Positions 1 to 64,000 of a stretch of DNA of 64,000 bases are shown piece after piece. The stretch is taken from NCBI GenBank assembly GCA_944389025.1, contig CALXKU010000008.1, forward strand, positions 1 to 64,000. Reading direction: 5' to 3'. Position numbers and translations under genes: made by a program. How positions within the stretch are numbered: position 1 is the first letter of the stretch; each line of letters opens with the position of its first letter. Origin of the DNA: an uncultured Spirochaetaceae bacterium (GTDB taxonomy: Bacteria > Spirochaetota > Spirochaetia > Sphaerochaetales > Sphaerochaetaceae). The notes below the pieces were generated by a model, which ran no database searches, had not been told where the DNA came from, and saw nothing but the letters and a program-made list of their open reading frames with translations.

Positions 1-94
1 ATGTCGATGTAAAACCTGATAATGTCGATGTAAAACCTGATAATGTCGATGTAAAACCTGATAATGTCGATGTAAAACCTGATAATGTCGATGT
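1..94 (+). repeat. 21-bp in-frame coding tandem repeat
   Basis: Four perfect 21-bp units (1-84) and a ten-base partial fifth unit open the window. The unit is a multiple of three and reads NVDVKPD in the frame of the downstream winged-helix segment, so copy number can change without a frameshift. It forms a hydrophilic linker. The array runs off the left edge, so total copy number is unknown. Confidence 0.95.
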
Positions 95-326
95 TGGGCC
101 TTTAGATAAACCTACGAATAAGAGAGAACGCAGGATGTATATCATGAATCGGATGATGAACAAACCAGAGATAACAGCGGATATGCTATCCACCATTTTT
201 TCTATTTCAAAAAGAACAATTGATAGGGATATTCTATGGCTCAGAGAGAATGGCTATATAAGCAGACAAGGTTCTGATAAACATGGCAGATGGGTTGTAT
301 TGAAGGAGCTTGAAGAGAATGAATGA
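3..326 (+). CDS. C-terminal part of an AlbA_2-type putative DNA-binding/ATPase protein
   Basis: This is the 3' end of a gene whose start lies outside the window. The frame is open from base 3 through the NVDVKPD repeats and ends at 326. The last 65 residues form a winged helix-turn-helix (DeoR/HTH_11 style: TIFSISKRTIDRDILWL, then a GYISRQGSDKHGRW wing). Proteins with an N-terminal AlbA_2 domain, a central HATPase-like domain, a repetitive linker and a C-terminal winged helix are common in defence islands and fit this layout, but the diagnostic N-terminus is not visible. The end overlaps the pglZ start by eight bases, so the two were probably co-transcribed. The decayed gene at 3261-3770 appears to be a paralogue. 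A plain winged-helix regulator with a repeat linker is the alternative. Confidence 0.6.
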   Translation, partial: VDVKPDNVDVKPDNVDVKPDNVDVKPDNVDVGPLDKPTNKRERRMYIMNRMMNKPEITADMLSTIFSISKRTIDRDILWLRENGYISRQGSDKHGRWVVLKELEENE

Positions 327-1305
327 CACACTGCTGAACAATCTTGCAAAACAATTTGAATCATATAAAGTCGTCTTTTGGTATGATTCATCTTCTGAGT
401 TCTCCGACCAGCTTGATATAATGCCGGATGACGTAACTCTCATCAGGGCTTCTGAATATAACGATTTTGTAATCAAGTACAGGCTTCTTTCAGTAGATCC
501 TGAAAAGAAGTTTCTGGTCTATTATGAAAAGGATGAACCTGAATATGAGGACAACTGGCTTCTCGACATACAGCTGGCAAACACCGTGTTCAGGACGGAC
601 AAGGAGTCCATACTCCTTTCAGACCTGAATCTGCCTCACTCATTCATAGGAATTCTCAGAAAACATCTTTCTTTCTTCAACAACAAAAGATGTGTAAAGA
701 AGCTTGGTACATTGGTAAGCAATGATATGAGCGAAGAGGCCTTTGAACACCTGCTTCTTGCGATTACAGCCGGAGAAGACTCATTCAATCTCCAGATGAT
801 CATTGATTCCCTTGTAGCCGACTATGCTGATGATGGAGAGCTCTATGAGACGGTAAAGGAATACGGCCTTGATCAGCTCTTATGGAATGATATTGCTTCT
901 CTCTACGGCTATTCGAAGGAAAATCCGAGCATTGAAGATTTCTATCTTTCTGTATTTGAAACTTCGCTTCAGCACTTCCTTGGAACTGAGACGACATTAC
1001 AGGCAGATGCATATGGCCTTCTGAAACACTGGAAGGATTCGGGGAAATTCAAAGATTCTGGACTATATAAAGAACTCTCAGATAAAGCAGCTGAAGAACT
1101 TTCTGTACCTAAGCATCTGGCAGATATCCCCATCGAGACTCTATCTACATTTGATGATTATTCATTCGTCGAAGAGGAAATCGTCACAAGACTTACATCC
1201 GGTGCACTTAATCAGACGATGGGACTTGAGGCTATCAAACAGATTTCAGAGAAAAGAGAAGTTCTTTCTGGTATAGTGAATATAGCGCAGCTTATCAGAG
1301 CATAG
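319..1305 (+). pseudogene. pglZ: BREX PglZ, N-terminal fragment (frameshifted)
   Basis: PglZ is the alkaline-phosphatase-superfamily component of BREX phage defence. The start is taken as ATG 319, ten bases after AAGGAG; an in-frame TTG at 310 lies too close to that site. Residues 1-320 match the N-terminal non-catalytic half of BREX type 1 PglZ: VVFWYDSSSEF, then a WLLDIQLANTVFRTDKESILL block and a KKLGTLVSNDMSEEAFE region. The frame fails near 1260-1270: the continuation (FWYSEYSAAYQSI) lies in the +1 frame, and the original frame stops at 1303. One indel in the T/C-rich stretch would explain this. The metal-binding phosphatase domain is absent, so no catalytic PglZ can be made. Confidence 0.8.
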
Positions 1306-1892
1306 TGCTGGCAAAGACAATGCTGGATGCTGTGAAGAGCACTTACTTCACAATGAAAAGTCCTGATGCCGGAATCAACAAATATGTCAAAGAGTGGTCT
1401 CACATAGATAACGCATACAGAAACTTCAGCTACGAAGAAGATCGGAGCGGAGTATCTTACGAGAAGCTCTTTGGAGAATATCTTGAAGGAGCTCCTCGGA
1501 TTGAGATTCAGGATCCATACATCATCAAGCCTTACCAGACAAGGAATCTGATGGAATTCCTGGAGGTCGTATATCATCATAAGAAACCAGAGGATGAAGT
1601 ATCTGTAACACTTCTTACAACGGCTGACAGAGATTACTTCGAAGATCAGGACATGAGACTGTCAAGAATCAAAGATAGCGCTGCTCTAATCGGCATTGAT
1701 TTTGAGTACTCATATGATGGTACTGACACAATCCATGACAGGAACATCATCCTAAATAATTGTTGGAAGATTATTCTTGGTCGAGGGCTAGATATCTACC
1801 AAGTATTTGACACAGACATGCTTTCATTTACTTCAAGGGTGCAGGAAATTATGAAATGTAAGGCATTTGAAATAACATATGTGAGGAATTAG
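1263..1892 (+). pseudogene. PglZ continuation fused in frame to an MIT_C (PLD-like) C-terminal domain
   Basis: After the frameshift the frame resumes with PglZ-like sequence (FWYSEYSAAY, then KEWSHIDNAYRNF, to about 1430). It then changes to a different family: SYEKLFGEYLEGA, IEIQDPYI, QTRNLMEFLEV, TIHDRNIILN and GRGLDIYQ. That is the pattern of MIT_C, a phospholipase D-like domain found at the C-terminus of some Lon-like AAA+ proteins. In BREX type 1 loci pglZ is followed by the Lon-like gene brxL, so an in-frame deletion from mid-pglZ to the end of a brxL-type gene is the simplest explanation. The first possible separate start is GTG 1305. Assignment of the tail to BrxL is less certain than to MIT_C. 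Confidence 0.65.
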
Positions 1893-1894
1893 GC

Positions 1895-2821
1895 GTGGAA
1901 TATATGCCAACTGAAGAACAAAACTATAATCTATTCAGAGCTAGAAACATTATTGATATTTTGATTGGAGATGAAACAGGAGAGACTGTAAAGCTTCCGA
2001 GAAATAATCAAGAGTATACGCTATCCATGCCTTATCTTAGTGGCTCAAAAATCCAATCATTAGCAGCAAATTTTGGGGTTAGCATAACAACTGGTGGAAG
2101 CAGATGGCAACAATTTCAAGAGTTGGTTGATTTCTGTATTCGGAAAGGAAAAGTCAGGACATTAATCAATTTTCTTTTAACTAAACCACATTTTATGGAT
2201 ATGTGGAAAAACATTACCGTAGATGACGCCGACTATCTTTATGAAAGGACAATATCGTATGTTCTTGGAGCGATTAATCTGAAACTTCATTTCTCTGGAA
2301 TGCGATTAAAGCAAAATGGCAATTCATTTGACCTGCTTCCTGAGAATAAGTTGAATATCGAAGTTCCTACTGTAAAGATAAAAACAATTGACAGAGATTA
2401 TGTCGGTCAGAAAATTACCCAAGCGAGGATAGATATCCAAAACGGGAATTTTGATAGCGCCCTAACAAAAGCGAGAACAGTACTAGAAGAAGTATTGATA
2501 CTAATGCTTGAAAAGAAAAATCTAAAAGACTCGATTTCAAAAGCTAAAGGAGATTTGAATGAACTCTTCAAAGAAGTTCGAGATAATTACAACATAAAAA
2601 CAGGCCACAATATTGATAAAAACATTAATGACCTTGTTAATGGATTAAATAAAATCGTGACCGCCATTGGGAATATAAGAAACATAAGTAGTGATTCTCA
2701 TGGATTAGGACAAGCTCGATATAACATATCTGACTATCATGCATTATTGGTAGTTAACTCATCTATTGCTGTTTGTGAATTCTTAATCAGCGTAATGGAA
2801 CGAAATATACTTGCAAAATAG
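1895..2821 (+). CDS. Abortive infection family protein (Abi_C domain)
   Basis: This 308-residue protein has a C-terminal Abi_C-like domain at roughly residues 170-300: a long helix with ALTKARTVLEEVLILML, a GDLNELFKEVRDNY segment, then IGNIRNISSDSHGLG and a hydrophobic helix VVNSSIAVCEFLISVM. Abi_C proteins are linked to phage-induced growth arrest. The N-terminal 160 residues are not recognised. GTG 1895 is preceded by GAGG eight bases upstream; ATG 1904 is an alternative. It sits two bases after the pglZ/MIT_C remnant and has no visible disruption, so it is the only apparently intact defence gene here. It may have been cargo in the BREX operon. Base composition is more AT-rich than in flanking housekeeping genes. 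Confidence 0.65.
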   Translation: MEYMPTEEQNYNLFRARNIIDILIGDETGETVKLPRNNQEYTLSMPYLSGSKIQSLAANFGVSITTGGSRWQQFQELVDFCIRKGKVRTLINFLLTKPHFMDMWKNITVDDADYLYERTISYVLGAINLKLHFSGMRLKQNGNSFDLLPENKLNIEVPTVKIKTIDRDYVGQKITQARIDIQNGNFDSALTKARTVLEEVLILMLEKKNLKDSISKAKGDLNELFKEVRDNYNIKTGHNIDKNINDLVNGLNKIVTAIGNIRNISSDSHGLGQARYNISDYHALLVVNSSIAVCEFLISVMERNILAK

Positions 2822-2863
2822 ATTCACGCTCACTAAAGAAACCTCAAATCGCGGGACTATAGC

Positions 2864-3180
2864 CTAATCCTCAATCTTCTTCTTGGGGCCTGACCCTCTT
2901 CTTCGGAGCAGGCTTTGGCACTGGAAGGGAAAGGCCCATCGCCTCAAGCTCGGGGAATATACCTTCGCTTACATGCACCCAATATCCATCATCGCTATGA
3001 GCCTCCCTGCATCAGTGAGGTCCTCCATCAGCTCCTAGTATGTCACCTTTTTCAGGAGCTCAGTCTTTTTCATTCTTTCTACGGTACGGCAGGTTATAAG
3101 TGTGGAGATGAAGTTCACGAACTCGCTTCCTATGAGCGTGAAATGGAGCAGATTGACGGGATGATCCTCGAAGATACAGG
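2864..3180 (-). pseudogene. Transposase C-terminal remnant (IS1634/IS4-like DDE)
   Basis: On the minus strand a decayed frame reads TLIGSEFVNFISTLITCRTV, ERMKKTELLKKVTY, an internal stop, ELMEDLTDAGRL, another break, then GYWVHVSEGIFPELEAMGL and a basic tail (PKPAPKKR). This is the order found at the C-terminus of IS1634/IS4-type DDE transposases. There are at least two lesions and no catalytic core. The plus-strand open frame over the same bases (2915-3229) is antisense noise. The remnant shows that a mobile element once inserted beside the defence genes. Confidence 0.55.
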
Positions 3181-3204
3181 AAACGGCCAACAAAAGGCCG
3201 TTTC
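3180..3204. other. Perfect 9-bp hairpin without U-tract
   Basis: GAAACGGCC and GGCCGTTTC flank a seven-base loop. Neither side has a T-run, so it is not a typical intrinsic terminator. It lies at the upstream limit of the transposase remnant and may be part of the old element end or a degraded terminator. Confidence 0.5.
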
Positions 3205-3260
3205 AAGCTTATTTCCTATAGTCCTATGAATTCAGGTTCTTTTAATCAATCAATCCTATA

Positions 3261-3770
3261 TTAATCCTGATTAATGGCTTGTAGCCCAAGAAACTTGTAT
3301 TTCCCTTTCCCGAAACCTTTAACTTCTTCTATCGGACCAGAATCTTTTAATTTAACAATCAATTCTACTGCCGATGGTAGCAATATCATTTCGTCCAAAA
3401 AACACCTTCATTGCCATATGCTTTGAACAGCGTTATTGCTTTATTTCTCGTATTTTTGTTTACATTCATTTTGCTGATAGCAGTCTTAATAGCCTGATTT
3501 TGGGAGTCAATAGCCGGGTTTTCAGCCTCAATAGCCTGCTTTTTTTTGAGTCAATCACCAGATTCTCAATGGATTTTCCATAATTCAGATTCTCGAGGAT
3601 TACAGAGAAATGGGACGAGTCAGAGAAAAACTCTGGCTTCAGATCTTCGCATTAATTCACTTCTAATTTATAGTTCTCTATGTTCATTTTGATGCTGTTT
3701 CCTTGGCGTTCCATGTAGCCGAGCCTTGCAAATACATCAGCAAGCACAGGATTACTGCTCTTTGAGATTA
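3261..3770 (-). pseudogene. AlbA_2-type protein, decayed C-terminal half
   Basis: Minus-strand fragments appear in the right order but in different frames: SNPVLADVFARLGYMERQGN (the end of the HATPase-like domain in AlbA_2 proteins), then EFFSDSSHFSVILENLNYG, a repetitive QAIEAENPAIDSQNQAI linker, FGRNDIAT, and a winged-helix end AVELIVKLKDSGPIEEV followed by GFGKGKYKF. At least two frameshifts and several stops separate them. Domain order and repetitive linker parallel the gene cut by the left edge, so the two probably belong to one family. The remainder of 3205-3803 shows nothing else recognisable. Confidence 0.6.
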
Positions 3771-3803
3771 TGCATCATGCAGATGTTTGTTCGAAAAAAT
3801 CAG

Positions 3804-5564
3804 TCAGCCTGAAAGCATTCTCCAAAGCGTGGTTCTGCTTATATCCAATCTTTTAGCTGTCGCGCTCTGATTACCTCCTTCCTCTTCTAACACTTTGCGT
3901 GCGATCTCTTTTTCTATTTCTTTCAGACTCTTATTTAGAGATAAGGGGAAATCATTTTCACGGCCTGAAGTCAGGAAAACGGTGTGTTCCTCCTTGTCCA
4001 GCACGGCTTTGACGCTTTCCTTGTCTGCAAGCGGACCTTTTGTAATGATGATCAGCTCTTTTACAAGGCGCTCGAATTGCGTGAAATTGTTCGGCCATGG
4101 GTAATTCATAAGCATTTCAAGTGCATCATCCTGCACACCGAGCATGCTATGAGGTATTGTGGCATTAAGAGATGAAAGCAGTCTTTTTAAAAGGATTGAT
4201 ATGTTACTTCTCTGGTTTCTAAGTTCCAGGGTTTTTATACTGACTGCGCCTAGAGTGTCAAGGAATGTTCTTTCCGTCTCTCCGAAAGTTGTTGTAGCTG
4301 AAGAGAAGATTATCTTTATCCTTCCCTCGTCTCCGATATCCTTAAGCGCTGTAATCAGGGGCATTATCCGGTTTTTTCCAAGCTTGCCAAGGTTTGAGAA
4401 ATATATCGTCTGGTCCAAAGAGGAGAGTGGTGAGTTTGTTGAATTCATCAGGAAATCCCAGCTCTTATCATTCACCATTGAGCAGTCTATCTGTATGAAC
4501 GGATTGCTTTTCAGTTTACTCATAAGGTATATCGCATGTGCCATGCTCTGTTTTCCCGTTCCGCTCTCTCCATAAATGAGAACAGGGCAGGGGATTCGGA
4601 CAGACTTTGCAATCTGCTCTCTTATCATTTTGAGCGTATCTGCCATGAAGAAGAGGCTTGAATAGTACCGCTGTTCAACTTCGCTTGGGGATAGGAATTC
4701 TATACCGCTTCTTTCCGGTTGTAGCGCGTTCTTCCTCTCTGTGTAGAAGAATGCATGATATATTCTTCCTCCCATTTCTATGTTTTTTATCCTGATTGAA
4801 TATATTATGCCGTTGCGTATTCTGACTACCTTGCTCTCTCCTTCATCCCTTACCTCAGCTCTGAGCATCTCAAGCACGCTTGAATCGATTTCCTCCGCAG
4901 ATGAGAGAAATAGTCTTTTCTCATCATCGAGTACGACGGTCTTTCCTATCTGGCTGAGGAAAAGAGTTCTTAGAAGCGCGTTCTCACTCCTCAGGTCATC
5001 CATTGCCTTCGCCAGTCTCAGAATCTCCTTGAATGCGTTTATTATGCTGCTCTCCCCTGACGTGATGAGAAAAGAGTTCAAGCCTAACTCTTTTGCTATC
5101 CTGTCTGCGATCATATCGCATAGGACTGTCTTGTAACCTTTTCTCTTGCATTCGATCAGGACGGATCTGGCATCCTTTGCTTCCGGAATAATGAAACAGT
5201 CAAGTCGGTATTCAGTCAGTGTGCTGAGTGTACGCACATTGTCCCTCAGGTCTGCAAACGATACTATCGCAGTCTCATCGGTATCGGCATCACTGAGGCG
5301 AAGGGCGAAAAGTATATCATAAATGGATATGTCTATGCCCACAACGGGGATTGAAAGCTTGGCTCTGAGCAGTTCTGCTGTCGCACCGCGGGATAGCACG
5401 ATGTCGAAGTTGCCATGGAAATTCGCCTCCGCTATCTCCAGGCCTTCTTCAAGGTCCCCCACGAAAGGGGTTATCTCAATCTCGTCAAATCCTTCCGCCA
5501 GCGCAAGGATCTGCGTCTTAAGCGCTTCATACGGGGCGATTGCCAGCACTCTTATCTTTCTCAT
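3804..5564 (-). CDS. PrpR-type transcriptional activator (PrpR_N, AAA+, Fis-type HTH)
   Basis: The 586-residue protein starts at 5564, behind AGAGGAAAG; a longer frame to 5636 has no ribosome site. Residues 1-190 resemble the PrpR N-terminal sensor domain, which binds small effectors (RVLAIAPYEAL; DIVLSRGATAELLR). A short coiled/PAS-like linker follows. An enhancer-binding-protein AAA+ domain covers about 310-520, with Walker A GESGTGK near 332. A Fis-type HTH ends the protein (NQSATAKRLDISRTTLWRML). The GAFTGA loop that contacts sigma-54 is not visible; that region reads SPLSSLDQTIYFSN, so activation may not depend on sigma-54. It is divergent from the acid-sugar operon and is its likely regulator. 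Confidence 0.8.
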   Translation of the reverse strand: MRKIRVLAIAPYEALKTQILALAEGFDEIEITPFVGDLEEGLEIAEANFHGNFDIVLSRGATAELLRAKLSIPVVGIDISIYDILFALRLSDADTDETAIVSFADLRDNVRTLSTLTEYRLDCFIIPEAKDARSVLIECKRKGYKTVLCDMIADRIAKELGLNSFLITSGESSIINAFKEILRLAKAMDDLRSENALLRTLFLSQIGKTVVLDDEKRLFLSSAEEIDSSVLEMLRAEVRDEGESKVVRIRNGIIYSIRIKNIEMGGRIYHAFFYTERKNALQPERSGIEFLSPSEVEQRYYSSLFFMADTLKMIREQIAKSVRIPCPVLIYGESGTGKQSMAHAIYLMSKLKSNPFIQIDCSMVNDKSWDFLMNSTNSPLSSLDQTIYFSNLGKLGKNRIMPLITALKDIGDEGRIKIIFSSATTTFGETERTFLDTLGAVSIKTLELRNQRSNISILLKRLLSSLNATIPHSMLGVQDDALEMLMNYPWPNNFTQFERLVKELIIITKGPLADKESVKAVLDKEEHTVFLTSGRENDFPLSLNKSLKEIEKEIARKVLEEEGGNQSATAKRLDISRTTLWRMLSG

Positions 5565-5619
5565 TTTCTTTCCTCTGAGCATAAGTTTAGCATAAAACAA
5601 TAGGAAAACAAGGAATTTC

Positions 5620-5634
5620 GTTTCAAAAATGAAC
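5620..5634 (-). promoter_or_regulatory. Inverted operator copy 1
   Basis: GTTTCAAAAATGAAC is the reverse complement, with one mismatch, of the site at 5704-5718. Each copy is itself an imperfect palindrome (GTTTCA-N3-TGAAC). Two sites in the short divergent spacer suggest binding of the PrpR-like regulator. Confidence 0.6.
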
Positions 5635-5703
5635 AATAATGTATGAGATATTTTGTTGTTTTGTTAAAAATCAGCTTTTATTATGAGTTTAGAACACGAG
5701 TAT

Positions 5704-5718
5704 GTTCATTTTGGAAAC
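5704..5718 (+). promoter_or_regulatory. Inverted operator copy 2
   Basis: GTTCATTTTGGAAAC lies 11 bases before the kinase ATG and mirrors the copy at 5620-5634 with one mismatch. The centre-to-centre distance is 84 bp, close to eight helical turns, compatible with looping or cooperative binding. Confidence 0.6.
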
Positions 5719-5729
5719 AAGGAGAGGCC

Positions 5730-6956
5730 ATGGAGAAGCTGTTGATAATCGCAGATGATTTTACAGGTTCACTTGATACAGGCGTACAGTTCGCCGGCTA
5801 TGATGCGAGAATCAAGATCCTGACCAGACCTCTTTATGACTTCTCTTCAATAGAGAGGGACGTGTCCGTTCTTGTCGTAAATGCCAACACGAGGCATCTT
5901 TCCCCTGAAAAGGCGTACGAGACCGTGTATTCAATCGTGAAAGGTGCACTTGCTGCGGGCTTCTCCCATGTCTATAAGAAGGTCGACTCAGGTCTTCGAG
6001 GAAACATCGGCTCTGAGCTTGCAGCGGTCATGGATGCAGCATCTCTTGACAACATACATTTCGTCCCGTCATTTCCAAAGCTTGGGCGCTTTGTCTCCGG
6101 AGGCAGGCTGTTCATCGACGGAAAACCGCTTACGGAGAGCATTTTTGCAAAGGATCCGTTCAATCCTGCACATTCTGACAGTGTTCTGGATATCATCTCC
6201 TCCTCTACGGATAAGAATGTCATTCTCAACAGTTTTGAAGGAAATGGCATACACGTCTATGATGCCGTCACAGAGGAGGATCTCGAGAGACTTGGCAGGG
6301 CTATTGATGAGAAATGCGATTTATCTGCGAGTGCAGGTTGTGCCGGATTCGCACCGTATCTGGCAAAGGCACTCGGATATGAAGGCTCCAGGAAGAAGAG
6401 TTGTGTCCTTCACAATAAGCTGCTTATAATCTGCGGCAGCATAAATCCCGTATCGTTCAGGCAGATGGAGATTGCGTTCAGCTCGGGAATAAGGAAATTC
6501 CCGATTACAACGTCAGAGAAAATCAATCTATCATGGCCCAATAGTCGAAGTTTCAATGATTATATCTCAGCTGTTCAAATGGAACTTGAGAAGAACGGGA
6601 TTGCGATAATCGATGTGAACACCGATGGAAGATTGATAGAAGAGGATGATGATGTGAAAGCTTTGGGGCTCTCCGTCGAGACGATAAGAGTTCGTATTGC
6701 CGGTCTGCTTGGTGAGATAGCGAAACGGTTCCTAGACTCAGATATGCCTCTGACCGTGTTCTCCATCGGAGGAGATACTCTCAAGGCGATAATCGATAGT
6801 CTTGGGTGCACGGAGATCGTACCCGTATGTGAACTTGATGCGGGAGTTGTTCTGAACCAGATCGTTTACAGGGACAGAGAAATTCCAGTCATCTCGAAAT
6901 CAGGCGGTTTCGGTGATGATATGACGGTCATGAGAATAATTAGCAAGGTAAAGTAA
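5730..6956 (+). CDS. Four-carbon acid sugar kinase family protein (DUF1537/OtnK/DtnK type)
   Basis: The 408-residue protein begins at ATG 5730 after GGAGAGG. The N-terminal IADDFTGSLDTGVQFA matches the substrate-binding motif of DUF1537 kinases, which phosphorylate four-carbon acid sugars such as D-threonate, D-erythronate and related compounds. The C-terminal nucleotide domain has FSIGGDTLKAI and ends with ISKSGGFGDD. It is the first gene of the operon. Adjacency to a PdxA-type dehydrogenase is the established pairing for D-threonate or D-erythronate catabolism: kinase, then oxidative decarboxylation to dihydroxyacetone phosphate. The exact substrate cannot be read from sequence. Confidence 0.85.
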   Translation: MEKLLIIADDFTGSLDTGVQFAGYDARIKILTRPLYDFSSIERDVSVLVVNANTRHLSPEKAYETVYSIVKGALAAGFSHVYKKVDSGLRGNIGSELAAVMDAASLDNIHFVPSFPKLGRFVSGGRLFIDGKPLTESIFAKDPFNPAHSDSVLDIISSSTDKNVILNSFEGNGIHVYDAVTEEDLERLGRAIDEKCDLSASAGCAGFAPYLAKALGYEGSRKKSCVLHNKLLIICGSINPVSFRQMEIAFSSGIRKFPITTSEKINLSWPNSRSFNDYISAVQMELEKNGIAIIDVNTDGRLIEEDDDVKALGLSVETIRVRIAGLLGEIAKRFLDSDMPLTVFSIGGDTLKAIIDSLGCTEIVPVCELDAGVVLNQIVYRDREIPVISKSGGFGDDMTVMRIISKVK

Positions 6957-6970
6957 AGGAGAATAAATAG

Positions 6971-8119
6971 ATGATGGATGAATTCAGTCTGCTGCTTCCT
7001 AGGAGGGTTTACGCTGGCTTCTCTTCGCTTAGCCATATTGATGGAATCATAAAGGAGACTGGAGCCCCAAAAGTCGCGATTTTCACCGATAAGGGCATAG
7101 AGAAAGCAGGCCTAGTGGATATTGTTCTTAAAAACATCTTGGTAGAATACAGGATTTTTGACGATCTTCCCGCAGAACCGACATACTTGGAGGCTCAGGC
7201 CCTGGTAGATGAAGCCGGAGCATATGGCGCCGATCTCATAATAGCCGTTGGCGGGGGAAGTGTAATGGATACCGCTAAACTTGCAAGTCTCCTTCAAGGT
7301 GGGCAGATCAGGGTGAAAGATCTTCTTGACAGCCCTCTTATTGCGAAGAAGAGGGTCCGCACTCTCATGATTCCGACAACAGCTGGAACTGGTGCTGAGG
7401 CTACGCTCAACGCGATTGTCGCCGTCCCTGAGCAGAAGCTGAAAGTCGGTATAGTTAATCCTGAGATGATGAGCGACTATGTCATCCTCGATCCTGAGAT
7501 GATAAGAAAACTACCCATGAAGATAAGTGCGTCCACTGGCGTTGATGCGCTCTGTCATGCGATAGAGTGTTACACGGGTAACAAGGCAAATTACTTTTCA
7601 GACATTTTCGCTCTTGAGGCGCTTTCATTGATCATGAACAACATAGAGAAGGCAGTGAAGGATCCTGATGCGATGGATGCGAAGGTGAAGATGCAGATAG
7701 CAAGTTTTTATGCAGGAATCGCAATCACCAGCTCCGGTACCACCGCTGTGCATGCTCTCAGCTATCCTCTAGGAGGAAGATACCATATAGCACATGGGGT
7801 ATCGAACGCAATTTTGCTCGTGCCGGTCATGAAGTTCAACGAGGATGCGATCTCATCCCGTCTCGCCTCTGGCTATGACAGATGCTATGGCCATTCAGAC
7901 CTTTCCGAGAGGGAAAAGAGCAAAGCCATGATTGAAAGGATGGAGGAGATAGTGAAGAGTTTGGAGATACCTTCAAATCTAGCCACTTTCAACGTGGGAC
8001 TTGGCGATCTTGATGATCTCGTGGAAGCGGGTATGAAGGTGACAAGGCTCTTAAACAACAACATGAAGACAGTTACGAAAGAGGATGCCAGAAGAATCTA
8101 TTCACAGATTCTCTGCTGA
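6971..8119 (+). CDS. Iron-containing alcohol dehydrogenase
   Basis: This 382-residue group III alcohol dehydrogenase has the NAD(P)-binding AVGGGSVMDTAK loop (about residue 94), PTTAGTGAEAT, and metal ligands in DALCHAIECY and YHIAHGVSNA. It starts with tandem ATGs at 6971, preceded by AAGGAG. It lies 14 bases after the kinase and is probably co-transcribed. In this setting it may interconvert an aldehyde and an alcohol or hydroxy-acid intermediate of acid-sugar breakdown, or oxidise the incoming polyol. Substrate is unassigned. Confidence 0.85.
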   Translation: MMDEFSLLLPRRVYAGFSSLSHIDGIIKETGAPKVAIFTDKGIEKAGLVDIVLKNILVEYRIFDDLPAEPTYLEAQALVDEAGAYGADLIIAVGGGSVMDTAKLASLLQGGQIRVKDLLDSPLIAKKRVRTLMIPTTAGTGAEATLNAIVAVPEQKLKVGIVNPEMMSDYVILDPEMIRKLPMKISASTGVDALCHAIECYTGNKANYFSDIFALEALSLIMNNIEKAVKDPDAMDAKVKMQIASFYAGIAITSSGTTAVHALSYPLGGRYHIAHGVSNAILLVPVMKFNEDAISSRLASGYDRCYGHSDLSEREKSKAMIERMEEIVKSLEIPSNLATFNVGLGDLDDLVEAGMKVTRLLNNNMKTVTKEDARRIYSQILC

Positions 8120-8132
8120 TGGAGGAAACAGG

Positions 8133-9041
8133 ATGAAGAAAGTCGAGATATCAGGAATCATCGTTCCGATTCTTACACCTTTCAAAGATGATGAGAGTCT
8201 CAATATCGATGAATTCAGGAGCCAGATAGATAGGCTCATTGAAGCCGGGGTACATGGAATATTCGTCGGGGGGACGAATGGTGAGGCATACGCGCTCTCT
8301 CAGGATGAGAAGCTTGAACTTTTTGATGTGGCTCTGGACCAGATTGGAGGAAGAGTTCCGTTCTATGCCGGCACGGGATGTATAACGACGAGGGATACGA
8401 TTGCACTCAGCAGAAAGGCCCTTGAGATGGGTGCGGATGTCCTTTCCATCATCACTCCGTCTTTCGCGGCTGCAAACCAGAATGAGCTTTACAGGCATTA
8501 CAGGAGTGTGGCAGAGGCAGTCGATGCTCCAATCGTCCTTTACAACATTCCCGCAAGGACGGGTAACGCTCTTTCTCCCGATACTGTGAGACGGCTTGCC
8601 GTGGACTGCCCGAACATCGTGGGTGCCAAGGACTCGAGCGGTAATTTTGACAACATGAAGCAGTACATAGAACTGACAAGCGCAATCGGTAAGGATTTTT
8701 CAGTTCTTTCCGGTAACGACCAGCTCATCCTTCCATCCCTTGTCTTCGGTGGAAAGGGAGGGATCGCAGGGTGTGCGAACGTATTCCCACGTACCTTGGT
8801 ATCTATTTATGAGAACTTCAAGAATGGGGATTTCAACGATGCATGGAAGGCGCAGGATTCGATAAGGGCGCTCAGAAACTGTTTCAAATATGGAAATCCG
8901 AACACCATAGTGAAAGAGGCGACAAGACTTCTCGGCTATCCGGTTGGCTCATGCCGTTCTCCTTTCAACGATATATCGCCAGATTGCGCTAAGGCTCTCT
9001 CCAATGCTCTGAAACAGAGCAGGGAAGCAGGGCTCTGTTAG
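8133..9041 (+). CDS. Dihydrodipicolinate synthase/N-acetylneuraminate lyase family aldolase
   Basis: The 302-residue class I aldolase starts at ATG 8133 behind GGAGG. Family landmarks are GIFVGGTNGEAYALS (a GGTNGE variant of the GTTGE loop), the tyrosine in VLYNIPARTGN, and the Schiff-base lysine in VGAKDSSGNF. Members cleave or form 2-keto acids with pyruvate or dehydrate sugar acids. Position between a dehydrogenase and PdxA argues for catabolism, not lysine synthesis. A 2-keto-3-deoxy acid aldolase or dehydratase is plausible; lysine DapA is unlikely. Confidence 0.8.
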   Translation: MKKVEISGIIVPILTPFKDDESLNIDEFRSQIDRLIEAGVHGIFVGGTNGEAYALSQDEKLELFDVALDQIGGRVPFYAGTGCITTRDTIALSRKALEMGADVLSIITPSFAAANQNELYRHYRSVAEAVDAPIVLYNIPARTGNALSPDTVRRLAVDCPNIVGAKDSSGNFDNMKQYIELTSAIGKDFSVLSGNDQLILPSLVFGGKGGIAGCANVFPRTLVSIYENFKNGDFNDAWKAQDSIRALRNCFKYGNPNTIVKEATRLLGYPVGSCRSPFNDISPDCAKALSNALKQSREAGLC

Positions 9042-9049
9042 GAGGAAAT

Positions 9050-10132
9050 ATGTTACCGATCATAGGAATCAGCATGGGTGATCCGTATGGGAACGGGCCG
9101 GAGATCACAGTGAAGGCATTATCATGCAAAGAGATATATGACCGTTCAAGACCGATTGTCATCGGAGACAGGGCGAGCATGGAATATGCCATCAGCGTCC
9201 AGAAAAATCTTACGGGGAAAGAATTGGCTCTCAATGTCGTGGATGCTGTGAAGGATGCGAGATTCGAGTACGGAACGATAGACCTTCTGGATCTCGGCCT
9301 TGTAAAGAGAGAGGACATTCCAGGCGATCCTGATAACCCGCGACCATTTAAGGTTGGTGTTTCAAAACTTGGAGGAGAGGCCTCTTTCCAGTATGTTGTG
9401 AAAGTAATCGAGCTAGCGATGAAAGGGGAGATCGATGCTACTGTGACAAATGCTCTGAGCAAGGAATCGATCAATCTTGCCGGACATCATTACAGCGGAC
9501 ATACGGAGATCTATGCCGACTATACGAAGACTGACAAGTATTCGATGATGCTTGCATATAAGGATTTAAGAGTCGTGCATGTATCTACCCATGTATCGCT
9601 GCGTGAGGCGTGTGACAGGGTAAAGAAAGATAGGGTTCTTGATGTCATAAGGATTGCGGATGGTGCTTGTAAGGCTCTTGGAATCGAGAATCCCAAGATA
9701 GCTGTTGCGGGACTCAATCCACACTGTGGCGAGAATGGGATGTTCGGCAGAGAGGAGATAGATGAAATCCAGCCGGCAATCGATGAGGCTCTGAAAGAGG
9801 GGATAAACATTGTCGATAAAAAGCCCACTCCTGCAGACACCGTTTTCTCAAAAGCCCTCGGAGGATGGTATGACATCGTCGTTGTCATGTATCACGATCA
9901 GGGGCATATCCCTCTGAAGGTGAAAGGTTTCGTATATAATAGGGAATGTGGCAAGTGGGACGCCGTTGAAGGTGTCAACGTCACGCTCGGACTTCCGATC
10001 ATAAGGGCCTCCGTCGATCATGGGACAGGATTCGGCCATGCGGGGGACGGCAGGGCTAACGAGCTCAGCCTCACTAACGCAATTGATTACGCCATACGGA
10101 TGGCCAACGCGAGAAAAGCAACTAATGCCTGA
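9050..10132 (+). CDS. PdxA-family 4-phospho-acid dehydrogenase (PdxA2-like)
   Basis: The 360-residue protein has the PdxA core: GISMGDPYGNGPE at the start, TNALSKESINLAGHHYSGHTE, AGLNPHCGENGMFG, PADTVF and VMYHDQGHIPLK, with the metal-binding histidines and aspartate in place. PdxA oxidises 4-phosphohydroxy-threonine. Its PdxA2 paralogues oxidise D-threonate- or D-erythronate-4-phosphate with decarboxylation to dihydroxyacetone phosphate. Linkage to a DUF1537 kinase strongly favours the catabolic role. It starts eight bases after the aldolase with GGAGGAAAT. No other vitamin B6 genes are nearby. Confidence 0.85.
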   Translation: MLPIIGISMGDPYGNGPEITVKALSCKEIYDRSRPIVIGDRASMEYAISVQKNLTGKELALNVVDAVKDARFEYGTIDLLDLGLVKREDIPGDPDNPRPFKVGVSKLGGEASFQYVVKVIELAMKGEIDATVTNALSKESINLAGHHYSGHTEIYADYTKTDKYSMMLAYKDLRVVHVSTHVSLREACDRVKKDRVLDVIRIADGACKALGIENPKIAVAGLNPHCGENGMFGREEIDEIQPAIDEALKEGINIVDKKPTPADTVFSKALGGWYDIVVVMYHDQGHIPLKVKGFVYNRECGKWDAVEGVNVTLGLPIIRASVDHGTGFGHAGDGRANELSLTNAIDYAIRMANARKATNA

Positions 10133-10157
10133 TGGCAAAAAAATAAAAGGAGATAAT

Positions 10158-11186
10158 ATGAAGAAAATCGCAAGTTTACTACTAATGGTTCTGCTTTCGA
10201 TGGCTCTTGTCTTCGCAGGAGGATCCTCCGAGTCTGCAGACGGTGATGGACCTGTCGATCTGATGTTCATCTCGATGGGATCATCAACAAGCATCTACAC
10301 ATATTCGACAACAATTGCCAATATGCTGCTTGAAGTGCTTCCTGCAGGTTCGACGATCGACGTTCCTGAGACAAGTCCTGGTGGACTCACAGCTCAGTAC
10401 AGCATCGTGAACGGGGATACGGATCTCGTCATCATGAACGGTGTTTCAGTCACATGGTCGATGGAGAACGAGGACGGAGTCATGGGTCTTGGTCAGGTCA
10501 CAGAAGGGGTATCCAGCCTTGTAAACGGACTTGACATGCCACATGTCGCCATCATTTTCACAGAGGATTTCATCAACAAGACAGGATGCTCGACGATGGA
10601 GGAGCTTATTGAGAAAAAGGTTCCAGCAAGATTCTTCATAAAGAAGAAAGGAAATCTTGGAGAGGATGCTTTCACTCAGCTTCTTGACTGCCTAGGGACA
10701 AGCGAGGAAGAGATCACATCCTGGGGTTGCACGGTATCAAGAGATACTGCTGGAAACATCGCAACAGCTTTCCAGGATGGTCTTGCAGATGTGACGGTCG
10801 ACCATGTTCCAGATGGCCAGGCCAATACGGTACAGCTTACTACAAACGTAAAGTGCAAGGTTGTTGGAATGAGCCAAGAGACAGCAGAGAGGATGGCTGA
10901 CAAGGGATGGACGATCACCAACTGGCCTGCCGGTCAGTCAAGATTCCAGGGCCATGACGAGGATCTGCTCACAGTAGGTGCTCCTAACTGCCTTATCTGC
11001 CGATCTGATCTCGACGAGGATACAGCATATCTGATCACGAAGACAGTATGTGAGAACAAGGACAGGCTTGCAGCAGCAAGCGCGGCTCTTGAAATCTTCG
11101 ATCCTACAAAAGCTGCAGGTATCCTTACAGACATCCTCCATCCGGGTGCTCTTAGATACTACCAGGAGATGGGATACATCGACTGA
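10158..11186 (+). CDS. TAXI family TRAP transporter solute-binding protein
   Basis: ATG 10158 follows AAAGGAGATAAT. A signal peptide of about 20 residues (MKKIASLLLMVLLSMALVFA) ends without a lipobox cysteine, so the protein is probably periplasmic and soluble. The mature 320 residues fit the TAXI branch of TRAP binding proteins (STSIYTYSTTIANMLLEVLP; a gamma of VNGDTDLVIMN; Cys-containing C-lobe). It delivers a carboxylate to the permease encoded next. The operon predicts a sugar-acid substrate. A longer upstream frame overlaps pdxA and is rejected because the ribosome site marks 10158. Confidence 0.85.
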   Translation: MKKIASLLLMVLLSMALVFAGGSSESADGDGPVDLMFISMGSSTSIYTYSTTIANMLLEVLPAGSTIDVPETSPGGLTAQYSIVNGDTDLVIMNGVSVTWSMENEDGVMGLGQVTEGVSSLVNGLDMPHVAIIFTEDFINKTGCSTMEELIEKKVPARFFIKKKGNLGEDAFTQLLDCLGTSEEEITSWGCTVSRDTAGNIATAFQDGLADVTVDHVPDGQANTVQLTTNVKCKVVGMSQETAERMADKGWTITNWPAGQSRFQGHDEDLLTVGAPNCLICRSDLDEDTAYLITKTVCENKDRLAAASAALEIFDPTKAAGILTDILHPGALRYYQEMGYID

Positions 11187-11206
11187 GTGTTCCGTATTTT
11201 GAAAAA

Positions 11207-11237
11207 AGGGCTGGAGATCTTGCCATCTCCATGCCCT
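11207..11237 (+). other. Intercistronic hairpin between TRAP binding protein and permease genes
   Basis: AGGGC-TGGAGAT pairs with ATCTCCA-T-GCCCT, giving 12 bp with one bulged base and a six-base loop. There is no U-tract, so mRNA 3'-end stabilisation or partial termination is more likely than full termination. It would allow more binding protein than permease. A comparable hairpin lies at the same place in the second TRAP operon. Confidence 0.65.
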
Positions 11238-11279
11238 AATAATCAATCAGAGAATAATTGTTTATCAACAATATAATAA

Positions 11280-13418
11280 ATGGAAACTACTATGAACAGT
11301 ATTGAAACTAAAGAAAAACAAAGCATACGCACGATAGCGACCATCGTCATAAGCGTGCTATTCCTGCTTTTCCAGGTATACATAGTCATAAGGGGAACGA
11401 TTTCCTATATCGTCGGAATTCCTACCCATCTCTGTTTTGCTTTAGCTTTGACATTTCTCTACAATCCGATAGATAAGAAAAATGAGAAGCTTAAGCCTCT
11501 TAAATTCATTGATTATATACTTTTCGCGTGTATCATAGCCGTCTTCGTCTATTTCGTAACTAATGGCGAGAGACTTGAGAACAGGATGGCTTACCTTGAT
11601 CCTGTATACACTCTGGATATCGTGATGTGCCTCATACTGATGGTTGCATTGCTGGAAGCGACAAGACGAACACTTGGAATGGTCTTCCTCATCTTCATAT
11701 TCATCTGTATCGCATATCTCTGGCTTGGAAAGTTCCTGCCTCGTGGTACCGGATTGAGACATTCTGGAACAACGCTGAAGAAGTTCGTTGAGATGATGAC
11801 GATGTCAACAAGCGGAATCTTCGGCACGCCTTTGAACACGTCCGAGTCTTACCTCTTCTACTTCATGGTCTTCGGAGCCCTCTTCGCAACATGTGGAGGC
11901 GGTCAGCTTCTTATCGAGATTGGACTTAAGTTCGGAAAAGGAACAGGAGGACCTGCAAAGGCTGCGGTTGTTTCATCAGGCTTGATGGGTATGATAAGCG
12001 GAGCAGCGGTTGCGAACGTTACGACGACCGGATGTATGACGATCCCGATGATGAAGAAGACCGGTTATACACCGGAGCAGGCTGGAGCCGTTGAGGCTGT
12101 CGCATCAACTGGAGGACAGATAATGCCTCCTGTCATGGGAATCGGCGCATTCGTCATGGCGGAGATGCTCGGTATAGAATACAGCAGGATCTGCGGAGCT
12201 GCAGCCCTTCCTGCTATTGCATACTATCTCTCGATCTTCCTTGTTGTTCACTTCATTGCGAAGCAGACGAATCAGGGTAATCTTTCTCAGGGATTTAAGA
12301 CCGATCCGATTCTGCCACGTGTGTATCTGCTTCTTCCTGCAGTGCTTCTCATCGCGATGATCATCTCAGGAGCGACGCTCATGAGAAGTGCTCTCTATGC
12401 ATCTCTGCTCATCGTAGTTGTGAACATTTTCTATCCGAAAAAAGCGTCTTGGAAGAAGGTTTTCGAAGCTTTGATCCGTGGCTGTAAGCAGGCTGCGAAC
12501 ATCGCAATCCCAACTGCGGCATCTGGAATCGTAATCGCATGCGTCATCAACTCAGGGCTTGCAAACAAGCTGGCAGCTCTCATGGTAAGCATCGGAGGAG
12601 ATTATCTTCTGCTCGCACTCATAATAGCGATGCTTGGCTGTATGCTTTTCGGTATGGCTCTGCCAACTGTTGCAGCTTACCTGCTTGCGTCCATACTTTT
12701 CTGCCCGGCGCTGATCGAGCTTGGAATCGGAAGGCTTCCTGCGAACATGTTCGTATTCTATTTCGGCATTTTCGCTCAGATAACACCTCCTGTATGTCTC
12801 GCATCGTTCACTGCCGCAAGTCTGGCTAACGGAAACCCGTGGAAGACTGGATGGCTGGCTCTCCGATGGTCACTGGTCGCATTCCTCGCTGCATTCGCCT
12901 TCGTATACAATCCGGCATTGCTGCTTGAGGGAACACTGCCAGAAATCATACAGTCCGCCGCATATCTCTTCCTCGGAACGTTCTTCCTTGCAGCCGGTCT
13001 TGAGCATTACGTCGGAGTTCCTGTAAAGAACATAGTTCTCCGTATCTTGGTAATGGCCGCGGGAATCGCAGTTATAATCCCTGAAACTACTTCCAGCGTA
13101 ATCGGCTATGTAGTCGGCATGGGAATACTCGTATTCCTCAACCTGACAAGGAAGAGGGATGATGAGAAGAGTGAGGAGGAGAGGAAGAATGAGAGAATTT
13201 CCGATATCCTTCTCGTGGTTATCGCGGTTGCCGGTTTCCTCATGATGCTTCCAGAGTTCTACACGACAGCAATCGGTCTTGTAATCATGATTGCCACTTT
13301 CGTGGTGAGAATGAAATTCAAGCCTTCGATCGCACCTGTAGCAACTGCTGACGGAGTTGTAGGTGAGGTGATCATCAATGAGATCGACAAGGAAGAGGAC
13401 GATATCGAACTCAGCTGA
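11280..13418 (+). CDS. TRAP transporter fused permease (4TM/12TM)
   Basis: The 712-residue membrane protein combines the small (DctQ-like, residues 1-170) and large (DctM-like, 170-560) permease units with about 15 to 18 hydrophobic segments, as is usual for TAXI systems. The DctM core shows GGPAKAAVVSSGLMGMISGAAVANVTTTG, in which the glycine/serine stretch forms the transport site, and STGGQIMPPVMGIGAF. The last 120 residues are charged and cytoplasmic (KRDDEKSEEERKNE). ATG 11280 has no Shine-Dalgarno; ATG 11292 is an alternative start. It works with the binding protein just upstream. Confidence 0.85.
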   Translation: METTMNSIETKEKQSIRTIATIVISVLFLLFQVYIVIRGTISYIVGIPTHLCFALALTFLYNPIDKKNEKLKPLKFIDYILFACIIAVFVYFVTNGERLENRMAYLDPVYTLDIVMCLILMVALLEATRRTLGMVFLIFIFICIAYLWLGKFLPRGTGLRHSGTTLKKFVEMMTMSTSGIFGTPLNTSESYLFYFMVFGALFATCGGGQLLIEIGLKFGKGTGGPAKAAVVSSGLMGMISGAAVANVTTTGCMTIPMMKKTGYTPEQAGAVEAVASTGGQIMPPVMGIGAFVMAEMLGIEYSRICGAAALPAIAYYLSIFLVVHFIAKQTNQGNLSQGFKTDPILPRVYLLLPAVLLIAMIISGATLMRSALYASLLIVVVNIFYPKKASWKKVFEALIRGCKQAANIAIPTAASGIVIACVINSGLANKLAALMVSIGGDYLLLALIIAMLGCMLFGMALPTVAAYLLASILFCPALIELGIGRLPANMFVFYFGIFAQITPPVCLASFTAASLANGNPWKTGWLALRWSLVAFLAAFAFVYNPALLLEGTLPEIIQSAAYLFLGTFFLAAGLEHYVGVPVKNIVLRILVMAAGIAVIIPETTSSVIGYVVGMGILVFLNLTRKRDDEKSEEERKNERISDILLVVIAVAGFLMMLPEFYTTAIGLVIMIATFVVRMKFKPSIAPVATADGVVGEVIINEIDKEEDDIELS

Positions 13419-13420
13419 TT

Positions 13421-14197
13421 ATGAGAATAGGAATCTGTACGAATTTCCTGACTGAAGACAGGTACTCCATGCATGAGGAACTGTGGGAGAAGATAAGAAG
13501 TCATGCTGATTTCATTGAATTTCCCGCATTTCCTCTGATGGAGATGTCAGATGATGAATTTATCCTTTTCAGGGAGAAGCTTGAGGAGAAAGGTCTCAGA
13601 GCTGATGTTCTGACGAATATATTCCCCCCTTATCTTCACCTGATGAGCGACCCGTTTCATAAGATTGCCAGATATTCAGAGCGCCTTGTAAGTCGTTCTG
13701 AAATGCTCGGCGTCTCACGTCTGGTACTTGGTAGCGGACCTGCAAGAAGGCTTGATGACGGAATGGATGAAAGCAGGGCTGATTCGATCATCTCATCGAT
13801 CGTGCTGAATCTTCTTGTTCCTTCCGGTTGTGAGATCCTGATTGAACCGCTGAGAGCATCAAGTACGAATTACATAAACAGCGTGAAGGATGCCGTGCGC
13901 ATCTGCAGGCTTTGCAACACGGGGAAGGTCAACATCGTCGCAGACTCTTATAATCTGATGGAGGGAGATTTCAGGACGGACATGATTCAGGCTTCAGCCT
14001 ATATAACGCATGTCCATATCTCTGATGATGAGAGGAAGATAGACTGTGGAGCGCTATCTGAGAGGCTGATGGACTTTCTTATGGTTCTGAAAGCTATCAG
14101 GTATGATGGGACGCTGAGTTTTGAATGTGCTCTTAATCTTGATTCCTCATTTGAAGAGCTTAAGAAGAAGATTTGCAATGCAATTGATAAGGAATGA
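13421..14197 (+). CDS. Sugar phosphate isomerase/epimerase family protein (AP-endonuclease-2 TIM barrel)
   Basis: The 258-residue TIM-barrel protein starts two bases after the permease. Strand motifs of the xylose-isomerase-like/AP_endonuc_2 fold are visible: MRIGICTNF, RLVLGSGPAR, CEILIEPLR, VNIVADSYNLM, THVHISDDER and TLSFECAL. The Glu, Asp, His and Glu residues of these strands are the usual divalent-metal ligands. It likely isomerises or epimerises a sugar or sugar-acid feeding the kinase pathway. The start codon region overlaps no obvious ribosome site; translational coupling is likely. Confidence 0.75.
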   Translation: MRIGICTNFLTEDRYSMHEELWEKIRSHADFIEFPAFPLMEMSDDEFILFREKLEEKGLRADVLTNIFPPYLHLMSDPFHKIARYSERLVSRSEMLGVSRLVLGSGPARRLDDGMDESRADSIISSIVLNLLVPSGCEILIEPLRASSTNYINSVKDAVRICRLCNTGKVNIVADSYNLMEGDFRTDMIQASAYITHVHISDDERKIDCGALSERLMDFLMVLKAIRYDGTLSFECALNLDSSFEELKKKICNAIDKE

Positions 14198-14200
14198 AAA

Positions 14201-15469
14201 ATGAGTAAGAAATACGCGATAGCAGGTGCTTCATCAAGGGCACTGAACATGTATATACAGCCAATCACTTCGACTCCTGAGTTCGGAGAGATTGTAGCTC
14301 TGTTTTCCAGACATCCAAATTCTGCAAAGAACCTGCTCAAGGATGTCGAGAACGCCGATTTCCCGATTTATGGGGATTTTGACCAGATGATCAGGGAGAC
14401 TCATCCTGATACGGTAATCGTCACTACAATCGATTCGATGCATCATGAATACATCATAAGAGCGATGGAGCTCGGATGCGATGTAATAACGGAAAAACCG
14501 CTGACAGTCGATGAGGAGAAGACCAATGCCATACTCAGAACGAAAAATGCAACGGGAAAGAATCTCACAATTACATTCAACTTCCGTTTTATTCCGTACA
14601 ATCAGAAGATAAAGGAGATTATAAAGGGTGGGGCGATAGGAAAACCGCTTTTCGCTAACCTGGAATATTACAACGACTATACTCATGGATCTTCCTATTT
14701 CAGAAGATGGCATGGGCAGCTCAAGCAGTCTGGAAGTCTTCTGATTACCAAAGGAACACATTATTTCGATCTTGTAAGCTGGTGGCTTGATCAGGATCCA
14801 GTGTCCGTATCTGCAATGGGTACTCAGAAGTTCTTTGGACCTGTCAGAGAAGAGAGGGGAGAAAGATGCATGGGATGCAAATACGCCTCCACATGCGATT
14901 TCTACTGGGATATCACGAAGGATGAGTTCTCAAAGAATCTCTATCTTAACACGGAGAAGGATACCGGGTACGTCAGGGATAAGTGCGTATATTCCGATTC
15001 GAATGACATCTGGGATGCCATGAGCCTCAGTGTGATGTATGACAAGGGCGCTCTGATGGCCATGACCATCTGCGTGTATGCTCCTTATGAGGGATGGAGG
15101 ATTTCCATTACCGGAACTGAGGGCAGGCTTGAGGCCGAGGAGATAAGAACCGGTGCAGGCTCAGAGAAGGCCGAAGAGGTGATAAGGGTTATTCATAAGG
15201 ATGGAAAGGTTGATGAGTACACAATAAAGAAGGGTGAGGTCAAGCTTAAGAACGATACCGGAATCGCAAACTATACCCTGATAGGTCATAATGGTGGTGA
15301 TCAGGTGCTTAGAAGAATGCTTTTTGTCGGGGACCTTCCAGATACGCTTTCTCAGATGGCAGGAACAAAAGCTGCTGTCAATTCAGTGCTTTTAGGAGCG
15401 GCTGCAGTAAAGTCTATAGAAGAGCATAAGGAGATTAAACTTGCGGATCTTCTGACAGAAAATATCTGA
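14201..15469 (+). CDS. Gfo/Idh/MocA family oxidoreductase
   Basis: The 422-residue NAD(P)-dependent oxidoreductase starts behind AAGGA, three bases after the isomerase. The Rossmann N-terminus (YAIAGASSRAL), the EKPLTVDEEK motif carrying the catalytic lysine (about residue 98), and the TKGTHYFDLVSWWL segment with the active-site histidine identify the family. Residues about 222-268 hold four cysteines (CMGC, C, C), as in a zinc-site subgroup. It ends the operon and is followed by a terminator. It would oxidise or reduce a cyclic polyol or sugar acid. Confidence 0.85.
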   Translation: MSKKYAIAGASSRALNMYIQPITSTPEFGEIVALFSRHPNSAKNLLKDVENADFPIYGDFDQMIRETHPDTVIVTTIDSMHHEYIIRAMELGCDVITEKPLTVDEEKTNAILRTKNATGKNLTITFNFRFIPYNQKIKEIIKGGAIGKPLFANLEYYNDYTHGSSYFRRWHGQLKQSGSLLITKGTHYFDLVSWWLDQDPVSVSAMGTQKFFGPVREERGERCMGCKYASTCDFYWDITKDEFSKNLYLNTEKDTGYVRDKCVYSDSNDIWDAMSLSVMYDKGALMAMTICVYAPYEGWRISITGTEGRLEAEEIRTGAGSEKAEEVIRVIHKDGKVDEYTIKKGEVKLKNDTGIANYTLIGHNGGDQVLRRMLFVGDLPDTLSQMAGTKAAVNSVLLGAAAVKSIEEHKEIKLADLLTENI

Positions 15470-15493
15470 CTTGTAGTCCGTTTCAAATCCCTT

Positions 15494-15528
15494 CTCCCGT
15501 TTCCATTTCGGAGGCGGGAGTTCTTTTT
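15494..15528 (+). terminator. Terminator of the acid-sugar operon
   Basis: CTCCCGTTTCC pairs with GGAGGCGGGAG (11 bp, two G-U pairs) around a five-base loop and is followed by TTCTTTTT. It begins 25 bases after the Gfo/Idh stop. Confidence 0.8.
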
Positions 15529-15645
15529 CCCTCGTCCTTCAACTTCTGCAAGCAGACTAGAATCTTTCAATTTGACAATCAACTCCTCTGCGTTTTGGGA
15601 TTATTGCCTTGCTCGTGGCAATATCCTGAATACTCTTTCCTCATA
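15522..15645 (-). pseudogene. Second winged-helix tail remnant of an AlbA_2-type gene
   Basis: Minus-strand frames read GKSIQDIATSKAIIP and, after a shift, AEELIVKLKDSSLLAEVEGRGK. These match the DIAT and ELIVKLKDS blocks of the remnant at 3261-3770. Only the C-terminal wing is left, with at least one frameshift. The rest of 15645-15758 shows only a 12-base palindrome (CCGAAATTTCGG) and no gene. Confidence 0.45.
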
Positions 15646-15758
15646 CCATGCTACAGGGGGATGTGGCCTCAATCCTCTTATATTCCGAAAAAAGTGTAAA
15701 ATGTCCGAAATTTCGGAGTGGTGTTTCCCTGTTGATGTGGCGAATGCCGTTGAATTTT

Positions 15759-16628
15759 CTATGTTCTTATTATTTCAAGATGATTTTCAGTCCTGTTTTC
15801 CCATTTATGAAAATATCTTAGATAAGATGAGCGTAGGTAGTGACAGATCTCATCATCAGTAGCAGGCCTGGTGTTGAAATCATATTTCACGTTCACCCTC
15901 CATCCATCAAGTATTGATATTCTTATTGCATCCTTTGGACAGGTGAAAGCACAGCCCATACACCCTGAGCAGTCATTGCCGAAAACGGGTTTTCCGTTGG
16001 AAATTCTGATGTTATGCTCTGGACAGTTTTTCTCACATAAACCGCAGCCTATGCAATCATTTGTCACCTTATAGTGCCTTCCTATCCAGGGCATAGCAGG
16101 ATGTTCGATTCTCAGTATGGCGGAAACGATGCGTTTGAAAGCACCTATTCTTACTGCATTTTCTCCAAAGTTTGCTATTGTCGCTGCATCGCTTTCTATT
16201 CTTCTTTTCGCAACAGACAGCATTCTGCTTGCCATGCCATCAGAGTGGGGGAATATGATGTTGTAAGGCATCACGTATGAAAAGAATCCCCTGACATCAT
16301 ATCCTTTCTTCTCTAGCAATTTCCTTGGCTTGAGAAATGCTGCATCATTAAGGCCTAGCGGTTCACCTGAGGTCTCTATGAGATAAGCGGCCGGCCTCTT
16401 TTCACTTTTCTTAATTCTTCTTATGAAACTCAGAACAGGGGCTGGAGCATTGAAGGCGTGAACCGGATATGCTATTACCAGGCATTCGGGCTCAGCTGTA
16501 ATGAGTGTATCTTTCTTTATTCTTTCAATACTGGCTTTATTTCCCATTCCATTGAGTTTCTCTGCAAAAAGAGAGCAGATTAGCTTTGTGTTGCCAGTAC
16601 CTGAAAATACGAAAAAAGAAATATCCAA
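15759..16628 (-). CDS. EFR1 family flavodoxin-ferredoxin protein
   Basis: The 289-residue protein has an N-terminal flavodoxin-like domain (FFVFSGTGNTKLICSLF binds FMN phosphate) and two C-terminal 4Fe-4S clusters, CIGCGLCEKNCP and CSGCMGCAFTCP, at about residues 192-235. EFR1 proteins act as electron carriers in anaerobes. The start is TTG 16628, nine bases after AAGGAG; the ATG inside that spacer is out of frame. It is divergent from the MATE pump and probably monocistronic. Confidence 0.85.
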   Translation of the reverse strand: MDISFFVFSGTGNTKLICSLFAEKLNGMGNKASIERIKKDTLITAEPECLVIAYPVHAFNAPAPVLSFIRRIKKSEKRPAAYLIETSGEPLGLNDAAFLKPRKLLEKKGYDVRGFFSYVMPYNIIFPHSDGMASRMLSVAKRRIESDAATIANFGENAVRIGAFKRIVSAILRIEHPAMPWIGRHYKVTNDCIGCGLCEKNCPEHNIRISNGKPVFGNDCSGCMGCAFTCPKDAIRISILDGWRVNVKYDFNTRPATDDEICHYLRSSYLRYFHKWENRTENHLEIIRT

Positions 16629-16729
16629 AATGCCATGCTCCTTATTCTTTTCGGATTATAAGGTTTTTTAGGCGATTGAAACAGAAGGCTAGGGTGATTA
16701 TCATATGCCTGATTTTAAAAGGTGATAGC

Positions 16730-18094
16730 ATGAAGAGCTCTGTTATTGATATGACTCGGGAGCCGTTCGGGCGCAACATAATAAGGTTCACAATCCCCCT
16801 TGTTCTGATGTCGATGCTTCAGATCCTTTTCATGGCATGTGATGATATGCTGATTCTAGGCCTTTTCGTCGGAAGCGAGGCTCTTGCCGCCGTCGGAGCC
16901 ACTACATACATCGTAAACCTTTTCATCAATGGTTTCGCAGGTCTTGCAGTGGGGGTGAATGTTGTCGTTGCACAGGCAATCGGAGCTAAGAATGAGGATG
17001 CTGTAAGAAAGGCCGTTCATACTGCGATTCTCTCAAGCGTGGCTCTTGGAATTGCTGTAACATTTATCGGAGAGGCACTTGGCCCCCTTTCTCTTGAGGC
17101 TCTCAATACTCCGGATGATATCATAGCTGAGTCGGCTCTCTATCTCAGGATATATTTCATCAGCGCACCGTTTAACCTGATTTTCAATTTCGCCTCAGCC
17201 ATAATGAGAGCAAAAGGGGATTCTAAACACCCGTTCTGCTACCTTACACTCTCAGGCATTGCGGATATCATACTATGTACAGGATTCGTACTCGTTTTTG
17301 ATATGGGGGTAGGCGGGGTAGCTCTTGGCACCCTTCTAAGCCAGGTCCTTGCTGCCGTTCTTTCCGTGCTTCATCTTGTCAGATGTGAGGATGAGACCCG
17401 ACTAATGCTTGGACGGCTGAGAATTGATCTGAGGATTTTCAAAAGGATACTTCTGGTCGGTATCCCAACAGGGCTGAATAACATGGCATTCTCTTTTTCA
17501 AACATGCAGATGCAGAGTGCGATAAACATCTTCGGCTCAGCAGCCGTTGCCGGGTGTTCAGTCTCTACGACAATGGAGAATTTCATCTATGCGGCGACTA
17601 ATTCCATAATGCAGGCAGTAATAAGCTTCACAGGTCAGAATACCGGAGCAGGTAAGCTTGAGAATGTTCCCAAGATTGTCCGCCTTTCTCTCATATTCAC
17701 TTTCTTAACCGGTAGCCTCCTCGGTTCTCTTGTCTATGTCTTAGGCTATCCGATGCTACCTTTCTTCATAAACCAGGAAGCCGTAGGTTATGCGATGTCA
17801 AGGAATCTTGTCGTGATGCTTCCCTATGGGATATGTGGTGTTATGGAGGTCTATGCCGGTGTTCAGCGTGGCCTCGGGAAAGGACTTTCTCCCACTATAA
17901 TCACACTTCTCGGGGTATGCCTTTTCCGCATCCTATGGGTCCATACCGCCTTCCGGGCTGTGATGACGATTGAGATGCTATTCTTAAGCTATCTGATATC
18001 ATGGAGTGCGACAGCACTGGCTCATTACATTTGTTACAGGTACTATCTGGGAAAGATGATGAAGAGGCGGGAGAAAATCAGAACGGTAGCCTGA
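16730..18094 (+). CDS. MATE family efflux transporter
   Basis: The 454-residue protein has 12 predicted membrane segments and the MATE repeat pattern (NIIRFTIPLVLMSMLQILF at the N-terminus; ILLVGIPTGLNNMAF in the second half). ATG 16730 follows AAGGTG; longer frames upstream lack a ribosome site. It likely exports cationic drugs or metabolites by Na+ or H+ antiport. A second MATE gene lies at 31201-32589. Confidence 0.85.
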   Translation: MKSSVIDMTREPFGRNIIRFTIPLVLMSMLQILFMACDDMLILGLFVGSEALAAVGATTYIVNLFINGFAGLAVGVNVVVAQAIGAKNEDAVRKAVHTAILSSVALGIAVTFIGEALGPLSLEALNTPDDIIAESALYLRIYFISAPFNLIFNFASAIMRAKGDSKHPFCYLTLSGIADIILCTGFVLVFDMGVGGVALGTLLSQVLAAVLSVLHLVRCEDETRLMLGRLRIDLRIFKRILLVGIPTGLNNMAFSFSNMQMQSAINIFGSAAVAGCSVSTTMENFIYAATNSIMQAVISFTGQNTGAGKLENVPKIVRLSLIFTFLTGSLLGSLVYVLGYPMLPFFINQEAVGYAMSRNLVVMLPYGICGVMEVYAGVQRGLGKGLSPTIITLLGVCLFRILWVHTAFRAVMTIEMLFLSYLISWSATALAHYICYRYYLGKMMKRREKIRTVA

Positions 18095-18149
18095 TAGTGT
18101 GAATATGTTTCCTTTTCTTGCGGGATAGGGGCGAAAAGGAAAAGAATTA

Positions 18150-18178
18150 TTGACAAGTACGAATATTGGATACATTAT
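18150..18178 (+). promoter_or_regulatory. Leaderless-type promoter of the DUF1847 gene, overlapping a GntR-like motif
   Basis: TTGACA (18150-18155), 17 bases, CATTAT (18173-18178), then seven bases to ATG 18186, placing the predicted start site at the initiation codon. TGGATACATTAT at 18167-18178 recurs with one change at 20078-20089. Confidence 0.7.
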
Positions 18179-18185
18179 TTTATCT

Positions 18186-18827
18186 ATGAAAGATTATTTC
18201 TGTGCGGAATGCACTCAACACGAATGCAGCAAGAAAGAGAAAGGTGAGCTTCCCTCTAGGTGTCCAATGCGAGATGATGAGCTCATGAAATCCTCCTTTG
18301 CGGAATATGAGAAGAGTGATAACCATGATTTTTATGTCAATTGCAGTGAGATAGAGGCGATAGGGTACTGCCAGTGGACGAGGCTGAGGGAGATAATGGA
18401 GTTCTCCAGACGCATGGGCTATCGTCGCCTCGGTCTGGCTTTCTGCCGTGGACTGAGGAATGAAGCCCGTATAACGGCAAGGATCCTCAGAGAAAACGGT
18501 TTCACAGTCATAAGCGTAATCTGCAAGACCGGAGGTATCGACAAGGACCAGGTTGGGATAAAGCGGAAGGTTCACCCTTCAGAGTACGAACCGATGTGCA
18601 ATCCTGTTGCTCAGGCAATGGCTCTTGAGAGGGCGGAAACGGAATTCAATATCGTGCTCGGACTCTGTGTCGGGCATGACAGCATGTTTTTCAAGTACAC
18701 CCATACAATGACAACTGTGCTTGCAGTCAAGGACAGGGTAACCGGGCATAACCCCCTTGCAGCCATTTACAACTGTGATGGATATTTCAAGACGCGTTTA
18801 AAGGTGGACGATGGAAAAACTGATTAA
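18186..18827 (+). CDS. DUF1847 domain-containing metal-binding protein
   Basis: The 213-residue protein starts CAECTQHECSKK, followed by a further Cys in SRCPM. The rest fits DUF1847: a region with AFCRGLRNEARITARILRENG, ICKTGG, MCNPVAQA, FNIVLGLCVGHD and NPLAAIYNCDGYF. The cysteines suggest an iron-sulfur or zinc site. Function is unknown. It is the first gene of an operon with two GntR regulators and overlaps the first by 17 bases. Start is set by the leaderless promoter; no ribosome site precedes it. Confidence 0.75.
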   Translation: MKDYFCAECTQHECSKKEKGELPSRCPMRDDELMKSSFAEYEKSDNHDFYVNCSEIEAIGYCQWTRLREIMEFSRRMGYRRLGLAFCRGLRNEARITARILRENGFTVISVICKTGGIDKDQVGIKRKVHPSEYEPMCNPVAQAMALERAETEFNIVLGLCVGHDSMFFKYTHTMTTVLAVKDRVTGHNPLAAIYNCDGYFKTRLKVDDGKTD

Positions 18828-19371
18828 ACTTACGACCAAGGAAGAAATTGCAAGCCAGCTTAGGGCCCTGATATTCTCCGGTGAGCTTTCAGACGGGGAG
18901 GAGGTCACGCAGAATGAGGTTGCTGAGAGCCTCTCCCTTTCAAGAATGCCTGTTCGTGAGGCTTTCCTGCTGTTAACGGAAGAAGGTCTTCTTACCAGGC
19001 TTGCCAATCGCCACATCGCTGTGAACGGGATGACTTTTAACCGTGCATCAGCCTACTTCAAGAGGCTCATAGCATCTGATTGCATTGCGCTTGATTATAT
19101 TAAGAGCTTTGAGAATGCGGAAGATGAGATAAGTTGGCATAAGACTCTTCTTTCATCCAGCGATGATGCTTTAATCTCCTCCATATGTACATCCGCCCTA
19201 TGCGGATATATAGAGTATTTCTTTTTAAAGAAAAGAGATGAGAATAGATTCTCTGTTTTAAGAAGAATAGGGGATGATCTTCTTAATGGGAAAATGGAAG
19301 AAGCTAAGAAGAGCTTGAATGGAGTTTATCTCGATATGCTTATCACACAACTGGAGGTGGAATTTGCTTAA
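18811..19371 (+). CDS. GntR family regulator with short C-terminal domain
   Basis: The 186-residue protein has a GntR winged helix at residues 8-75 (ASQLRALIFSGEL; VTQNEVAESLSLSRMPVREAF). The C-terminal part is about 110 residues, shorter than a full FCD domain and without the usual metal-binding histidine set, so effector binding may be altered. It overlaps both neighbours, indicating tight translational coupling. With the next gene it probably controls the DUF1847 operon and the carboxylate operon at 20.1-22.9 kb. Confidence 0.8.
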   Translation: MEKLIKLTTKEEIASQLRALIFSGELSDGEEVTQNEVAESLSLSRMPVREAFLLLTEEGLLTRLANRHIAVNGMTFNRASAYFKRLIASDCIALDYIKSFENAEDEISWHKTLLSSSDDALISSICTSALCGYIEYFFLKKRDENRFSVLRRIGDDLLNGKMEEAKKSLNGVYLDMLITQLEVEFA

Positions 19372-20023
19372 AAGCCTGAGACCCATAGAGATGCTTCCTG
19401 CAAGAGAAAGAGTAGCCTCTGCTCTGAGGAAAGCCATTATGAGCCGTTATTTCAAGAAAGGGGAGGAGCTGAGTATAGATAAGGTTGCCGCAATGCTTGG
19501 CGTATCTGCCACCCCTGTAAGAGAAGCTTATCAGATACTTTCATCAGAAGGGCTTATCAAGCTTAGGCCGAATAAAGGTGCAATAGTAATAGGAATGAAT
19601 GAGAAATGGGTGCGCGACCATTTCGGGGTGCGTGCGGTCCTGGAGGCGGAGGCCGCACGACTTACGGCAATAAACGCGGCAGACACGTCCGCACTTGAAC
19701 AGATAGTCACCCAATCCGGTAATCTGATTGAAAATGGGGACTATTCCTCGTATGCAGATTTAAATCAGGCCTTCCACCTTGCTATATGGAATCTCTGCGG
19801 CAATGAGAAACTGAAATCTATGGTATCGAATCTATGGAACGGGCTTTCTCTTGGTGCACGTGTGACGGTAGAGGAATATGCGAGGATATCGATCACGGAG
19901 CATATCGAGATTTTCCATAGGATAGAGGAGAGGGATGGCGATGGGGCTTACAGGCTCATGTATAAGCATATAATCAGAAGCATGGAGAGCATGCTTACCC
20001 ACCTTGCGGAAGATGACAGCTAA
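19364..20023 (+). CDS. GntR family regulator (FCD type)
   Basis: The predicted start is TTG 19364, six bases after GGAGG and inside the end of the preceding gene; this gives 219 residues. The GntR winged helix spans residues 10-75 (RVASALRKAIMSRYF; AAMLGVSATPVREAYQIL), and an all-helical FCD domain follows (FGVRAVLEAEAARL; LNQAFHLAIWNLCGNEKL; EHIEIFHRIEERD) with the aspartate/histidine pattern of metal-dependent FCD regulators. FCD members typically sense organic acids, which suits the downstream tartrate/fumarate-type genes. Confidence 0.85.
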   Translation: MLKSLRPIEMLPARERVASALRKAIMSRYFKKGEELSIDKVAAMLGVSATPVREAYQILSSEGLIKLRPNKGAIVIGMNEKWVRDHFGVRAVLEAEAARLTAINAADTSALEQIVTQSGNLIENGDYSSYADLNQAFHLAIWNLCGNEKLKSMVSNLWNGLSLGARVTVEEYARISITEHIEIFHRIEERDGDGAYRLMYKHIIRSMESMLTHLAEDDS

Positions 20024-20039
20024 AAAAAGAAATTTTTTC

Positions 20040-20067
20040 TTGACAACCCGGAATAATGGTATATTAT
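20040..20067 (+). promoter_or_regulatory. Promoter of the SLC13-dehydratase operon
   Basis: TTGACA (20040-20045), 16 bases, TATTAT (20062-20067). Transcription should start near 20074. The gene has a normal leader with AAGGAGG before ATG 20123. Confidence 0.75.
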
Positions 20068-20077
20068 CGTAAATAAA

Positions 20078-20089
20078 TGGATACAATAT
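20078..20089 (+). promoter_or_regulatory. Candidate GntR operator
   Basis: TGGATACAATAT lies just after the predicted start site of the transporter operon and matches TGGATACATTAT at 18167 at 11 of 12 positions. Placement downstream of the start would give repression. Confidence 0.5.
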
Positions 20090-20122
20090 CAAAAATCAGA
20101 TATTGAATTTAAGGAGGGATAT

Positions 20123-21397
20123 ATGAGTTCTGCTGTTATTACACTGCTATTTCTAGTTTTTGCAGTAGTGATGTTCGTATGGGAAAAGATTCCTCTCGCA
20201 CTTACCAGCATGATCGTATGTATTGGTCTTGTGCTTACGGGAGTTCTTGAACCGGCTGCCGCATTCTCTGGCTTTGTGGACACGAACGTAATTCTTTTTG
20301 TCGCCATGTTCATTGTCGGCGGTGCGTTCTTCGAGACCGGTATGGCAGACAGGGTAGGAGGTCTTGTCACAAGGTTTGCAAAGACGGAAAGACAGACTAT
20401 TGTCGCTGTAATGCTCGTAACAGGTCTTATGAGTGGTTTCCTTTCAAACACGGGAACGGCTGCCGTTCTGATTCCTGTTGTTATCGGTATCGCATCAAAG
20501 TCCGGCTATTCAAGATCCAGACTTCTTCTTCCCCTTGTTTTCGCTGCGGCAATGGGTGGGAACCTGTCACTCATCGGAGCTCCTGGAAGTATGATCGCCC
20601 AGAGTGCTCTTCAGGATGTGGGGCTCAAGTTTGGATTCTTTGAATATGCGTTCACAGGGCTTCCTCTCCTCATTTGCGGTATAGTATACTTCGCACTTTT
20701 CGGCTACAAGCTTCTTCCGGATGCTTCAAAATGTGTTCCTACCGATACAATCTTTGATGAGAAACCGCAGACTAAGGATGTTCCCGCATGGAAGCAGTGG
20801 GCAAGTCTTATAATTCTTGTCCTCACGGTTCTTGCCATGATTTTTGAGGACTTCATTGGGATACCACTCTACGTTTCCGGATGTATTGGTGCAATTCTCC
20901 TTGTACTTACTGGCGTAATGTCAGAGAAGCAGGCTTATAAGAGTATCGACATGCAGACGATATTCCTCTTCGGCGGAACTCTCGCACTTGCTGAGGCTCT
21001 TGAGACCAGTGGGGCTGGTGCGATGGTTGCGGATGCTGTTATCGGACTTTGCGGTTCGAACCCGTCTCCGTTTGTCCTTACGTTTGTAATCTTCATGATT
21101 GCATGTGTGCTTACAAACTTCATGAGCAACACAGCTACTACAGCACTTCTCGTTCCAATTGCACTTAGTATCGCAACAGAGCTCGGTGCGGATCCTAAGG
21201 CTGTTTTAATGGCGACCGTCATTGGTGGAAGCTGCGCTTACGCAACTCCTATCGGAATGCCTGCAAACACGATGGTTATCGGAGCAGGTGGATACCGCTT
21301 CATGGATTATGTCAAGGCTGGTCTTCCTTTGATCGTTATTGCGATAGTCGTAAACATGATTCTTCTTCCTATTTTCTTCCCGTTCTTCCCGGGTTGA
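20123..21397 (+). CDS. SLC13/DASS family anion permease
   Basis: The 424-residue membrane protein has about 11-12 segments and the two SNT motifs of divalent anion/Na+ symporters: GFLSNTGTAAVLIP (about residue 110) and NFMSNTATTALLVP (about residue 335), which form the sodium and carboxylate sites. Linkage to a class I hydro-lyase suggests import of tartrate, malate or fumarate. The ribosome site is AAGGAGG. Confidence 0.8.
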   Translation: MSSAVITLLFLVFAVVMFVWEKIPLALTSMIVCIGLVLTGVLEPAAAFSGFVDTNVILFVAMFIVGGAFFETGMADRVGGLVTRFAKTERQTIVAVMLVTGLMSGFLSNTGTAAVLIPVVIGIASKSGYSRSRLLLPLVFAAAMGGNLSLIGAPGSMIAQSALQDVGLKFGFFEYAFTGLPLLICGIVYFALFGYKLLPDASKCVPTDTIFDEKPQTKDVPAWKQWASLIILVLTVLAMIFEDFIGIPLYVSGCIGAILLVLTGVMSEKQAYKSIDMQTIFLFGGTLALAEALETSGAGAMVADAVIGLCGSNPSPFVLTFVIFMIACVLTNFMSNTATTALLVPIALSIATELGADPKAVLMATVIGGSCAYATPIGMPANTMVIGAGGYRFMDYVKAGLPLIVIAIVVNMILLPIFFPFFPG

Positions 21398-21418
21398 TTG
21401 ATATAAGCGAGGTTTTAT

Positions 21419-22318
21419 ATGGAAAACAAAACAGAAAGAGAAAAGATGACACATTTGATGGCTTCATTCATCTCATATGTTTCAAAAAAGCTTCCTGATG
21501 ATGTCGAGAAGAAACTTGCAGAGCTCAGGAAAATTGAGACAGGGGATTTGGCAAGCACAATTTATGATACCATGGCAAAGAATCAGAAGCTTGCATGGGA
21601 TCTAGATCGCCCTTGCTGCCAGGATACTGGAGTGTTGCAGTTCTGGGTAAAGTGTGGAACGAAGTTCCCCCTTATCGATGAGCTTGAAAGCCTTTTGAAG
21701 GATGCTGTTGTCGAATCCACATTCTCAATGCCCCTCAGGCATAACAGTGTTGAGACTTTCGATGAGTACAATACGGGTCGCAATGTTGGAAAAGGCACTC
21801 CTACAGTATTCTGGGATATAGTTCCAAATTCTGATAAGGTCGAAATTTATACTTACATGGCTGGTGGCGGATGCACACTCCCGGGAAAGGCTGGAGTTCT
21901 CATGCCGGGAATGGGCTATGAAGGGGTCACGAAATTCGTTCTGGATGTCATGACCAGCTATGGACTCAATGCTTGTCCTCCTCTTTTGGTCGGAGTTGGT
22001 GTCGCGACAAGTGTTGAAACCGCGGCACTACTATCCAAGAAGGCACTTATGAGACCTATCGGAAGCCATAACAGCAACGAACGTGCCGCAGCTATGGAGA
22101 AGCTCTTGGAAGATGGAATAAACTCAATCGGTCTCGGTCCTCAGGGCATGGGTGGAAAGATGTCCGTGATGGGTGTGAATATCGAGAATACGGCACGCCA
22201 TCCATCTACGATTGGAGTAGCTGTTAATGTTGGCTGTTGGTCACATCGCCGTGGTCATATCATTTTCGATAAGAATCTCAACTACGAGATTACGACACAT
22301 TCAGGAGTTACATTATGA
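21419..22318 (+). CDS. ttdA: Fumarate hydratase/tartrate dehydratase alpha subunit (class I)
   Basis: The 299-residue protein matches the iron-sulfur N-terminal unit of class I fumarases. Cluster ligands are expected at the cysteines in [21 protein letters not shown] and VNVGCW. It converts fumarate to malate or dehydrates L-tartrate to oxaloacetate together with the beta subunit. The two-subunit arrangement is shared by TtdAB and by split fumarases, so substrate is undecided; the gene symbol is provisional. It overlaps the beta subunit by four bases. Confidence 0.75.
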
Positions 22319-22929
22319 GTGAGAAGAAAATATTGACAACCCCAATAAAAGATGAAGATTTGAAGGATATTCATGTAGGAGACATAATCTACCTTACCGG
22401 TCATATCGTAACATGCAGGGATGTGGCACATCGTCGTCTCATTGAAGAAAAGATGCCTCTTCCCGTCGATATAAAGGGAGGTGCTATCCTTCACGCAGGT
22501 CCTATTATTAAGCCGCTTGAGAACGATAAGTTCCAGATGGTATCCGTCGGTCCTACTACGAGTATGAGAATGGAGAAGTTCGAATATGAGTTCATCAAAG
22601 AAACTGGTGTGAAACTCGTGGTTGGAAAAGGTGGAATGGGTGAGGGCACTCAGAGAGGATGCAAGGAGTTCAAAGCACTTCATTGCGTATTCCCCGCAGG
22701 ATGTGCCGTTCTTGCTGCGACAGAGGTAGAGGAGATTGAGGATGCCCAGTGGAGGGATCTTGGAATGCCTGAAACACTTTGGGTATGCAGGGTCAAGGAA
22801 TTCGGACCTCTTATCGTATCGATCGACACTGATGGACGCAACATGTTCGAGGAGAAGAAGGTCGAGTACAACAGGAGGAAGGATGAGGCTTATGAAGAGA
22901 TTTGTAAGCACGTGAAATTCATCAAATAA
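22315..22929 (+). CDS. ttdB: Fumarate hydratase/tartrate dehydratase beta subunit
   Basis: The 204-residue partner starts at the ATGA overlap. It has [22 protein letters not shown] (substrate arginine/histidine loop), [18 protein letters not shown] and VGKGGMG, all typical of the class I hydro-lyase C-terminal domain. A strong terminator follows, closing the operon. Confidence 0.75.
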
Positions 22930-22959
22930 GCGTAAAGAATCATAATTATCTGATTTCTT

Positions 22960-22996
22960 CTAAGGGGTTTGCTCATGCAGGCTCCTTAGTCTTTTT
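22960..22996 (+). terminator. Intrinsic terminator after ttdB
   Basis: A 13-bp stem (three G-U pairs) spans CTAAGGGGTTTGC and GCAGGCTCCTTAG around a TCAT loop, followed by TCTTTTT. It reaches the stop codon of the convergent peptidase. Confidence 0.85.
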
Positions 22997-24119
22997 AAGA
23001 TAGGTCTGTGATTTCCAGGATGTAATCATATCCGAGATCCATTCCCGTTCTATAGCTTGAAATCCTCATTTTCTCTTCTCTTGTGTGCTGCCCATGGAAT
23101 TCGACAATGCCGATGCATATTGCCGGGATTCCAAGGGACAGGGGGATGTTCGCATCCGTGGATGATGCCTTTCTCTCTGTTTTAAGCCCATAGTTTTTCA
23201 TGACTTTCTCTGCCGATTTTTCCATCCATGAGATATCGACATCGCTTGAGCATGGCCTTATTCCGATACACTCATAACTGATTGAAGCATCGCTGAGAGA
23301 AGAGAAAGAGCCGATGACGCTTTTAAAAGCAGAATGCATTCTCTCTAGCGCTTTCTTTTCTGTGGATCTGAACTCATAAGTGCACTCGGCATATTCCGCG
23401 ATAGTGTTTACGCTGGTTCCTCCACTTATCGTACCGACATTGTATGTCGTTTTTCCAAGAGATGAGACATCCTGCTTGTAAAGCTCTGCAATTATCTCTG
23501 AAAGGAGTGCAATCGCATTACGTTTACCATAGTCTTTGAATGAATGCCCGCCTTCGGTCTTGACTTTGATAAGATATCTCTCGCTTCCGACGGCAGTGTT
23601 TACGATGCCGTTTCCCAAGCATTCATCAAATGTCGTAAAACTTCTGATCCTTGCTCCATAGGTCTCAAAGAGCTTTATTACTCCCTTGAGATTTCCAAGC
23701 CCCTCTTCCGAAGCGTTGCATACGAATAGGATGCCTCTTTCTGTTTCGGGTTTTGTCTTGAAAAAATGAAGTGCATACATCAAAAGTGCGACGAATGATG
23801 CCGTGTCATCCCCGCATCCTGGGGAGTATATGTAGTCTCCTTCCTCTATGAAAGGTAGAGGAGCTGTATCGGGGAAGACCACATCCGTGTGGGCTGCAAA
23901 CACATCAAGCTCTACAGAGCCATCATCGTTATAAGGGATTATCACATTATTAGCATCATCGATGAATGCGGATGAGATTTCATCCCCTTTAAGATAATTT
24001 AAAATGAACTCCGCTCTCTTTTCCTCGTTTAATGATGGAGCGGGAATAGGGCAGACTGTCCTCAGCAGGGACATTGCCTTATCGAAATAAAGTGTTGAGA
24101 ATTCACCTTTCTTAAGCAT
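22995..24119 (-). CDS. M20 family metallopeptidase
   Basis: The 374-residue enzyme has the M20 di-zinc pattern: AAHTDVVF (about 73), GCGDDTASF (about 103), the catalytic glutamates in CNASEEGLGN (about 137), a dimerisation lid, and EFHGQHTREE at the C-terminus. It resembles the PepT/PepV side of the family and probably cleaves small peptides or acyl-amino acids. The upstream ATG at 24128 overlaps the -10 box TATAAT, so the true start is most likely ATG 24119, seven bases after that box. Confidence 0.8.
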   Translation of the reverse strand: MLKKGEFSTLYFDKAMSLLRTVCPIPAPSLNEEKRAEFILNYLKGDEISSAFIDDANNVIIPYNDDGSVELDVFAAHTDVVFPDTAPLPFIEEGDYIYSPGCGDDTASFVALLMYALHFFKTKPETERGILFVCNASEEGLGNLKGVIKLFETYGARIRSFTTFDECLGNGIVNTAVGSERYLIKVKTEGGHSFKDYGKRNAIALLSEIIAELYKQDVSSLGKTTYNVGTISGGTSVNTIAEYAECTYEFRSTEKKALERMHSAFKSVIGSFSSLSDASISYECIGIRPCSSDVDISWMEKSAEKVMKNYGLKTERKASSTDANIPLSLGIPAICIGIVEFHGQHTREEKMRISSYRTGMDLGYDYILEITDLS

Positions 24120-24126
24120 GTATTTC

Positions 24127-24156
24127 ATTATATTAACAAGCTAAGAAAGAGTGCAA
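24127..24156 (-). promoter_or_regulatory. Leaderless-type promoter of the M20 peptidase
   Basis: Minus strand: TTGCAC, 18 bases, TATAAT, then seven bases to ATG 24119. Confidence 0.65.
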
Positions 24157-24196
24157 CGACAGCTAAAAGAAAACATATTGATAATATTAAGATTGA

Positions 24197-24227
24197 CAAT
24201 GTTAACATTGACAATTTTAAAATTATC
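24197..24227. promoter_or_regulatory. Double palindrome before the DUF234 ATPase
   Basis: CAATGTTAACATTG (24197-24210) is a perfect 14-bp palindrome. GACAATTTTAAAATTATC (24210-24227) is a nearly perfect one. They lie across the -35 and spacer of the gene's promoter, as expected for an autoregulatory operator. Confidence 0.5.
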
Positions 24228-24237
24228 AAAATATAAT
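24208..24237 (+). promoter_or_regulatory. Leaderless-type promoter of the DUF234 ATPase
   Basis: TTGACA (24208-24213), 18 bases, TATAAT (24232-24237), then six bases to ATG 24244. No Shine-Dalgarno is present. Confidence 0.75.
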
Positions 24238-24243
24238 ATAGGC

Positions 24244-25632
24244 ATGAGTACTTTTGTTGCCAGAGATAAGGATCTGTTCCGTCTAGAGTCTTTATGGAAT
24301 AAGGATGAATTCAATTTTGTTGCAGTTTATGGAAGGAGAAGGGTCGGTAAAACGGCATTAATCCGTGAATTTGTAAAGAACAAACCTCATCTGTATTTTC
24401 AAGCAACAAAAGATAAGCAATTCAATCTTGTAAATTTTTCCGCCTCCATCGGGAAAACTTTTTTCGGCTCTGCTGATATTCCTCCTTTTACTTCGTTTGC
24501 ATCTGCGTTATCTGTTTTTTTTACCCATCTTGATAAGAGTACTGGATTTGTCTTGATTTTGGATGAAGTTTCATATCTCGCAGAATCTGATGATACCTTT
24601 TTAAGCGTATTGCAAAGCTTTGTAGATAATGAGTTTCCTTCTTCAAAACTGATGCTTATTCTTTGTGGTTCAAATTCGACATTCATGGAAGAGAATGTTC
24701 TAGGTTTGAAAAGTCCTGTATATGGCAGACGGGCTTTTCCGATGAAGGTAATACCATTTTCTCTAAGCGAGACCGCTTTGATGCTGCCCTCATGGACACT
24801 GGAGGAAATAGCTCAAGCTCATGCAATAACAGGGGGAATTCCCTATTATCTTTCATTTTTGAAAGAGCATGAAAATATAAGGGAAGCAATAAAAGAAGAA
24901 TTCTTTACACCAGGGGGAAGACTTCTTACCGAGGCAAGACTGTTATTGATGATGGAACTGAGAGCCGTGGATATGTACGAGAGTATTCTCTACCTCATTG
25001 CTCGTGGGAACAATGAAGTATCGAATATTTCTTCTAAAAGTGGAAAGGACAAAGCTGTGGTAAGCCAAGCTCTTGCGAATCTAGCTCGTCTTGGAATCAC
25101 AAAAAGAAGAGAGCCTTTTGAGGGTGTAGGTGTTGCAAGAGGATGGAATATAGAAGATGGATATTTCCTTTTTTTCTATAAATATGTTTTTCCATATATA
25201 TCTTCTATTGAGTTCGATGCTGGGGATGCTGCTTTCAATTCAGCTGTTTCAGATATCGATACTTTTACAGGAAGGGAAATGGAGAAAGTGTTCAGAAGAT
25301 ATATCCTGACTTCTTATATAAGACCTGTGAGTAAGATAGCAGGAATAGAGTTTCCTAATCCAAAATCAAAACAAAATGAAGAGATTGATTTAGTAGCTCT
25401 GATTCCCCCTGATGCAATGCTTTTCGGCGAGTGCAAGTGGAAAAGAGCAAAAGTAGATATAAGTGTATATAATCTGCTCCAAAGAAGGGCTGAGATGGCA
25501 TATCCAAAAGTTAAAAACAAGTTTTACTCTATACTTTCCCGTTCTGGATATGAAGATAATCTTATAAAGCTTGCAGATACAATTGATAATCTTCTGCTTC
25601 TTACCCCTGAAGATATCTTAAGAAAAACGTAA
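24244..25632 (+). CDS. Archaeal-type P-loop ATPase with DUF234 domain
   Basis: The 462-residue protein has an AAA-type ATPase domain with Walker A YGRRRVGKTALI (about residue 30), Walker B FVLILDEVSYL, and ILCGSNSTFMEE. A winged helix follows, then a C-terminal DUF234 domain (residues about 320-460) carrying a PD-(D/E)XK-like signature: EEIDLVALIPPD and GECKWKR. These ATPases are widespread, often mobile, and of unknown role; nuclease or toxin-like roles have been proposed. It is a single gene and AT-richer than its neighbours, consistent with transfer. Confidence 0.75.
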   Translation: MSTFVARDKDLFRLESLWNKDEFNFVAVYGRRRVGKTALIREFVKNKPHLYFQATKDKQFNLVNFSASIGKTFFGSADIPPFTSFASALSVFFTHLDKSTGFVLILDEVSYLAESDDTFLSVLQSFVDNEFPSSKLMLILCGSNSTFMEENVLGLKSPVYGRRAFPMKVIPFSLSETALMLPSWTLEEIAQAHAITGGIPYYLSFLKEHENIREAIKEEFFTPGGRLLTEARLLLMMELRAVDMYESILYLIARGNNEVSNISSKSGKDKAVVSQALANLARLGITKRREPFEGVGVARGWNIEDGYFLFFYKYVFPYISSIEFDAGDAAFNSAVSDIDTFTGREMEKVFRRYILTSYIRPVSKIAGIEFPNPKSKQNEEIDLVALIPPDAMLFGECKWKRAKVDISVYNLLQRRAEMAYPKVKNKFYSILSRSGYEDNLIKLADTIDNLLLLTPEDILRKT

Positions 25633-25943
25633 ACTTTGTTAGATTATTTTGAATTTAGATACCTGTTGCTAAAGTTTGGAATCATCGCTTACTTTATCGC
25701 TTGAATTGCCGCTTATGGGTATAAAAATATCTATATAATACGTTTGTGTATTCTTGGTTTTTCCAGTTTAAAGCCGTAAATAAACTTCAAATTTAAAACA
25801 TATCTGGTTGTTCTTAGGTGGGAACTGATTTAAAAAAGAATAGCGCTCTTTGCGGAGAGTGCCTTCGAATCCCTTTTAACATCTTTCTAGGCATGATAAG
25901 GACCTACTTTCTTCTCTTTTTTCTTTGCAATATAATCTCATCC
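25633..25943 (+). other. Intergenic stretch before the UvrA2-like gene
   Basis: About 310 AT-rich bases with no convincing gene. It contains short direct repeats of ATCGCTT/CCGCTTA near 25685-25715, a weak hairpin (GCGCTCT..AGAGTGC) near 25843-25862, and the UvrA2 promoter at its right end. The in-frame extension of the next gene from 25818 is not protein-like. Confidence 0.5.
25931..25936 (+). promoter_or_regulatory. -10 box of the UvrA2-like gene
   Basis: TATAAT is followed by seven bases and ATG 25944, with no Shine-Dalgarno. The -35 region is a poor match. Confidence 0.55.
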
Positions 25944-28406
25944 ATGGCAGATAAGATTCTTGTCCGTGGTGCGAAAGTTCATAATCTGAAGAACATAGAT
26001 GTTGATATCCCCCTAAATAAAATCGTGGGAATCGCCGGTGTCTCCGGCTCCGGTAAGTCATCCCTTGCCTTGGGTGTTCTTTATTCAGAGGGCTCCAGAA
26101 GGTATCTGGAAGCGCTATCCACATATACCCGTCGACGTATGAGTCAGGCTGAGAAAGCGGTAGTCGACGATGTCCTATATATCCCTGCGGCTCTGGCTCT
26201 CCGTCAGCGTCCGGGAGTCCCCGGAATCAGGAGTACTTTCGGCACTGGAAGCGAACTTCTCAATTCCCTTCGTCTCATGTACTCACGTCTTGCAAGCCAC
26301 AGGTGTCCAAATGGTCATTACCATGAGCCGACACTTGATGTTGCCGCGGGAAACAGTCTGAAGTGTCCCGTCTGTGGTGCTGTGTTCGATCCTCCAAGTG
26401 CTGAAGAACTCGCATTCAATAGCGAAGGGGCTTGTCCTGAATGCGACGGAACAGGAATCGTAAGGACCATTGACAGGTCGAAACTTGTTCCAGATGAATC
26501 ACTTACGATAGAGGAGGGGGCTGTAGCACCGTGGAACTCGCTCATGTGGTCACTGATGGTGGATGTGTGCAGAGCGATGGGGGTAAGAACAAACGTCCCG
26601 TTCTCGGAACTCAGTGAGCACGAGCGATGGATAGTCTTCGATGGACCGGCTGAGAAGAAGCATATCTTTTATAAGGCGAAAAACACTAATCAGGCAGGAG
26701 AGCTCGATTTCACATATTTTAATGCGGTTTACACGGTGGAGAACGCTCTCAAGAAGGTCAAGGATGAGCAGGGGATGAAAAGGGTTGAGAAATTCCTGAA
26801 AGAGGAGATCTGCCCGGCATGTCATGGTACAAGACTTTCAGAAAAAGCCAGAGATCCTCTGATAAAAGGAATAGGTCTTGATACTGCCACAGCCATGACT
26901 CTCAGTGATCTTATTGAATGGGTGAAAAGCGTTCCATCCTCACTTCCTTCTCCAATGCGTCCGATGGCGGAGAGCATCACGGACTCATTCCTTTCCACTG
27001 CCAGGCGCCTAATAGACCTTGGTCTTGGGTATTTGAGTCTCGACAGAGCCTCTTCAACCCTTTCTACCGGAGAGAGGCAGAGAATGCAGCTTGCACGTGC
27101 GGTTAGAAACCGTACGACAGGGGTATTATATGTGCTTGATGAACCTTCAATCGGTCTTCATCCTTCGAATATTGAAGGACTCAAGGGTGTCATGCATGAC
27201 CTTGTGGATGATGGGAACTCCGTTATCCTCGTGGATCATGATACCCAGATCCTCTCTGAGGCCGACTGGATTATCGAGATGGGACCGGATGCCGGAGCAA
27301 AGGGGGGATGCGTGATAGCAGAGGGTAGAATAAGCGAGATAGAGGCAAATCCCGTATCCAGAATAGGCTCTTTCCTCTCCGGCAAAGCCGATGTGCACGT
27401 AAGGGAAAGTGCGGCATTTGACACCATGTTTACAGATGGTGTAATCGAGTTGGAGACGGGTGCAATACATACGGTGAAACCTCTTTCTGTGAGAATTCCG
27501 AAAGGACGGCTTACAGTGGTCACCGGTGTTTCCGGTTCAGGAAAGACCACTCTTGTCCTTGAGAGCCTTGTTCCTGCCTTGAGTGCCATGATTTCCTCCA
27601 GCACTCTGCCTTCTCATGTCCGCTCAATTCACGCTGACGGCATAGCACAGGTCAAGCTCATAGATGCAACCCCGATTGGAATAAACGTGCGCTCCACCGT
27701 TGCAACCTATGCCAATGTGCATGATGAGCTGAGAAAGGTGTTCTCTAAAACGGAGGTGGCAAGATCTAAAGGTCTCAAGGCCGGCGCTTTCTCGTACAAT
27801 ACAGGCTCCCTCCGCTGCCCTGTCTGTGATGGAACCGGTGAGATAAGCCTTGATGTACAGTTTCTTCCCGATGTGGACATTCCCTGTCCAGAGTGCCATG
27901 GCTCAAGATATTCAAAAGAAGCGGATGACATCCGTCTTGGAGGCTTCTCGATTTCCGATTTAATGGCTATGGATATAAACACGGCGATTGAACATCTTAA
28001 AGGCTATAAGCTCATTTACCAGAGGCTAAAAACATTGCAGGATCTGGGGCTTGGGTATCTTACGCTGGGAGAGGAGACGCCTAGTCTTTCGGGTGGAGAG
28101 GCCCAGCGCCTAAAGCTTGCAAGTGAGATGGGCAGGAGACAGAGCGATTCGCTTTTCGTATTCGATGAGCCAACCATCGGTCTTCATCCTCTGGATGTGC
28201 AGAGCCTGCTCAGGGTATTTCAGACCCTTATTAATTCGGGTGCGACCGTTATAGTGATTGAGCATGATTTGGATGTCATAAGGAATGCCGACTATGTGAT
28301 AGACATGGGTCCTGGCGGTGGCAATGATGGAGGGCGCATAGTTGCAACCGGAACTCCGGATATGATCAAGGCTTCTTCAGAAAGTGTTACTGGAAGGTAT
28401 ATCTGA
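25944..28406 (+). CDS. UvrA-like ABC ATPase (UvrA2/DrrC type)
   Basis: The 820-residue protein is about 120 residues shorter than canonical UvrA (about 940). Walker [13 protein letters not shown] (about 35) is followed closely by the first zinc module, so the UvrB-binding insertion is missing. Zinc cysteines are visible in [24 protein letters not shown] and [19 protein letters not shown] signatures are [13 protein letters not shown] and [14 protein letters not shown] second Walker A is [10 protein letters not shown]. UvrA2 proteins lacking the UvrB site are linked to tolerance of DNA-binding drugs in producers and other bacteria. It ends one base before an esterase-like gene. Confidence 0.85.
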
Positions 28407-28407
28407 T

Positions 28408-29076
28408 ATGATTGAGAAGAGAATAGAGGGGAAAAAAGTGGAGATTTTCAAAGCACGGGAATTCTCTTCCCCAGCCGTTTTCCTCAATACCTTTTCTGAT
28501 AATTCAAAAGAGATATATGGGCACCTTCTTTCTTTGACCGATCGTCCATTTTCCCTTATCGCGATAAGCTCTCTTGATTGGAACCGAGATATGTCCCCTT
28601 GGACATGTGCTAGCATCTCCAGAAATTCGGAGCCGCTCTCCGGTGGTGCTGATAGCTATCTGGATCTTCTTTTGAGCAGAATTGTCCCAGATTCGGAGAT
28701 GATACTCGGCCCAGTATCAAAGCGCATTATAGCAGGTTATTCGCTTGCAGGCCTCTTTGCCGTATATTCACTCTATCGCACAGATGCCTTTTCTCGCTTA
28801 GCAGTAGCATCTGCATCACTCTGGTTTCCCGGTTTCAGGGATTTCGTGCTTTCAAACGAGATGAAAGCTGCTGTGGATAAGATGTATTTTTCCCTTGGGG
28901 ACAGGGAAAGACTTACCTCAAATCCATATCTGAGAACGGTGGAGGATGTGACGAGGGAGATTGTGGAGCACTACCGCGAACTGGGAATTGATACGGAATT
29001 CACTCTGAATCCTGGCAATCACTATAAAGATGCCACTGGACGGATGGCAAGGGCTATTCTCTCCTCTCTTGAATGA
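28408..29076 (+). CDS. Esterase-like alpha/beta hydrolase (Fes/IroE-type fold)
   Basis: The 222-residue protein has the nucleophile elbow AGYSLAGLFAVY (about residue 115) and an acid/His tail with TEFTLNPGNHYKD. This fits the putative esterase family that includes enterochelin esterases and esterase D. It starts one base after the UvrA2 stop and depends on translational coupling. Pairing with a UvrA2-like ATPase could mean hydrolysis of a DNA-damaging xenobiotic, but that is inference. Confidence 0.65.
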   Translation: MIEKRIEGKKVEIFKAREFSSPAVFLNTFSDNSKEIYGHLLSLTDRPFSLIAISSLDWNRDMSPWTCASISRNSEPLSGGADSYLDLLLSRIVPDSEMILGPVSKRIIAGYSLAGLFAVYSLYRTDAFSRLAVASASLWFPGFRDFVLSNEMKAAVDKMYFSLGDRERLTSNPYLRTVEDVTREIVEHYRELGIDTEFTLNPGNHYKDATGRMARAILSSLE

Positions 29077-29108
29077 TTTTCATCTTTTCTGTTGTATGAA
29101 ATCTTTTT

Positions 29109-29122
29109 CCCATTATAATGGG
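29109..29122. promoter_or_regulatory. Palindrome containing a -10 box
   Basis: CCCATTATAATGGG is a perfect 14-bp palindrome that contains TATAAT. It lies 27 bases before the hydrolase ATG, which has its own AAGGAGAG ribosome site, so an operator over the promoter is likely. Confidence 0.5.
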
Positions 29123-29149
29123 GCTATCTTATTATAAGGAGAGAAAAAA

Positions 29150-30019
29150 ATGAAAAAAGCTTTTGTTGCTCTGATGGTACTTTTTGTACTTACTTCAGCT
29201 ACAACGCTCTTTGCCTCATCCTATGCATACGAGTACACAGAGGAAGATCTCATGATCGATGCTGGGGACCATATGATTCCTGCAACACTGACCATTCCTG
29301 TTGGCTCTGAGGGTGAGACATTCCCCGCTGTAGTGATGCTCCATGGTAATGGATCGACACGCCATGAGGCTGGAAACGCTTACGATTACACGGCCCCTGA
29401 GATGGCGAAAGCGGGAATCGCAACCATCCGCTTCGACTATATCGGCAATGGGGACTCGGAGGAGGACTACATCGATTTCACGTATGACAAGGGAATCGAG
29501 GATGCCCTAACATGCTATGAGTACCTCAAAGGTGTCAGTGCTGTTGACATTGAAAGGGTTGGCATCATGGGTTGGAGCCAAGGTGGAAGGCTTACACTCC
29601 TTACCGCAGCAAGAAGCGATGTTTTTAAATCTGCTCTCACATGGGCTGGCGCTTTCGAGCAGAAGGACGAGAGTGAAGAGTATGAGATAGCTCTTGAAAA
29701 TGGGTACTATGAGGTGACTTATGACTGGAGAGAGCCTTTAAAGCAGTCTCCAGCGTATTATGAGTGCGCAATGGGAATTGACTATCATGCTGAGGCTGCG
29801 AATATCAGTATTCCTTACATGATAATCCAGGGAACGGAGGATACGACGGTTGTTCCAGAGACCGCACTTGCTATTGAGAGCGCGTTGGTGAACTCTCCGA
29901 ATGCTCCGATTTACTGGGTGGAGAATTGCGATCATACGTTCAATGTATTTACAGGAGATACTTCAGCCCTAGAGGAGACTACGACGGCGACAACCGTATG
30001 GTTCCTCGCAACCCTTTAA
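29150..30019 (+). CDS. Secreted alpha/beta hydrolase
   Basis: The 289-residue protein has a signal peptide (about 23 residues, MKKAFVALMVLFVLTSATTL..). The mature enzyme has the oxyanion motif MLHGNGSTRHEA, nucleophile GWSQGGRL (about residue 143), acid in GTEDTTVVPE and histidine in NCDHTFNVF. It resembles dienelactone-hydrolase-like/serine aminopeptidase S33 esterases. Predicted location is the periplasm. It has its own promoter, palindrome and terminator. Confidence 0.8.
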   Translation: MKKAFVALMVLFVLTSATTLFASSYAYEYTEEDLMIDAGDHMIPATLTIPVGSEGETFPAVVMLHGNGSTRHEAGNAYDYTAPEMAKAGIATIRFDYIGNGDSEEDYIDFTYDKGIEDALTCYEYLKGVSAVDIERVGIMGWSQGGRLTLLTAARSDVFKSALTWAGAFEQKDESEEYEIALENGYYEVTYDWREPLKQSPAYYECAMGIDYHAEAANISIPYMIIQGTEDTTVVPETALAIESALVNSPNAPIYWVENCDHTFNVFTGDTSALEETTTATTVWFLATL

Positions 30020-30040
30020 GCATATGATTTGCTTGTTTCG

Positions 30041-30063
30041 GCCTGCCTTGTGCAGGCTTTTTT
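30041..30063 (+). terminator. Intrinsic terminator after the secreted hydrolase
   Basis: GCCTGC and GCAGGC surround a five-base loop and are followed by six T residues. It abuts the stop codon of the convergent transporter. Confidence 0.85.
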
Positions 30064-31163
30064 CATACTGCAAGGGAAAAGAGTGCAAGAGCCAGTAGAA
30101 GCGCGAAGTTCCAGAGCAGGAACAGGAGCATGTATCTCTCTTTCTTTCCACCTTTTCTTTTCATGTAGAACTTGAGGGATATCAGGGAGGCAAGGGATGC
30201 TATCGGGGTACCGAGTCCTCCGATATCAGTTCCGATGAGAACACCTTCAAAACTATCGGAAAACGGGGATAGCAGTATCGCGGCAGGCACGTTGCTTATC
30301 ACCTGGGATACGAGAGCACTGGTTGCTATCGGGTGGCTTTCCATCGGGGATGAAAGCAGATTCCTTACCGCCTCAATGTTGCCCATGTTCTCACTGAATA
30401 TGAAGAAACATACGAATGTAAGAAGAAGTATGTAATCAATCTTCAGAAGTATCTTCCTATCCCAGATAAGCAGTATGATAGCCTCCGCGAAGAACAGCAT
30501 TCTCCAATCTATCACTCTGAATACGGCAAGAAGGGCCACAATAAGAAGAGCGATGTATAATGCAGTCTTTTTACTATCCACGCTTATACCCTCATTCTGG
30601 CTCTCAAGAGCATGGCTTCTTCTCAGAAGGATGAATGAGAGTGCCAGAACAAGGATGAGCGAGATGGCAGAGTAGGGAAGAATGGTCCTGAAGAACGGAG
30701 CGGCATCCACATTGAAGAATGAGCAGATATACAGGTTCTGCGGATTGCCTACAGGGGTTGTCATGGAGCCAAGGTTCGCACTTATGGTCTCAAGCACTAC
30801 AACTTTTGCCACATGCTCCTCATCCACTCTCGCCATATCGAGAATCATCATCGAGAATGGTACGAATATAAGCAGTGATACATCGTTGGTAAAGAACATC
30901 GAAGAGATGAAAACAATCATGACAAGAAGGATTGATAGCCTTCTTGTATTGCCAGCCTTCCTTTCAATCGAGTAGGCAACGGAATCAAAGAAATGCGAGG
31001 CTTTAAGCCCTTCTGATATCCCCATCAGAGAAAATAGGAGTGCCAGCGTCCTGAAATCTATCGCATCAAGCCAAGCCTTGGATGGTGGATTGAAGAGTGC
31101 TGAGATTAAAGCGGCTATTAGGGCTATGACGAAGGTTGTCTCATTCTTTATAAATCTTACCAT
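30063..31163 (-). CDS. ArsB/NhaD/SLC13-like anion permease
   Basis: The 366-residue membrane protein has about 10 segments and duplicated half-helix motifs typical of the ion transporter superfamily: FTNDVSLLIFVPFSMMI, LGSMTTPVGNPQNLYI and VISNVPAAILLSPFS. It is shorter than SLC13 proteins and nearer to the CitM/ArsB-like permeases. The substrate is unclear. The start ATG 31163 has no Shine-Dalgarno. Confidence 0.7.
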   Translation of the reverse strand: MVRFIKNETTFVIALIAALISALFNPPSKAWLDAIDFRTLALLFSLMGISEGLKASHFFDSVAYSIERKAGNTRRLSILLVMIVFISSMFFTNDVSLLIFVPFSMMILDMARVDEEHVAKVVVLETISANLGSMTTPVGNPQNLYICSFFNVDAAPFFRTILPYSAISLILVLALSFILLRRSHALESQNEGISVDSKKTALYIALLIVALLAVFRVIDWRMLFFAEAIILLIWDRKILLKIDYILLLTFVCFFIFSENMGNIEAVRNLLSSPMESHPIATSALVSQVISNVPAAILLSPFSDSFEGVLIGTDIGGLGTPIASLASLISLKFYMKRKGGKKERYMLLFLLWNFALLLALALFSLAV

Positions 31164-31200
31164 TTCAAGTGGAAAATGGTATTTTCTTTACTTCACAGCG

Positions 31201-32589
31201 TCAAGACTTACGCATCATCAACTTTCTCTTTTCCCTCATTATCACGATTTCCCCTGCTACGAGAGCCATTATTCCGACTGCCGAGTTGCTTATCGCCATC
31301 GTGTATCCTACAGCCTCGTATCCCATTGCAGTGAAGTGCTGGAAGAAGAAGATAACTGGAAGACGGAAGATGAATATGCGTGAGAAATTGATCAGGAGCA
31401 TTATCTTCGTCTTTCCCAGTCCAAGAAGCAGGGTGAAACTCGAATATGCGAAAGAAAGGAGAATGCATCCGAAAAGCTCATAATTGAATATTTCACATAT
31501 CGTCTGATGGAAAACAGGGTCATAACCACCACGTGAGAGTGAGAAAAGATGCGCTATGGGACTTGTAAGGATTCTCATGATGAAGAAACCGAGAAAGCCT
31601 ATTGCAAAAACAGCAAGCTGAAGATGCCTGTATACTTTCACCGTTCTTTCAAAGTTTCCATTCCCATAAAGCTGTCCTTCGATGGTCGCTCCTCCATCTT
31701 CGAATCCTGTCTGAATCCCCGTCAGCAGGCCCGACATGTTGTTAGATATCCCTGCAGCCCCTACTATCTCAGTCCCGTATCCTGCGGCCATCTTGTTCAC
31801 CATCGCCTTTCCTGCTGCGAATGCTATCTTCTCCACCATTGAAGGGATTGAAAGTCTGAATATTGGAGCAAGAGTGCCCTTGAATTTAACGTAATGTATG
31901 GAGTAGGAGAAGGCATCATCCTTTTTCAGCAGTGATGAGAGTGCGAAGAGGAACAGGACGAGATAGCTGATCAGTGATGCAACTGCGATGGAGACGATGT
32001 TTCCGTTCATCACGTATACGAACAGTGCTGTGAGAAGGAGTTTGATGATGACTGTGGCAAGATTTAAAAAGAGTATTTTCCTGCTTCTTCCACGGCAGCG
32101 CTCGTTCGATATGTATATCGTATTGAAGAACTGTATGATTATTCCCAGCAGCGTTATTACGAAATATGTTGAGCCGAGGCTGATGAAGACCTCAGGCGTT
32201 CCCGCGAGACGCAGAATCATGGGTGTAAAGGGAAGTATCAGGAGAATGAGGGCTGAGAGGATCATGCATAGCGTGACTGTCGTCGAGAGTATCGTCCTTA
32301 TTCTCTCTCCATCCCCGCTACCGTAGGCATGGGCGATGAGAATACCACCTCCCACGCTGAGTCCGCCTCCGATTGCCAGCACTATGTGCTGAAGCTGCAC
32401 CATGTATACGACTGTTGATACCGCATCCGAGGAGATCGAACTTGCCATGAGCGTGTCCAGCACTGCAAAAAGCATGCTCATCCATGAGTATAAGGCGAGG
32501 GGAAGGCATACCTTGAATACAACCTTCCAGATATTTCCTTCCTGAACCTCTTTCCTGAAACTTTCATCTTTAGCTGTTATGGAAATCAT
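31201..32589 (-). CDS. MATE family efflux transporter
   Basis: The 462-residue protein has 12 membrane segments and MATE features (VCLPLALYSWMSMLFAVLDTL; LSIPSMVEKIAFAAGKAM). It is on the opposite strand from the AraC regulator, which may control it. On the minus strand TATAAC lies six bases before ATG 32589, so the transcript is predicted to be leaderless. Confidence 0.8.
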   Translation of the reverse strand: MISITAKDESFRKEVQEGNIWKVVFKVCLPLALYSWMSMLFAVLDTLMASSISSDAVSTVVYMVQLQHIVLAIGGGLSVGGGILIAHAYGSGDGERIRTILSTTVTLCMILSALILLILPFTPMILRLAGTPEVFISLGSTYFVITLLGIIIQFFNTIYISNERCRGRSRKILFLNLATVIIKLLLTALFVYVMNGNIVSIAVASLISYLVLFLFALSSLLKKDDAFSYSIHYVKFKGTLAPIFRLSIPSMVEKIAFAAGKAMVNKMAAGYGTEIVGAAGISNNMSGLLTGIQTGFEDGGATIEGQLYGNGNFERTVKVYRHLQLAVFAIGFLGFFIMRILTSPIAHLFSLSRGGYDPVFHQTICEIFNYELFGCILLSFAYSSFTLLLGLGKTKIMLLINFSRIFIFRLPVIFFFQHFTAMGYEAVGYTMAISNSAVGIMALVAGEIVIMREKRKLMMRKS

Positions 32590-32681
32590 AGGTGTGTTAT
32601 ATCTTAAAATTCCAGTTAAAATGAAGGTAAATAATTAAGTTTTTGCTTTAAACTGCTGTTTTCTTATGATAGAACATTCAT

Positions 32682-33458
32682 ATGAATGAGATTTTTACGT
32701 GCACGTTCAGAAAAGGGGATGCGTTCGATGCCATGCCCGAGCTTCATAGTCATTCATCCTATGAGCTGTATTATCTCGTCTCTGGAGAGAGAAGGTATTT
32801 CATACAGGATACGGTGTTCACCGTTCATGCAAAGGGCTTCGTATTCATAAAACCTGGGCTCTATCATAAGACTTCATTCTCCGGGCATGGAATACATATG
32901 CGTTATTTCGCGCTTGTTCCTGAATCGTGGTTTTCCAAGTGGGATGAAGCTCTTCCTCCGTTCTTTCTTTCTGAGAACATGGCAGAACTCGAGTATGCCT
33001 TCTCTCGTCTTCAGAAGGAGAGTGAGGAAGATGGAAAGCTTAATAGCATGATGTGCCGTGCAATCTCTATGGAGATACTCGCTCAGGCATTCAGGGCTTA
33101 TCAAAGAGGGCAGGGTGGGACAGATGAGCTTATCAGGGCTGTAAGCACGTATGTGAGGGAAAACATACGCTCTTCCCTCTCCCTTGATGATATTGCGAAG
33201 CATATCGGGCTCAGTGCACCGTATCTTTCGTCGCTTTTTCATCAAAAATCCGGCATGAGGCTTTCCGATTTCATACGTTCGACGCGGATTTCCGTTGCCG
33301 CCGATATCCTTCGCTCCGGTGGCAAGGTGGCAGATGCCTCCGATGAGGCGGGATTCTCCGATCCCTCATATTTCAAAGATGTTTTCAGAGCTGTAATGAA
33401 GATAAGCCCCTCCGCATACCGTAAGACTTTCAGGAACGGTATCAATAGAGAAGGGTGA
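32682..33458 (+). CDS. AraC family transcriptional regulator
   Basis: The 258-residue protein has an N-terminal cupin (ELHSHSSYELYYLVSGE; FIKPGLYHK) and a C-terminal double helix-turn-helix (LSLDDIAKHIGLSAPYLSSLFHQKSG; EAGFSDPSYFKDVFRAVMKISPSAYR). It is divergent from the MATE gene. TATGAT lies 11 bases before the ATG and there is no Shine-Dalgarno. Its 3' end overlaps the convergent SDR gene by 17 bases. Confidence 0.85.
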   Translation: MNEIFTCTFRKGDAFDAMPELHSHSSYELYYLVSGERRYFIQDTVFTVHAKGFVFIKPGLYHKTSFSGHGIHMRYFALVPESWFSKWDEALPPFFLSENMAELEYAFSRLQKESEEDGKLNSMMCRAISMEILAQAFRAYQRGQGGTDELIRAVSTYVRENIRSSLSLDDIAKHIGLSAPYLSSLFHQKSGMRLSDFIRSTRISVAADILRSGGKVADASDEAGFSDPSYFKDVFRAVMKISPSAYRKTFRNGINREG

Positions 33459-34245
33459 GTATCCTTTCAACCGCTCTTTGGGGAAGAAGGCGAAGAAGCA
33501 GCATAAGAGCTGAGTATTCAAGACCTATCGGTTTTCTTACTGGAGGTCTTCTCATACTGGCAACCTTGAGTGCCGCTTTAGCGACTGTCATTGGGCTTTT
33601 CCCGCTCCTCTCGTCCCTCTCCATCTTTCTTATTGCTTTAAACGCATCATCTTTGTAAACGGAGTTCTCTGGAATGTACGTCTTCCTTTTTGCAGTGAAA
33701 TCGGTCTTCGTGTCTCCAGGCTCCAATAGCACCGTGTGTACTCCATGTTTTCTTCCTTCCATCCTAAGGGCCTCCGAATATGCTTCAAGGGCGTACTTGC
33801 TTGAAGAGTAGTGGCTCTGGTAGGGGATGGGAACGCGGCCTGCTATGCTTGAGATGAATATTACTAGAGATCGCTCATTTTCTCTCAGCATTGGAAGAAA
33901 GACCTGATTGACCATCATCGGTCCGAAATAGTTCACATCAAGCTGCTTTTTTGCCAAAGCGATATCCATCTCTTCCGCACTTCCCGCGATACCGAAACCG
34001 GCGGCATGGATGATGATTGAAAGTCTGTCTATTTTCCCTTTGAGAGAAAGAAGAGAGTTTTCATCCGTTACATCCGCTCTCAGTGATATAATCCTTCCTG
34101 AGCCTATCCTCTCATCTTTTTCCTCAATGCTTCTGCTTACCGCATAAACCGTATATCCGTTTCTTGCAAACAGGGTGGTAATCTCACGACCTATGCCGCT
34201 TGATGCCCCCGTTACGAGTACGTTTTCTCCGTAAATCTTATTCAT
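33442..34245 (-). CDS. Short-chain dehydrogenase/reductase
   Basis: The 267-residue protein has the Rossmann motif VTGASSGIGRE (about 11), NYFG, catalytic serine in FISSIAGR and YSSSKYALEAY (YxxxK). The end is hydrophobic (YSALMLLLRLLP), so membrane association is possible. TAACAT is seven bases before the ATG on the minus strand, another probable leaderless gene. Confidence 0.85.
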   Translation of the reverse strand: MNKIYGENVLVTGASSGIGREITTLFARNGYTVYAVSRSIEEKDERIGSGRIISLRADVTDENSLLSLKGKIDRLSIIIHAAGFGIAGSAEEMDIALAKKQLDVNYFGPMMVNQVFLPMLRENERSLVIFISSIAGRVPIPYQSHYSSSKYALEAYSEALRMEGRKHGVHTVLLEPGDTKTDFTAKRKTYIPENSVYKDDAFKAIRKMERDERSGKSPMTVAKAALKVASMRRPPVRKPIGLEYSALMLLLRLLPQRAVERILTLLY

Positions 34246-34285
34246 CAGGTGAATGTTAGCTTTTTCCGCCGTATCGGAAAAGAGG

Positions 34286-35461
34286 TCAATGCGTTTTCCC
34301 GTAGTCGGCGATTATCCTTTCATATCTCTCTCGGACATCCTTCGCTGCATCCTCCTTGCTCCGGTAGATGCTCTTCTGGGCATTCTTTCCAACCTCTTCT
34401 CTCATTCCAGCATCGGAGAGGATTCTTCTCATCTCCTTCGCATATGTTTTCTCATCCTCTTTTGTCAGGAACGCGTTGTAGCCATCCTTTGTTCCTTCTG
34501 AACACACGGCCCCTTCTATAAGCAGGGAGGGAAGGCGTAGTGCGGCTGCCTCTATGAGGACTATGCTCGCATTGTCATAAAGGGATGGGAATGTCATGAG
34601 ATCAGAGGCGGCATAAACCTTTTTAAGAAGATCCCTGTCGTGAATTTGACCTGTGAATATCACATTATCCTGAATCTGGTACTCCCTTACCATTTTCTGA
34701 TATTTCTCACTGTCTGGCCCCGATCCGACAGAAATGAGCGTGCACTCGAAACCTTCCTCCTTTAGAATCCTCATTGCTGCAAGAACCAGATCAAGGTTCT
34801 TCTCCTTTCTCTGCTGCCCTATGAACATCGCGACAGGGCCGTCCTTGATTCCAAGATACTCCCGTCCTTCTTTCCTCAGCTTCTGATATTCCTCATCATC
34901 AGGTTTATTAAAATTGCAGAAATTGCGTACAGTCTCGATCTCTCCCTTATAACCGTAGCTTCTAAGTACTCGACCACTAGCATCGTTTACAGCCCAAACA
35001 TAATCTGCCATTTCAAAGCTGTGTATGACATATTTGAGTACGAGGCTGGTGATGAACTCGCTTTTTACTACTCTTTTTATGTCTTTCTTGAACTGTGAGT
35101 GGAATGTCATTACGACAGGTATGTTCTTCTTCCTGGCTGTCTTTATCGCGTAGCGTCCCATCATGAAAGGGGAGTGGGCATGTACTATGTCGAAATCGAG
35201 CGAATTGACTTTATCTTTAACTTCTTTCCTTATTTTCGTGTATCCGTATGGGGAGATCATAGGAATGACATGCATTATGCTCCTTAGTACTTTCTCATCG
35301 CCTTTCTTCTTATCGTAATCAAGCGATCCCCCCCCCCAGCCCGAAACAATGGCATAACAGTCATCGCCAAGACGCCTGAGCTCATGCACATAATCGAATA
35401 CGACTTCGCCAACCCCGTCAAGTACGGGTGGATATGATTCACTGAACTGTCCAATTAGCAT
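34286..35461 (-). CDS. Glycosyltransferase family 4 protein with poly-G tract
   Basis: The 391-residue GT-B enzyme starts at 35461 behind AGAGGAAGA. N-terminal GQFSESYPPVLDGVGEVVFD and C-terminal donor site (VGSGPDSEKY; FPSLYDNASIVLIEAAALRLP, with an E-x7-E-like motif) fit GT4 enzymes that glycosylate diacylglycerol or phosphatidylinositol-like lipids. A run of ten G residues in codons 43-46 encodes WGGGS and would shift the frame on slippage. The current length leaves the gene open. The longer frame to 35521 crosses a terminator and is rejected. Confidence 0.8.
   Translation of the reverse strand: MLIGQFSESYPPVLDGVGEVVFDYVHELRRLGDDCYAIVSGWGGGSLDYDKKKGDEKVLRSIMHVIPMISPYGYTKIRKEVKDKVNSLDFDIVHAHSPFMMGRYAIKTARKKNIPVVMTFHSQFKKDIKRVVKSEFITSLVLKYVIHSFEMADYVWAVNDASGRVLRSYGYKGEIETVRNFCNFNKPDDEEYQKLRKEGREYLGIKDGPVAMFIGQQRKEKNLDLVLAAMRILKEEGFECTLISVGSGPDSEKYQKMVREYQIQDNVIFTGQIHDRDLLKKVYAASDLMTFPSLYDNASIVLIEAAALRLPSLLIEGAVCSEGTKDGYNAFLTKEDEKTYAKEMRRILSDAGMREEVGKNAQKSIYRSKEDAAKDVRERYERIIADYGKTH
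35328..35337. repeat. C10/G10 homopolymer inside the glycosyltransferase gene
   Basis: Ten consecutive C residues on the plus strand (G on the coding strand) lie 125-135 bases into the coding sequence. It is the longest G/C run I noticed. It is placed where slippage would truncate the protein at about 45 residues. Confidence 0.9.
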
Positions 35462-35492
35462 ATTATCTTCCTCTTTTTGCTGATTATATACG

Positions 35493-35521
35493 AAAAAATG
35501 CCCCCACAAAAGCGGAGGCAT
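35493..35521 (-). terminator. Terminator upstream of the glycosyltransferase
   Basis: On the minus strand ATGCCTCCGC pairs with GTGGGGGCAT around TTTT, with two G-U pairs and six T residues after it. It ends the TRAP permease transcript. TATATAAT follows within ten bases and probably starts the glycosyltransferase transcript. Confidence 0.8.
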
Positions 35522-35541
35522 TGCTAAAAAATGAATAAGCC

Positions 35542-37563
35542 TTAAGCGGTCTTCACATCGCTTTCCTTCTTTTTCATTCCATATTCGTACACGGCTACGA
35601 GTACGAGGACAACAAGACCGATGAGGTCCGTAATCGTCCCTGGAATAACCATGCAGAGTCCGGCAGCTGCAAGAATGATTCTTACGAACGGGTTGAGGTC
35701 TCGTCCAAGGTATCCGTTGAGTGCTGCTGCGATTCCGAATATTCCAAGAAGTGCGGTGATACAGATTTGGACAATCTCAAACACGCTCTGCACGTTAACA
35801 AAGAGCATTGCAGGATTAAGGGCGAAAACGTACGGAACGACGAATGCTGCGATTGCCAGCTTTGTGGCGACAAGGCCTGTCTTCATCGGATCGGACTTGG
35901 CAATAGCTGAACCTGCATATGCGGCAAGAGCGACCGGTGGTGTGATATCGGCAACTATTCCGAAATAGAACACGAAGAAGTGTGCTGCAACAGTCTCGAC
36001 GTTAAGTGCGATGAGAATCGGTGCACATACTCCTGCCATGATACAGTAGTTGGCAGTGGTTGGCACTCCCATTCCGAGCACGATGCAGCAGAGCATCGTA
36101 AGAAGAAGGGCTATCATGACGATTCCGTGTGAGAGCGATACGATGGTTCCAAGAAGGATGGATGCCAGTCCAGTTACCGTGATGCATCCGGAGATTATAC
36201 CTGCGATTCCGCATGCGACTACGACCGTGATCGAGCTTCTTGCTCCGTTCTCGAACGCATCGAGTATCCATCTGAATGAGAGGCTCGGTTTCTCACCTTC
36301 CTCCTCCTCTTCTTTTCCATCTTTTGACAGTCCGATATGAGGGATTATCTTATGGATGACTCCGACAATCATCGCAACGAGGATGGAAAGTGTTGCGGAG
36401 TAGGCCATCGTATAGGTGTTGGAACCGACGAGGTAGATCAGAGCGATGAGAGGCAGAAGCAGATAGAGTTCTTTCAGAAGTTCCTTCGGCTTTGGAAGAT
36501 CTTCCTTAGGAATTCCGCTCATGCCCATTTTCTTAGCTTCAAGGTGTACCGCAATGAATATTCCCGTGAAATAGAGGACAGCTGGAAGAATCGCCATGAC
36601 AGCGATGCGTCCGTACGGAACACCCGTGAATTCGGCCATGAGGAATGCGGCAGCCCCCATGATGGGTGGCATGATCTGTCCACCTGTTGAGGCTGCAGCC
36701 TCGACCGCTGCTGCGAACTCAGGGCGGTATCCCATCTTCTTCATCATCGGAATCGTGATGGAGCCGGAACCTACAGTATTGGCAACAGAGGATCCTGAAG
36801 CCATGCCCTCAAGGGCTGATGCGACAACTGCAACCTTCGCCGGTCCACCTGTAAAGCGTCCTACAGCCGCGTTGGCAAAGCGGATGAAGAAATCGGCTAC
36901 TCCTGTACGCTCAAGGAAGGCTCCGAAGATGATGAAAATTACTATGTATTTCACACATACTCCGACTGGAGTGGAGAAGATTCCGTTTGCTGTGTAGAAG
37001 AGTGTCCTTATGAGCTGAGGCAGTGAGATTCCACTTACCAGTGTGTAGATTACGAGCACACCGGCAACGCAGAGGATCGGAAGTCCGACACAGCGTCTGC
37101 AGAGCTCAACAAGAGCGAGTATACCGATTGCACCTACAATCATGAACATCGGATTCGCCATGATTCTCGCAGAGAGCCTGATAACAGTCATTGAGTTGAT
37201 AGCATAGAAGAAATACGCACCTGAGCCGACAATCATGATTATGATATCGTACCATGGCATGTGATTAACTCTTTCATAACCTTTCTTCACGGGGAATGTT
37301 AAAAAGCCTAGGAAGATTATCATACCCATGAAAACCGAGTAACGTACCTCCTGAAGAGTGGTGAGAAAGATCGCATCAATGATGCAGTAGATTGCGAAAG
37401 CGGCCATGATGTAATGAATGACCTTTTTAGGCAGGCCTTCCCAGATCCTGACATTGGACTCCCTGTCATATTTCTTCATTACCGCTTCTACATCAGCCAT
37501 CGTTCCGACAGAATCGTCGTGATGGTGAAGATGAAAGTGTTTTTCCTTTGTCTTATCTTTCAA
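35542..37563 (-). CDS. TRAP transporter fused permease (second system)
   Basis: The 673-residue permease has the 4TM plus 12TM fused layout. The DctM core has GGPAKVAVVASALEGMASGSSVANTVGSG and STGGQIMPPIMGAAAFLMAE. The N-terminus is hydrophilic and histidine-rich (KEKHFHLHHHDD). The start is TTG 37563, preceded by AAGGAG. It differs from the first system enough to be an old paralogue. It partners with the TAXI protein upstream. Confidence 0.85.
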   Translation of the reverse strand: MKDKTKEKHFHLHHHDDSVGTMADVEAVMKKYDRESNVRIWEGLPKKVIHYIMAAFAIYCIIDAIFLTTLQEVRYSVFMGMIIFLGFLTFPVKKGYERVNHMPWYDIIIMIVGSGAYFFYAINSMTVIRLSARIMANPMFMIVGAIGILALVELCRRCVGLPILCVAGVLVIYTLVSGISLPQLIRTLFYTANGIFSTPVGVCVKYIVIFIIFGAFLERTGVADFFIRFANAAVGRFTGGPAKVAVVASALEGMASGSSVANTVGSGSITIPMMKKMGYRPEFAAAVEAAASTGGQIMPPIMGAAAFLMAEFTGVPYGRIAVMAILPAVLYFTGIFIAVHLEAKKMGMSGIPKEDLPKPKELLKELYLLLPLIALIYLVGSNTYTMAYSATLSILVAMIVGVIHKIIPHIGLSKDGKEEEEEGEKPSLSFRWILDAFENGARSSITVVVACGIAGIISGCITVTGLASILLGTIVSLSHGIVMIALLLTMLCCIVLGMGVPTTANYCIMAGVCAPILIALNVETVAAHFFVFYFGIVADITPPVALAAYAGSAIAKSDPMKTGLVATKLAIAAFVVPYVFALNPAMLFVNVQSVFEIVQICITALLGIFGIAAALNGYLGRDLNPFVRIILAAAGLCMVIPGTITDLIGLVVLVLVAVYEYGMKKKESDVKTA

Positions 37564-37589
37564 ATAATTACTCCTTATTAATTGATAAA

Positions 37590-37611
37590 AGGGCTGTTTT
37601 ACAACAGCCCT
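37590..37611 (-). other. Intercistronic hairpin in the second TRAP operon
   Basis: AGGGCTGTT and AACAGCCCT form a perfect 9-bp stem with a TTAC loop between the binding-protein and permease genes. There is no U-tract after it on the coding strand, matching the arrangement at 11207-11237. Confidence 0.7.
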
Positions 37612-37630
37612 GTGACATTAAAAGCCGTTA

Positions 37631-38590
37631 TTATTTTGTTGGAACCTCGATTCCCTGTTCAGCGAAATACTTCGCAGAGCCCGGATGATATGGGACTGTC
37701 GTAATCGATGTTGCGAATGCGAGGTCGAGCTCTCTACCTTTGTCATGGCTCTGAGATATCGCATCCTTATCATTGAAGATTGTAGATACGACATCATAAA
37801 CCGCATCCTCTGAGACATCGTCACGTGCGATTACAACAGCACCAACTGCTACTGTCTGGCAATCCTCAGGTGTTCCGTATACATCCGCTTTGATCGTATA
37901 GGGGCTGTAGTAAGGGGATGATGAGAGGAGAGTGTCAAGGTGCTCCTGGTCAATTGATACGAGATATACCTGGTGTGTCGTTGCAAGTGTTGAGACAGCT
38001 ACTGTAGGAGCTCCTGCAACTACGAATGCTGCATCAATCTTTCCATCCTGAAGGGCATCGACGCTGTCTCCGAAACTCTGATATGTCGGCTTGATATCGC
38101 TTTCCGTTATGCCGTACGCTCCAAGGATGTCGAGTGCGTTGTAATATACTCCGGATCCTGATGAGCCGATTGATACAGTCTTACCTTTGAGATCGGCAAC
38201 TGTCTTGATATTAGGATCGAGCGTTACGATCTGGACCTGCTCCATATAAAGGGCTGCAACCGTTGAGAAATCGGAAATTGCTCCGGTCTCCGCGAAGAGG
38301 TTCGTACCGTTATATGCATAGCTCATGACGTCCGTCTGTACGAAGCCGAGCTGATAGCTTCCCATATCCATCATCTCGATGTTGTCCTGGCTACCTGCAC
38401 TTACAACCGCTACTACGGAAGTGTCTGTCTCAGAAGAGATTCTCTGGGCAATCACGTTTCCGAATCCGTAATATGTTCCCTGATCTCCTCCGGTTCCGAA
38501 GCGCAGGGAACCTGAATCGCTTCCACCCTGAGCCATGAGCGGCATGAGAGCAAGGGCGACAAGAGCGATGATAGCAATTAATTTTTTCAT
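37631..38590 (-). CDS. TAXI family TRAP transporter solute-binding protein (second system)
   Basis: The 319-residue protein starts at ATG 38590 after GAGGAGG. It has a signal peptide of about 20 residues (MKKLIAIIALVALALMPLMA) without a lipobox cysteine. TAXI hallmarks are LRFGTGGDQGTYYGFGNVIA, QDNIEMMDMGSYQLGFVQTD and VSIGSSGSGVYYNALDIL. Related proteins bind glutamate, other small carboxylates or unknown ligands. No metabolic genes adjoin, so the ligand cannot be inferred. Confidence 0.85.
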   Translation of the reverse strand: MKKLIAIIALVALALMPLMAQGGSDSGSLRFGTGGDQGTYYGFGNVIAQRISSETDTSVVAVVSAGSQDNIEMMDMGSYQLGFVQTDVMSYAYNGTNLFAETGAISDFSTVAALYMEQVQIVTLDPNIKTVADLKGKTVSIGSSGSGVYYNALDILGAYGITESDIKPTYQSFGDSVDALQDGKIDAAFVVAGAPTVAVSTLATTHQVYLVSIDQEHLDTLLSSSPYYSPYTIKADVYGTPEDCQTVAVGAVVIARDDVSEDAVYDVVSTIFNDKDAISQSHDKGRELDLAFATSITTVPYHPGSAKYFAEQGIEVPTK

Positions 38591-38806
38591 ATTTTACCTC
38601 CTCAAAGAAATTAGGAATAAGCTCAATACTGATACTATAGAACTAACTATTAAGGAAAATAATGCGCGTGTCAATGCTTTGAATGTGTTGATATGCGAAA
38701 CAATGAATAATTATGCAGAATTTTTTGGAATAATTCGGAAAAATATTCATATTGATGAAAAAAAAGAAAAATATATTTGCTTTCGAAATCTGATAGATGT
38801 TGTATT

Positions 38807-38834
38807 TTGCATCTTTAAAATATTCTGATATCAT
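38807..38834 (+). promoter_or_regulatory. Leaderless-type promoter of the DUF3842 gene
   Basis: TTGCAT (38807-38812), 16 bases, TATCAT (38829-38834), then seven bases to ATG 38842. Confidence 0.65.
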
Positions 38835-38841
38835 ACGTTCT

Positions 38842-39240
38842 ATGCGGATTTTAGTGATAGATGCCCAGGGCGGCGGGTTAGGTAAGGCGGTCATAACGGC
38901 ACTCAGGCAAAGGGATTGCAATGCTCATATCGTAGCGGTTGGAACTAACTCCAATGCGACGAGTGCGATGCTTAAAGCCGGTGCTGCTGAGGCGGCAACA
39001 GGAGAAAACTCCATTATTGTCACAGCCAGGAAGGCCGATGTCATCATCTGCCCGATCGGCCTTGTGATCGCGGATAGTATGCTCGGTGAGGTGACAGAGG
39101 GGATGGCACTTGCAATAGCAAGAAGTGATGCGAAAAAGATCCTGATTCCTTCCAAGGGCTGCAACAACTATGTCGCAGGGGTGAAGAAGATCGGTCTTAA
39201 AGAGATTATCGACGACGTTGTTGAGTGCGCCCTTTGCTAA
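38842..39240 (+). CDS. DUF3842 family protein
   Basis: The 132-residue protein fits DUF3842: MRILVIDAQGGGLGKAVITAL at the N-terminus (a Rossmann-like glycine loop), VAVGTNSNATSAMLKAGA, VIICPIGLVIADSMLGE and IPSKGCNNYVAG. Function is unknown. It directly precedes the ECF operon leader, and the ECF promoter overlaps its last codons. Linkage to a vitamin-type transporter may be a hint to its role. Confidence 0.75.
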   Translation: MRILVIDAQGGGLGKAVITALRQRDCNAHIVAVGTNSNATSAMLKAGAAEAATGENSIIVTARKADVIICPIGLVIADSMLGEVTEGMALAIARSDAKKILIPSKGCNNYVAGVKKIGLKEIIDDVVECALC

Positions 39241-39261
39241 GAGATATTTTTCTGCTATCTT
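39234..39261 (+). promoter_or_regulatory. Probable promoter of the ECF operon
   Basis: TTGCTA (39234-39239), 16 bases, TATCTT (39256-39261). The predicted start near 39268 would give a leader of about 100 bases holding the structured RNA. Confidence 0.45.
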
Positions 39262-39275
39262 AATTCTGACGTCAT

Positions 39276-39366
39276 GAAGACGGCATATTGCCATGAATGG
39301 CAGAAAACAGATGCCACATAGGGACCGTTTTAAGCGGTCATCTTCCGCAGAAGCGGAGGAGAGGGG
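39276..39366 (+). ncRNA. Riboswitch-like structured leader of the ECF transporter operon
   Basis: A three-way junction can be drawn. P1 is GAAGA 39276-39280 with TCTTC 39341-39345. P2 is GGCAT 39282-39286 with ATGCC 39311-39315, enclosing a hairpin TGCCA-TGAA-TGGCA (39289-39302). P3 is GACCG-N7-CGGTC (39323-39339). The 3' strand of P1 also belongs to a 7-bp hairpin, CTTCCGC-AGAA-GCGGAGG (39342-39359), which covers the GGAGG ribosome site before CTG 39372. The two structures exclude each other, the usual logic of a translational riboswitch. No known class motif (TPP, cobalamin, preQ1, THF) was recognised. Confidence 0.6.
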
Positions 39367-39371
39367 ATTTC

Positions 39372-40139
39372 CTGTTAATCGAATGTGAGAATCTTTCCTT
39401 CTCATATGATGGAAAGAGGGATGCGATAAGTGATATTTCACTTACCCTTGAAAAGGGTGAGTATCTATCTCTGCTTGGAGCTAACGGCTCCGGTAAGAGC
39501 ACTTTGCTTAAAGTTCTTGATCTCATCCTTCCGTATAGCCGCGGGAGGCTTAGCATACTCGGCATGGATGCCCGTGATAAGAATGCCAGAAAGATAATAA
39601 GGCGGAATATCGGATTTGTCTTTCAGAATCCAGAGGCGGCATTCATTTCAAGAACTGTGCTAGATGAGGTGATGTTCTCTCCCCTCAATTTTGGCTTTTC
39701 AAAAGATGAGGCAAGGGCAATGGCCCTATCTGCGCTTTCCGAATTCGGCCTAGACGGATACGATAATGCTCTTCTTAAAGAACTTTCCGGAGGAGAGAAG
39801 CAGCGCCTTATGCTCGCTTCAGTGTTCGTAATGGAGAGCGAGATCATAATACTCGATGAGGCTTTCTCCTTCCTTGACATGCCATCAAAAGCCCTGCTTA
39901 CCTCGGCTATCGGGAAGAGAAAAAGAAAAGGGGCGGGGATAATAAGTGTCACTCATGATGCTGAGGTGGCATCATCATCGGACAGACTGGTACTTCTTGA
40001 GAATGGAAGAGTCCGAGCTGAAGGCCGGAGTGAGGAACTGCTTAAGGATGTTGAGCTTCTAATATCATCTGATATAAGAGCTAGGGATGAGGACCTTTTC
40101 AATTATGTTATGAGTGGAGGCTCCTATGATTTCTCTTGA
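39372..40139 (+). CDS. ecfA: ECF transporter ATPase (EcfA-type, first subunit)
   Basis: The 255-residue ABC ATPase has Walker A GANGSGKSTLLK (about 37), signature ELSGGEKQRLMLAS, Walker B IIILDEAFSFLD and switch histidine VTHDAE. The family normally begins MIxxxNLxFSY; here LLIECENLSFSYDG follows GGAGAGGGG directly, so CTG 39372 is the probable start codon. An ATG at 39297 would place 25 residues inside the leader structure and is less likely. It energises uptake with the next three genes. Confidence 0.8.
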   Translation: MLIECENLSFSYDGKRDAISDISLTLEKGEYLSLLGANGSGKSTLLKVLDLILPYSRGRLSILGMDARDKNARKIIRRNIGFVFQNPEAAFISRTVLDEVMFSPLNFGFSKDEARAMALSALSEFGLDGYDNALLKELSGGEKQRLMLASVFVMESEIIILDEAFSFLDMPSKALLTSAIGKRKRKGAGIISVTHDAEVASSSDRLVLLENGRVRAEGRSEELLKDVELLISSDIRARDEDLFNYVMSGGSYDFS

Positions 40140-40854
40140 TTGCGTCACACTTGAAAGGAGGCATTTCTCTTTCGGCCCTGTCTCAAGGACATTTAAAGAG
40201 GGGGAATGCGTAGCAATCATGGGGGAGAACGGGGCGGGAAAGACAACACTGCTTGATCTCATCTCGAGGCTTGAAACACCATCTTCAGGGACTGTCGATT
40301 CATCTTCCAAGGTATCTTACGCACCGCAGGAGAGTGATGATTCATTCTTCCTTCCGACCGTTCTTGATGAGTTCTCCTATTCTCTCCGTTGCGTTAGGAG
40401 AGGCCTCGGCGTAAGGGAGGAGGCAGAGAGACTGCTGGTAGCAGTTGGCCTTGACTCTTCATATTTAAGCCAATCTCCATTTTCTCTCTCAGGAGGGGAG
40501 AAAAGACTTCTATCCATAGCACTTGCTCTCGCTATGAGCCCCGATATCATATTACTTGATGAGAGCCTTTCTGGACTGGACTGGAAGGGTTACAGAGCGT
40601 TCAGGGCTTTAGTTTCCAGCCTTAAGAACAGTGGTATCGGAATTATTTTCATCAGCCATGATCCGTCAATCCTTGATCTTGCCGATGCTCTTATCGTTCT
40701 CAAGGATGGGAAAATCGTATTCGATGGGAATCCAGTGACCGCAATGGAAGATGGCCTTATTAAGAAGAGTTTCGCCTATTCAAAATCAATGGAGCTTCTT
40801 GGCACTCCGGTACTCTCTCTGAAGGAAATTATTAGGAGGGTGGAAAATGAATAG
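40126..40854 (+). CDS. ECF transporter ATPase (EcfA'-type, second subunit)
   Basis: The 242-residue ABC ATPase starts at ATG 40126 after GGAGG and overlaps the first ATPase by 14 bases. Walker A is GENGAGKTTLLD, signature SLSGGEKRLLSIA, Walker B IILLDESLSGLD and switch ISHDPS. It is divergent from the first subunit and forms the heterodimer. Confidence 0.85.
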   Translation: MISLDCVTLERRHFSFGPVSRTFKEGECVAIMGENGAGKTTLLDLISRLETPSSGTVDSSSKVSYAPQESDDSFFLPTVLDEFSYSLRCVRRGLGVREEAERLLVAVGLDSSYLSQSPFSLSGGEKRLLSIALALAMSPDIILLDESLSGLDWKGYRAFRALVSSLKNSGIGIIFISHDPSILDLADALIVLKDGKIVFDGNPVTAMEDGLIKKSFAYSKSMELLGTPVLSLKEIIRRVENE

Positions 40855-41590
40855 GTTAAGTCCGTTCTGCCGTCTTATTTTCTTTATATTGCTGATGTCC
40901 TCTGCAATATTATCAGAAATGGTTTCTTCCATTCTTCCGGCTCTTTTCTTTGTGTCTCTTGTCGCACTTTCTTCGGGGTGCCGCCTCAAGGACCTGATTC
41001 AGCCGGTTTTCAAGCTCAGATATTTTCTCCTCTTTGTCTTCCTACTTAACGCGCTATTCTCGGATGAGGGGACTCTTTTTTCCCTCTTATTCATCAGGGT
41101 CTCGAAAGTTGGAATCATAAGGGCTTTTCTCATAGTTTACAGAGTTTCTATTGTGACGCTCATTGCTTATCTTTACACTTCATGCTCTGATATCAGCGAG
41201 ATAAATGATAGCCTTTACATACTCCTATCCCCCCTGAAACTCATATTCATTCCTGTTGATACACTCTCATCATCGCTTTCGATCGCACTTTCCATGATTG
41301 ACGGTCTCATGTATGAGAGCGAAAGGCTTAAGAAGGTGAGAAAGCTCAGAAGGCTTGGGACTCCCGAAGGTCTGAGAGAGAAAATACTGGATTACAAGGC
41401 AATCGTTATCCCTATATTCCTCATTGCTTTCAAAAGGGCTGATGAACTCTCATTCGCATTGGAATCACGTGGCTATAGTACGAAGATGAAAGTGAAGTGG
41501 GAGTATCTGAAAATAGGGAAGTGGGAACTCTTTTCACTTCTTTCCGTCTTACTTTTGCTAATTATTATCGTCAGAGGAGGTACAATATGA
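40847..41590 (+). CDS. ecfT: ECF transporter T component (EcfT)
   Basis: The 247-residue membrane protein has five or six hydrophobic segments and the two short coupling motifs of EcfT near the C-terminus, seen as ESERLKKVRKLRRLG and ADELSFALESRGYS (A-x-E-x-RG). It links the ATPases to the S component. It overlaps both neighbours by four to eight bases. Confidence 0.85.
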   Translation: MNRLSPFCRLIFFILLMSSAILSEMVSSILPALFFVSLVALSSGCRLKDLIQPVFKLRYFLLFVFLLNALFSDEGTLFSLLFIRVSKVGIIRAFLIVYRVSIVTLIAYLYTSCSDISEINDSLYILLSPLKLIFIPVDTLSSSLSIALSMIDGLMYESERLKKVRKLRRLGTPEGLREKILDYKAIVIPIFLIAFKRADELSFALESRGYSTKMKVKWEYLKIGKWELFSLLSVLLLLIIIVRGGTI

Positions 41591-42117
41591 TGACGAATAT
41601 AAAGAAAACCGTTATAGCTGCCATTCTTACGGCACTTTGCGTGATTCTTCCAATGGCTTTCCATGCCATACCGAATGCGGGAATTCTCATAAGCCCGATG
41701 CATATTCCCGCCTTCATTGCAGGCCTTACCATAGGCCCTCTTTATGGCCTGATCGTAGGACTCTTAGGACCTTTTTTATCATCCATGCTTACAGGTATGC
41801 CTGCCGTATCCGTCATGCCCCAGATGATGATAGAACTTGCCTCTTATGCTTTCTTTGCCGGTCTCTTCATGCGCCTGATCAGAACTTACAACTATATGGC
41901 AGACATCTATCTCTCACTCTCTCTCAGCATGATTGCAGGACGTGCTGTTGCCGGCATATGCAGGGCTCTGATATTCTCATCCGGCTCATACTCTTTTAAC
42001 GCATGGCTTGCATCCTACTTTGTCTCAACCTGGCCGGCCATCATAGTACAGCTTGCCATAATCCCGGCCATCGTGTTCGCTCTTGAGAAGGCTAATCTGA
42101 TCGAGAAGCGGTATTAG
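41587..42117 (+). CDS. ECF transporter S component
   Basis: The 176-residue protein has six predicted helices and fits the ECF-S superfamily (PF12822 type): IAAILTALCVILPMAFHAIP, SPMHIPAFIAGLTIGPLYG and MIELASYAFFAGL. It binds the substrate. The family includes pantothenate, folate, riboflavin and queuosine-precursor carriers, and the sequence alone does not decide. The ligand of the leader RNA would probably reveal it. The start is ATG 41587, after AGGAGG. Confidence 0.8.
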   Translation: MMTNIKKTVIAAILTALCVILPMAFHAIPNAGILISPMHIPAFIAGLTIGPLYGLIVGLLGPFLSSMLTGMPAVSVMPQMMIELASYAFFAGLFMRLIRTYNYMADIYLSLSLSMIAGRAVAGICRALIFSSGSYSFNAWLASYFVSTWPAIIVQLAIIPAIVFALEKANLIEKRY

Positions 42118-42979
42118 GTTTTAAGTCGAGCTGGGCAAGCAGTACGGCACCGAATACGAGAGCGCATCCTATGAGCTCGTTCATACTGAGTCTTTCAGAT
42201 AGGAGCAATGCTCCCCCGATTGCTGCCCAGACGCTCTCAAGCGATAGCGCGAGGGTTGCTTTCGAAGCCTGTACGTATTTCTGTGCGACCGTCTGCAGAG
42301 TATATGCGACCCCGCATGAAAGGAGTCCCGCATACGCTATAGGGATGGAGGCATCCATGATACTGCTGATATCAGGTTTCTCAAAGACCAGCATGCCAAG
42401 AGAGCAGAGTATTCCTCCAAAGAGGAACTGGAATAGTGAGAGCTCGACGCCATCAGAGTCTTTTGAAACCTTCTCAATTACGAGTATGTGACATGAAAAG
42501 AGCAAGGCGCAGATGAGAAGATACACATCTCCACGCCCCATGCTCATCCCCCCTGATAGGCAGAGCATGTACATCCCAAGAAGGGCGATTATGGCGCATA
42601 ACCAGATCTTCTTTTCAATCTTCTTACCAAAAAGGCGGGATATGAAGGGCACTATTATCATATAGAGACTTGTCATGAATGCGGCCTTTCCCGCATCGGT
42701 GGTCTCTATTCCGAGCTGTTGGAACATCGAGGCTGAGGCAAGGAAGAGACCCATGAGGGCTCCACCCTTCAGAGTTCTTATCATGTATCGCCTATCTTTG
42801 AGATGAATTCTCAGACTCTTGTAAGAGACCGGGATGAGGACAATGGCTCCAAGAAGCATCCTTATTCCGTTGAATGTGAATGCACCGATGCTTTCGGTTG
42901 ATACGCTCTGGGCTACAAAACTCAAGCCCCAGATCAGTGATGTGAGCAGTAGTAAAAGAACAGCGTTTCTCTCTTTCAT
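42092..42979 (-). CDS. EamA/DMT family transporter
   Basis: The 295-residue protein has ten membrane segments in two EamA repeats (LLLLLTSLIWGLSFVAQSVS; GGALLLSERLSMNELIGCALVFGAVLL). The start is ATG 42979; the longer frame to 43255 runs antisense through the panE-like gene. On the minus strand TACTAT lies seven bases before the ATG. It overlaps the S-component gene by 26 bases at its 3' end. Substrate is unknown. Confidence 0.8.
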   Translation of the reverse strand: MKERNAVLLLLLTSLIWGLSFVAQSVSTESIGAFTFNGIRMLLGAIVLIPVSYKSLRIHLKDRRYMIRTLKGGALMGLFLASASMFQQLGIETTDAGKAAFMTSLYMIIVPFISRLFGKKIEKKIWLCAIIALLGMYMLCLSGGMSMGRGDVYLLICALLFSCHILVIEKVSKDSDGVELSLFQFLFGGILCSLGMLVFEKPDISSIMDASIPIAYAGLLSCGVAYTLQTVAQKYVQASKATLALSLESVWAAIGGALLLSERLSMNELIGCALVFGAVLLAQLDLKPNTASRSD

Positions 42980-43051
42980 GGAGAGTATAGTAGAGCTAGA
43001 AGGGTGGAAAATACTAGAGAGTTTGCCAATTTTTCTCCCTCTTTTTCTTTT

Positions 43052-43069
43052 CTTAACATTCCTGTTAAG
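43052..43069. promoter_or_regulatory. Palindrome upstream of the PanE-like gene
   Basis: CTTAACA-TTCC-TGTTAAG is a perfect inverted repeat ending three bases before the -10 box (43072-43077), in the position of a repressor or activator site. Confidence 0.55.
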
Positions 43070-43071
43070 TT

Positions 43072-43077
43072 TATAAT
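43072..43077 (+). promoter_or_regulatory. -10 box of the PanE-like gene
   Basis: TATAAT followed by seven bases and ATG 43085, without Shine-Dalgarno. The -35 region is weak and covered by the palindrome, which suggests regulated expression. Confidence 0.6.
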
Positions 43078-43084
43078 CGTTCTC

Positions 43085-43987
43085 ATGATTGTACGTTTGA
43101 TTGGTTGTGGTGCGGTCGGTACCGTTGTCGCCGATAAGCTGAGCCAGGTCTCCGATTTCGCACTTATTGTCGATGAGAGGAGAAGAAAGAGCTACGGGAG
43201 CGGGATCTATCTGAATGAAAGAAGACTGGACCTTTTCATGGAAGAGCCATCGCATGCTGCGAAAGCAGACCTTGTAATAGTCGCTGTGAAGAATTTCAGC
43301 CTGTATGATTCCCTTCCAATGATAGAGCCTTTCGTTAAAGATGATACTGTAATAATGAGTCTTCTTAACGGCATAGATGCAGAGGGCATACTTTCTGAGA
43401 GATTTGGAGAAGAGAAAGTGCTTCCCTCGTTCATAACGGACCTCTCAAGCAATCATAGTGGCAATGAGACCGTCTGCTTCTCAGGAGGAGGTACGATTGT
43501 TTTCGGAGAGAGAAGCGGCATTGTCTCGGATCGCGTGAAGAAGATAAAGGTTCTCTTTGAAGAGGCTGGACAGCGTTACATTGTTCCAGATGACATCATG
43601 CATGAGAAATGGTGGAAGTTCATGCTCAACACCTGTTATAACACACTCTCGGCAATTCTTGATGCCGACTATGCGGCCATATGCGATAATCAGGATTTCA
43701 TACGTGCTGTACGCATTATAGCCAAGGAGGTCCAGCAGGTTGCCCGCGCGGAGGGTGTTACCATTACTCAGGATGACATAGAGCTCATGATAAGAAGGAT
43801 GGCAAGTCACAGGGATCACGGGAAGACGAGCATGCTTCAGGATGTGGAAGCAGGAAGGGAAAGTGAGAATGCGTTCTTCTCAGGTACAGTCTCACGACTG
43901 GCCCATCAGCATGGTATAGATGCCCCGAATACTGATCTGATCTACATACTTCTTGAGGCCAGGAGGTCCGTCATTGCAAAACATTAA
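43085..43987 (+). CDS. Ketopantoate reductase family protein (PanE/ApbA)
   Basis: The 300-residue NADPH enzyme has RLIGCGAVGTVVADKL at the N-terminus, VAVKNFSL with the lysine, and KWWKFMLNTCYNTLSAIL carrying the catalytic lysine and asparagine. Ketopantoate reductases make pantoate for coenzyme A, though many paralogues act on other 2-oxo acids. It is the first gene of an operon with dprA. Its end overlaps dprA by 14 bases. Confidence 0.8.
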   Translation: MIVRLIGCGAVGTVVADKLSQVSDFALIVDERRRKSYGSGIYLNERRLDLFMEEPSHAAKADLVIVAVKNFSLYDSLPMIEPFVKDDTVIMSLLNGIDAEGILSERFGEEKVLPSFITDLSSNHSGNETVCFSGGGTIVFGERSGIVSDRVKKIKVLFEEAGQRYIVPDDIMHEKWWKFMLNTCYNTLSAILDADYAAICDNQDFIRAVRIIAKEVQQVARAEGVTITQDDIELMIRRMASHRDHGKTSMLQDVEAGRESENAFFSGTVSRLAHQHGIDAPNTDLIYILLEARRSVIAKH

Positions 43988-44897
43988 TGAGAGCATGACA
44001 TATGAGACGGTACTTTCCCTGTTCTCTGAAAACTACTCAAAGGCATTCTCTTTCTTTTCAAAGCTTAGAGAGTCTTTTGACCTATCTGATCCTCTTCCCT
44101 CCTTCGCGGGAAGAATATCCTCTGCAATCGGTAGGGCAGAGGAGGAAATAGATGAGGCATGGCGGAGGATAAGGGCGTCTTATCAGGCGGTCAGGGCAGG
44201 CTATGAGATAATAGATCAGAGAAGTCCGTTTTTTCCAGAAAGTCTGCTTGAGAGCGAATACCCCGTCCCTTTCCTTTACGCTCTAGGAAATCTTAGACTG
44301 CTTGAGAAGGAGAGGCTTACGGTAATCGGAAGTCTTGGACCATCGCAAGAGGGTGCGAGAATCGCAGAGGATACCGCTTCTTTCATCAATTCGAACAGTC
44401 TGGTACTGCTTACCCCTCTCCGTCTTGGAGTCTCCAGTCTGGCAATTGCCGACACACTGCGCGGCAGCGGTAGCGTAATCGCTTTCTCTTCCTCTTTCGT
44501 GACAAAGGCTCCGAATGAGAGGCTGAGGGACCAGATGTCTGATATTTACAGGAGAGGAGGGCTTATTCTGAGCGCCAGCGGTCCTGCTCTCAGGGAGAAC
44601 AAATGGCATCAGGTTATAAGAAACAGGGCACTCTCAGCTCTCTCCGATTCAGTCTTCATGATAGAAGAGAAGGATGGGGGACCGGCCTGGAAAATCTTCG
44701 ATGCTGTCTCCCCATCTTCAAAGAGAATGGTAAGCTCCCATTTTATCGGAAGAGAGGGCTATTCGTTTATCTCCCATCATCTTGAATCGGGGTCAATGGA
44801 GTACAGGAGCCAGAAGGATCTCAAAAAGCTTATAAGCAAGAAGGAAAGGAGGGTAAGGATAAAGATCGACTTGAGCCTTACTCCGGACCTTTTCTGA
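43974..44897 (+). CDS. dprA: DprA-like DNA-processing protein (divergent)
   Basis: The 307-residue protein starts at TTG 43974, seven bases after AGGAGG. A helical N-terminal domain is followed by a DprA/Smf Rossmann domain (FLYALGNLRLLEKERLTVIGS; RGGLILSASGPALRENKWHQVIRNRALSALSDSVFMIE). The usual SGxARGID block is replaced by LLTPLRLGVSSLAIA, so single-strand DNA or RecA loading may differ. No C-terminal winged helix is visible. Other competence genes are not in this window. Confidence 0.65.
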   Translation: MQNINESMTYETVLSLFSENYSKAFSFFSKLRESFDLSDPLPSFAGRISSAIGRAEEEIDEAWRRIRASYQAVRAGYEIIDQRSPFFPESLLESEYPVPFLYALGNLRLLEKERLTVIGSLGPSQEGARIAEDTASFINSNSLVLLTPLRLGVSSLAIADTLRGSGSVIAFSSSFVTKAPNERLRDQMSDIYRRGGLILSASGPALRENKWHQVIRNRALSALSDSVFMIEEKDGGPAWKIFDAVSPSSKRMVSSHFIGREGYSFISHHLESGSMEYRSQKDLKKLISKKERRVRIKIDLSLTPDLF

Positions 44898-44936
44898 TTG
44901 ACCAATACAGGATAAAGAATTAGGATAGTGCACGCT

Positions 44937-46730
44937 ATGAAAAATATTACGGCAGATGATTTAAGAAAGATGTATATCGATTTCTTCGTTTCAAAGGGAC
45001 ACAGGCAGATCAGTGGTGCCTCTCTAATCCCTGAAAACGATCCGACAGTGCTTTTCACTACGGCGGGAATGCACCCGCTCGTACCGTATATACTGGGAGC
45101 TGAGCACCCTCAGGGAAAGAGGCTCACGGACTACCAGAAATGCATACGCACGGGAGATATTGACAGCGTAGGAGACCCGCATCATCTGACATTCTTCGAG
45201 ATGCTCGGTAACTGGTCCCTTGGAGATTATTTCAAAGAGGAAGCTATCGAATACTCCTACGAGTTTTTAACAAAAGTGCTTGAGATAGATCCTGAGAGAA
45301 TCAGCGTCACTGTTTTCGCAGGTGATGACGAGGTCCCACGCGATGAGATTGCTGCGGCAAAGTGGAAATCCCTTGGAATTCCAGCAGAGAGAATCTATTA
45401 CAAGGGAAGGGAAGATAACTGGTGGGGACCGGCAGGAGAGACGGGACCGTGCGGTCCGGACAGTGAGATGTTCTATGATACCGGACGCCCTGCATGTGGC
45501 CCGGACTGCGCACCAGGATGCTCATGCGGAAAGTATTTTGAAATCTGGAACGATGTCTTCATGGGCTACAGGAAGGAAGCAGACGGCACTTACCACGAGA
45601 TGGAAAGGAAGTGCATCGACACCGGAATGGGAATCGAGCGTACGGTTGCCGTCCTTAACGGTAAGAAGAGCGTTTATGAGACTGAGATCTTCTCAGGCCT
45701 TCTGAGGGGAATCGAGGCCCTTTGCGGTAAGAAATACGGAGAGTGCGAGGAAGACGATAAGTCCATGCGCATCATCGCCGATCATACCAGAACCAGCGTG
45801 TTCATCCTCGGCGACCAGAAAGGAATAGCACCTTCAAATGTCGGACAGGGCTATATCCTGCGCCGTCTTATAAGAAGAGCGGTACGCCACGCGAAAAAGC
45901 TCGGTATCGATAAGCCATTCCTCTCAGATCTTTCAAAGATAGTGATCGCACAGTATGAGAAGCCATATCCTGAGCTTGCAGAGCACAGGGACTTCATAGA
46001 TCATGAGCTCATAAAGGAGGAGGAGAAGTTCTCCGATACCCTCGTAAAGGGTGAGAGGGAGTTTGACAAGATGCTTCCTAACCTCATGAAAGGAAACAGC
46101 CGTGTAATTTCCGGCCGTCTTGCTTTCAAGCTTTACGATACGTACGGTTTCCCGATTGAGCTTACGGAGGAGCTTGCGAAGGAAAACGGATTCTCTGTTG
46201 ATATCGATGGCTTCAATGCGGCGTTCCAGAAACATCAGGAGCTCTCAAGAGCCGGTGCTGAGCAGCAGTTCAAAGGCGGTCTTGCGGATCATAGCGAACA
46301 GACGACTGCACTTCATACCGCCACCCATCTTCTCCATGCTGCCCTTAGAAAGGTTCTGGGCACTCATGTTGGACAGAAGGGAAGTAATATCACAGCCGAG
46401 CGCCTGAGATTCGATTTCACACATCCAGAGCCCATGACAAAGGAGCAGGTTAAAGAGGTCGAGGATCTTGTTAACGAGCAGATTCAGAGAGACCTTCCTG
46501 TCACTGTAGAGACCATGACCCTTGAAGAGGCAAGGGAGGCGGGAGCAATAGCCTTCTTCGACTCGAAATACGGTGAAAAGGTAACCGTATATACGATAGG
46601 AGATTTCTCAAAAGAGGTATGTGGGGGGCCACATGTTACACACACGGGAGACATGGGACACTTCAGGATTCTCAAAGAGCAGTCTTCATCTGCAGGAGTA
46701 AGAAGAATCAAGGCAGTTCTTGAGAAATAG
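44937..46730 (+). CDS. alaS: Alanyl-tRNA synthetase, short spirochaete form
   Basis: The protein of about 597 residues contains the class II catalytic domain (TTAGMHPLVPY; HHLTFFEMLGNWSLGDY), the tRNA-recognition region (RIIADHTRTSVFILGDQ) and the editing domain with zinc motifs HTATHLLHAAL and CGGPHVTHTG. The C-terminal coiled coil and C-Ala domain of the roughly 875-residue enzyme are absent. The same truncation is known in Borrelia and Treponema. ATG 44937 is taken; GTG 44928 is possible. A terminator follows. Confidence 0.95.
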   Translation: MKNITADDLRKMYIDFFVSKGHRQISGASLIPENDPTVLFTTAGMHPLVPYILGAEHPQGKRLTDYQKCIRTGDIDSVGDPHHLTFFEMLGNWSLGDYFKEEAIEYSYEFLTKVLEIDPERISVTVFAGDDEVPRDEIAAAKWKSLGIPAERIYYKGREDNWWGPAGETGPCGPDSEMFYDTGRPACGPDCAPGCSCGKYFEIWNDVFMGYRKEADGTYHEMERKCIDTGMGIERTVAVLNGKKSVYETEIFSGLLRGIEALCGKKYGECEEDDKSMRIIADHTRTSVFILGDQKGIAPSNVGQGYILRRLIRRAVRHAKKLGIDKPFLSDLSKIVIAQYEKPYPELAEHRDFIDHELIKEEEKFSDTLVKGEREFDKMLPNLMKGNSRVISGRLAFKLYDTYGFPIELTEELAKENGFSVDIDGFNAAFQKHQELSRAGAEQQFKGGLADHSEQTTALHTATHLLHAALRKVLGTHVGQKGSNITAERLRFDFTHPEPMTKEQVKEVEDLVNEQIQRDLPVTVETMTLEEAREAGAIAFFDSKYGEKVTVYTIGDFSKEVCGGPHVTHTGDMGHFRILKEQSSSAGVRRIKAVLEK

Positions 46731-46736
46731 TGATAG

Positions 46737-46752
46737 GGCACCTCCGGGTGCC
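46737..46752. terminator. Hairpin between alaS and the TetR gene
   Basis: GGCACC-TCCG-GGTGCC is followed by TTATTTGTTTG on the plus strand. It sits between convergent genes and directly abuts the TetR stop. Confidence 0.65.
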
Positions 46753-47310
46753 TTATTTGTTTGTCGCTTTTCTTATCATGGCCTCAAGATCCCCGCTTTT
46801 AAGTCTGGCTATCGCATGCAGCTCCAGAAGTATCTTCTCATCCATACCGCTCTCAAGCCATAGCGAGACAAGGCCGTAGAGTATAGCCTTCAGGTATTCG
46901 ATAATCATTTTCCTCTCTTCCTCAGAGAGTCTACTGGTGTCATCAAGGGAATCAAGATACGATGAGACTACAGCTTTGCATACCCTCCAGAGGTATTGCT
47001 CGAATATGCTTCTCTTGGATGATGCGTAGATGTTTTTTACCGCGCTCTTATGCCTGATGGCAAAATTGATCGCCTCTTCAAGGCAGCTTTCTATAGTTCT
47101 TGAACTTCCATCACCTTCGATGATCATATCGGCATCCTCCCTGACTATCTCCTCAAGTAGGGACGGAATGTCCGTGTAGTGGTAGTAGAACGTGTTCCTG
47201 TTGATACCGCAACCATTTGCGATATCACGCACTGTTATATCCTCAATCGGTTTTTTCTCAAGCAGACCTAGAAATGTCCGTCGTATCTCTTTCCTTGTGA
47301 AATCCGTCAT
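46753..47310 (-). CDS. TetR family regulator
   Basis: The 185-residue protein has an N-terminal TetR helix-turn-helix (DITVRDIANGCGINRNTFYYHYTDIPSLLEEIV) and a helical C-terminal ligand domain. It follows the oleate hydratase gene in the same direction with a spacer of about 90 bases. It may regulate that gene in response to fatty acids, as in other bacteria. The start is ATG 47310, after AAGGA. Confidence 0.85.
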   Translation of the reverse strand: MTDFTRKEIRRTFLGLLEKKPIEDITVRDIANGCGINRNTFYYHYTDIPSLLEEIVREDADMIIEGDGSSRTIESCLEEAINFAIRHKSAVKNIYASSKRSIFEQYLWRVCKAVVSSYLDSLDDTSRLSEEERKMIIEYLKAILYGLVSLWLESGMDEKILLELHAIARLKSGDLEAMIRKATNK

Positions 47311-47403
47311 ACTTCATCCTTATTACTGATGATAGGAAAGAAAAGAGGACAAAGCAAATGAAAACCGCAAGGGAGGCAAGGCCTCCGATGCGCAATAGGG
47401 AGA

Positions 47404-49179
47404 TCAAATGACACTATATTCTTTCAGCAGCTTCTCGATATCCGTTCCTTTGATCTTATCGAGGGCGAGCTTAAGGGCCATCTTTTCGTGAAGTGAGAGT
47501 TCCATGTCTGTAATCGGACGGCCGTCCCTGATAGAGACCGTGGCATTCAGCAGGTCCCTAACATCATAAGTGCTGCCCCATACCTCAGGAACACCCCTGT
47601 CGATATCAAGGAGGGTGTATACAGCTTCCATACCGGTTCTCATGGAGTACTCCGTCGTGAATATTGTGTCACGCGGGGTCTCTGCGAACTGCCCGAGGAA
47701 TGCGAAATTGAGCGCACCCTCTGGTACTACATCGGGTCTGTCACCCGCGCACCGTGGCATGAAGAACGCTGTGATGTAAGGCATCATCACAGGAACGGTG
47801 TTGGCACTGTTTTTCGCATAGTCCTCAACCAGGGACTCCGGAACCCCGATGTGGTAGAGCCATTCCTGGCAGATTTCCTCCCCTGTGCAGTCCTTCATGG
47901 CCTTTTTGACATAGTCCCCCTCTTTATCGAAGAAGAGACCGTAAAGCCATATGACGCACTCTCCATCCTTCTGAGCCCTGAACTGCGGCTGACGGTTTAT
48001 AGTCCAGCTTAATAGCCATGATGAGTCCTTTGCTGTGACTATGCCTCCTGTAACAACACCCCCTGTGAAAGGATCTCTTTTCGAGATCTTGGTGATGTAG
48101 GGGATGATTCTCTCATCAAGGGTTGTAACAGTCGCACTCATCCAGGTGGTCTTTTCGGGTTCTGAACAGAACTTTTCCGGTCTTCCGAATGCGGAATCCT
48201 GACTTGCAATCCTCTTCCACATGTCCCAGCCTCCACCGGGCTTTAAAGCGGTGTTCCATTCCGCTTTGCTCTTCTGGCTTCCATAGCTTGAGTTCTCTAT
48301 GCAGCCTCCGAGTGTGATGAAGACAAGATCATCCTCACATAGCATTACCGAATCCTCTTCCCCCTCTTTGCTGAGCACTATCTCTTTTGCCACTTTCTTT
48401 TCCCCTTTTTTCTCAAAGAGTACGTTCTCAACCTTCACTCCATACTGAAAGTTCACACCATGACTCTCAAGGTATCTGATCATCGGGAGAATCATGGACT
48501 CATACTGGTTGTAGCGTGTGAAGCGCAGGGCTTTGAAATCCGGCAGTCCTCCAACATGGTGTATGAATCTTTTGATGTAAAGCTTCATCTCAAGAGCGCT
48601 GTGCCAGTTCTCGAAAGCGAACATCGTTCTCCAGTATAGCCAGAAGTTTGAGCTTAGCACCTCATCAGAAAAATATTCGGTGATTTTCTTGTCATAGAGC
48701 TCCTCATCGGGTGTGAAGAAGAGTCTCATGATCTCAAGGGCTCCCTTGTCGCTGATGGCGAATTTGCCATCGGTATGCGCATCTTCTCCTCTTTTCTCCG
48801 TTGCTCTGCAAAGCGAGTAGTTGGGGTCTCTTTTATTTAAATAGTAGTATTCATCAAGAACGCTTAAGCCCTCCGTCTCTATTGAAGGAATGGAATGGAG
48901 AAGATCCCACATTACCTCGAAATGGTTGTCCATCTCACGGCCTCCTCTCATGACATAGCCGAGTTCGGGGTAGTAGTAGCCGTCGCAGGCTCCTCCCGGA
49001 ATCTGATCTTTCTCATAGATATGGATCCTCTTTCCATCCATCTGGGCATCCCTGACAAGATAGCATGCCGCGCTAAGGGCTGCCAGTCCTGTTCCAATGA
49101 TATGCGCGCTCTTTTTTTCAACCCCTTCCGGTTTTAAGGGACGGACGAACGCCTCATAGTTTCCACTTGAATAATACAT
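47404..49179 (-). CDS. ohyA: Oleate hydratase
   Basis: The 591-residue flavoprotein has the FAD-binding IIGTGLAALSAACYLVRD motif (about 27) and family blocks YEKDQIPGGACDGYY, MRGGREMDNHFEVMWDL, YNQYESMILPMIRYLESHG and WLLSWTINRQPQFRAQ. It hydrates the cis-9 double bond of oleic acid and related unsaturated fatty acids to 10-hydroxy acids, a detoxification typical of gut bacteria. The start is ATG 49179 with GGAGGAAA. The gene probably has its own promoter. Confidence 0.95.
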   Translation of the reverse strand: MYYSSGNYEAFVRPLKPEGVEKKSAHIIGTGLAALSAACYLVRDAQMDGKRIHIYEKDQIPGGACDGYYYPELGYVMRGGREMDNHFEVMWDLLHSIPSIETEGLSVLDEYYYLNKRDPNYSLCRATEKRGEDAHTDGKFAISDKGALEIMRLFFTPDEELYDKKITEYFSDEVLSSNFWLYWRTMFAFENWHSALEMKLYIKRFIHHVGGLPDFKALRFTRYNQYESMILPMIRYLESHGVNFQYGVKVENVLFEKKGEKKVAKEIVLSKEGEEDSVMLCEDDLVFITLGGCIENSSYGSQKSKAEWNTALKPGGGWDMWKRIASQDSAFGRPEKFCSEPEKTTWMSATVTTLDERIIPYITKISKRDPFTGGVVTGGIVTAKDSSWLLSWTINRQPQFRAQKDGECVIWLYGLFFDKEGDYVKKAMKDCTGEEICQEWLYHIGVPESLVEDYAKNSANTVPVMMPYITAFFMPRCAGDRPDVVPEGALNFAFLGQFAETPRDTIFTTEYSMRTGMEAVYTLLDIDRGVPEVWGSTYDVRDLLNATVSIRDGRPITDMELSLHEKMALKLALDKIKGTDIEKLLKEYSVI

Positions 49180-49391
49180 ATTCTTTTCCTCCGTGTTTCT
49201 TTTTCTAAGAAGAATCTACGACGGGGAAAACACTTTTTGTATGGGCACTATCTGTCATGTGCTAGAAAATTGGGCATGTGTGAGATTTTGTACAGAGGAA
49301 ATATCTTGAGGAGTTTTTTCTTTACTTTCCGCCTGAAAACCCTGAAAATAATCAGTGTAACCCCAGAGAGAAACTGAAATGGTACGACAGG

Positions 49392-50060
49392 ATGATTTCA
49401 TCTGATCCCTCCGCCAAGTCTCTTGAAATGAAAAAGACTGAAGACACGGTTATGGTAGGAGATACGGTTGATCTTGAATTCACTATTACACCTACTGACG
49501 CAACTTACAGGAATTTCACTTGGTCTTCCAGTGATGAATCTGTTGCGACAGTGGATGGTGGAACAGTTACAGCCCTCTCCGTAGGAGAAGCGGTTATCAC
49601 CGTTACGTCAGAAAAATATCCTGATATTTCTGCAAGTACGAAAGTAACAGTAACTCCTAAGAAATACACTGTGATTCTAAACTATTGCGATGACGTAACA
49701 GAGAATAAGACAGAGACTGTAGAGGATGGTAAGTCTATTACTCTTGAAACTCCGACAAGGGAAGGGTATGAATTTGCTGGCTGGTACCTTGGTGCAGACT
49801 ATAGTGGGGAGAAATTAATCGGATCCTATGCTCCGAAGGAGAACGTAACGCTATACGCGAAATGGATTATTCCAGTAGACGCGGTTGATCTGAATAGAAA
49901 TAGCCTCAGCTTGATTGTAGGAGAAAGCAATACTGTTACCGCAACAATCAGGCCAGATGGTACTGGTGCAAGTATAGAGTGGAGCTCGGATGATGAGGCT
50001 GTCGCTTCTGTTGATGGACAGGGAAAAAAACAGCGAATGCTGTGGGAGAGACCACAATAA
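49392..50060 (+). pseudogene. Ig-like (Big2)/InlB-repeat protein, 5' fragment
   Basis: Residues 10-90 form a Big2 domain (DTVDLEFTITPTDATYRNFTWSS; VATVDGGTVTAL), residues 95-160 a Listeria-Bacteroides InlB beta-repeat (YTVILNYCDDVTEN; GYEFAGWYLGADYSG; ENVTLYAKW), and 160-215 a second Big2 that breaks at a run of seven A residues near 50025. No signal peptide precedes ATG 49392, although the frame stays open about 110 bases upstream without a good start. It looks like a cell-surface adhesin-type gene that has lost its 5' end and is frameshifted. Confidence 0.65.
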
Positions 50061-50899
50061 CTGCAACAGCTGGAGGAAAGAGCGCAAGTCTGACTGTTAG
50101 CGTATATGTCAATTCCCTTATAGATTGTGGAAACGAGGTTGGAATACTTCAGAGCGTAGGGGATAAAGGAAAAATCGACTCTGGCCTTTCTGGAAATCTT
50201 ACTTACGAATCAGACAATGAAGCGGTTGCAACAGTGGATAGTGATGGAGCTATCACGGCTGTCGGGGCAGGAAGAGCCAAGATCACGATAAAATCCGACG
50301 ATGGAAGTTCTGCTTACTGGTACGTCTGGGTCGAGTCCTTAAATAACACGGAATTAGTATCTGCGATAAATGAGTTGGAAATAGGCTGGACGGTTGAAAG
50401 CAATGGGACGGTTATGCTTACAAAAGAAAACATTGATGTGATGAAGACATTCACTACAGTGAAGCTGTCTGGAACAGCTATTTCATCTTTTAACGGAATA
50501 GAACTTTTCACTATCGCTAAGGAGTTCTACGGTGGCATAACAGGCAATGAAGCTGATTTGTCTAAGAATACGAATTTATATGCCATTAATCTGAGTGGTT
50601 CTGAATTGAAAGAACTTGTCTTGGGAGAGTATGAGAATCTGCATACTTTCGTTTGTATAGGGACGCAAATTGAATCACTTGATTTGAGTGGATATCTAAA
50701 CCTTAAAACACTCAGATGCTTTGATAATAAACTGACAAGCCTTGATTTAAGCGGTCTTACAAATCTTACAGCGCTGGAGTGTGGAAGCCAGAAGAATGGT
50801 GCTATACTGACTCTGACTCTGGATGAAAGTTTGAAAACAAAGTGGACGGAGACTTGGTCTACGCAATATTACAACCAAAATGTTATTCTAGCAGATTAA
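50027..50899 (+). pseudogene. Big2/leucine-rich-repeat protein, 3' fragment
   Basis: After one missing base in the A-run (A7, where A8 restores the frame), the second Big2 continues as TANAVGETTITATAGGKSASLTV. A third Big2-like unit follows (YESDNEAVATVDSDGAITAV), then a hydrophobic linker and at least three leucine-rich repeats (LYAINLSGSELKELVL; IESLDLSGYLNLKTL; LTSLDLSGLTNLTAL), giving an internalin-like architecture. No LPXTG or other anchor is seen. Whether the frameshift is fixed, phase-variable or a sequence error cannot be told. Confidence 0.65.
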
Positions 50900-50913
50900 A
50901 GTGTAAGTTTAGT

Positions 50914-50931
50914 GGCCCGGGAAACCGGGCC
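50914..50931. terminator. GNRA-loop hairpin between convergent genes
   Basis: GGCCCGG-GAAA-CCGGGCC is a 7-bp GC stem with a GAAA tetraloop, lying between the Big2/LRR fragment and rlmN. No U-tract follows on either side, so it may be a factor-dependent or RNA-stabilising element. Confidence 0.5.
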
Positions 50932-50938
50932 TGCATGG

Positions 50939-51943
50939 TCATTCGTTCTTTGATGCGAGCTGTCCACAGGCACCGGATATGTCACGCCCTTTACTGCGTC
51001 TTATGGAGTAGTTGATACCTAGTCTTTTAAGCTCATTTGTAAATGCTCTGATCTCGTCATCACTCGGGCTTTCAAAACTCATACCTTCCACAGGATTCCA
51101 TGGGATCAAATTGACAAGGGCATCCATCCCGCTCATGAATTTCTTAAGCTTCTCAGCATCCTCTGCTCCAGTGTTGTATCCTTTCAGCATGCAGTACTCG
51201 AGTGTGATTCTCTTGTTCTCCCTTCTCTGGAATGAAATAAGAGCTTTCTTGAGTTCGCTGAGTGGATATGTCCTGTTTATTCGCATTATCCTGCTTCTTT
51301 TCGCATCGTCAGCGGTAACAAGGCTTACTGCGAGCTTTATCGGGAGCTCAAGCTCTGAAAGCTTATGAATGCCAGGAACGAAACCTGATGTGCTGATAGT
51401 TATCTTCCTGTAAGAGATATCGAACTGCTCTCTGTCATGGAGGATATGGATTGCTTCCATAAGGGGACCGAAATTATTGAGCGGCTCACCCATGCCCATG
51501 AAGACGATATGGCTTATCTTCTCTCCGAGTTTCTCAAGATGTACAAACTGTTCTATGATCTCCCCTGAATCGAGGTTCCTTTTCAGTCCCATCGTGCCAG
51601 TCTTACAGAATGCGCAGCCCATGGCACATCCCACTTGAGATGAGAGGCATGCTGTATGGCGGTCCTTTCCATCCGAGAGGCGTACGCATTCGACAACAAG
51701 CCCGTCTTGGAGTCTTATTGCAAGCTTTACCGCAGAAAGGCTTTCCTGCTTTTCTACGATGCTTGTAGTCATCGCATCCCATCTTAGCCTTTCTCTGTCC
51801 TTCTTACTGAGGCTTGTCATCTGGGAAAAGTCGGTTATGCCCTTTACGAGGTTGTCACGGACGATGCGCGCTTGGAATTTTTTCTCAAGGTTGAGCTCTT
51901 CCATGATTTCATCCAGATTCATTGCATATAGACTCTTTCTCAT
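50939..51943 (-). CDS. rlmN: 23S rRNA (adenine2503-C2)-methyltransferase RlmN
   Basis: The 334-residue radical SAM enzyme has CLSSQVGCAMGCAFCKTG (CxxxCxxC binding the 4Fe-4S cluster, about residues 104-111), SHIVFMGMGEPLNN, SLVTADDAKRS and the C-terminal GACGQL with the catalytic cysteine. It methylates A2503 of 23S rRNA and some tRNAs. The start is ATG 51943 after AAAGGAAA. Cfr-type resistance is not indicated. Confidence 0.95.
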   Translation of the reverse strand: MRKSLYAMNLDEIMEELNLEKKFQARIVRDNLVKGITDFSQMTSLSKKDRERLRWDAMTTSIVEKQESLSAVKLAIRLQDGLVVECVRLSDGKDRHTACLSSQVGCAMGCAFCKTGTMGLKRNLDSGEIIEQFVHLEKLGEKISHIVFMGMGEPLNNFGPLMEAIHILHDREQFDISYRKITISTSGFVPGIHKLSELELPIKLAVSLVTADDAKRSRIMRINRTYPLSELKKALISFQRRENKRITLEYCMLKGYNTGAEDAEKLKKFMSGMDALVNLIPWNPVEGMSFESPSDDEIRAFTNELKRLGINYSIRRSKGRDISGACGQLASKNE

Positions 51944-52106
51944 ATATTTATTTCCTTTACCTGTTAATAATTACAAAATTCACTCTTTAAAAGCCATCTT
52001 ATTATTGCTTTTTCGTCTTTACTTTTCAAGGCTTATGGATTTAAGCTAAGACTAATTGGGTATTCCAAAATCTTTTAAGGAGAGCCATTTTTTTGGCACA
52101 AGAGAA

Positions 52107-52607
52107 ATGAAAAAGAAAGTATTATTAGTTGCTCTTTTGGTAGCTTTGATTCTTGCTCCTGTAACAGCTGCAAGCTACAGGGGATCTGAGCAGGATGGTG
52201 CGATTGGTGTAGGTCTCAACCTTGGAACAAACACCGGTGTCGGACTTAAGTTCGGATTCGGTGATTTCGATATTCTTGCTAATATCGGACTTGATAACTT
52301 CGTCTTCAATCCGTTCCGCCTTGGTGGGGATGTTGCTGTATCTTATGAGCTTTATGATTTCGATTTCGGTCATGGTCATCATATGCCGCTTACTCTCGGT
52401 GTCGGTGCTAAGACAGGTTTCGTATTCGCTGATAAGTTCGGTTTCGATCTTTCTGTCGTATTCCCTGTTGGCATATCTTACCAGATTCCAGATTTCCCGA
52501 TGCAGTTCTATCTCAGGCTCGCACCAGGACTTGCTCTACTTCAGAATACGAGCTTTAAGCTTGGTTTTGATTTCGCTGGTTATATCGGAGCACTCTGGAT
52601 GTTCTAA
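52107..52607 (+). CDS. Small outer-membrane beta-barrel-like protein
   Basis: The 166-residue protein has a signal peptide (MKKKVLLVALLVALILAPVTA). The rest is glycine-rich with alternating hydrophobic/polar strands (AIGVGLNLGTNTGVGLKFG; DVAVSYELYDFDFG; PLTLGVGAKTGFVFADKFG; FKLGFDFAGYIGALWMF) and ends in an aromatic residue, a typical barrel assembly signal. An 8-strand barrel is likely. No close named family was recognised. A strong terminator follows, so it is monocistronic. Confidence 0.7.
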   Translation: MKKKVLLVALLVALILAPVTAASYRGSEQDGAIGVGLNLGTNTGVGLKFGFGDFDILANIGLDNFVFNPFRLGGDVAVSYELYDFDFGHGHHMPLTLGVGAKTGFVFADKFGFDLSVVFPVGISYQIPDFPMQFYLRLAPGLALLQNTSFKLGFDFAGYIGALWMF

Positions 52608-52626
52608 AAGAAGTGAAGCTTCATTT

Positions 52627-52652
52627 CGGGAGGTTACCTCCCGATTTTTTTT
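52627..52652 (+). terminator. Terminator after the beta-barrel gene
   Basis: CGGGAGG-TTA-CCTCCCG is followed by A and eight T residues, a strong rho-independent terminator. Confidence 0.9.
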
Positions 52653-52717
52653 GCCTTTTTCTTTAAATTTTATAAACATTTTTGAACTTCCTATAACTAA
52701 TAAGTAGGAGGTTTGAA

Positions 52718-53671
52718 ATGCTTGTTTATAAGGGCGTGCTCCATCTGCCATACGGCGAAGGGAATGGAGAGATCTTTAACAGTTTACCATTCGTCTCGGA
52801 AAAGAGAGAGGATTACGAGGCGCCAAGTGAAGAGATGAGAAGGGAGGCGAGGAGGCTTCTGCGCAGGATAAGGAGGAAGAGTTTAACTGATGACGAGCTC
52901 TTCCGCCTTGCGATGTACGACAATCCGACCCTTGCCGATTTCTTCGCATCCGCGTACGTTCCCGATTATGAGAGGGGTGGCATCACGCGGGTGATCTCGG
53001 ATTACGAGATACCGACCGCATCCACCAAGAGCTCGAGGCTAGACGCTTTGGCCGAGGCGGGGGACACCGTCATAGACTTCGAGATGGAGAGCGGAGTGAG
53101 GGGAGATGTGCTGAAACGCACGAGGCAGTACGTAGCAAACCTTACGAACTCATTCATCCTCAAGGGCGGGAGCTACATGGGTCTGCCCCGTATAGTCATA
53201 GTCTTCTTCGTGCCTTACGACATACTTGGGAAGGGGAAGCCGTTCTACGTCATAAGGCCTAGGGACGAGGATGGGGAGGTTGCGGATCCCGATGATGTGA
53301 GGATCTACGTCAACTGGAAGTATGAGGGGGAGGACAAGTATGGGATGATTGCGCATGACATAAGGTGTGCGGATGCGGGGAAAATGCATTATAATGAGAT
53401 AAGAGCGAGGATGAGCGCATTGAAGGACGAGGAAGGAGGAGAGAAGATGGCTGAGGACATATTCGCAAAGATGAGAAGAGAAGGGCGTGAAGAAGGGCGT
53501 GAAGAAGGACGGGAGGAAGGCAGAGCCGAAGGTAGAGCTGAAGGACGCAATGAGGTAAGATCCGATTTCGTCAGAATACTTTTAAAAGATACCAGCCCTT
53601 CGGAGATTTCAAGGAAGTTCAACATACCTCTTTCCGAGGTCAGAGCGATAGAGAAATCAATCAGGGCATGA
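52718..53671 (+). CDS. Rpn/PD-(D/E)XK nuclease family transposase-like protein
   Basis: The 317-residue protein matches the PD-(D/E)XK nuclease family transposase group (PF12784): NPTLADFFASAYVPDYE, SRLDALAEAGDTVIDFEMES with the D-x-E-x nuclease core (about residues 108-125), RTRQYVANLTNSFILKGGSY and RIVIVFFVPYD. A charged region follows, with five RxEG repeats and a C-terminal HTH-like tail (SPSEISRKFNIPLSEVRAIEKS). These proteins promote recombination or act in defence. ATG 52718 follows AGGAGG. Guanine content is higher than in neighbours, hinting at transfer. Confidence 0.8.
   Translation: MLVYKGVLHLPYGEGNGEIFNSLPFVSEKREDYEAPSEEMRREARRLLRRIRRKSLTDDELFRLAMYDNPTLADFFASAYVPDYERGGITRVISDYEIPTASTKSSRLDALAEAGDTVIDFEMESGVRGDVLKRTRQYVANLTNSFILKGGSYMGLPRIVIVFFVPYDILGKGKPFYVIRPRDEDGEVADPDDVRIYVNWKYEGEDKYGMIAHDIRCADAGKMHYNEIRARMSALKDEEGGEKMAEDIFAKMRREGREEGREEGREEGRAEGRAEGRNEVRSDFVRILLKDTSPSEISRKFNIPLSEVRAIEKSIRA
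53487..53548 (+). repeat. 12-bp imperfect in-frame repeat (RxEG)
   Basis: Five to six units of CGTGAAGAAGGG-like sequence encode a run of RxEG tetrapeptides (EGREEGREEG, then EGRAEG) in the Rpn-type protein. They form a flexible charged helix. Such repeats are common in this family. Confidence 0.8.
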
Positions 53672-54920
53672 GGCTCTTTTCAAGTTTTTCATAATAGGGG
53701 AGGAAGGCTTTTCTTATCCTGATTCTGAGGTAGAGGCCATCCTCCTTATATATTGCAGAGATTATCGAATCATCTTTTCTTATCAGACTGAAGGCTGAGC
53801 CATCGAGAGGTGTTCTGATTTCGATGATTTTTTCCTCCTCTTCCGCGATTTTCTCCAGTTTGTCTAAAAGCTCTTCAAGCCCTGTTTTCTCTTTTACACT
53901 TGTTACAACGTAATCATAGCCGTAGTTTTTGAGTCTTATGGTATTGAAATCATCATATTCCCTGTCTGCTTTGTTTAGCACCAGCAGTTTTATCTTATCT
54001 TCGGCTCCGAGCTCTTTAAGGGTGTTCACCGTTGTGAGGAAATTGTTATAGCTGTCAGGATTCTCAAGGTCCTGGACTATTATCAGGGCAGAGGCGTCAA
54101 GAGCTTCTTTAAGCGTTGAAGAGAATGCGGATATCAGACGATGAGGAAGGTCGTTTATGAAACCGACAGTATCCGAGAGGAGCACAGTCTCCCCGTTTTT
54201 AAGACGGAGCTTCCTTGTCGTGGTATCGAGCGTTGCGAAGAGCTTATCCTCGATAAGCACATCGGCTCCTGTAAGAGCATTCATCAGGGAACTCTTTCCC
54301 GCATTAGTGTAGCCAACGAGTGCAAATGAGAAAAGAGAACCCGAAAGACGATCCTTTTTCTGCGTCTCCCTTACCTTGGAAATCTTATCCAGTTCCCTGT
54401 CTATCGTGGCAATCCTTCTCTCAAGCTTTCTCCTGTCAAGCTCTATCATACGCTCGCCGAGGCCCTTAGAGCCCTTTACGCCGCCTCTCTGCTGTTCAAG
54501 GTTCGAAATCCTTCCTCTGAGTCTTGGCTTCAGATACTCCGCTTCGGCTTTTTCTATCTGCAGCATAGCTTCTTTTGAATGTGCGTTCCTGAGGAATATG
54601 GAGAGTATGACCGCTTCCCTGTCAAGGACGGGAAGTGAGAATATCCTCTCGAGATTCTTTTCCATCCTCGCTGAAAGGAATGCGTTCACAACTACAGTCT
54701 GGACCCCTGTCTCCGATGCGATTCTTCCTGCCTGCTCCGCCTGTCCCGGGCCGATAAGGGTGTTTGGGTTTTCTTCTTTCAATGAAAACGGGATATGGAA
54801 GCTGACTCTCATCTCGAGTGTCTCTAATAGGCTTCTTATCTCCATTTCCGCGTTGTAAGCGCTTCTCGTGTTCATTCCCGCTTTTGCCAGGGTTATCAGT
54901 AGTACGCTGTTATCGTCCAT
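53661..54920 (-). CDS. hflX: GTPase HflX
   Basis: The 419-residue GTPase has an N-terminal HflX domain (NPNTLIGPGQAEQ), a long coiled coil rich in Arg/Glu (LKPRLRGRISNLEQQRGGVKG), and G motifs G1 GYTNAGKSSL (about 209), G3 DTVGFI and G4 NKAD. HflX splits stalled or hibernating 70S ribosomes. Its start has a TATAAT box eight bases upstream and no Shine-Dalgarno. Its 3' end overlaps the convergent Rpn-type gene by 11 bases. Confidence 0.95.
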   Translation of the reverse strand: MDDNSVLLITLAKAGMNTRSAYNAEMEIRSLLETLEMRVSFHIPFSLKEENPNTLIGPGQAEQAGRIASETGVQTVVVNAFLSARMEKNLERIFSLPVLDREAVILSIFLRNAHSKEAMLQIEKAEAEYLKPRLRGRISNLEQQRGGVKGSKGLGERMIELDRRKLERRIATIDRELDKISKVRETQKKDRLSGSLFSFALVGYTNAGKSSLMNALTGADVLIEDKLFATLDTTTRKLRLKNGETVLLSDTVGFINDLPHRLISAFSSTLKEALDASALIIVQDLENPDSYNNFLTTVNTLKELGAEDKIKLLVLNKADREYDDFNTIRLKNYGYDYVVTSVKEKTGLEELLDKLEKIAEEEEKIIEIRTPLDGSAFSLIRKDDSIISAIYKEDGLYLRIRIRKAFLPYYEKLEKSLMP

Positions 54921-54928
54921 AGCCAGAG

Positions 54929-54957
54929 ATTATATAGGGCAACTCTGGCACTGTCCA
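54929..54957 (-). promoter_or_regulatory. Leaderless-type promoter of hflX
   Basis: Minus strand: TGGACA, 17 bases, TATAAT, then eight bases to ATG 54920. Confidence 0.75.
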
Positions 54958-54999
54958 TCTGCCATGTTTTGTGATAGAGTAATTTCCTGAGGTGAAATA

Positions 55000-56106
55000 A
55001 TGAGTTTGAATTGTGGAATAGTCGGACTGCCTAATGTAGGAAAATCAACAATCTTCTCTGCTGTCACATCAGCACCCGCTGAGGCGGCGAACTATCCGTT
55101 CTGTACAATAGATCCCAATGTCGGAATCGTAGCCGTTCCAGATGCGCGTCTGGACAGGATTGCCGAGCTGATTCCTCCAGAGAGGAAGATTCCTGCGACT
55201 GTCGAGTTCGTGGATATCGCAGGGCTTGTAAAAGGTGCAAGCAAGGGAGAGGGGCTTGGTAACCGCTTCCTCGCATCCATTCGCGAGGTCGGTGTAATCG
55301 CACATGTCGTCAGATGTTTTGATGACCCGGATATCGTGCATGTGAATAACAGGATAGATCCCGCGGGGGATATCGAGACGATCGATATTGAGCTCGCTCT
55401 TGCCGATTATGATACTGTCGAAAAGAGGTATCAGAAGCAGGGTAAGATGGCAAGGGTTAGCAAGGAGGCACAGAAGGAGACCGAGTATCTTCTTCCCATC
55501 TATGAGCGTCTGATGAAAGGGCTCTCTGATGGAAAGAGTGCCCGTAGCATCATAACCGATGAGGATGAGGTAGCTGCGATTTACGACCTTCATCTTCTCA
55601 CGATGAAACCTGTAATCTATGTATGCAACGTGGATGAGAATTCCATCGGGGAGGATAACGAATACGTCAAGATCGTAAGAGAGATTGCTGAGAGGGAAGG
55701 TAGCCAGTGCATAGTGATCTGCGGGAAGATTGAAAGCGAAATCGCCTCACTTGAGAGTGCTGAGGAGCGTCAGGAGTTCCTTGAGTCTGTAGGACTGACG
55801 GAAAGCGGGCTCAACCCATTGATCCGTGCTGCATACAAGACCCTTGGGCTCAGGACATTCTTTACCGCCGGTAAGGATGAGGACAGGGCCTGGACATTCA
55901 AGGAAGGGGCGAAGGCTCCCGAGTGCGCAGGCATAATTCATACCGATTTCGAGAAGGGGTTCATAAAGGCGGAGGTTTATAACGCTGAGGATCTCTTCAA
56001 GTACGGATCAGAGCAGAAAGTCAAGGAAGCTGGAAAGCTGCGCCTTGAAGGGCGTGATTACATCGTCCAGGATGGGGATATCATGTTCTTCAAGTTCAAT
56101 GTATGA
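55000..56106 (+). CDS. ychF: Redox-regulated ATPase YchF
   Basis: The 368-residue OBG-family protein has G1 GLPNVGKSTIFSA (about 8), G3 DIAGLV, a coiled-coil insertion, the altered G4 YVCNVDE that favours ATP, and a C-terminal TGS domain (FFTAGKDEDRAWTFKEGAKAPECAG). It binds ribosomes and affects start-codon choice and stress response. The start follows GAGG. The end overlaps the convergent GH2 gene by 11 bases. Confidence 0.95.
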   Translation: MSLNCGIVGLPNVGKSTIFSAVTSAPAEAANYPFCTIDPNVGIVAVPDARLDRIAELIPPERKIPATVEFVDIAGLVKGASKGEGLGNRFLASIREVGVIAHVVRCFDDPDIVHVNNRIDPAGDIETIDIELALADYDTVEKRYQKQGKMARVSKEAQKETEYLLPIYERLMKGLSDGKSARSIITDEDEVAAIYDLHLLTMKPVIYVCNVDENSIGEDNEYVKIVREIAEREGSQCIVICGKIESEIASLESAEERQEFLESVGLTESGLNPLIRAAYKTLGLRTFFTAGKDEDRAWTFKEGAKAPECAGIIHTDFEKGFIKAEVYNAEDLFKYGSEQKVKEAGKLRLEGRDYIVQDGDIMFFKFNV

Positions 56107-57775
56107 CAAGACGTTTGCTAAGTTCCTTCATTCCATGGATGGGGACCTTTATCCTCTTTCTGTCATAGCTTATAAGGCCGTTCGTCTCCTGTTCTACATC
56201 ACTTAGCTGGGTGTAGATGGAAGCCGAAAGGCCTTTTTCTATATACGGTATGACATCGCGCTCATACATCTTCGTAATCTCCTTAAGAAGTTCATCGCTG
56301 GAAGACACATCACTGTAGGTGAATTTCTTGGCGTTGCTCTCCTCCTCTCCAAGCCCTATTCCTCCGAATTCGGATAGCAGTACGCAACGTCCCTTCCTAT
56401 CTTTTTTGAACCTGTAAGGTCTGAAATAAACATGCTTTGAAAGAAAATCTCCAGCCCCCTGGTCATGCCAGCCCGATGTGATGTCTATCGTTCTGGTATT
56501 GTCGAGCTTTCTTATCTCTGAAAGGATTCGGGAAGAATCGAACTGTCCCCAACCCTCATTGAATATGCACCACATTCCTATGCATGGAACAGAGTAGAGG
56601 TACATTATGCTTTCTTTTATGAAGCTCTCATACCTTTTCTTCTCCTCATCATTTCTTCTTGATAGGAGTCTGTTTCTCCTGTCTCTCATGAATGAGGTTG
56701 TGAAAAGAGGCAGGGTGACTGCGAAATCCCTGTAGTTCGCTCCTCCGTTCACCATGTCCTGCCAGACTATAAGGCCCAGCCTCGTTGCATGATAGTACCA
56801 TCGTGGGCTTTCAATCTTTATATGTTTTCTTATGACGTTGAAACCCATGGCTTTCACAGTCTCGAGATCCTTGACGATGGCCTCATCACTTTCGTATGTC
56901 AGCAGGCTGTTTTTCATATACCCCTGGTCGAGTATTCCATGGTGGAATATCGCCCTGTTATTAAGAGCAAGGCGCCTTATTCCTTTTTCATCACTGATGA
57001 TGGAGAACTTCCTCATCGCAGTGTAGCTTTCAACCTCATCTTTTCCATAGCGTATTCTAAAATGATAGACATATGGATTCTCGGGAGACCAGAGGTGAGG
57101 ATCAGCAATGTGTATGATATTCTCCCTATCCATCTCGATCCGGATCTTCTTTCCGTCTATCTCAAGCTCGGCGCTCCCTCTTTCCCCTGTATTCGATACG
57201 GGGAATATTTTCAGCGATGATGAGTCCAGATCTGGTGTGGTGATGATGGCTCTTATGTAGTGCTCAGGAACTTTCTCCAGATATACGCTCTGCCATATTC
57301 CGCTCTGACATCGGTACCAGATTCTATGAGGATGCAAAGTCTGCTTTCCCCTCTCAATCGCCTCGCTGTCTGTTGGATCGGTGACGCGTACTGTTATCTC
57401 AACGTTTCCATCAGGCGATATATGCTCCGTGATATCCTCAGAAAAAGGAAGGTAACCACCTTCATGCTTCATGACTTCCCTGGAGTTTATCGATACTGTG
57501 GCGTAATAGTCGACGGCAAGGAAGGTCAGAATGTAGCGCATACCTTCCTCCTTTACAATCCTGACCCGCTTTCTGTAGTACGCGGTCTCTCCTGGCATCA
57601 AAGTCCTTCCTATTCCGCTTTTCTCCGTCTCCGGCGAGAACGGCACGAGGATCTTGGAATCATATTCCTCCTCTCCAGTCGAATTCACACCGTAATCCCA
57701 TAGCCCGTTGAGCACGAGAGTGTCTTTTCTCATCATATCCGGGCGTGGGTTTTCTCCGAGTATCATGTTTTCCAT
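56096..57775 (-). CDS. Glycoside hydrolase family 2 protein
   Basis: The 559-residue enzyme has the GH2 sugar-binding N-domain (MRYILTFLAVDYYATVSINSRE; WYRCQSGIWQSVYLEKVP), an Ig-like domain and the TIM barrel. The proposed acid/base is the glutamate in WCIFNEGWGQFD (about 400), and the nucleophile is the glutamate in VLLSEFGGIG. No signal peptide is seen, so it is cytoplasmic. It is shorter than LacZ and nearest to beta-glucuronidase-size members. Substrate is unknown. TATAAT lies seven bases before the ATG. Confidence 0.8.
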   Translation of the reverse strand: MENMILGENPRPDMMRKDTLVLNGLWDYGVNSTGEEEYDSKILVPFSPETEKSGIGRTLMPGETAYYRKRVRIVKEEGMRYILTFLAVDYYATVSINSREVMKHEGGYLPFSEDITEHISPDGNVEITVRVTDPTDSEAIERGKQTLHPHRIWYRCQSGIWQSVYLEKVPEHYIRAIITTPDLDSSSLKIFPVSNTGERGSAELEIDGKKIRIEMDRENIIHIADPHLWSPENPYVYHFRIRYGKDEVESYTAMRKFSIISDEKGIRRLALNNRAIFHHGILDQGYMKNSLLTYESDEAIVKDLETVKAMGFNVIRKHIKIESPRWYYHATRLGLIVWQDMVNGGANYRDFAVTLPLFTTSFMRDRRNRLLSRRNDEEKKRYESFIKESIMYLYSVPCIGMWCIFNEGWGQFDSSRILSEIRKLDNTRTIDITSGWHDQGAGDFLSKHVYFRPYRFKKDRKGRCVLLSEFGGIGLGEEESNAKKFTYSDVSSSDELLKEITKMYERDVIPYIEKGLSASIYTQLSDVEQETNGLISYDRKRIKVPIHGMKELSKRLVIH

Positions 57776-57782
57776 GACGAAT

Positions 57783-57788
57783 ATTATA
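57783..57788 (-). promoter_or_regulatory. -10 box of the GH2 gene
   Basis: Minus-strand TATAAT, then seven bases to ATG 57775. The -35 is weak. Confidence 0.55.
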
Positions 57789-57809
57789 GCATTAAGAGTT
57801 TTCCACTGA

Positions 57810-57815
57810 TATATT
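57810..57815 (+). promoter_or_regulatory. -10 box of the Crp/Fnr gene
   Basis: TATATT, then seven bases to ATG 57823. It is divergent from the GH2 -10 box, with only 21 bases between the two. Confidence 0.5.
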
Positions 57816-57822
57816 ATTTCTT

Positions 57823-58491
57823 ATGACAAGTATTGCGGAAAACATTCCTTTCTATGCTTTCCTTGATTTTGAGGAAAAGGAAAAGATTGAAAAAAGCGTT
57901 CAGAAGATCTCTTTCTCCCGTTCAAGGATTGTTAACAGTGACGGTAACTGCACGGGATTCATCTCACTTCTTTCTGGACAGCTCAAGGTCTATTCCCTTT
58001 CTCCCGAGGGAAGGGAGATAACGCTTTTCAGGTTCTTCCCGTCATCCCTCTGCATATTTACCGCAACGTGCCTTCTGAAAGATATTGATTTCGATGTCTC
58101 GATAGTGGCAGAGGAGGATTCTCAGTGCCTGCTCATTCCAGCCTCTGTCATGGATTGGATCAGAAGGCGGAACATCAAAGTATCAAATTACCTTGGCTCT
58201 GTACTCTCATCGCACCTCAGCGATCTTATGTGGCTTATCGATCAGATACTCAACAAGAGGCTTGACTCGAGAGTTGCGGCATACCTTGAGGAGGAAGCGG
58301 ATCTGAGAGGGGAGACCGTGCTCCGTCTTACCCATGAGGAGATTGCGAGGCATCTGGGATCCAGGCGCGAAGTCATAAGCCGTACTCTTTCATACATGGA
58401 AAAGGAGGGCCTGGTCCGTGTGCGGCGTGGAGAAGTTGAGATCGCGGATAGTTTAAGGCTTGGCGAGATGGCAAAGGAGAGCGTTAGGTGA
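57823..58491 (+). CDS. Crp/Fnr family transcriptional regulator
   Basis: The 222-residue protein has an N-terminal cyclic-nucleotide-type beta-roll (GFISLLSGQLKVYSLSPEGREITLFRF), a dimerisation helix and a winged helix (LRLTHEEIARHLGSRREVISRTLSYMEKEGLV). The Fnr cysteine cluster is absent; cysteines occur in SSLCIFTATCLL, as in redox-sensing subgroups of this family. Thioredoxin follows 59 bases downstream, which fits an oxidative or anaerobic response role. Confidence 0.85.
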   Translation: MTSIAENIPFYAFLDFEEKEKIEKSVQKISFSRSRIVNSDGNCTGFISLLSGQLKVYSLSPEGREITLFRFFPSSLCIFTATCLLKDIDFDVSIVAEEDSQCLLIPASVMDWIRRRNIKVSNYLGSVLSSHLSDLMWLIDQILNKRLDSRVAAYLEEEADLRGETVLRLTHEEIARHLGSRREVISRTLSYMEKEGLVRVRRGEVEIADSLRLGEMAKESVR

Positions 58492-58550
58492 CATAATCAC
58501 TTTTCTTTTTTTCATCCTGTATTACATTATAGTCATAGGAGAGAAGAAAA

Positions 58551-58859
58551 ATGGCAGTAGAACATATTAATGAAAATCAGTTTAAGAGCGTGGTACTCGA
58601 TTCTCAAAAGCCGGTACTCGTGGATTTTTTCGCAACATGGTGCGGCCCATGCAGGCAGATGTCACCGGTGCTTGACCAGATTGCAAGCGAGAGAAGCGAT
58701 GTGAAGATCGTAAAGGTGGATGTGGATGAGAATCAGAACCTCGCCGCCCAGTTCGGAGTGATGAGCATCCCGACCCTTATCTACTTCAAGAATGGAAAAG
58801 CCGTTTCTCAGGCTGTCGGTGCAAGGAGCAAAGCCAGTCTGGAGACAATGCTGGTATAA
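58551..58859 (+). CDS. trxA: Thioredoxin
   Basis: The 102-residue protein has the active site FFATWCGPCRQMSP (CGPC, about residue 31), the buried aspartate in VLVDFFA and the cis-proline in SIPTLIYF. It reduces disulfides in ribonucleotide reductase, peroxiredoxins and other proteins. AGGAGAG precedes the ATG. Tandem hairpins follow. Confidence 0.95.
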   Translation: MAVEHINENQFKSVVLDSQKPVLVDFFATWCGPCRQMSPVLDQIASERSDVKIVKVDVDENQNLAAQFGVMSIPTLIYFKNGKAVSQAVGARSKASLETMLV

Positions 58860-58872
58860 GATTTAGCCACAT

Positions 58873-58907
58873 TTCAGGTCATATCGCCCATATGGCCTGA
58901 ATTTTTT
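58873..58907 (+). terminator. Terminator after trxA
   Basis: A 12-bp stem (TTCAGGTCATAT with ATATGGCCTGAA) and six T residues. A second hairpin (58912-58935: ATGCTTT..AAAGCAT) follows with GGCTTTTCTT. Confidence 0.9.
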
Positions 58908-58948
58908 CAGAATGCTTTTCCCTCCAGGAAAGCATGGCTTTTCTTATA

Positions 58949-58977
58949 TTGACAAATCGAGGCTAAAGATATTAGAT
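58949..58977 (+). promoter_or_regulatory. rpsD promoter
   Basis: TTGACA (58949-58954), 17 bases, TTAGAT (58972-58977). The roughly 40-base leader contains a small TTGCG-TAAA-CGCAA hairpin and a GGAGGG ribosome site. Confidence 0.7.
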
Positions 58978-59025
58978 TAACAGAGTTGCGTAAACGCAAA
59001 ATAATACTGTGGAGGGTAAAAATCT

Positions 59026-59619
59026 ATGGCAAGAAACACAAGTCCTAGATTCAAGCAGTGCAGAAGGCTTGGGGTTAATTATTGTGGACATCCCAAGGCA
59101 ATGAAGAGAGCAGGAAATCCTGCATTCCAGAAGAGGAAGAAGCCAACTGATTATTCAAGACAGCTGACAGAGAAGCAGAAGCTGAAGGCTTACTACGGTA
59201 TTCTTGAGAAGCAGCTTCGCCGCTACTATGAGAAGGCTCTTAAGTCCTCACTCATGACCGGTGATGCACTTGTCATCTCTCTCGAGAGAAGACTCGACAA
59301 TGCCGTATACCGCATCGGTTTCGGTAACTCAATCCGTCTTGCCCGTCAGCTCGTAACTCACGGACACATCCTGGTAAACGGAAAGAAGGTTGATATCCCT
59401 TCATATCAGATCCAGGTCGGAGATGTTATCAGCCTCAAGGAGAAATCAAGGAAGAACGAGCTCTTCAAGACTAATTTCCTCGGACATCAGGCATTCAATC
59501 TTCCATACTTCGAAAGGAACGAAGAGGAGTTCTCAGGCAAGTTCACAAGACTTCCAGAGCGCTCGGAGATTCCAGTAGAAGTCAATGACCAGCTGGTAGT
59601 CGAGTACTACTCAAAGTAA
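59026..59619 (+). CDS. rpsD: 30S ribosomal protein S4
   Basis: The 197-residue protein has the S4 N-terminal domain and S4 RNA-binding domain ([41 protein letters not shown]). It binds 16S rRNA early in assembly. It is transcribed alone, outside the alpha operon, as in spirochaetes. The N-terminal cysteines ([11 protein letters not shown]) may bind zinc. Confidence 0.97.
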
Positions 59620-59627
59620 GATTGAGC

Positions 59628-59752
59628 TGAAGGAACAGATCCTATCCACAAAGGAGAAGAGGAGGAGAAAGGACCATTCCAGTTTTTCCTACTTCATCCC
59701 GCGTTTTCCCGACGGCTGCCCTCAAAAAGGGAGAACGAGAAGGTTCCTTAAT
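59628..59752 (+). ncRNA. Candidate structured RNA between rpsD and its terminator
   Basis: Outer stem AAGGAAC 59630-59636 pairs with GTTCCTT 59743-59749. Inside is stem A, GAAG 59656-59659 with CTTC 59692-59695 plus AGGAGAAA 59663-59670 with TTTTTCCT 59683-59690, capped by a 3-bp GGA/TCC. Stem B is CGTTTTCCC 59702-59710 with GGGAGAACG 59729-59737, nine pairs. No protein is encoded. It is co-transcribed with rpsD and released before or at the terminator. It lacks the SRP RNA tetraloop signature and no known family was recognised. Confidence 0.4.
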
Positions 59753-59763
59753 GTAAGAGTAAA

Positions 59764-59799
59764 CGGGTTGATGCATAGTGCATCAGCCCTGTTTTTTTG
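59764..59799 (+). terminator. Terminator of the rpsD transcript
   Basis: GGGTTGATGCA pairs with TGCATCAGCCC (11 bp, one G-U) around TAG, followed by a T-rich tail of about eight T residues. Confidence 0.9.
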
Positions 59800-59855
59800 T
59801 CCAATGCCCATAAATCCCGTTTAATTGGAGTTTTGGTGTATTTCCATTTAAACCT

Positions 59856-59884
59856 TTGCCAATTATTCATTTCATAAATATCAT
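59856..59884 (+). promoter_or_regulatory. Leaderless-type promoter of the two-component operon
   Basis: TTGCCA (59856-59861), 17 bases, TATCAT (59879-59884), then seven bases to ATG 59892. Confidence 0.7.
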
Positions 59885-59891
59885 TATCGGT

Positions 59892-60581
59892 ATGAAACTT
59901 ATATATGTTGTTGAAGATCATGAGGTGATACGTAACGGAGTTATTCAGTACCTTGAGCTTTCTGGATTTGAGGCGAAGGGATACGGAACGCTTGAGGAGG
60001 CAAGAGCCGCGTTCTCTTCCCGTGTTCCCGACATGCTCATACAGGATATCATGCTCCCCGATGGGGACGGGTTCTCATTCGTTAAGGAGGTCAGGAGCAA
60101 GAACCAGAGGCTCCCTATAATCTTCCTTACAGCCAGGATAGATGAATCGGACAAGATTATGGGCTTCGAGCTTGGCTGTGATGACTATATAACGAAGCCT
60201 TTCAGCCCAAAGGAGCTGGTGCTACGCGTTGAGGCGCTTTTCAGAAGAACTGATGGTCAGGGCTCTGAGAGCTCTGCAAGATCGTACTCTCTGGGAGAGA
60301 GCACAATGGTGATTGATGAGGATGAGCATAAGCTCACGATAGATGGAGAGATCATTACTCTGACAGCCGCAGAGTGGAGGATTGTCGCATTTCTGGCCTC
60401 CAATTCTCCGAATCTCATATCCCGAGCTCAGATTCTTGAGGAGTGCTTCGATTACAGCTTTGAAAGCTATGAGCGCGTAGTCGATACCCATATCAAGAAT
60501 ATCAGGGCGAAGCTTAAGAAGGAAGGCTGGATAGAGACCGTACGCGGTTACGGATACAGGTTCGCCGGAAAGAAGATTTGA
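59892..60581 (+). CDS. OmpR/PhoB family response regulator
   Basis: The 229-residue protein has a receiver domain (YVVEDHEVIRNGV; phospho-acceptor aspartate in LIQDIMLPDGDG, about 50; LTAR; TKPFSPKEL) and a C-terminal winged helix (LTAAEWRIVAFLASNS; ERVVDTHIKNIRAKL; VRGYGYRF). It overlaps the sensor kinase start region. A -10 box fixes the start at ATG 59892. Confidence 0.9.
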   Translation: MKLIYVVEDHEVIRNGVIQYLELSGFEAKGYGTLEEARAAFSSRVPDMLIQDIMLPDGDGFSFVKEVRSKNQRLPIIFLTARIDESDKIMGFELGCDDYITKPFSPKELVLRVEALFRRTDGQGSESSARSYSLGESTMVIDEDEHKLTIDGEIITLTAAEWRIVAFLASNSPNLISRAQILEECFDYSFESYERVVDTHIKNIRAKLKKEGWIETVRGYGYRFAGKKI

Positions 60582-60586
60582 ATGTG

Positions 60587-62122
60587 ATGCGCAGGAATAT
60601 CTACATAAGGCTGCTTCTTTCCATCGTCGGAATCACCGTCCTTGTCATGGCTGTTCAGCTGGTTATGCTGCTCTTTTCGACTAGGATGGCGGAGCGGTCT
60701 TGGAAGCAACATGTTTTCGATGGCTATGTTGAAACCCTTTCCTCCGAGTTCAGGGGAAGTTCGGCCATTACATTCGCAGATCTTCTCTACACCCTTGTCG
60801 ATAGCGCCCCTGACAGGGTCTCCGGACTCCTCGTCAGGGATGAGAAAGGGGATGTGAGCATTTCCATCGGCTCTTCGAGCAGGGGGGACTTTATACCTCA
60901 GCCTTATGAGAGAGGCAGGCTTTTCGATGTTTACAGCTCCTCAACTGTTGCATTCCCTAATGCGTTTTCGATATCCGTTAATACGACCGAGGATTTCGAT
61001 GAGCGTGAGATCGCAGTTCCTGAATACTGTATAAATCTGACTTCTCATGCGTTCGGCGGCACCCTTTTCGTCGATGATATAAGAATAGAGAAGTCAGGGC
61101 TTGAAGGCACAATGAGAGTCAAAATTCCAGATGTCATAAAGAATAATGATATCGCGGGATCGATCTTGCTTTATAATAATGGTGTCGTATATGGCTATCT
61201 GGATATCATAGTATTTGACATAGACGTCTACGGTCCGACCGAGATGCTCATTCGTGATTTCTCCTCAAAGGTTCTCTTCTTCCTTCCAATCGCTGTCCTC
61301 ATATCCCTTGTTGCGGGCTATTTCATATCGAAACGCAATACCGGTATGATCCGAGAGATAAGACGCGCTCTTAAGGAGCTTGCCCTTGGAAACTACAAGG
61401 TCAGGGTTGATAAGAAGCTGATTGCTTTCGATGAGTTTTCGATGATTGCCGACAGCATAGAGCAGCTTGGATGCGATCTTGAACGGCACAGGAAGTCAAG
61501 AAAGGAGTGGCTCAGGAACATAAGCCATGATCTCAATACGCCGGTAACCAGTATGAACATTCTCCTCTCCGGGGCTGAGGATGGGGTATTCCCTCTGAAT
61601 TCGGAGCTTGTGAAGGCGGTGAAGAAGGAGAACGACATCCTTTCTGAGCGCATTGCGAGTGTTGCGTACTATTCCAATCTGATAAGCAGCGATAAGCCTA
61701 TGATGCTTACCCGTGTGCCGGTTGTCGACCTTCTCTCTTCTTCTCTTGAAGGGAGGAAGCGCTACAGCATCAAAGGTGATATCTCAGAGTATGAGATCCA
61801 AGCGGATTACGAGCTTGCCAAAAGGGCGCTCAAGGAGATTTTCGATAACGCGGAGGAGTATGGGGTGCCGGATGAAGATGTAACCATCTCCGTCCGCCGT
61901 GAGGATGGCTTCATAGCTATCTGTGTCTCAAACAGGGGCAGTCTTCCACGCCCGATGCCATCTTTCTTCGAGCCATGGGCGCGCGGGGATGATTCGCGTC
62001 ATGAGGGAGGCTCAGGATTGGGACTCCCGATAGTGCACCAGATAATGGAGATGCACCATGGGGATGTCCAGATCAGAGAGGATGATGGTCTTGTTTCCGT
62101 GACTCTCAGATTTCCAGAATGA
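60587..62122 (+). CDS. Sensor histidine kinase
   Basis: The protein of about 511 residues has TM1 (YIRLLLSIVGITVLVMAVQLV), an extracytoplasmic domain of about 190 residues, TM2 (VLFFLPIAVLISLVAGYFI), a HAMP domain, HisKA with the phospho-histidine in NISHDLNTPVTS, and HATPase (FDNAEEYG; GGSGLGLPIV). ATG 60587 or TTG 60578 (overlapping the regulator stop) may start it. The sensor domain is not recognised. It likely phosphorylates the regulator encoded just upstream. Confidence 0.88.
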   Translation: MRRNIYIRLLLSIVGITVLVMAVQLVMLLFSTRMAERSWKQHVFDGYVETLSSEFRGSSAITFADLLYTLVDSAPDRVSGLLVRDEKGDVSISIGSSSRGDFIPQPYERGRLFDVYSSSTVAFPNAFSISVNTTEDFDEREIAVPEYCINLTSHAFGGTLFVDDIRIEKSGLEGTMRVKIPDVIKNNDIAGSILLYNNGVVYGYLDIIVFDIDVYGPTEMLIRDFSSKVLFFLPIAVLISLVAGYFISKRNTGMIREIRRALKELALGNYKVRVDKKLIAFDEFSMIADSIEQLGCDLERHRKSRKEWLRNISHDLNTPVTSMNILLSGAEDGVFPLNSELVKAVKKENDILSERIASVAYYSNLISSDKPMMLTRVPVVDLLSSSLEGRKRYSIKGDISEYEIQADYELAKRALKEIFDNAEEYGVPDEDVTISVRREDGFIAICVSNRGSLPRPMPSFFEPWARGDDSRHEGGSGLGLPIVHQIMEMHHGDVQIREDDGLVSVTLRFPE

Positions 62123-62642
62123 CCGAGCTGTCCGACATCCTTCTTATCGCGATCTTCCCATCAATATAAGTCGCATAGGACCTCTCTGTTCTTCCTTTTG
62201 GGAGCGTGATCGATCCAGGGTTGAGGAAGACTATGCCGGACTCGCATTTCAGGACCTGAAGGTGCGTATGCCCGCTGAAGAAGTGCGTGTAGCCACCCTC
62301 TGGTCTGTTTTTCTCATTCCATATGTGTCCATGGGTCATGAGTATCGTGTTGCCATCCGCGAATACCATAGCTTCCTCACTCATTACGGGGAAGGGAAGT
62401 ACCATCTGGTCTACTTCCGCCTCGCAGTTTCCCCTTACCGCGATTATCATATCTTTTATCCGGCTAAGCTCGCTTATTACCGTCTTGGGCTCATAGCACG
62501 GTGGAACATCGTTCCTTGGCCCATGATAGAGTATGTCCCCAAGGATGAGCACCTTGTCAGGCCTCTCTTCCTCACACTTTTTAACGATGAATCTGGCGCT
62601 GTCTGCAGCCCCGTGTATGTCTGAGAAAATTAGAAATTTCAT
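62106..62642 (-). CDS. YfcE-type metallophosphoesterase
   Basis: The 178-residue phosphodiesterase has the metal-binding motifs FSDIHGAADS, LGDILYHGP, RGNCEAEVDQ, MTHGHIW and FSGHTHLQV. It resembles YfcE/MJ0936-like enzymes. It overlaps the 3' end of the kinase by 17 bases. Minus-strand TATAAT lies six bases before the ATG with TTGAAC at 17-base spacing. Confidence 0.9.
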   Translation of the reverse strand: MKFLIFSDIHGAADSARFIVKKCEEERPDKVLILGDILYHGPRNDVPPCYEPKTVISELSRIKDMIIAVRGNCEAEVDQMVLPFPVMSEEAMVFADGNTILMTHGHIWNEKNRPEGGYTHFFSGHTHLQVLKCESGIVFLNPGSITLPKGRTERSYATYIDGKIAIRRMSDSSVILEI

Positions 62643-62648
62643 GCTGCC

Positions 62649-62677
62649 ATTATAAAAGTCTTTTTAAAGCGGTTCAA
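62649..62677 (-). promoter_or_regulatory. Leaderless-type promoter of the phosphoesterase
   Basis: Minus strand: TTGAAC, 17 bases, TATAAT, then six bases to ATG 62642. Confidence 0.75.
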
Positions 62678-62695
62678 TTGTGCCATGATAAGTGC

Positions 62696-63469
62696 ATGGA
62701 AATCATAGAAAGAAAAATAGGCAATGGCGGTGCCATGCTGAGAATGTTCCTTCACCGTGATATGAGCGCACTCGCATCAGAGAACGTAGTTTTTCCCGAA
62801 AAGAGGCGGGCCGTGCTTGTAATACCCGGTGGCGGGTACAACCATGTTTCAGAACGTGAGGCTGAGCCTGTAGCCTTCTCGTTCTTCGCAAAGGGTTATG
62901 AGGCAGCGGTGCTCTACTATTCCGTCTCTGATGATATCGCGTTTTCTAATCCGATAGAGGAGGCCTCCCTTGCGCTTTGCGAGCTGAGAAGACTTGAGAG
63001 TGTCGATCCTGAAAGGGTACTCTCCATCGGTTTTTCTGCAGGAGCGCATCTTGCCGCAATGCTTGCAGAGCATGGATGTGAATTTGATAAGGACGCCAAA
63101 CTAAATGCATTAATCCTTTCATACCCGGTAATTACGATGGGAAAGGAGACTCATGTGGGCTCCAGAGAGATGATCTGTCCTACCATTGGTAATGAGGACT
63201 ATCTAAGTGCTGAGCGCTGTGTAAGCCCCTCTTTCCCTCCGACTTACATATGGAGTACGAGGGAGGATGAGACTGTTGATGTGAAAAACAGCCTCATGAT
63301 GTATGAGGCTCTGCTAGCTAATGGCGTTTTCTCAGAAATACATATCTATCCTGAAGGCAAGCATGGGCTTTCGGTTGCCACTTCGGAGTCTGGTACTCCG
63401 GATGGCTACGTAGCAAGATGGCTTGATGAGGCGTTCTTATTCCTCGAGAGGGTGTTCAGAAATATCTGA
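62696..63469 (+). CDS. Alpha/beta hydrolase (BD-FAE/acetyl-esterase type)
   Basis: The 257-residue enzyme has the oxyanion motif VIPGGGYNHVSEREAEPVAF, nucleophile elbow SIGFSAGAHLAAML (about 104), aspartate in REDETVDVKN and histidine in EGKHGLSVA. It resembles carbohydrate acetyl-esterases and feruloyl-esterase-like members. ATG 62696 is preferred; the TTG 62678 extension has no ribosome site. CATGAT lies six bases before the ATG. Confidence 0.8.
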   Translation: MEIIERKIGNGGAMLRMFLHRDMSALASENVVFPEKRRAVLVIPGGGYNHVSEREAEPVAFSFFAKGYEAAVLYYSVSDDIAFSNPIEEASLALCELRRLESVDPERVLSIGFSAGAHLAAMLAEHGCEFDKDAKLNALILSYPVITMGKETHVGSREMICPTIGNEDYLSAERCVSPSFPPTYIWSTREDETVDVKNSLMMYEALLANGVFSEIHIYPEGKHGLSVATSESGTPDGYVARWLDEAFLFLERVFRNI

Positions 63470-64000
63470 TCATCCCCTCACTTGCTCTGATGCCGCTTGC
63501 CCAGGCCCCGGTTATGCCGCGGCTTGTGCCGGCCCCATCTCCCGCGAAGAACACGCTCTCGCATACCTGGAAATTGCCATCACGGTATTCAGGCTTATTC
63601 GCATAGAGCTTTATCTCGGGGTAGTACATTATGGTTGACGGATGGAGGACGCCAGGGACTATCGTATCCAGATTCTTCATTGCAGACCAGATGTAACGCA
63701 GTATCTTGCTTGGCATCGCGAGCGATATGTCTGACGGGGAGGCGTCAAGACTTGGCTTGAAGTCGTAAAGATCTCCGTTGAACGTGGCTATCTTGCTCCT
63801 TCTTCCCAGTCTGAAATCTCCTACCCTCTGCATGAGAGGCTTTCCACCTCCCATGAGGGAAGCAAGAAGGCCGAGGTGCTCAGCAAAGGTCTGTCCCGAT
63901 GCAAGAGGCTCCGTAAAGCGAACGGTCTTTAACAGAGCGAAATTGACCAGTCCGTTGTTCCTGCTCTCATCAGCCTTGAACGCATGTCCGTTCACACTGT
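63456..64000 (-). CDS. NAD(P)/FAD-dependent dehydrogenase, C-terminal part
   Basis: This open frame continues past the right edge, so the N-terminal Rossmann domain is not seen; GTG 63995 is not a real start. The visible 180 residues match the C-terminus of COG2509-type uncharacterised FAD-dependent dehydrogenases: VNGHAFKADESRNNGLVNFALL, YYPEIKLYANKPEYRD, VCESVFFAGDGAGTSRGITGAWASG. The last motif is the FAD-binding second strand. It overlaps the esterase end by 14 bases. Confidence 0.8.
   Translation of the reverse strand, partial: SVNGHAFKADESRNNGLVNFALLKTVRFTEPLASGQTFAEHLGLLASLMGGGKPLMQRVGDFRLGRRSKIATFNGDLYDFKPSLDASPSDISLAMPSKILRYIWSAMKNLDTIVPGVLHPSTIMYYPEIKLYANKPEYRDGNFQVCESVFFAGDGAGTSRGITGAWASGIRASEGMIRYF

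What the first reader, a model, noticed from the sequence alone, without database searches (positions are those of the whole stretch)
39268..39374. Possible orphan riboswitch controlling an ECF vitamin transporter
A compact three-way junction (39276-39345) precedes the ECF operon. The 3' strand of its closing stem is shared with a 7-bp hairpin that hides the GGAGG ribosome site. Only one of the two can form, so a ligand stabilising the junction would free translation of a CTG-initiated ATPase gene. I cannot match it to TPP, cobalamin, preQ1 or THF classes.
Basis: partly seen in the sequence, partly recalled or inferred. Interest (0 to 1): 0.75.

Follow-up and report, generated by a model that had tools for sequence, protein, structure and literature searches.

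The report
New hairpin switch before vitamin importer
The stretch is a real RNA control element, made of small hairpins with the same loop letters, that sits in front of an unidentified vitamin importer in gut spirochaetes and many Clostridia, is in no RNA catalogue searched, and nearly always occurs together with one uncharacterised protein (DUF3842) that may be its partner.

Summary
The proposed three-way junction is not supported: its closing stem has probability 0 in the full leader and does not covary. H3 covaries in the nearest relatives. The same element precedes the homologous S component in many Clostridia. There H1 lies at the promoter, and H3 is exclusive with a Rho-independent terminator in 38 of 42 leaders. 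A model-only scan of 291 Clostridia gave 11 new hits, all directly before this S gene. The element follows DUF3842: 32/32 element-bearing genomes have that protein, while only 4/37 S-bearing genomes without a detected element do. A blind check gave 5/5 against 0/5. ANTAR is not required (15 of 39 genomes lack it). Best reading: a tandem-hairpin antiterminator (a translational switch in the spirochaete) whose trans factor is probably DUF3842 or a ligand tied to it. Binding, ligand and polarity are untested.

The parts
38842..39240 (+). DUF3842 (PF12953) gene, candidate trans-acting partner; single Rossmann-type domain
   Evidence: Pfam E 2e-46; present in 32/32 element-bearing Firmicutes genomes; AF2 model pLDDT 93, Rossmann-like neighbours
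39252..39261 (+). Possible extended -10 region (CTGCTATCTT) so that the transcript would begin at H1
   Evidence: Conserved in the alignment of six leaders; in 19 of 26 Firmicutes leaders a TTG...TAnnnT promoter ends 6-14 nt (once 29) before H1. No promoter was found here by the consensus scan, so this is inference
39268..39284 (+). H1: hairpin CGUC-AUGAA-GACG (core 39270-39282)
   Evidence: Best R1 hit in the 64-kb window, 17.3 bits; Firmicutes H1 set covaries, score 0.81 vs 0.21 shuffled; MFE pairing
39288..39303 (+). H2: hairpin UUGCCA-UGAA-UGGCAG
   Evidence: One of only four >=6-bp NGAA-tetraloop hairpins on both strands of the window; counterparts in L036, L038, L039
39323..39339 (+). 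H2': hairpin GACCGUU-UUA-AGCGGUC
   Evidence: Seven pairs, all with compensatory changes among six leaders, 81% of cells paired
39341..39360 (+).
   Evidence: 97.6% of cells paired, four pairs with compensatory change, loop [AU]GAA closed by C-G invariant in six leaders
39360..39367 (+). Shine-Dalgarno-like AGAGGGGA next to H3
   Evidence: AGGGG or close variant kept in the six leaders
39372..40139 (+). EcfA1 ATPase gene with CTG start
   Evidence: CTG conserved in all six leaders; L040 has no in-frame ATG/GTG/TTG in its open frame upstream; best NCBIfam model is an ECF ATPase, below its equivalog cut-off
40126..40854 (+). EcfA2 ATPase gene
40847..41590 (+). EcfT (CbiQ-like) gene
   Evidence: PF02361 E 3.5e-19
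41587..42117 (+). S component (PF12822; FolT-family-like but under the TIGR04518 cut-off); substrate unknown

Best explanation
The leader is a tandem-hairpin cis-regulatory RNA. SHOWN BY SEQUENCE: (1) hairpins H1 and H3 (often with a small H2) carry C-(R)NGAA-G loops whose stems covary. (2) In Clostridia H1 starts within about 6-14 nt of the -10 box, and H3 overlaps the 5' arm of a much more stable intrinsic terminator, so H3 and the terminator exclude each other. (3) The element is specific to one family of ECF S components. (4) Its presence follows the presence of the DUF3842 protein. INFERRED: a trans factor recognises the H1 and H3 loops together, stabilises H3 and so prevents termination; H3 alone (median -4.4 kcal/mol) cannot compete with the terminator (median -25.3). 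DUF3842, a single Rossmann-type domain likely to bind a nucleotide-like ligand, is the most likely factor, perhaps binding when the imported vitamin is scarce. In the spirochaete window there is no terminator; H3 ends directly at the SD, so the same recognition would act on ribosome access to the CTG start of ecfA1. Whether binding there represses or activates is not known.
For: Covariation of H1 (50 double-change cells vs 15.8 shuffled, score 0.81 vs 0.21), of H3 in Firmicutes (42 vs 21, partly selected for 3 bp) and of H3+H2' in the window and its relatives (20 vs 6.5). Model R1, built only from Firmicutes leaders, has its best window hit at 39268-39304. A scan of 291 Clostridia genomes gave 11 new hits, all immediately before an S homologue. 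H3/terminator exclusion in 38 of 42 leaders. DUF3842 in 32/32 element-bearing genomes against 6/18 random Clostridia without a hit and 4/37 S-bearing genomes without a detected element. Hairpin in 35/52 DUF3842+ against 0/33 DUF3842- leaders, with 2/85 on the reverse strand as control, although DUF3842 presence changes about 14 times on the S tree. Blind check 5/5 vs 0/5. Genome G502 (L192) has DUF3842-element-EcfA1 in the window's own order. The kinase neighbour is kept in 12/33 DUF3842- genomes, so it is less tied to the element. DUF3842- S genes often carry a CCCCC-GGGGGCTT promoter site instead, 15/33 vs 0/52.
Against: No binding or expression data. DUF3842 is near neutral (median pI 6) with only four mostly conserved basic positions, and no RNA-binding fold showed up among its structural neighbours. 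A small-molecule aptamer fed by a DUF3842-dependent metabolite fits the same co-occurrence. On well-supported branches only 4 independent contrasts exist, too few for significance. The window's R1 score is weak (17.3 bits, E 0.22 over 831 kb), so the link to the Clostridial element rests also on gene order and loop identity. One DUF3842+ genome (G211) has no detected S gene.
Confidence: 0.5

Rival explanations
1. A true riboswitch: the tandem NGAA hairpins bind the vitamin or a derivative directly, in the style of guanidine-II, and DUF3842 belongs to the metabolism of that ligand.
For: Controls a vitamin importer family; compact invariant loops; no Rfam class; S genes without DUF3842 may carry another substrate.
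Against: Stabilising H3 would turn the importer ON, the reverse of most vitamin-sensing switches; the salvage-type kinase is kept in 12/33 DUF3842- genomes that have no element; H1-H3 distance varies widely, 11 to 114 nt, unusual for one folded aptamer.
Confidence: 0.33
2. An ANTAR-protein target: dual hairpins that an ANTAR regulator stabilises against a terminator, as with EutV.
For: Same plan: two hairpins, the second overlapping a terminator (PMC3369931); a single ANTAR gene in all 10 spirochaete genomes tested.
Against: No ANTAR domain found in 15 of 39 element-bearing Firmicutes genomes (6/14, 9/25); the loop is a pentaloop or tetraloop with GAA, not a hexaloop with A1 and G4.
Confidence: 0.05
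3. One reading: a vitamin stabilises a three-way junction (39276-39345) and so frees GGAGG.
For: The isolated fragment folds this way.
Against: P1 probability 0 in the full leader; no covariation in relatives; H1, which the junction would break, is the conserved part.
Confidence: 0.03
4. Only ordinary structure: DUF3842's 3' end plus stable stem-loops with no regulatory role in the spirochaete, a relic of the Clostridial element.
For: Weak R1 score in the window; L040 lacks H1 and H2; most relatives in the genus have shorter leaders with variant tetraloops.
Against: H3 and H2' keep covarying among the six nearest species and the loop [AU]GAA stays invariant.
Confidence: 0.09

Closest known systems
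ANTAR-target dual-hairpin RNAs (EutV/AmiR/NasR; PMC3369931)
   Same: Two hairpins with like loops, second one exclusive with an intrinsic terminator, variable spacing
   Different: Loop is (R)NGAA closed by C-G, not a hexaloop with A1 and G4; no ANTAR gene found in 15 of 39 genomes; co-occurs with DUF3842
Guanidine-II (mini-ykkC) riboswitch (PMC5486947)
   Same: Two small stem-loops of similar sequence act as one unit
   Different: Loops are not the ACGR of guanidine-II (that consensus is from memory); genes are ECF S components; no Rfam match
TwoAYGGAY motif (Rfam RF01731; name and number from memory)
   Same: Two hairpins with conserved loops, reported (from memory) also in Clostridia and spirochaetes
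   Different: Loop sequence differs; no match to it at gathering score or at E<=3
Vitamin riboswitches before ECF S genes (TPP, FMN, THF, preQ1, cobalamin)
   Same: Same type of gene controlled by a leader RNA
   Different: None matches; FMN, SAM and cobalamin elements were found elsewhere in the same loci, so the search was able to detect them
BglG/LicT or PyrR protein-dependent antitermination (from memory)
   Same: A protein selects between an RNA hairpin and a terminator
   Different: Different RNA and a different, uncharacterised protein candidate

Membership tests
Any Rfam 15 family | Score at or above the curated gathering cut-off | tested here: not met
   0 matches in the window; no match at the leaders of 29 Firmicutes loci; none at E<=3 over the leaders of 13 further loci
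ANTAR-target RNA | Hexanucleotide loops with A at position 1 and G at position 4 in both hairpins | tested here: not met
   Loop columns read C-[AG]-N-G-A-A-G, a pentaloop
ANTAR-target RNA | An ANTAR protein in the genome | tested here: not met
   Not found in 15 of 39 element-bearing Firmicutes genomes; MAG gaps could explain some of these
ANTAR-like antitermination plan (works like) | Downstream hairpin exclusive with an intrinsic terminator | tested here: met
   38 of 42 Firmicutes leaders; the window itself has no terminator
Guanidine-II riboswitch | ACGR loops in both hairpins | tested here: not met
   Loop columns and no Rfam match; the ACGR consensus itself is from memory
Riboswitch (in general) | Direct binding of a metabolite by the RNA | not testable with these tools
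   Needs in-line probing or calorimetry
FolT folate S component | TIGR04518 score at or above 60 bits | tested here: not met
   37.1 bits; nearest solved sequences are RibU and another ECF S subunit at E 0.006-0.03
DUF3842 (PF12953) | Pfam gathering score 28.5 | tested here: met
   157.9 bits
RNA-binding antiterminator (for DUF3842) | Direct, loop-dependent RNA binding | not testable with these tools
   Only co-occurrence and gene order are available

The most novel reading that the evidence does not exclude
DUF3842 founds a new family of Rossmann-fold RNA-binding regulators that read tandem (R)NGAA hairpins and set the expression of an unidentified vitamin importer by antitermination in Clostridia and by translation in spirochaetes.
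Probability: 0.38. Interest if true: 0.85.

Novelty: new variant of a known kind. Interest (0 to 1): 0.72.

Why it matters
It adds an uncatalogued cis-regulatory RNA found across gut Clostridia and spirochaetes, gives the first functional lead for a protein family of unknown function (DUF3842, no paper in the library searched), and marks an orphan vitamin importer with its own dedicated control and, often, its own kinase. Two simple experiments would decide between a new RNA-binding protein family and a new riboswitch class.

Tried and rejected
Three-way junction: rejected by pair probability and lack of covariation. NGAA loops as a general feature of terminators or of the genome: only four such tetraloop hairpins (>=6 bp) in 64 kb, two of them here. 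Known Rfam class: none. ANTAR: rejected by loop and by absence of the gene. Second sites of the element elsewhere in Firmicutes genomes: eight extra weak hits inspected (L160-L162, L164-L168) looked like chance matches, several inside coding sequence. Kinase as the partner: not found in 6 of 28 element-bearing genomes, present in 12 of 33 without the element. The first joint alignment of all leaders misplaced the GUUUC group, so R1 was built from 14 of them. The fold search placed DUF3842 among Rossmann domains; no RNA-binding neighbour appeared in the listed rows, which proves nothing. Forced-structure energies did not take effect (the constrained runs returned the free MFE), and its H3 probability row was indexed one base off; both are not used.

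Full report
WHAT WAS CHECKED. The window belongs to a genome of a spirochaete genus; the only named organism among its relatives' records is a Candidatus Ornithospirochaeta (record titles; 47 same-genus genomes). At 38842-39240 lies a DUF3842 gene; at 39372-42117 an EcfA1-EcfA2-EcfT-S operon. The 107-nt leader folds better than all but 1 of 200 shuffles and matches no Rfam family. The CTG start of ecfA1 is real as far as sequence can tell: the codon and the AGGGG-like SD before it are kept in five other species, and one of them (L040) offers no ATG, GTG or TTG in its open frame upstream.

Among the six nearest leaders P1 shows one double-change cell, no more than its slid controls, while H3 and H2' together show 20 against 6.5 in shuffles, with 89% of cells paired against 26-60% when slid. 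The shared feature is the loop: H1 AUGAA, H2 UGAA, H3 AGAA, closed in H1 and H3 by C-G.

THE SAME ELEMENT IN CLOSTRIDIA. The S component has hundreds of relatives in Clostridia. Many of their leaders hold hairpins with (A/G)NGAA pentaloops closed by C-G. A covariance model (R1) built from 14 Firmicutes leaders only was run over the fetched loci and the window: its best window hit is 39268-39304, on the finding itself, though weak (17.3 bits). Over 30 element-bearing genomes it finds essentially only the S locus. In 291 Clostridia drawn without regard to this gene it gives 11 further genomes at E<=0.001, and all 11 hits lie directly before an S homologue of 36-41% identity. That specificity is independent of how the training set was chosen.

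HOW IT IS BUILT. H1 stems covary strongly (28 sequences: 50 double-change cells against 15.8). H3 stems also do; the hairpins were picked with at least 3 bp, so the inner pairs are partly selected. In 19 of 26 leaders a recognisable promoter ends 6-14 nt (once 29) before H1, so H1 sits at the very 5' end of the transcript. H3 overlaps the 5' arm of a Rho-independent terminator in 38 of 42 leaders; median energies are -25.3 kcal/mol for the terminator and -4.4 for H3. Left alone the RNA should terminate, so something must hold H3. A few Firmicutes leaders (L099, L131) and the spirochaetes lack the terminator and have H3 close to the SD: a translational version. The order DUF3842 - element - EcfA1 of the window occurs also in a Firmicutes genome (L192).

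WHO RECOGNISES IT. ANTAR proteins were the first suspect because of the shared plan (PMC3369931), but no ANTAR gene was found in 15 of 39 element-bearing Firmicutes genomes and the loops differ. DUF3842 behaves otherwise. It is present once in each of 32 element-bearing genomes, adjacent or not, in 6 of 18 random Clostridia without a hit, and in 4 of 37 genomes that have the S gene but no detected element. Of those four, L071, L099 and the genome of L072 do carry such a hairpin on inspection, and the L078 contig is cut upstream of S. On the S tree the presence of DUF3842 changes about 14 times (at least 4 on starred branches). A strict hairpin count gives 35/52 with DUF3842 against 0/33 without, and 2/85 on the opposite strand; on starred branches there are only 4 independent contrasts, none contrary, too few for a test. 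The DUF3842+ leaders that fail the strict count are mostly spirochaetes with tetraloop variants or cut contigs. A prediction was then tested on ten S genes not looked at before: five from DUF3842+ genomes all carry the hairpin, most with an evident terminator, and five from DUF3842- genomes do not. S genes without DUF3842 often have a CCCCC-GGGGGCTT site at the promoter instead (15/33 against 0/52), as if one control regime replaces the other. The uridine-kinase-like neighbour, probably part of the substrate pathway, is kept in 12/33 DUF3842- genomes and not found in 6/28 element-bearing ones, so the element follows DUF3842 rather than the pathway.

WHAT DUF3842 MIGHT BE. Its predicted fold (pLDDT 93) is a lone Rossmann domain, nearest to dehydrogenase NAD domains at Z 8-9; no Foldseek match reached E 0.001. 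It is near neutral with four mostly conserved basic positions. So it may bind a nucleotide-like ligand; RNA binding is inferred from co-occurrence only. No paper in the library names it.

VERDICT. Shown: a conserved, gene-specific cis-regulatory RNA absent from Rfam, with a terminator-based platform in Clostridia and a tight tie to DUF3842. Inferred: antitermination by stabilising H3, DUF3842 as the factor, vitamin-dependent control, translational control in the window. Rival: a tandem-hairpin riboswitch whose ligand depends on DUF3842. Limits: many genomes are MAGs; the window's own match to the model is weak; the S substrate is unknown; novelty is judged against Rfam 15 and an open-access library only.

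Noticed in passing
L065, L069, L080, L088, L095 and ten others, 74-149 nt before the S gene or EcfA1: CCCCC-N-GGGGGCTT inverted repeat upstream of a TATAAT-like box in S genes of genomes without DUF3842 (15/33 against 0/52): a likely DNA operator for an unknown regulator.
   Followed up: partly
L096 566-1624, L105 523-1620 and others (offsets from the S start); G000:C8:81578-82063: Uridine-kinase-like P-loop kinase, often fused to a ~165-aa N-terminal domain without a significant Pfam match, next to the S gene; the own genome has the kinase 40 kb away.
   Followed up: partly
window 39372-39374: CTG start codon of ecfA1 conserved in six species of the genus.
   Followed up: partly
L096, L105, L116 about 1.7-3.4 kb after the S start: FMN and SAM riboswitches follow the S gene in some Clostridia, suggesting clusters of separately switched transport genes.
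   Followed up: no
window 37631-38590 (-) and 35542-37563 (-): TAXI-type TRAP transporter solute-binding protein (TIGR02122) next to a large membrane protein, likely its permease, on the other strand beside DUF3842.
   Followed up: no
G000:C1:130203-130349 and the nine other spirochaete genomes tested: A single ANTAR-domain gene per genome (open frames of 184-337 aa), while 14 control genomes have none.
   Followed up: no
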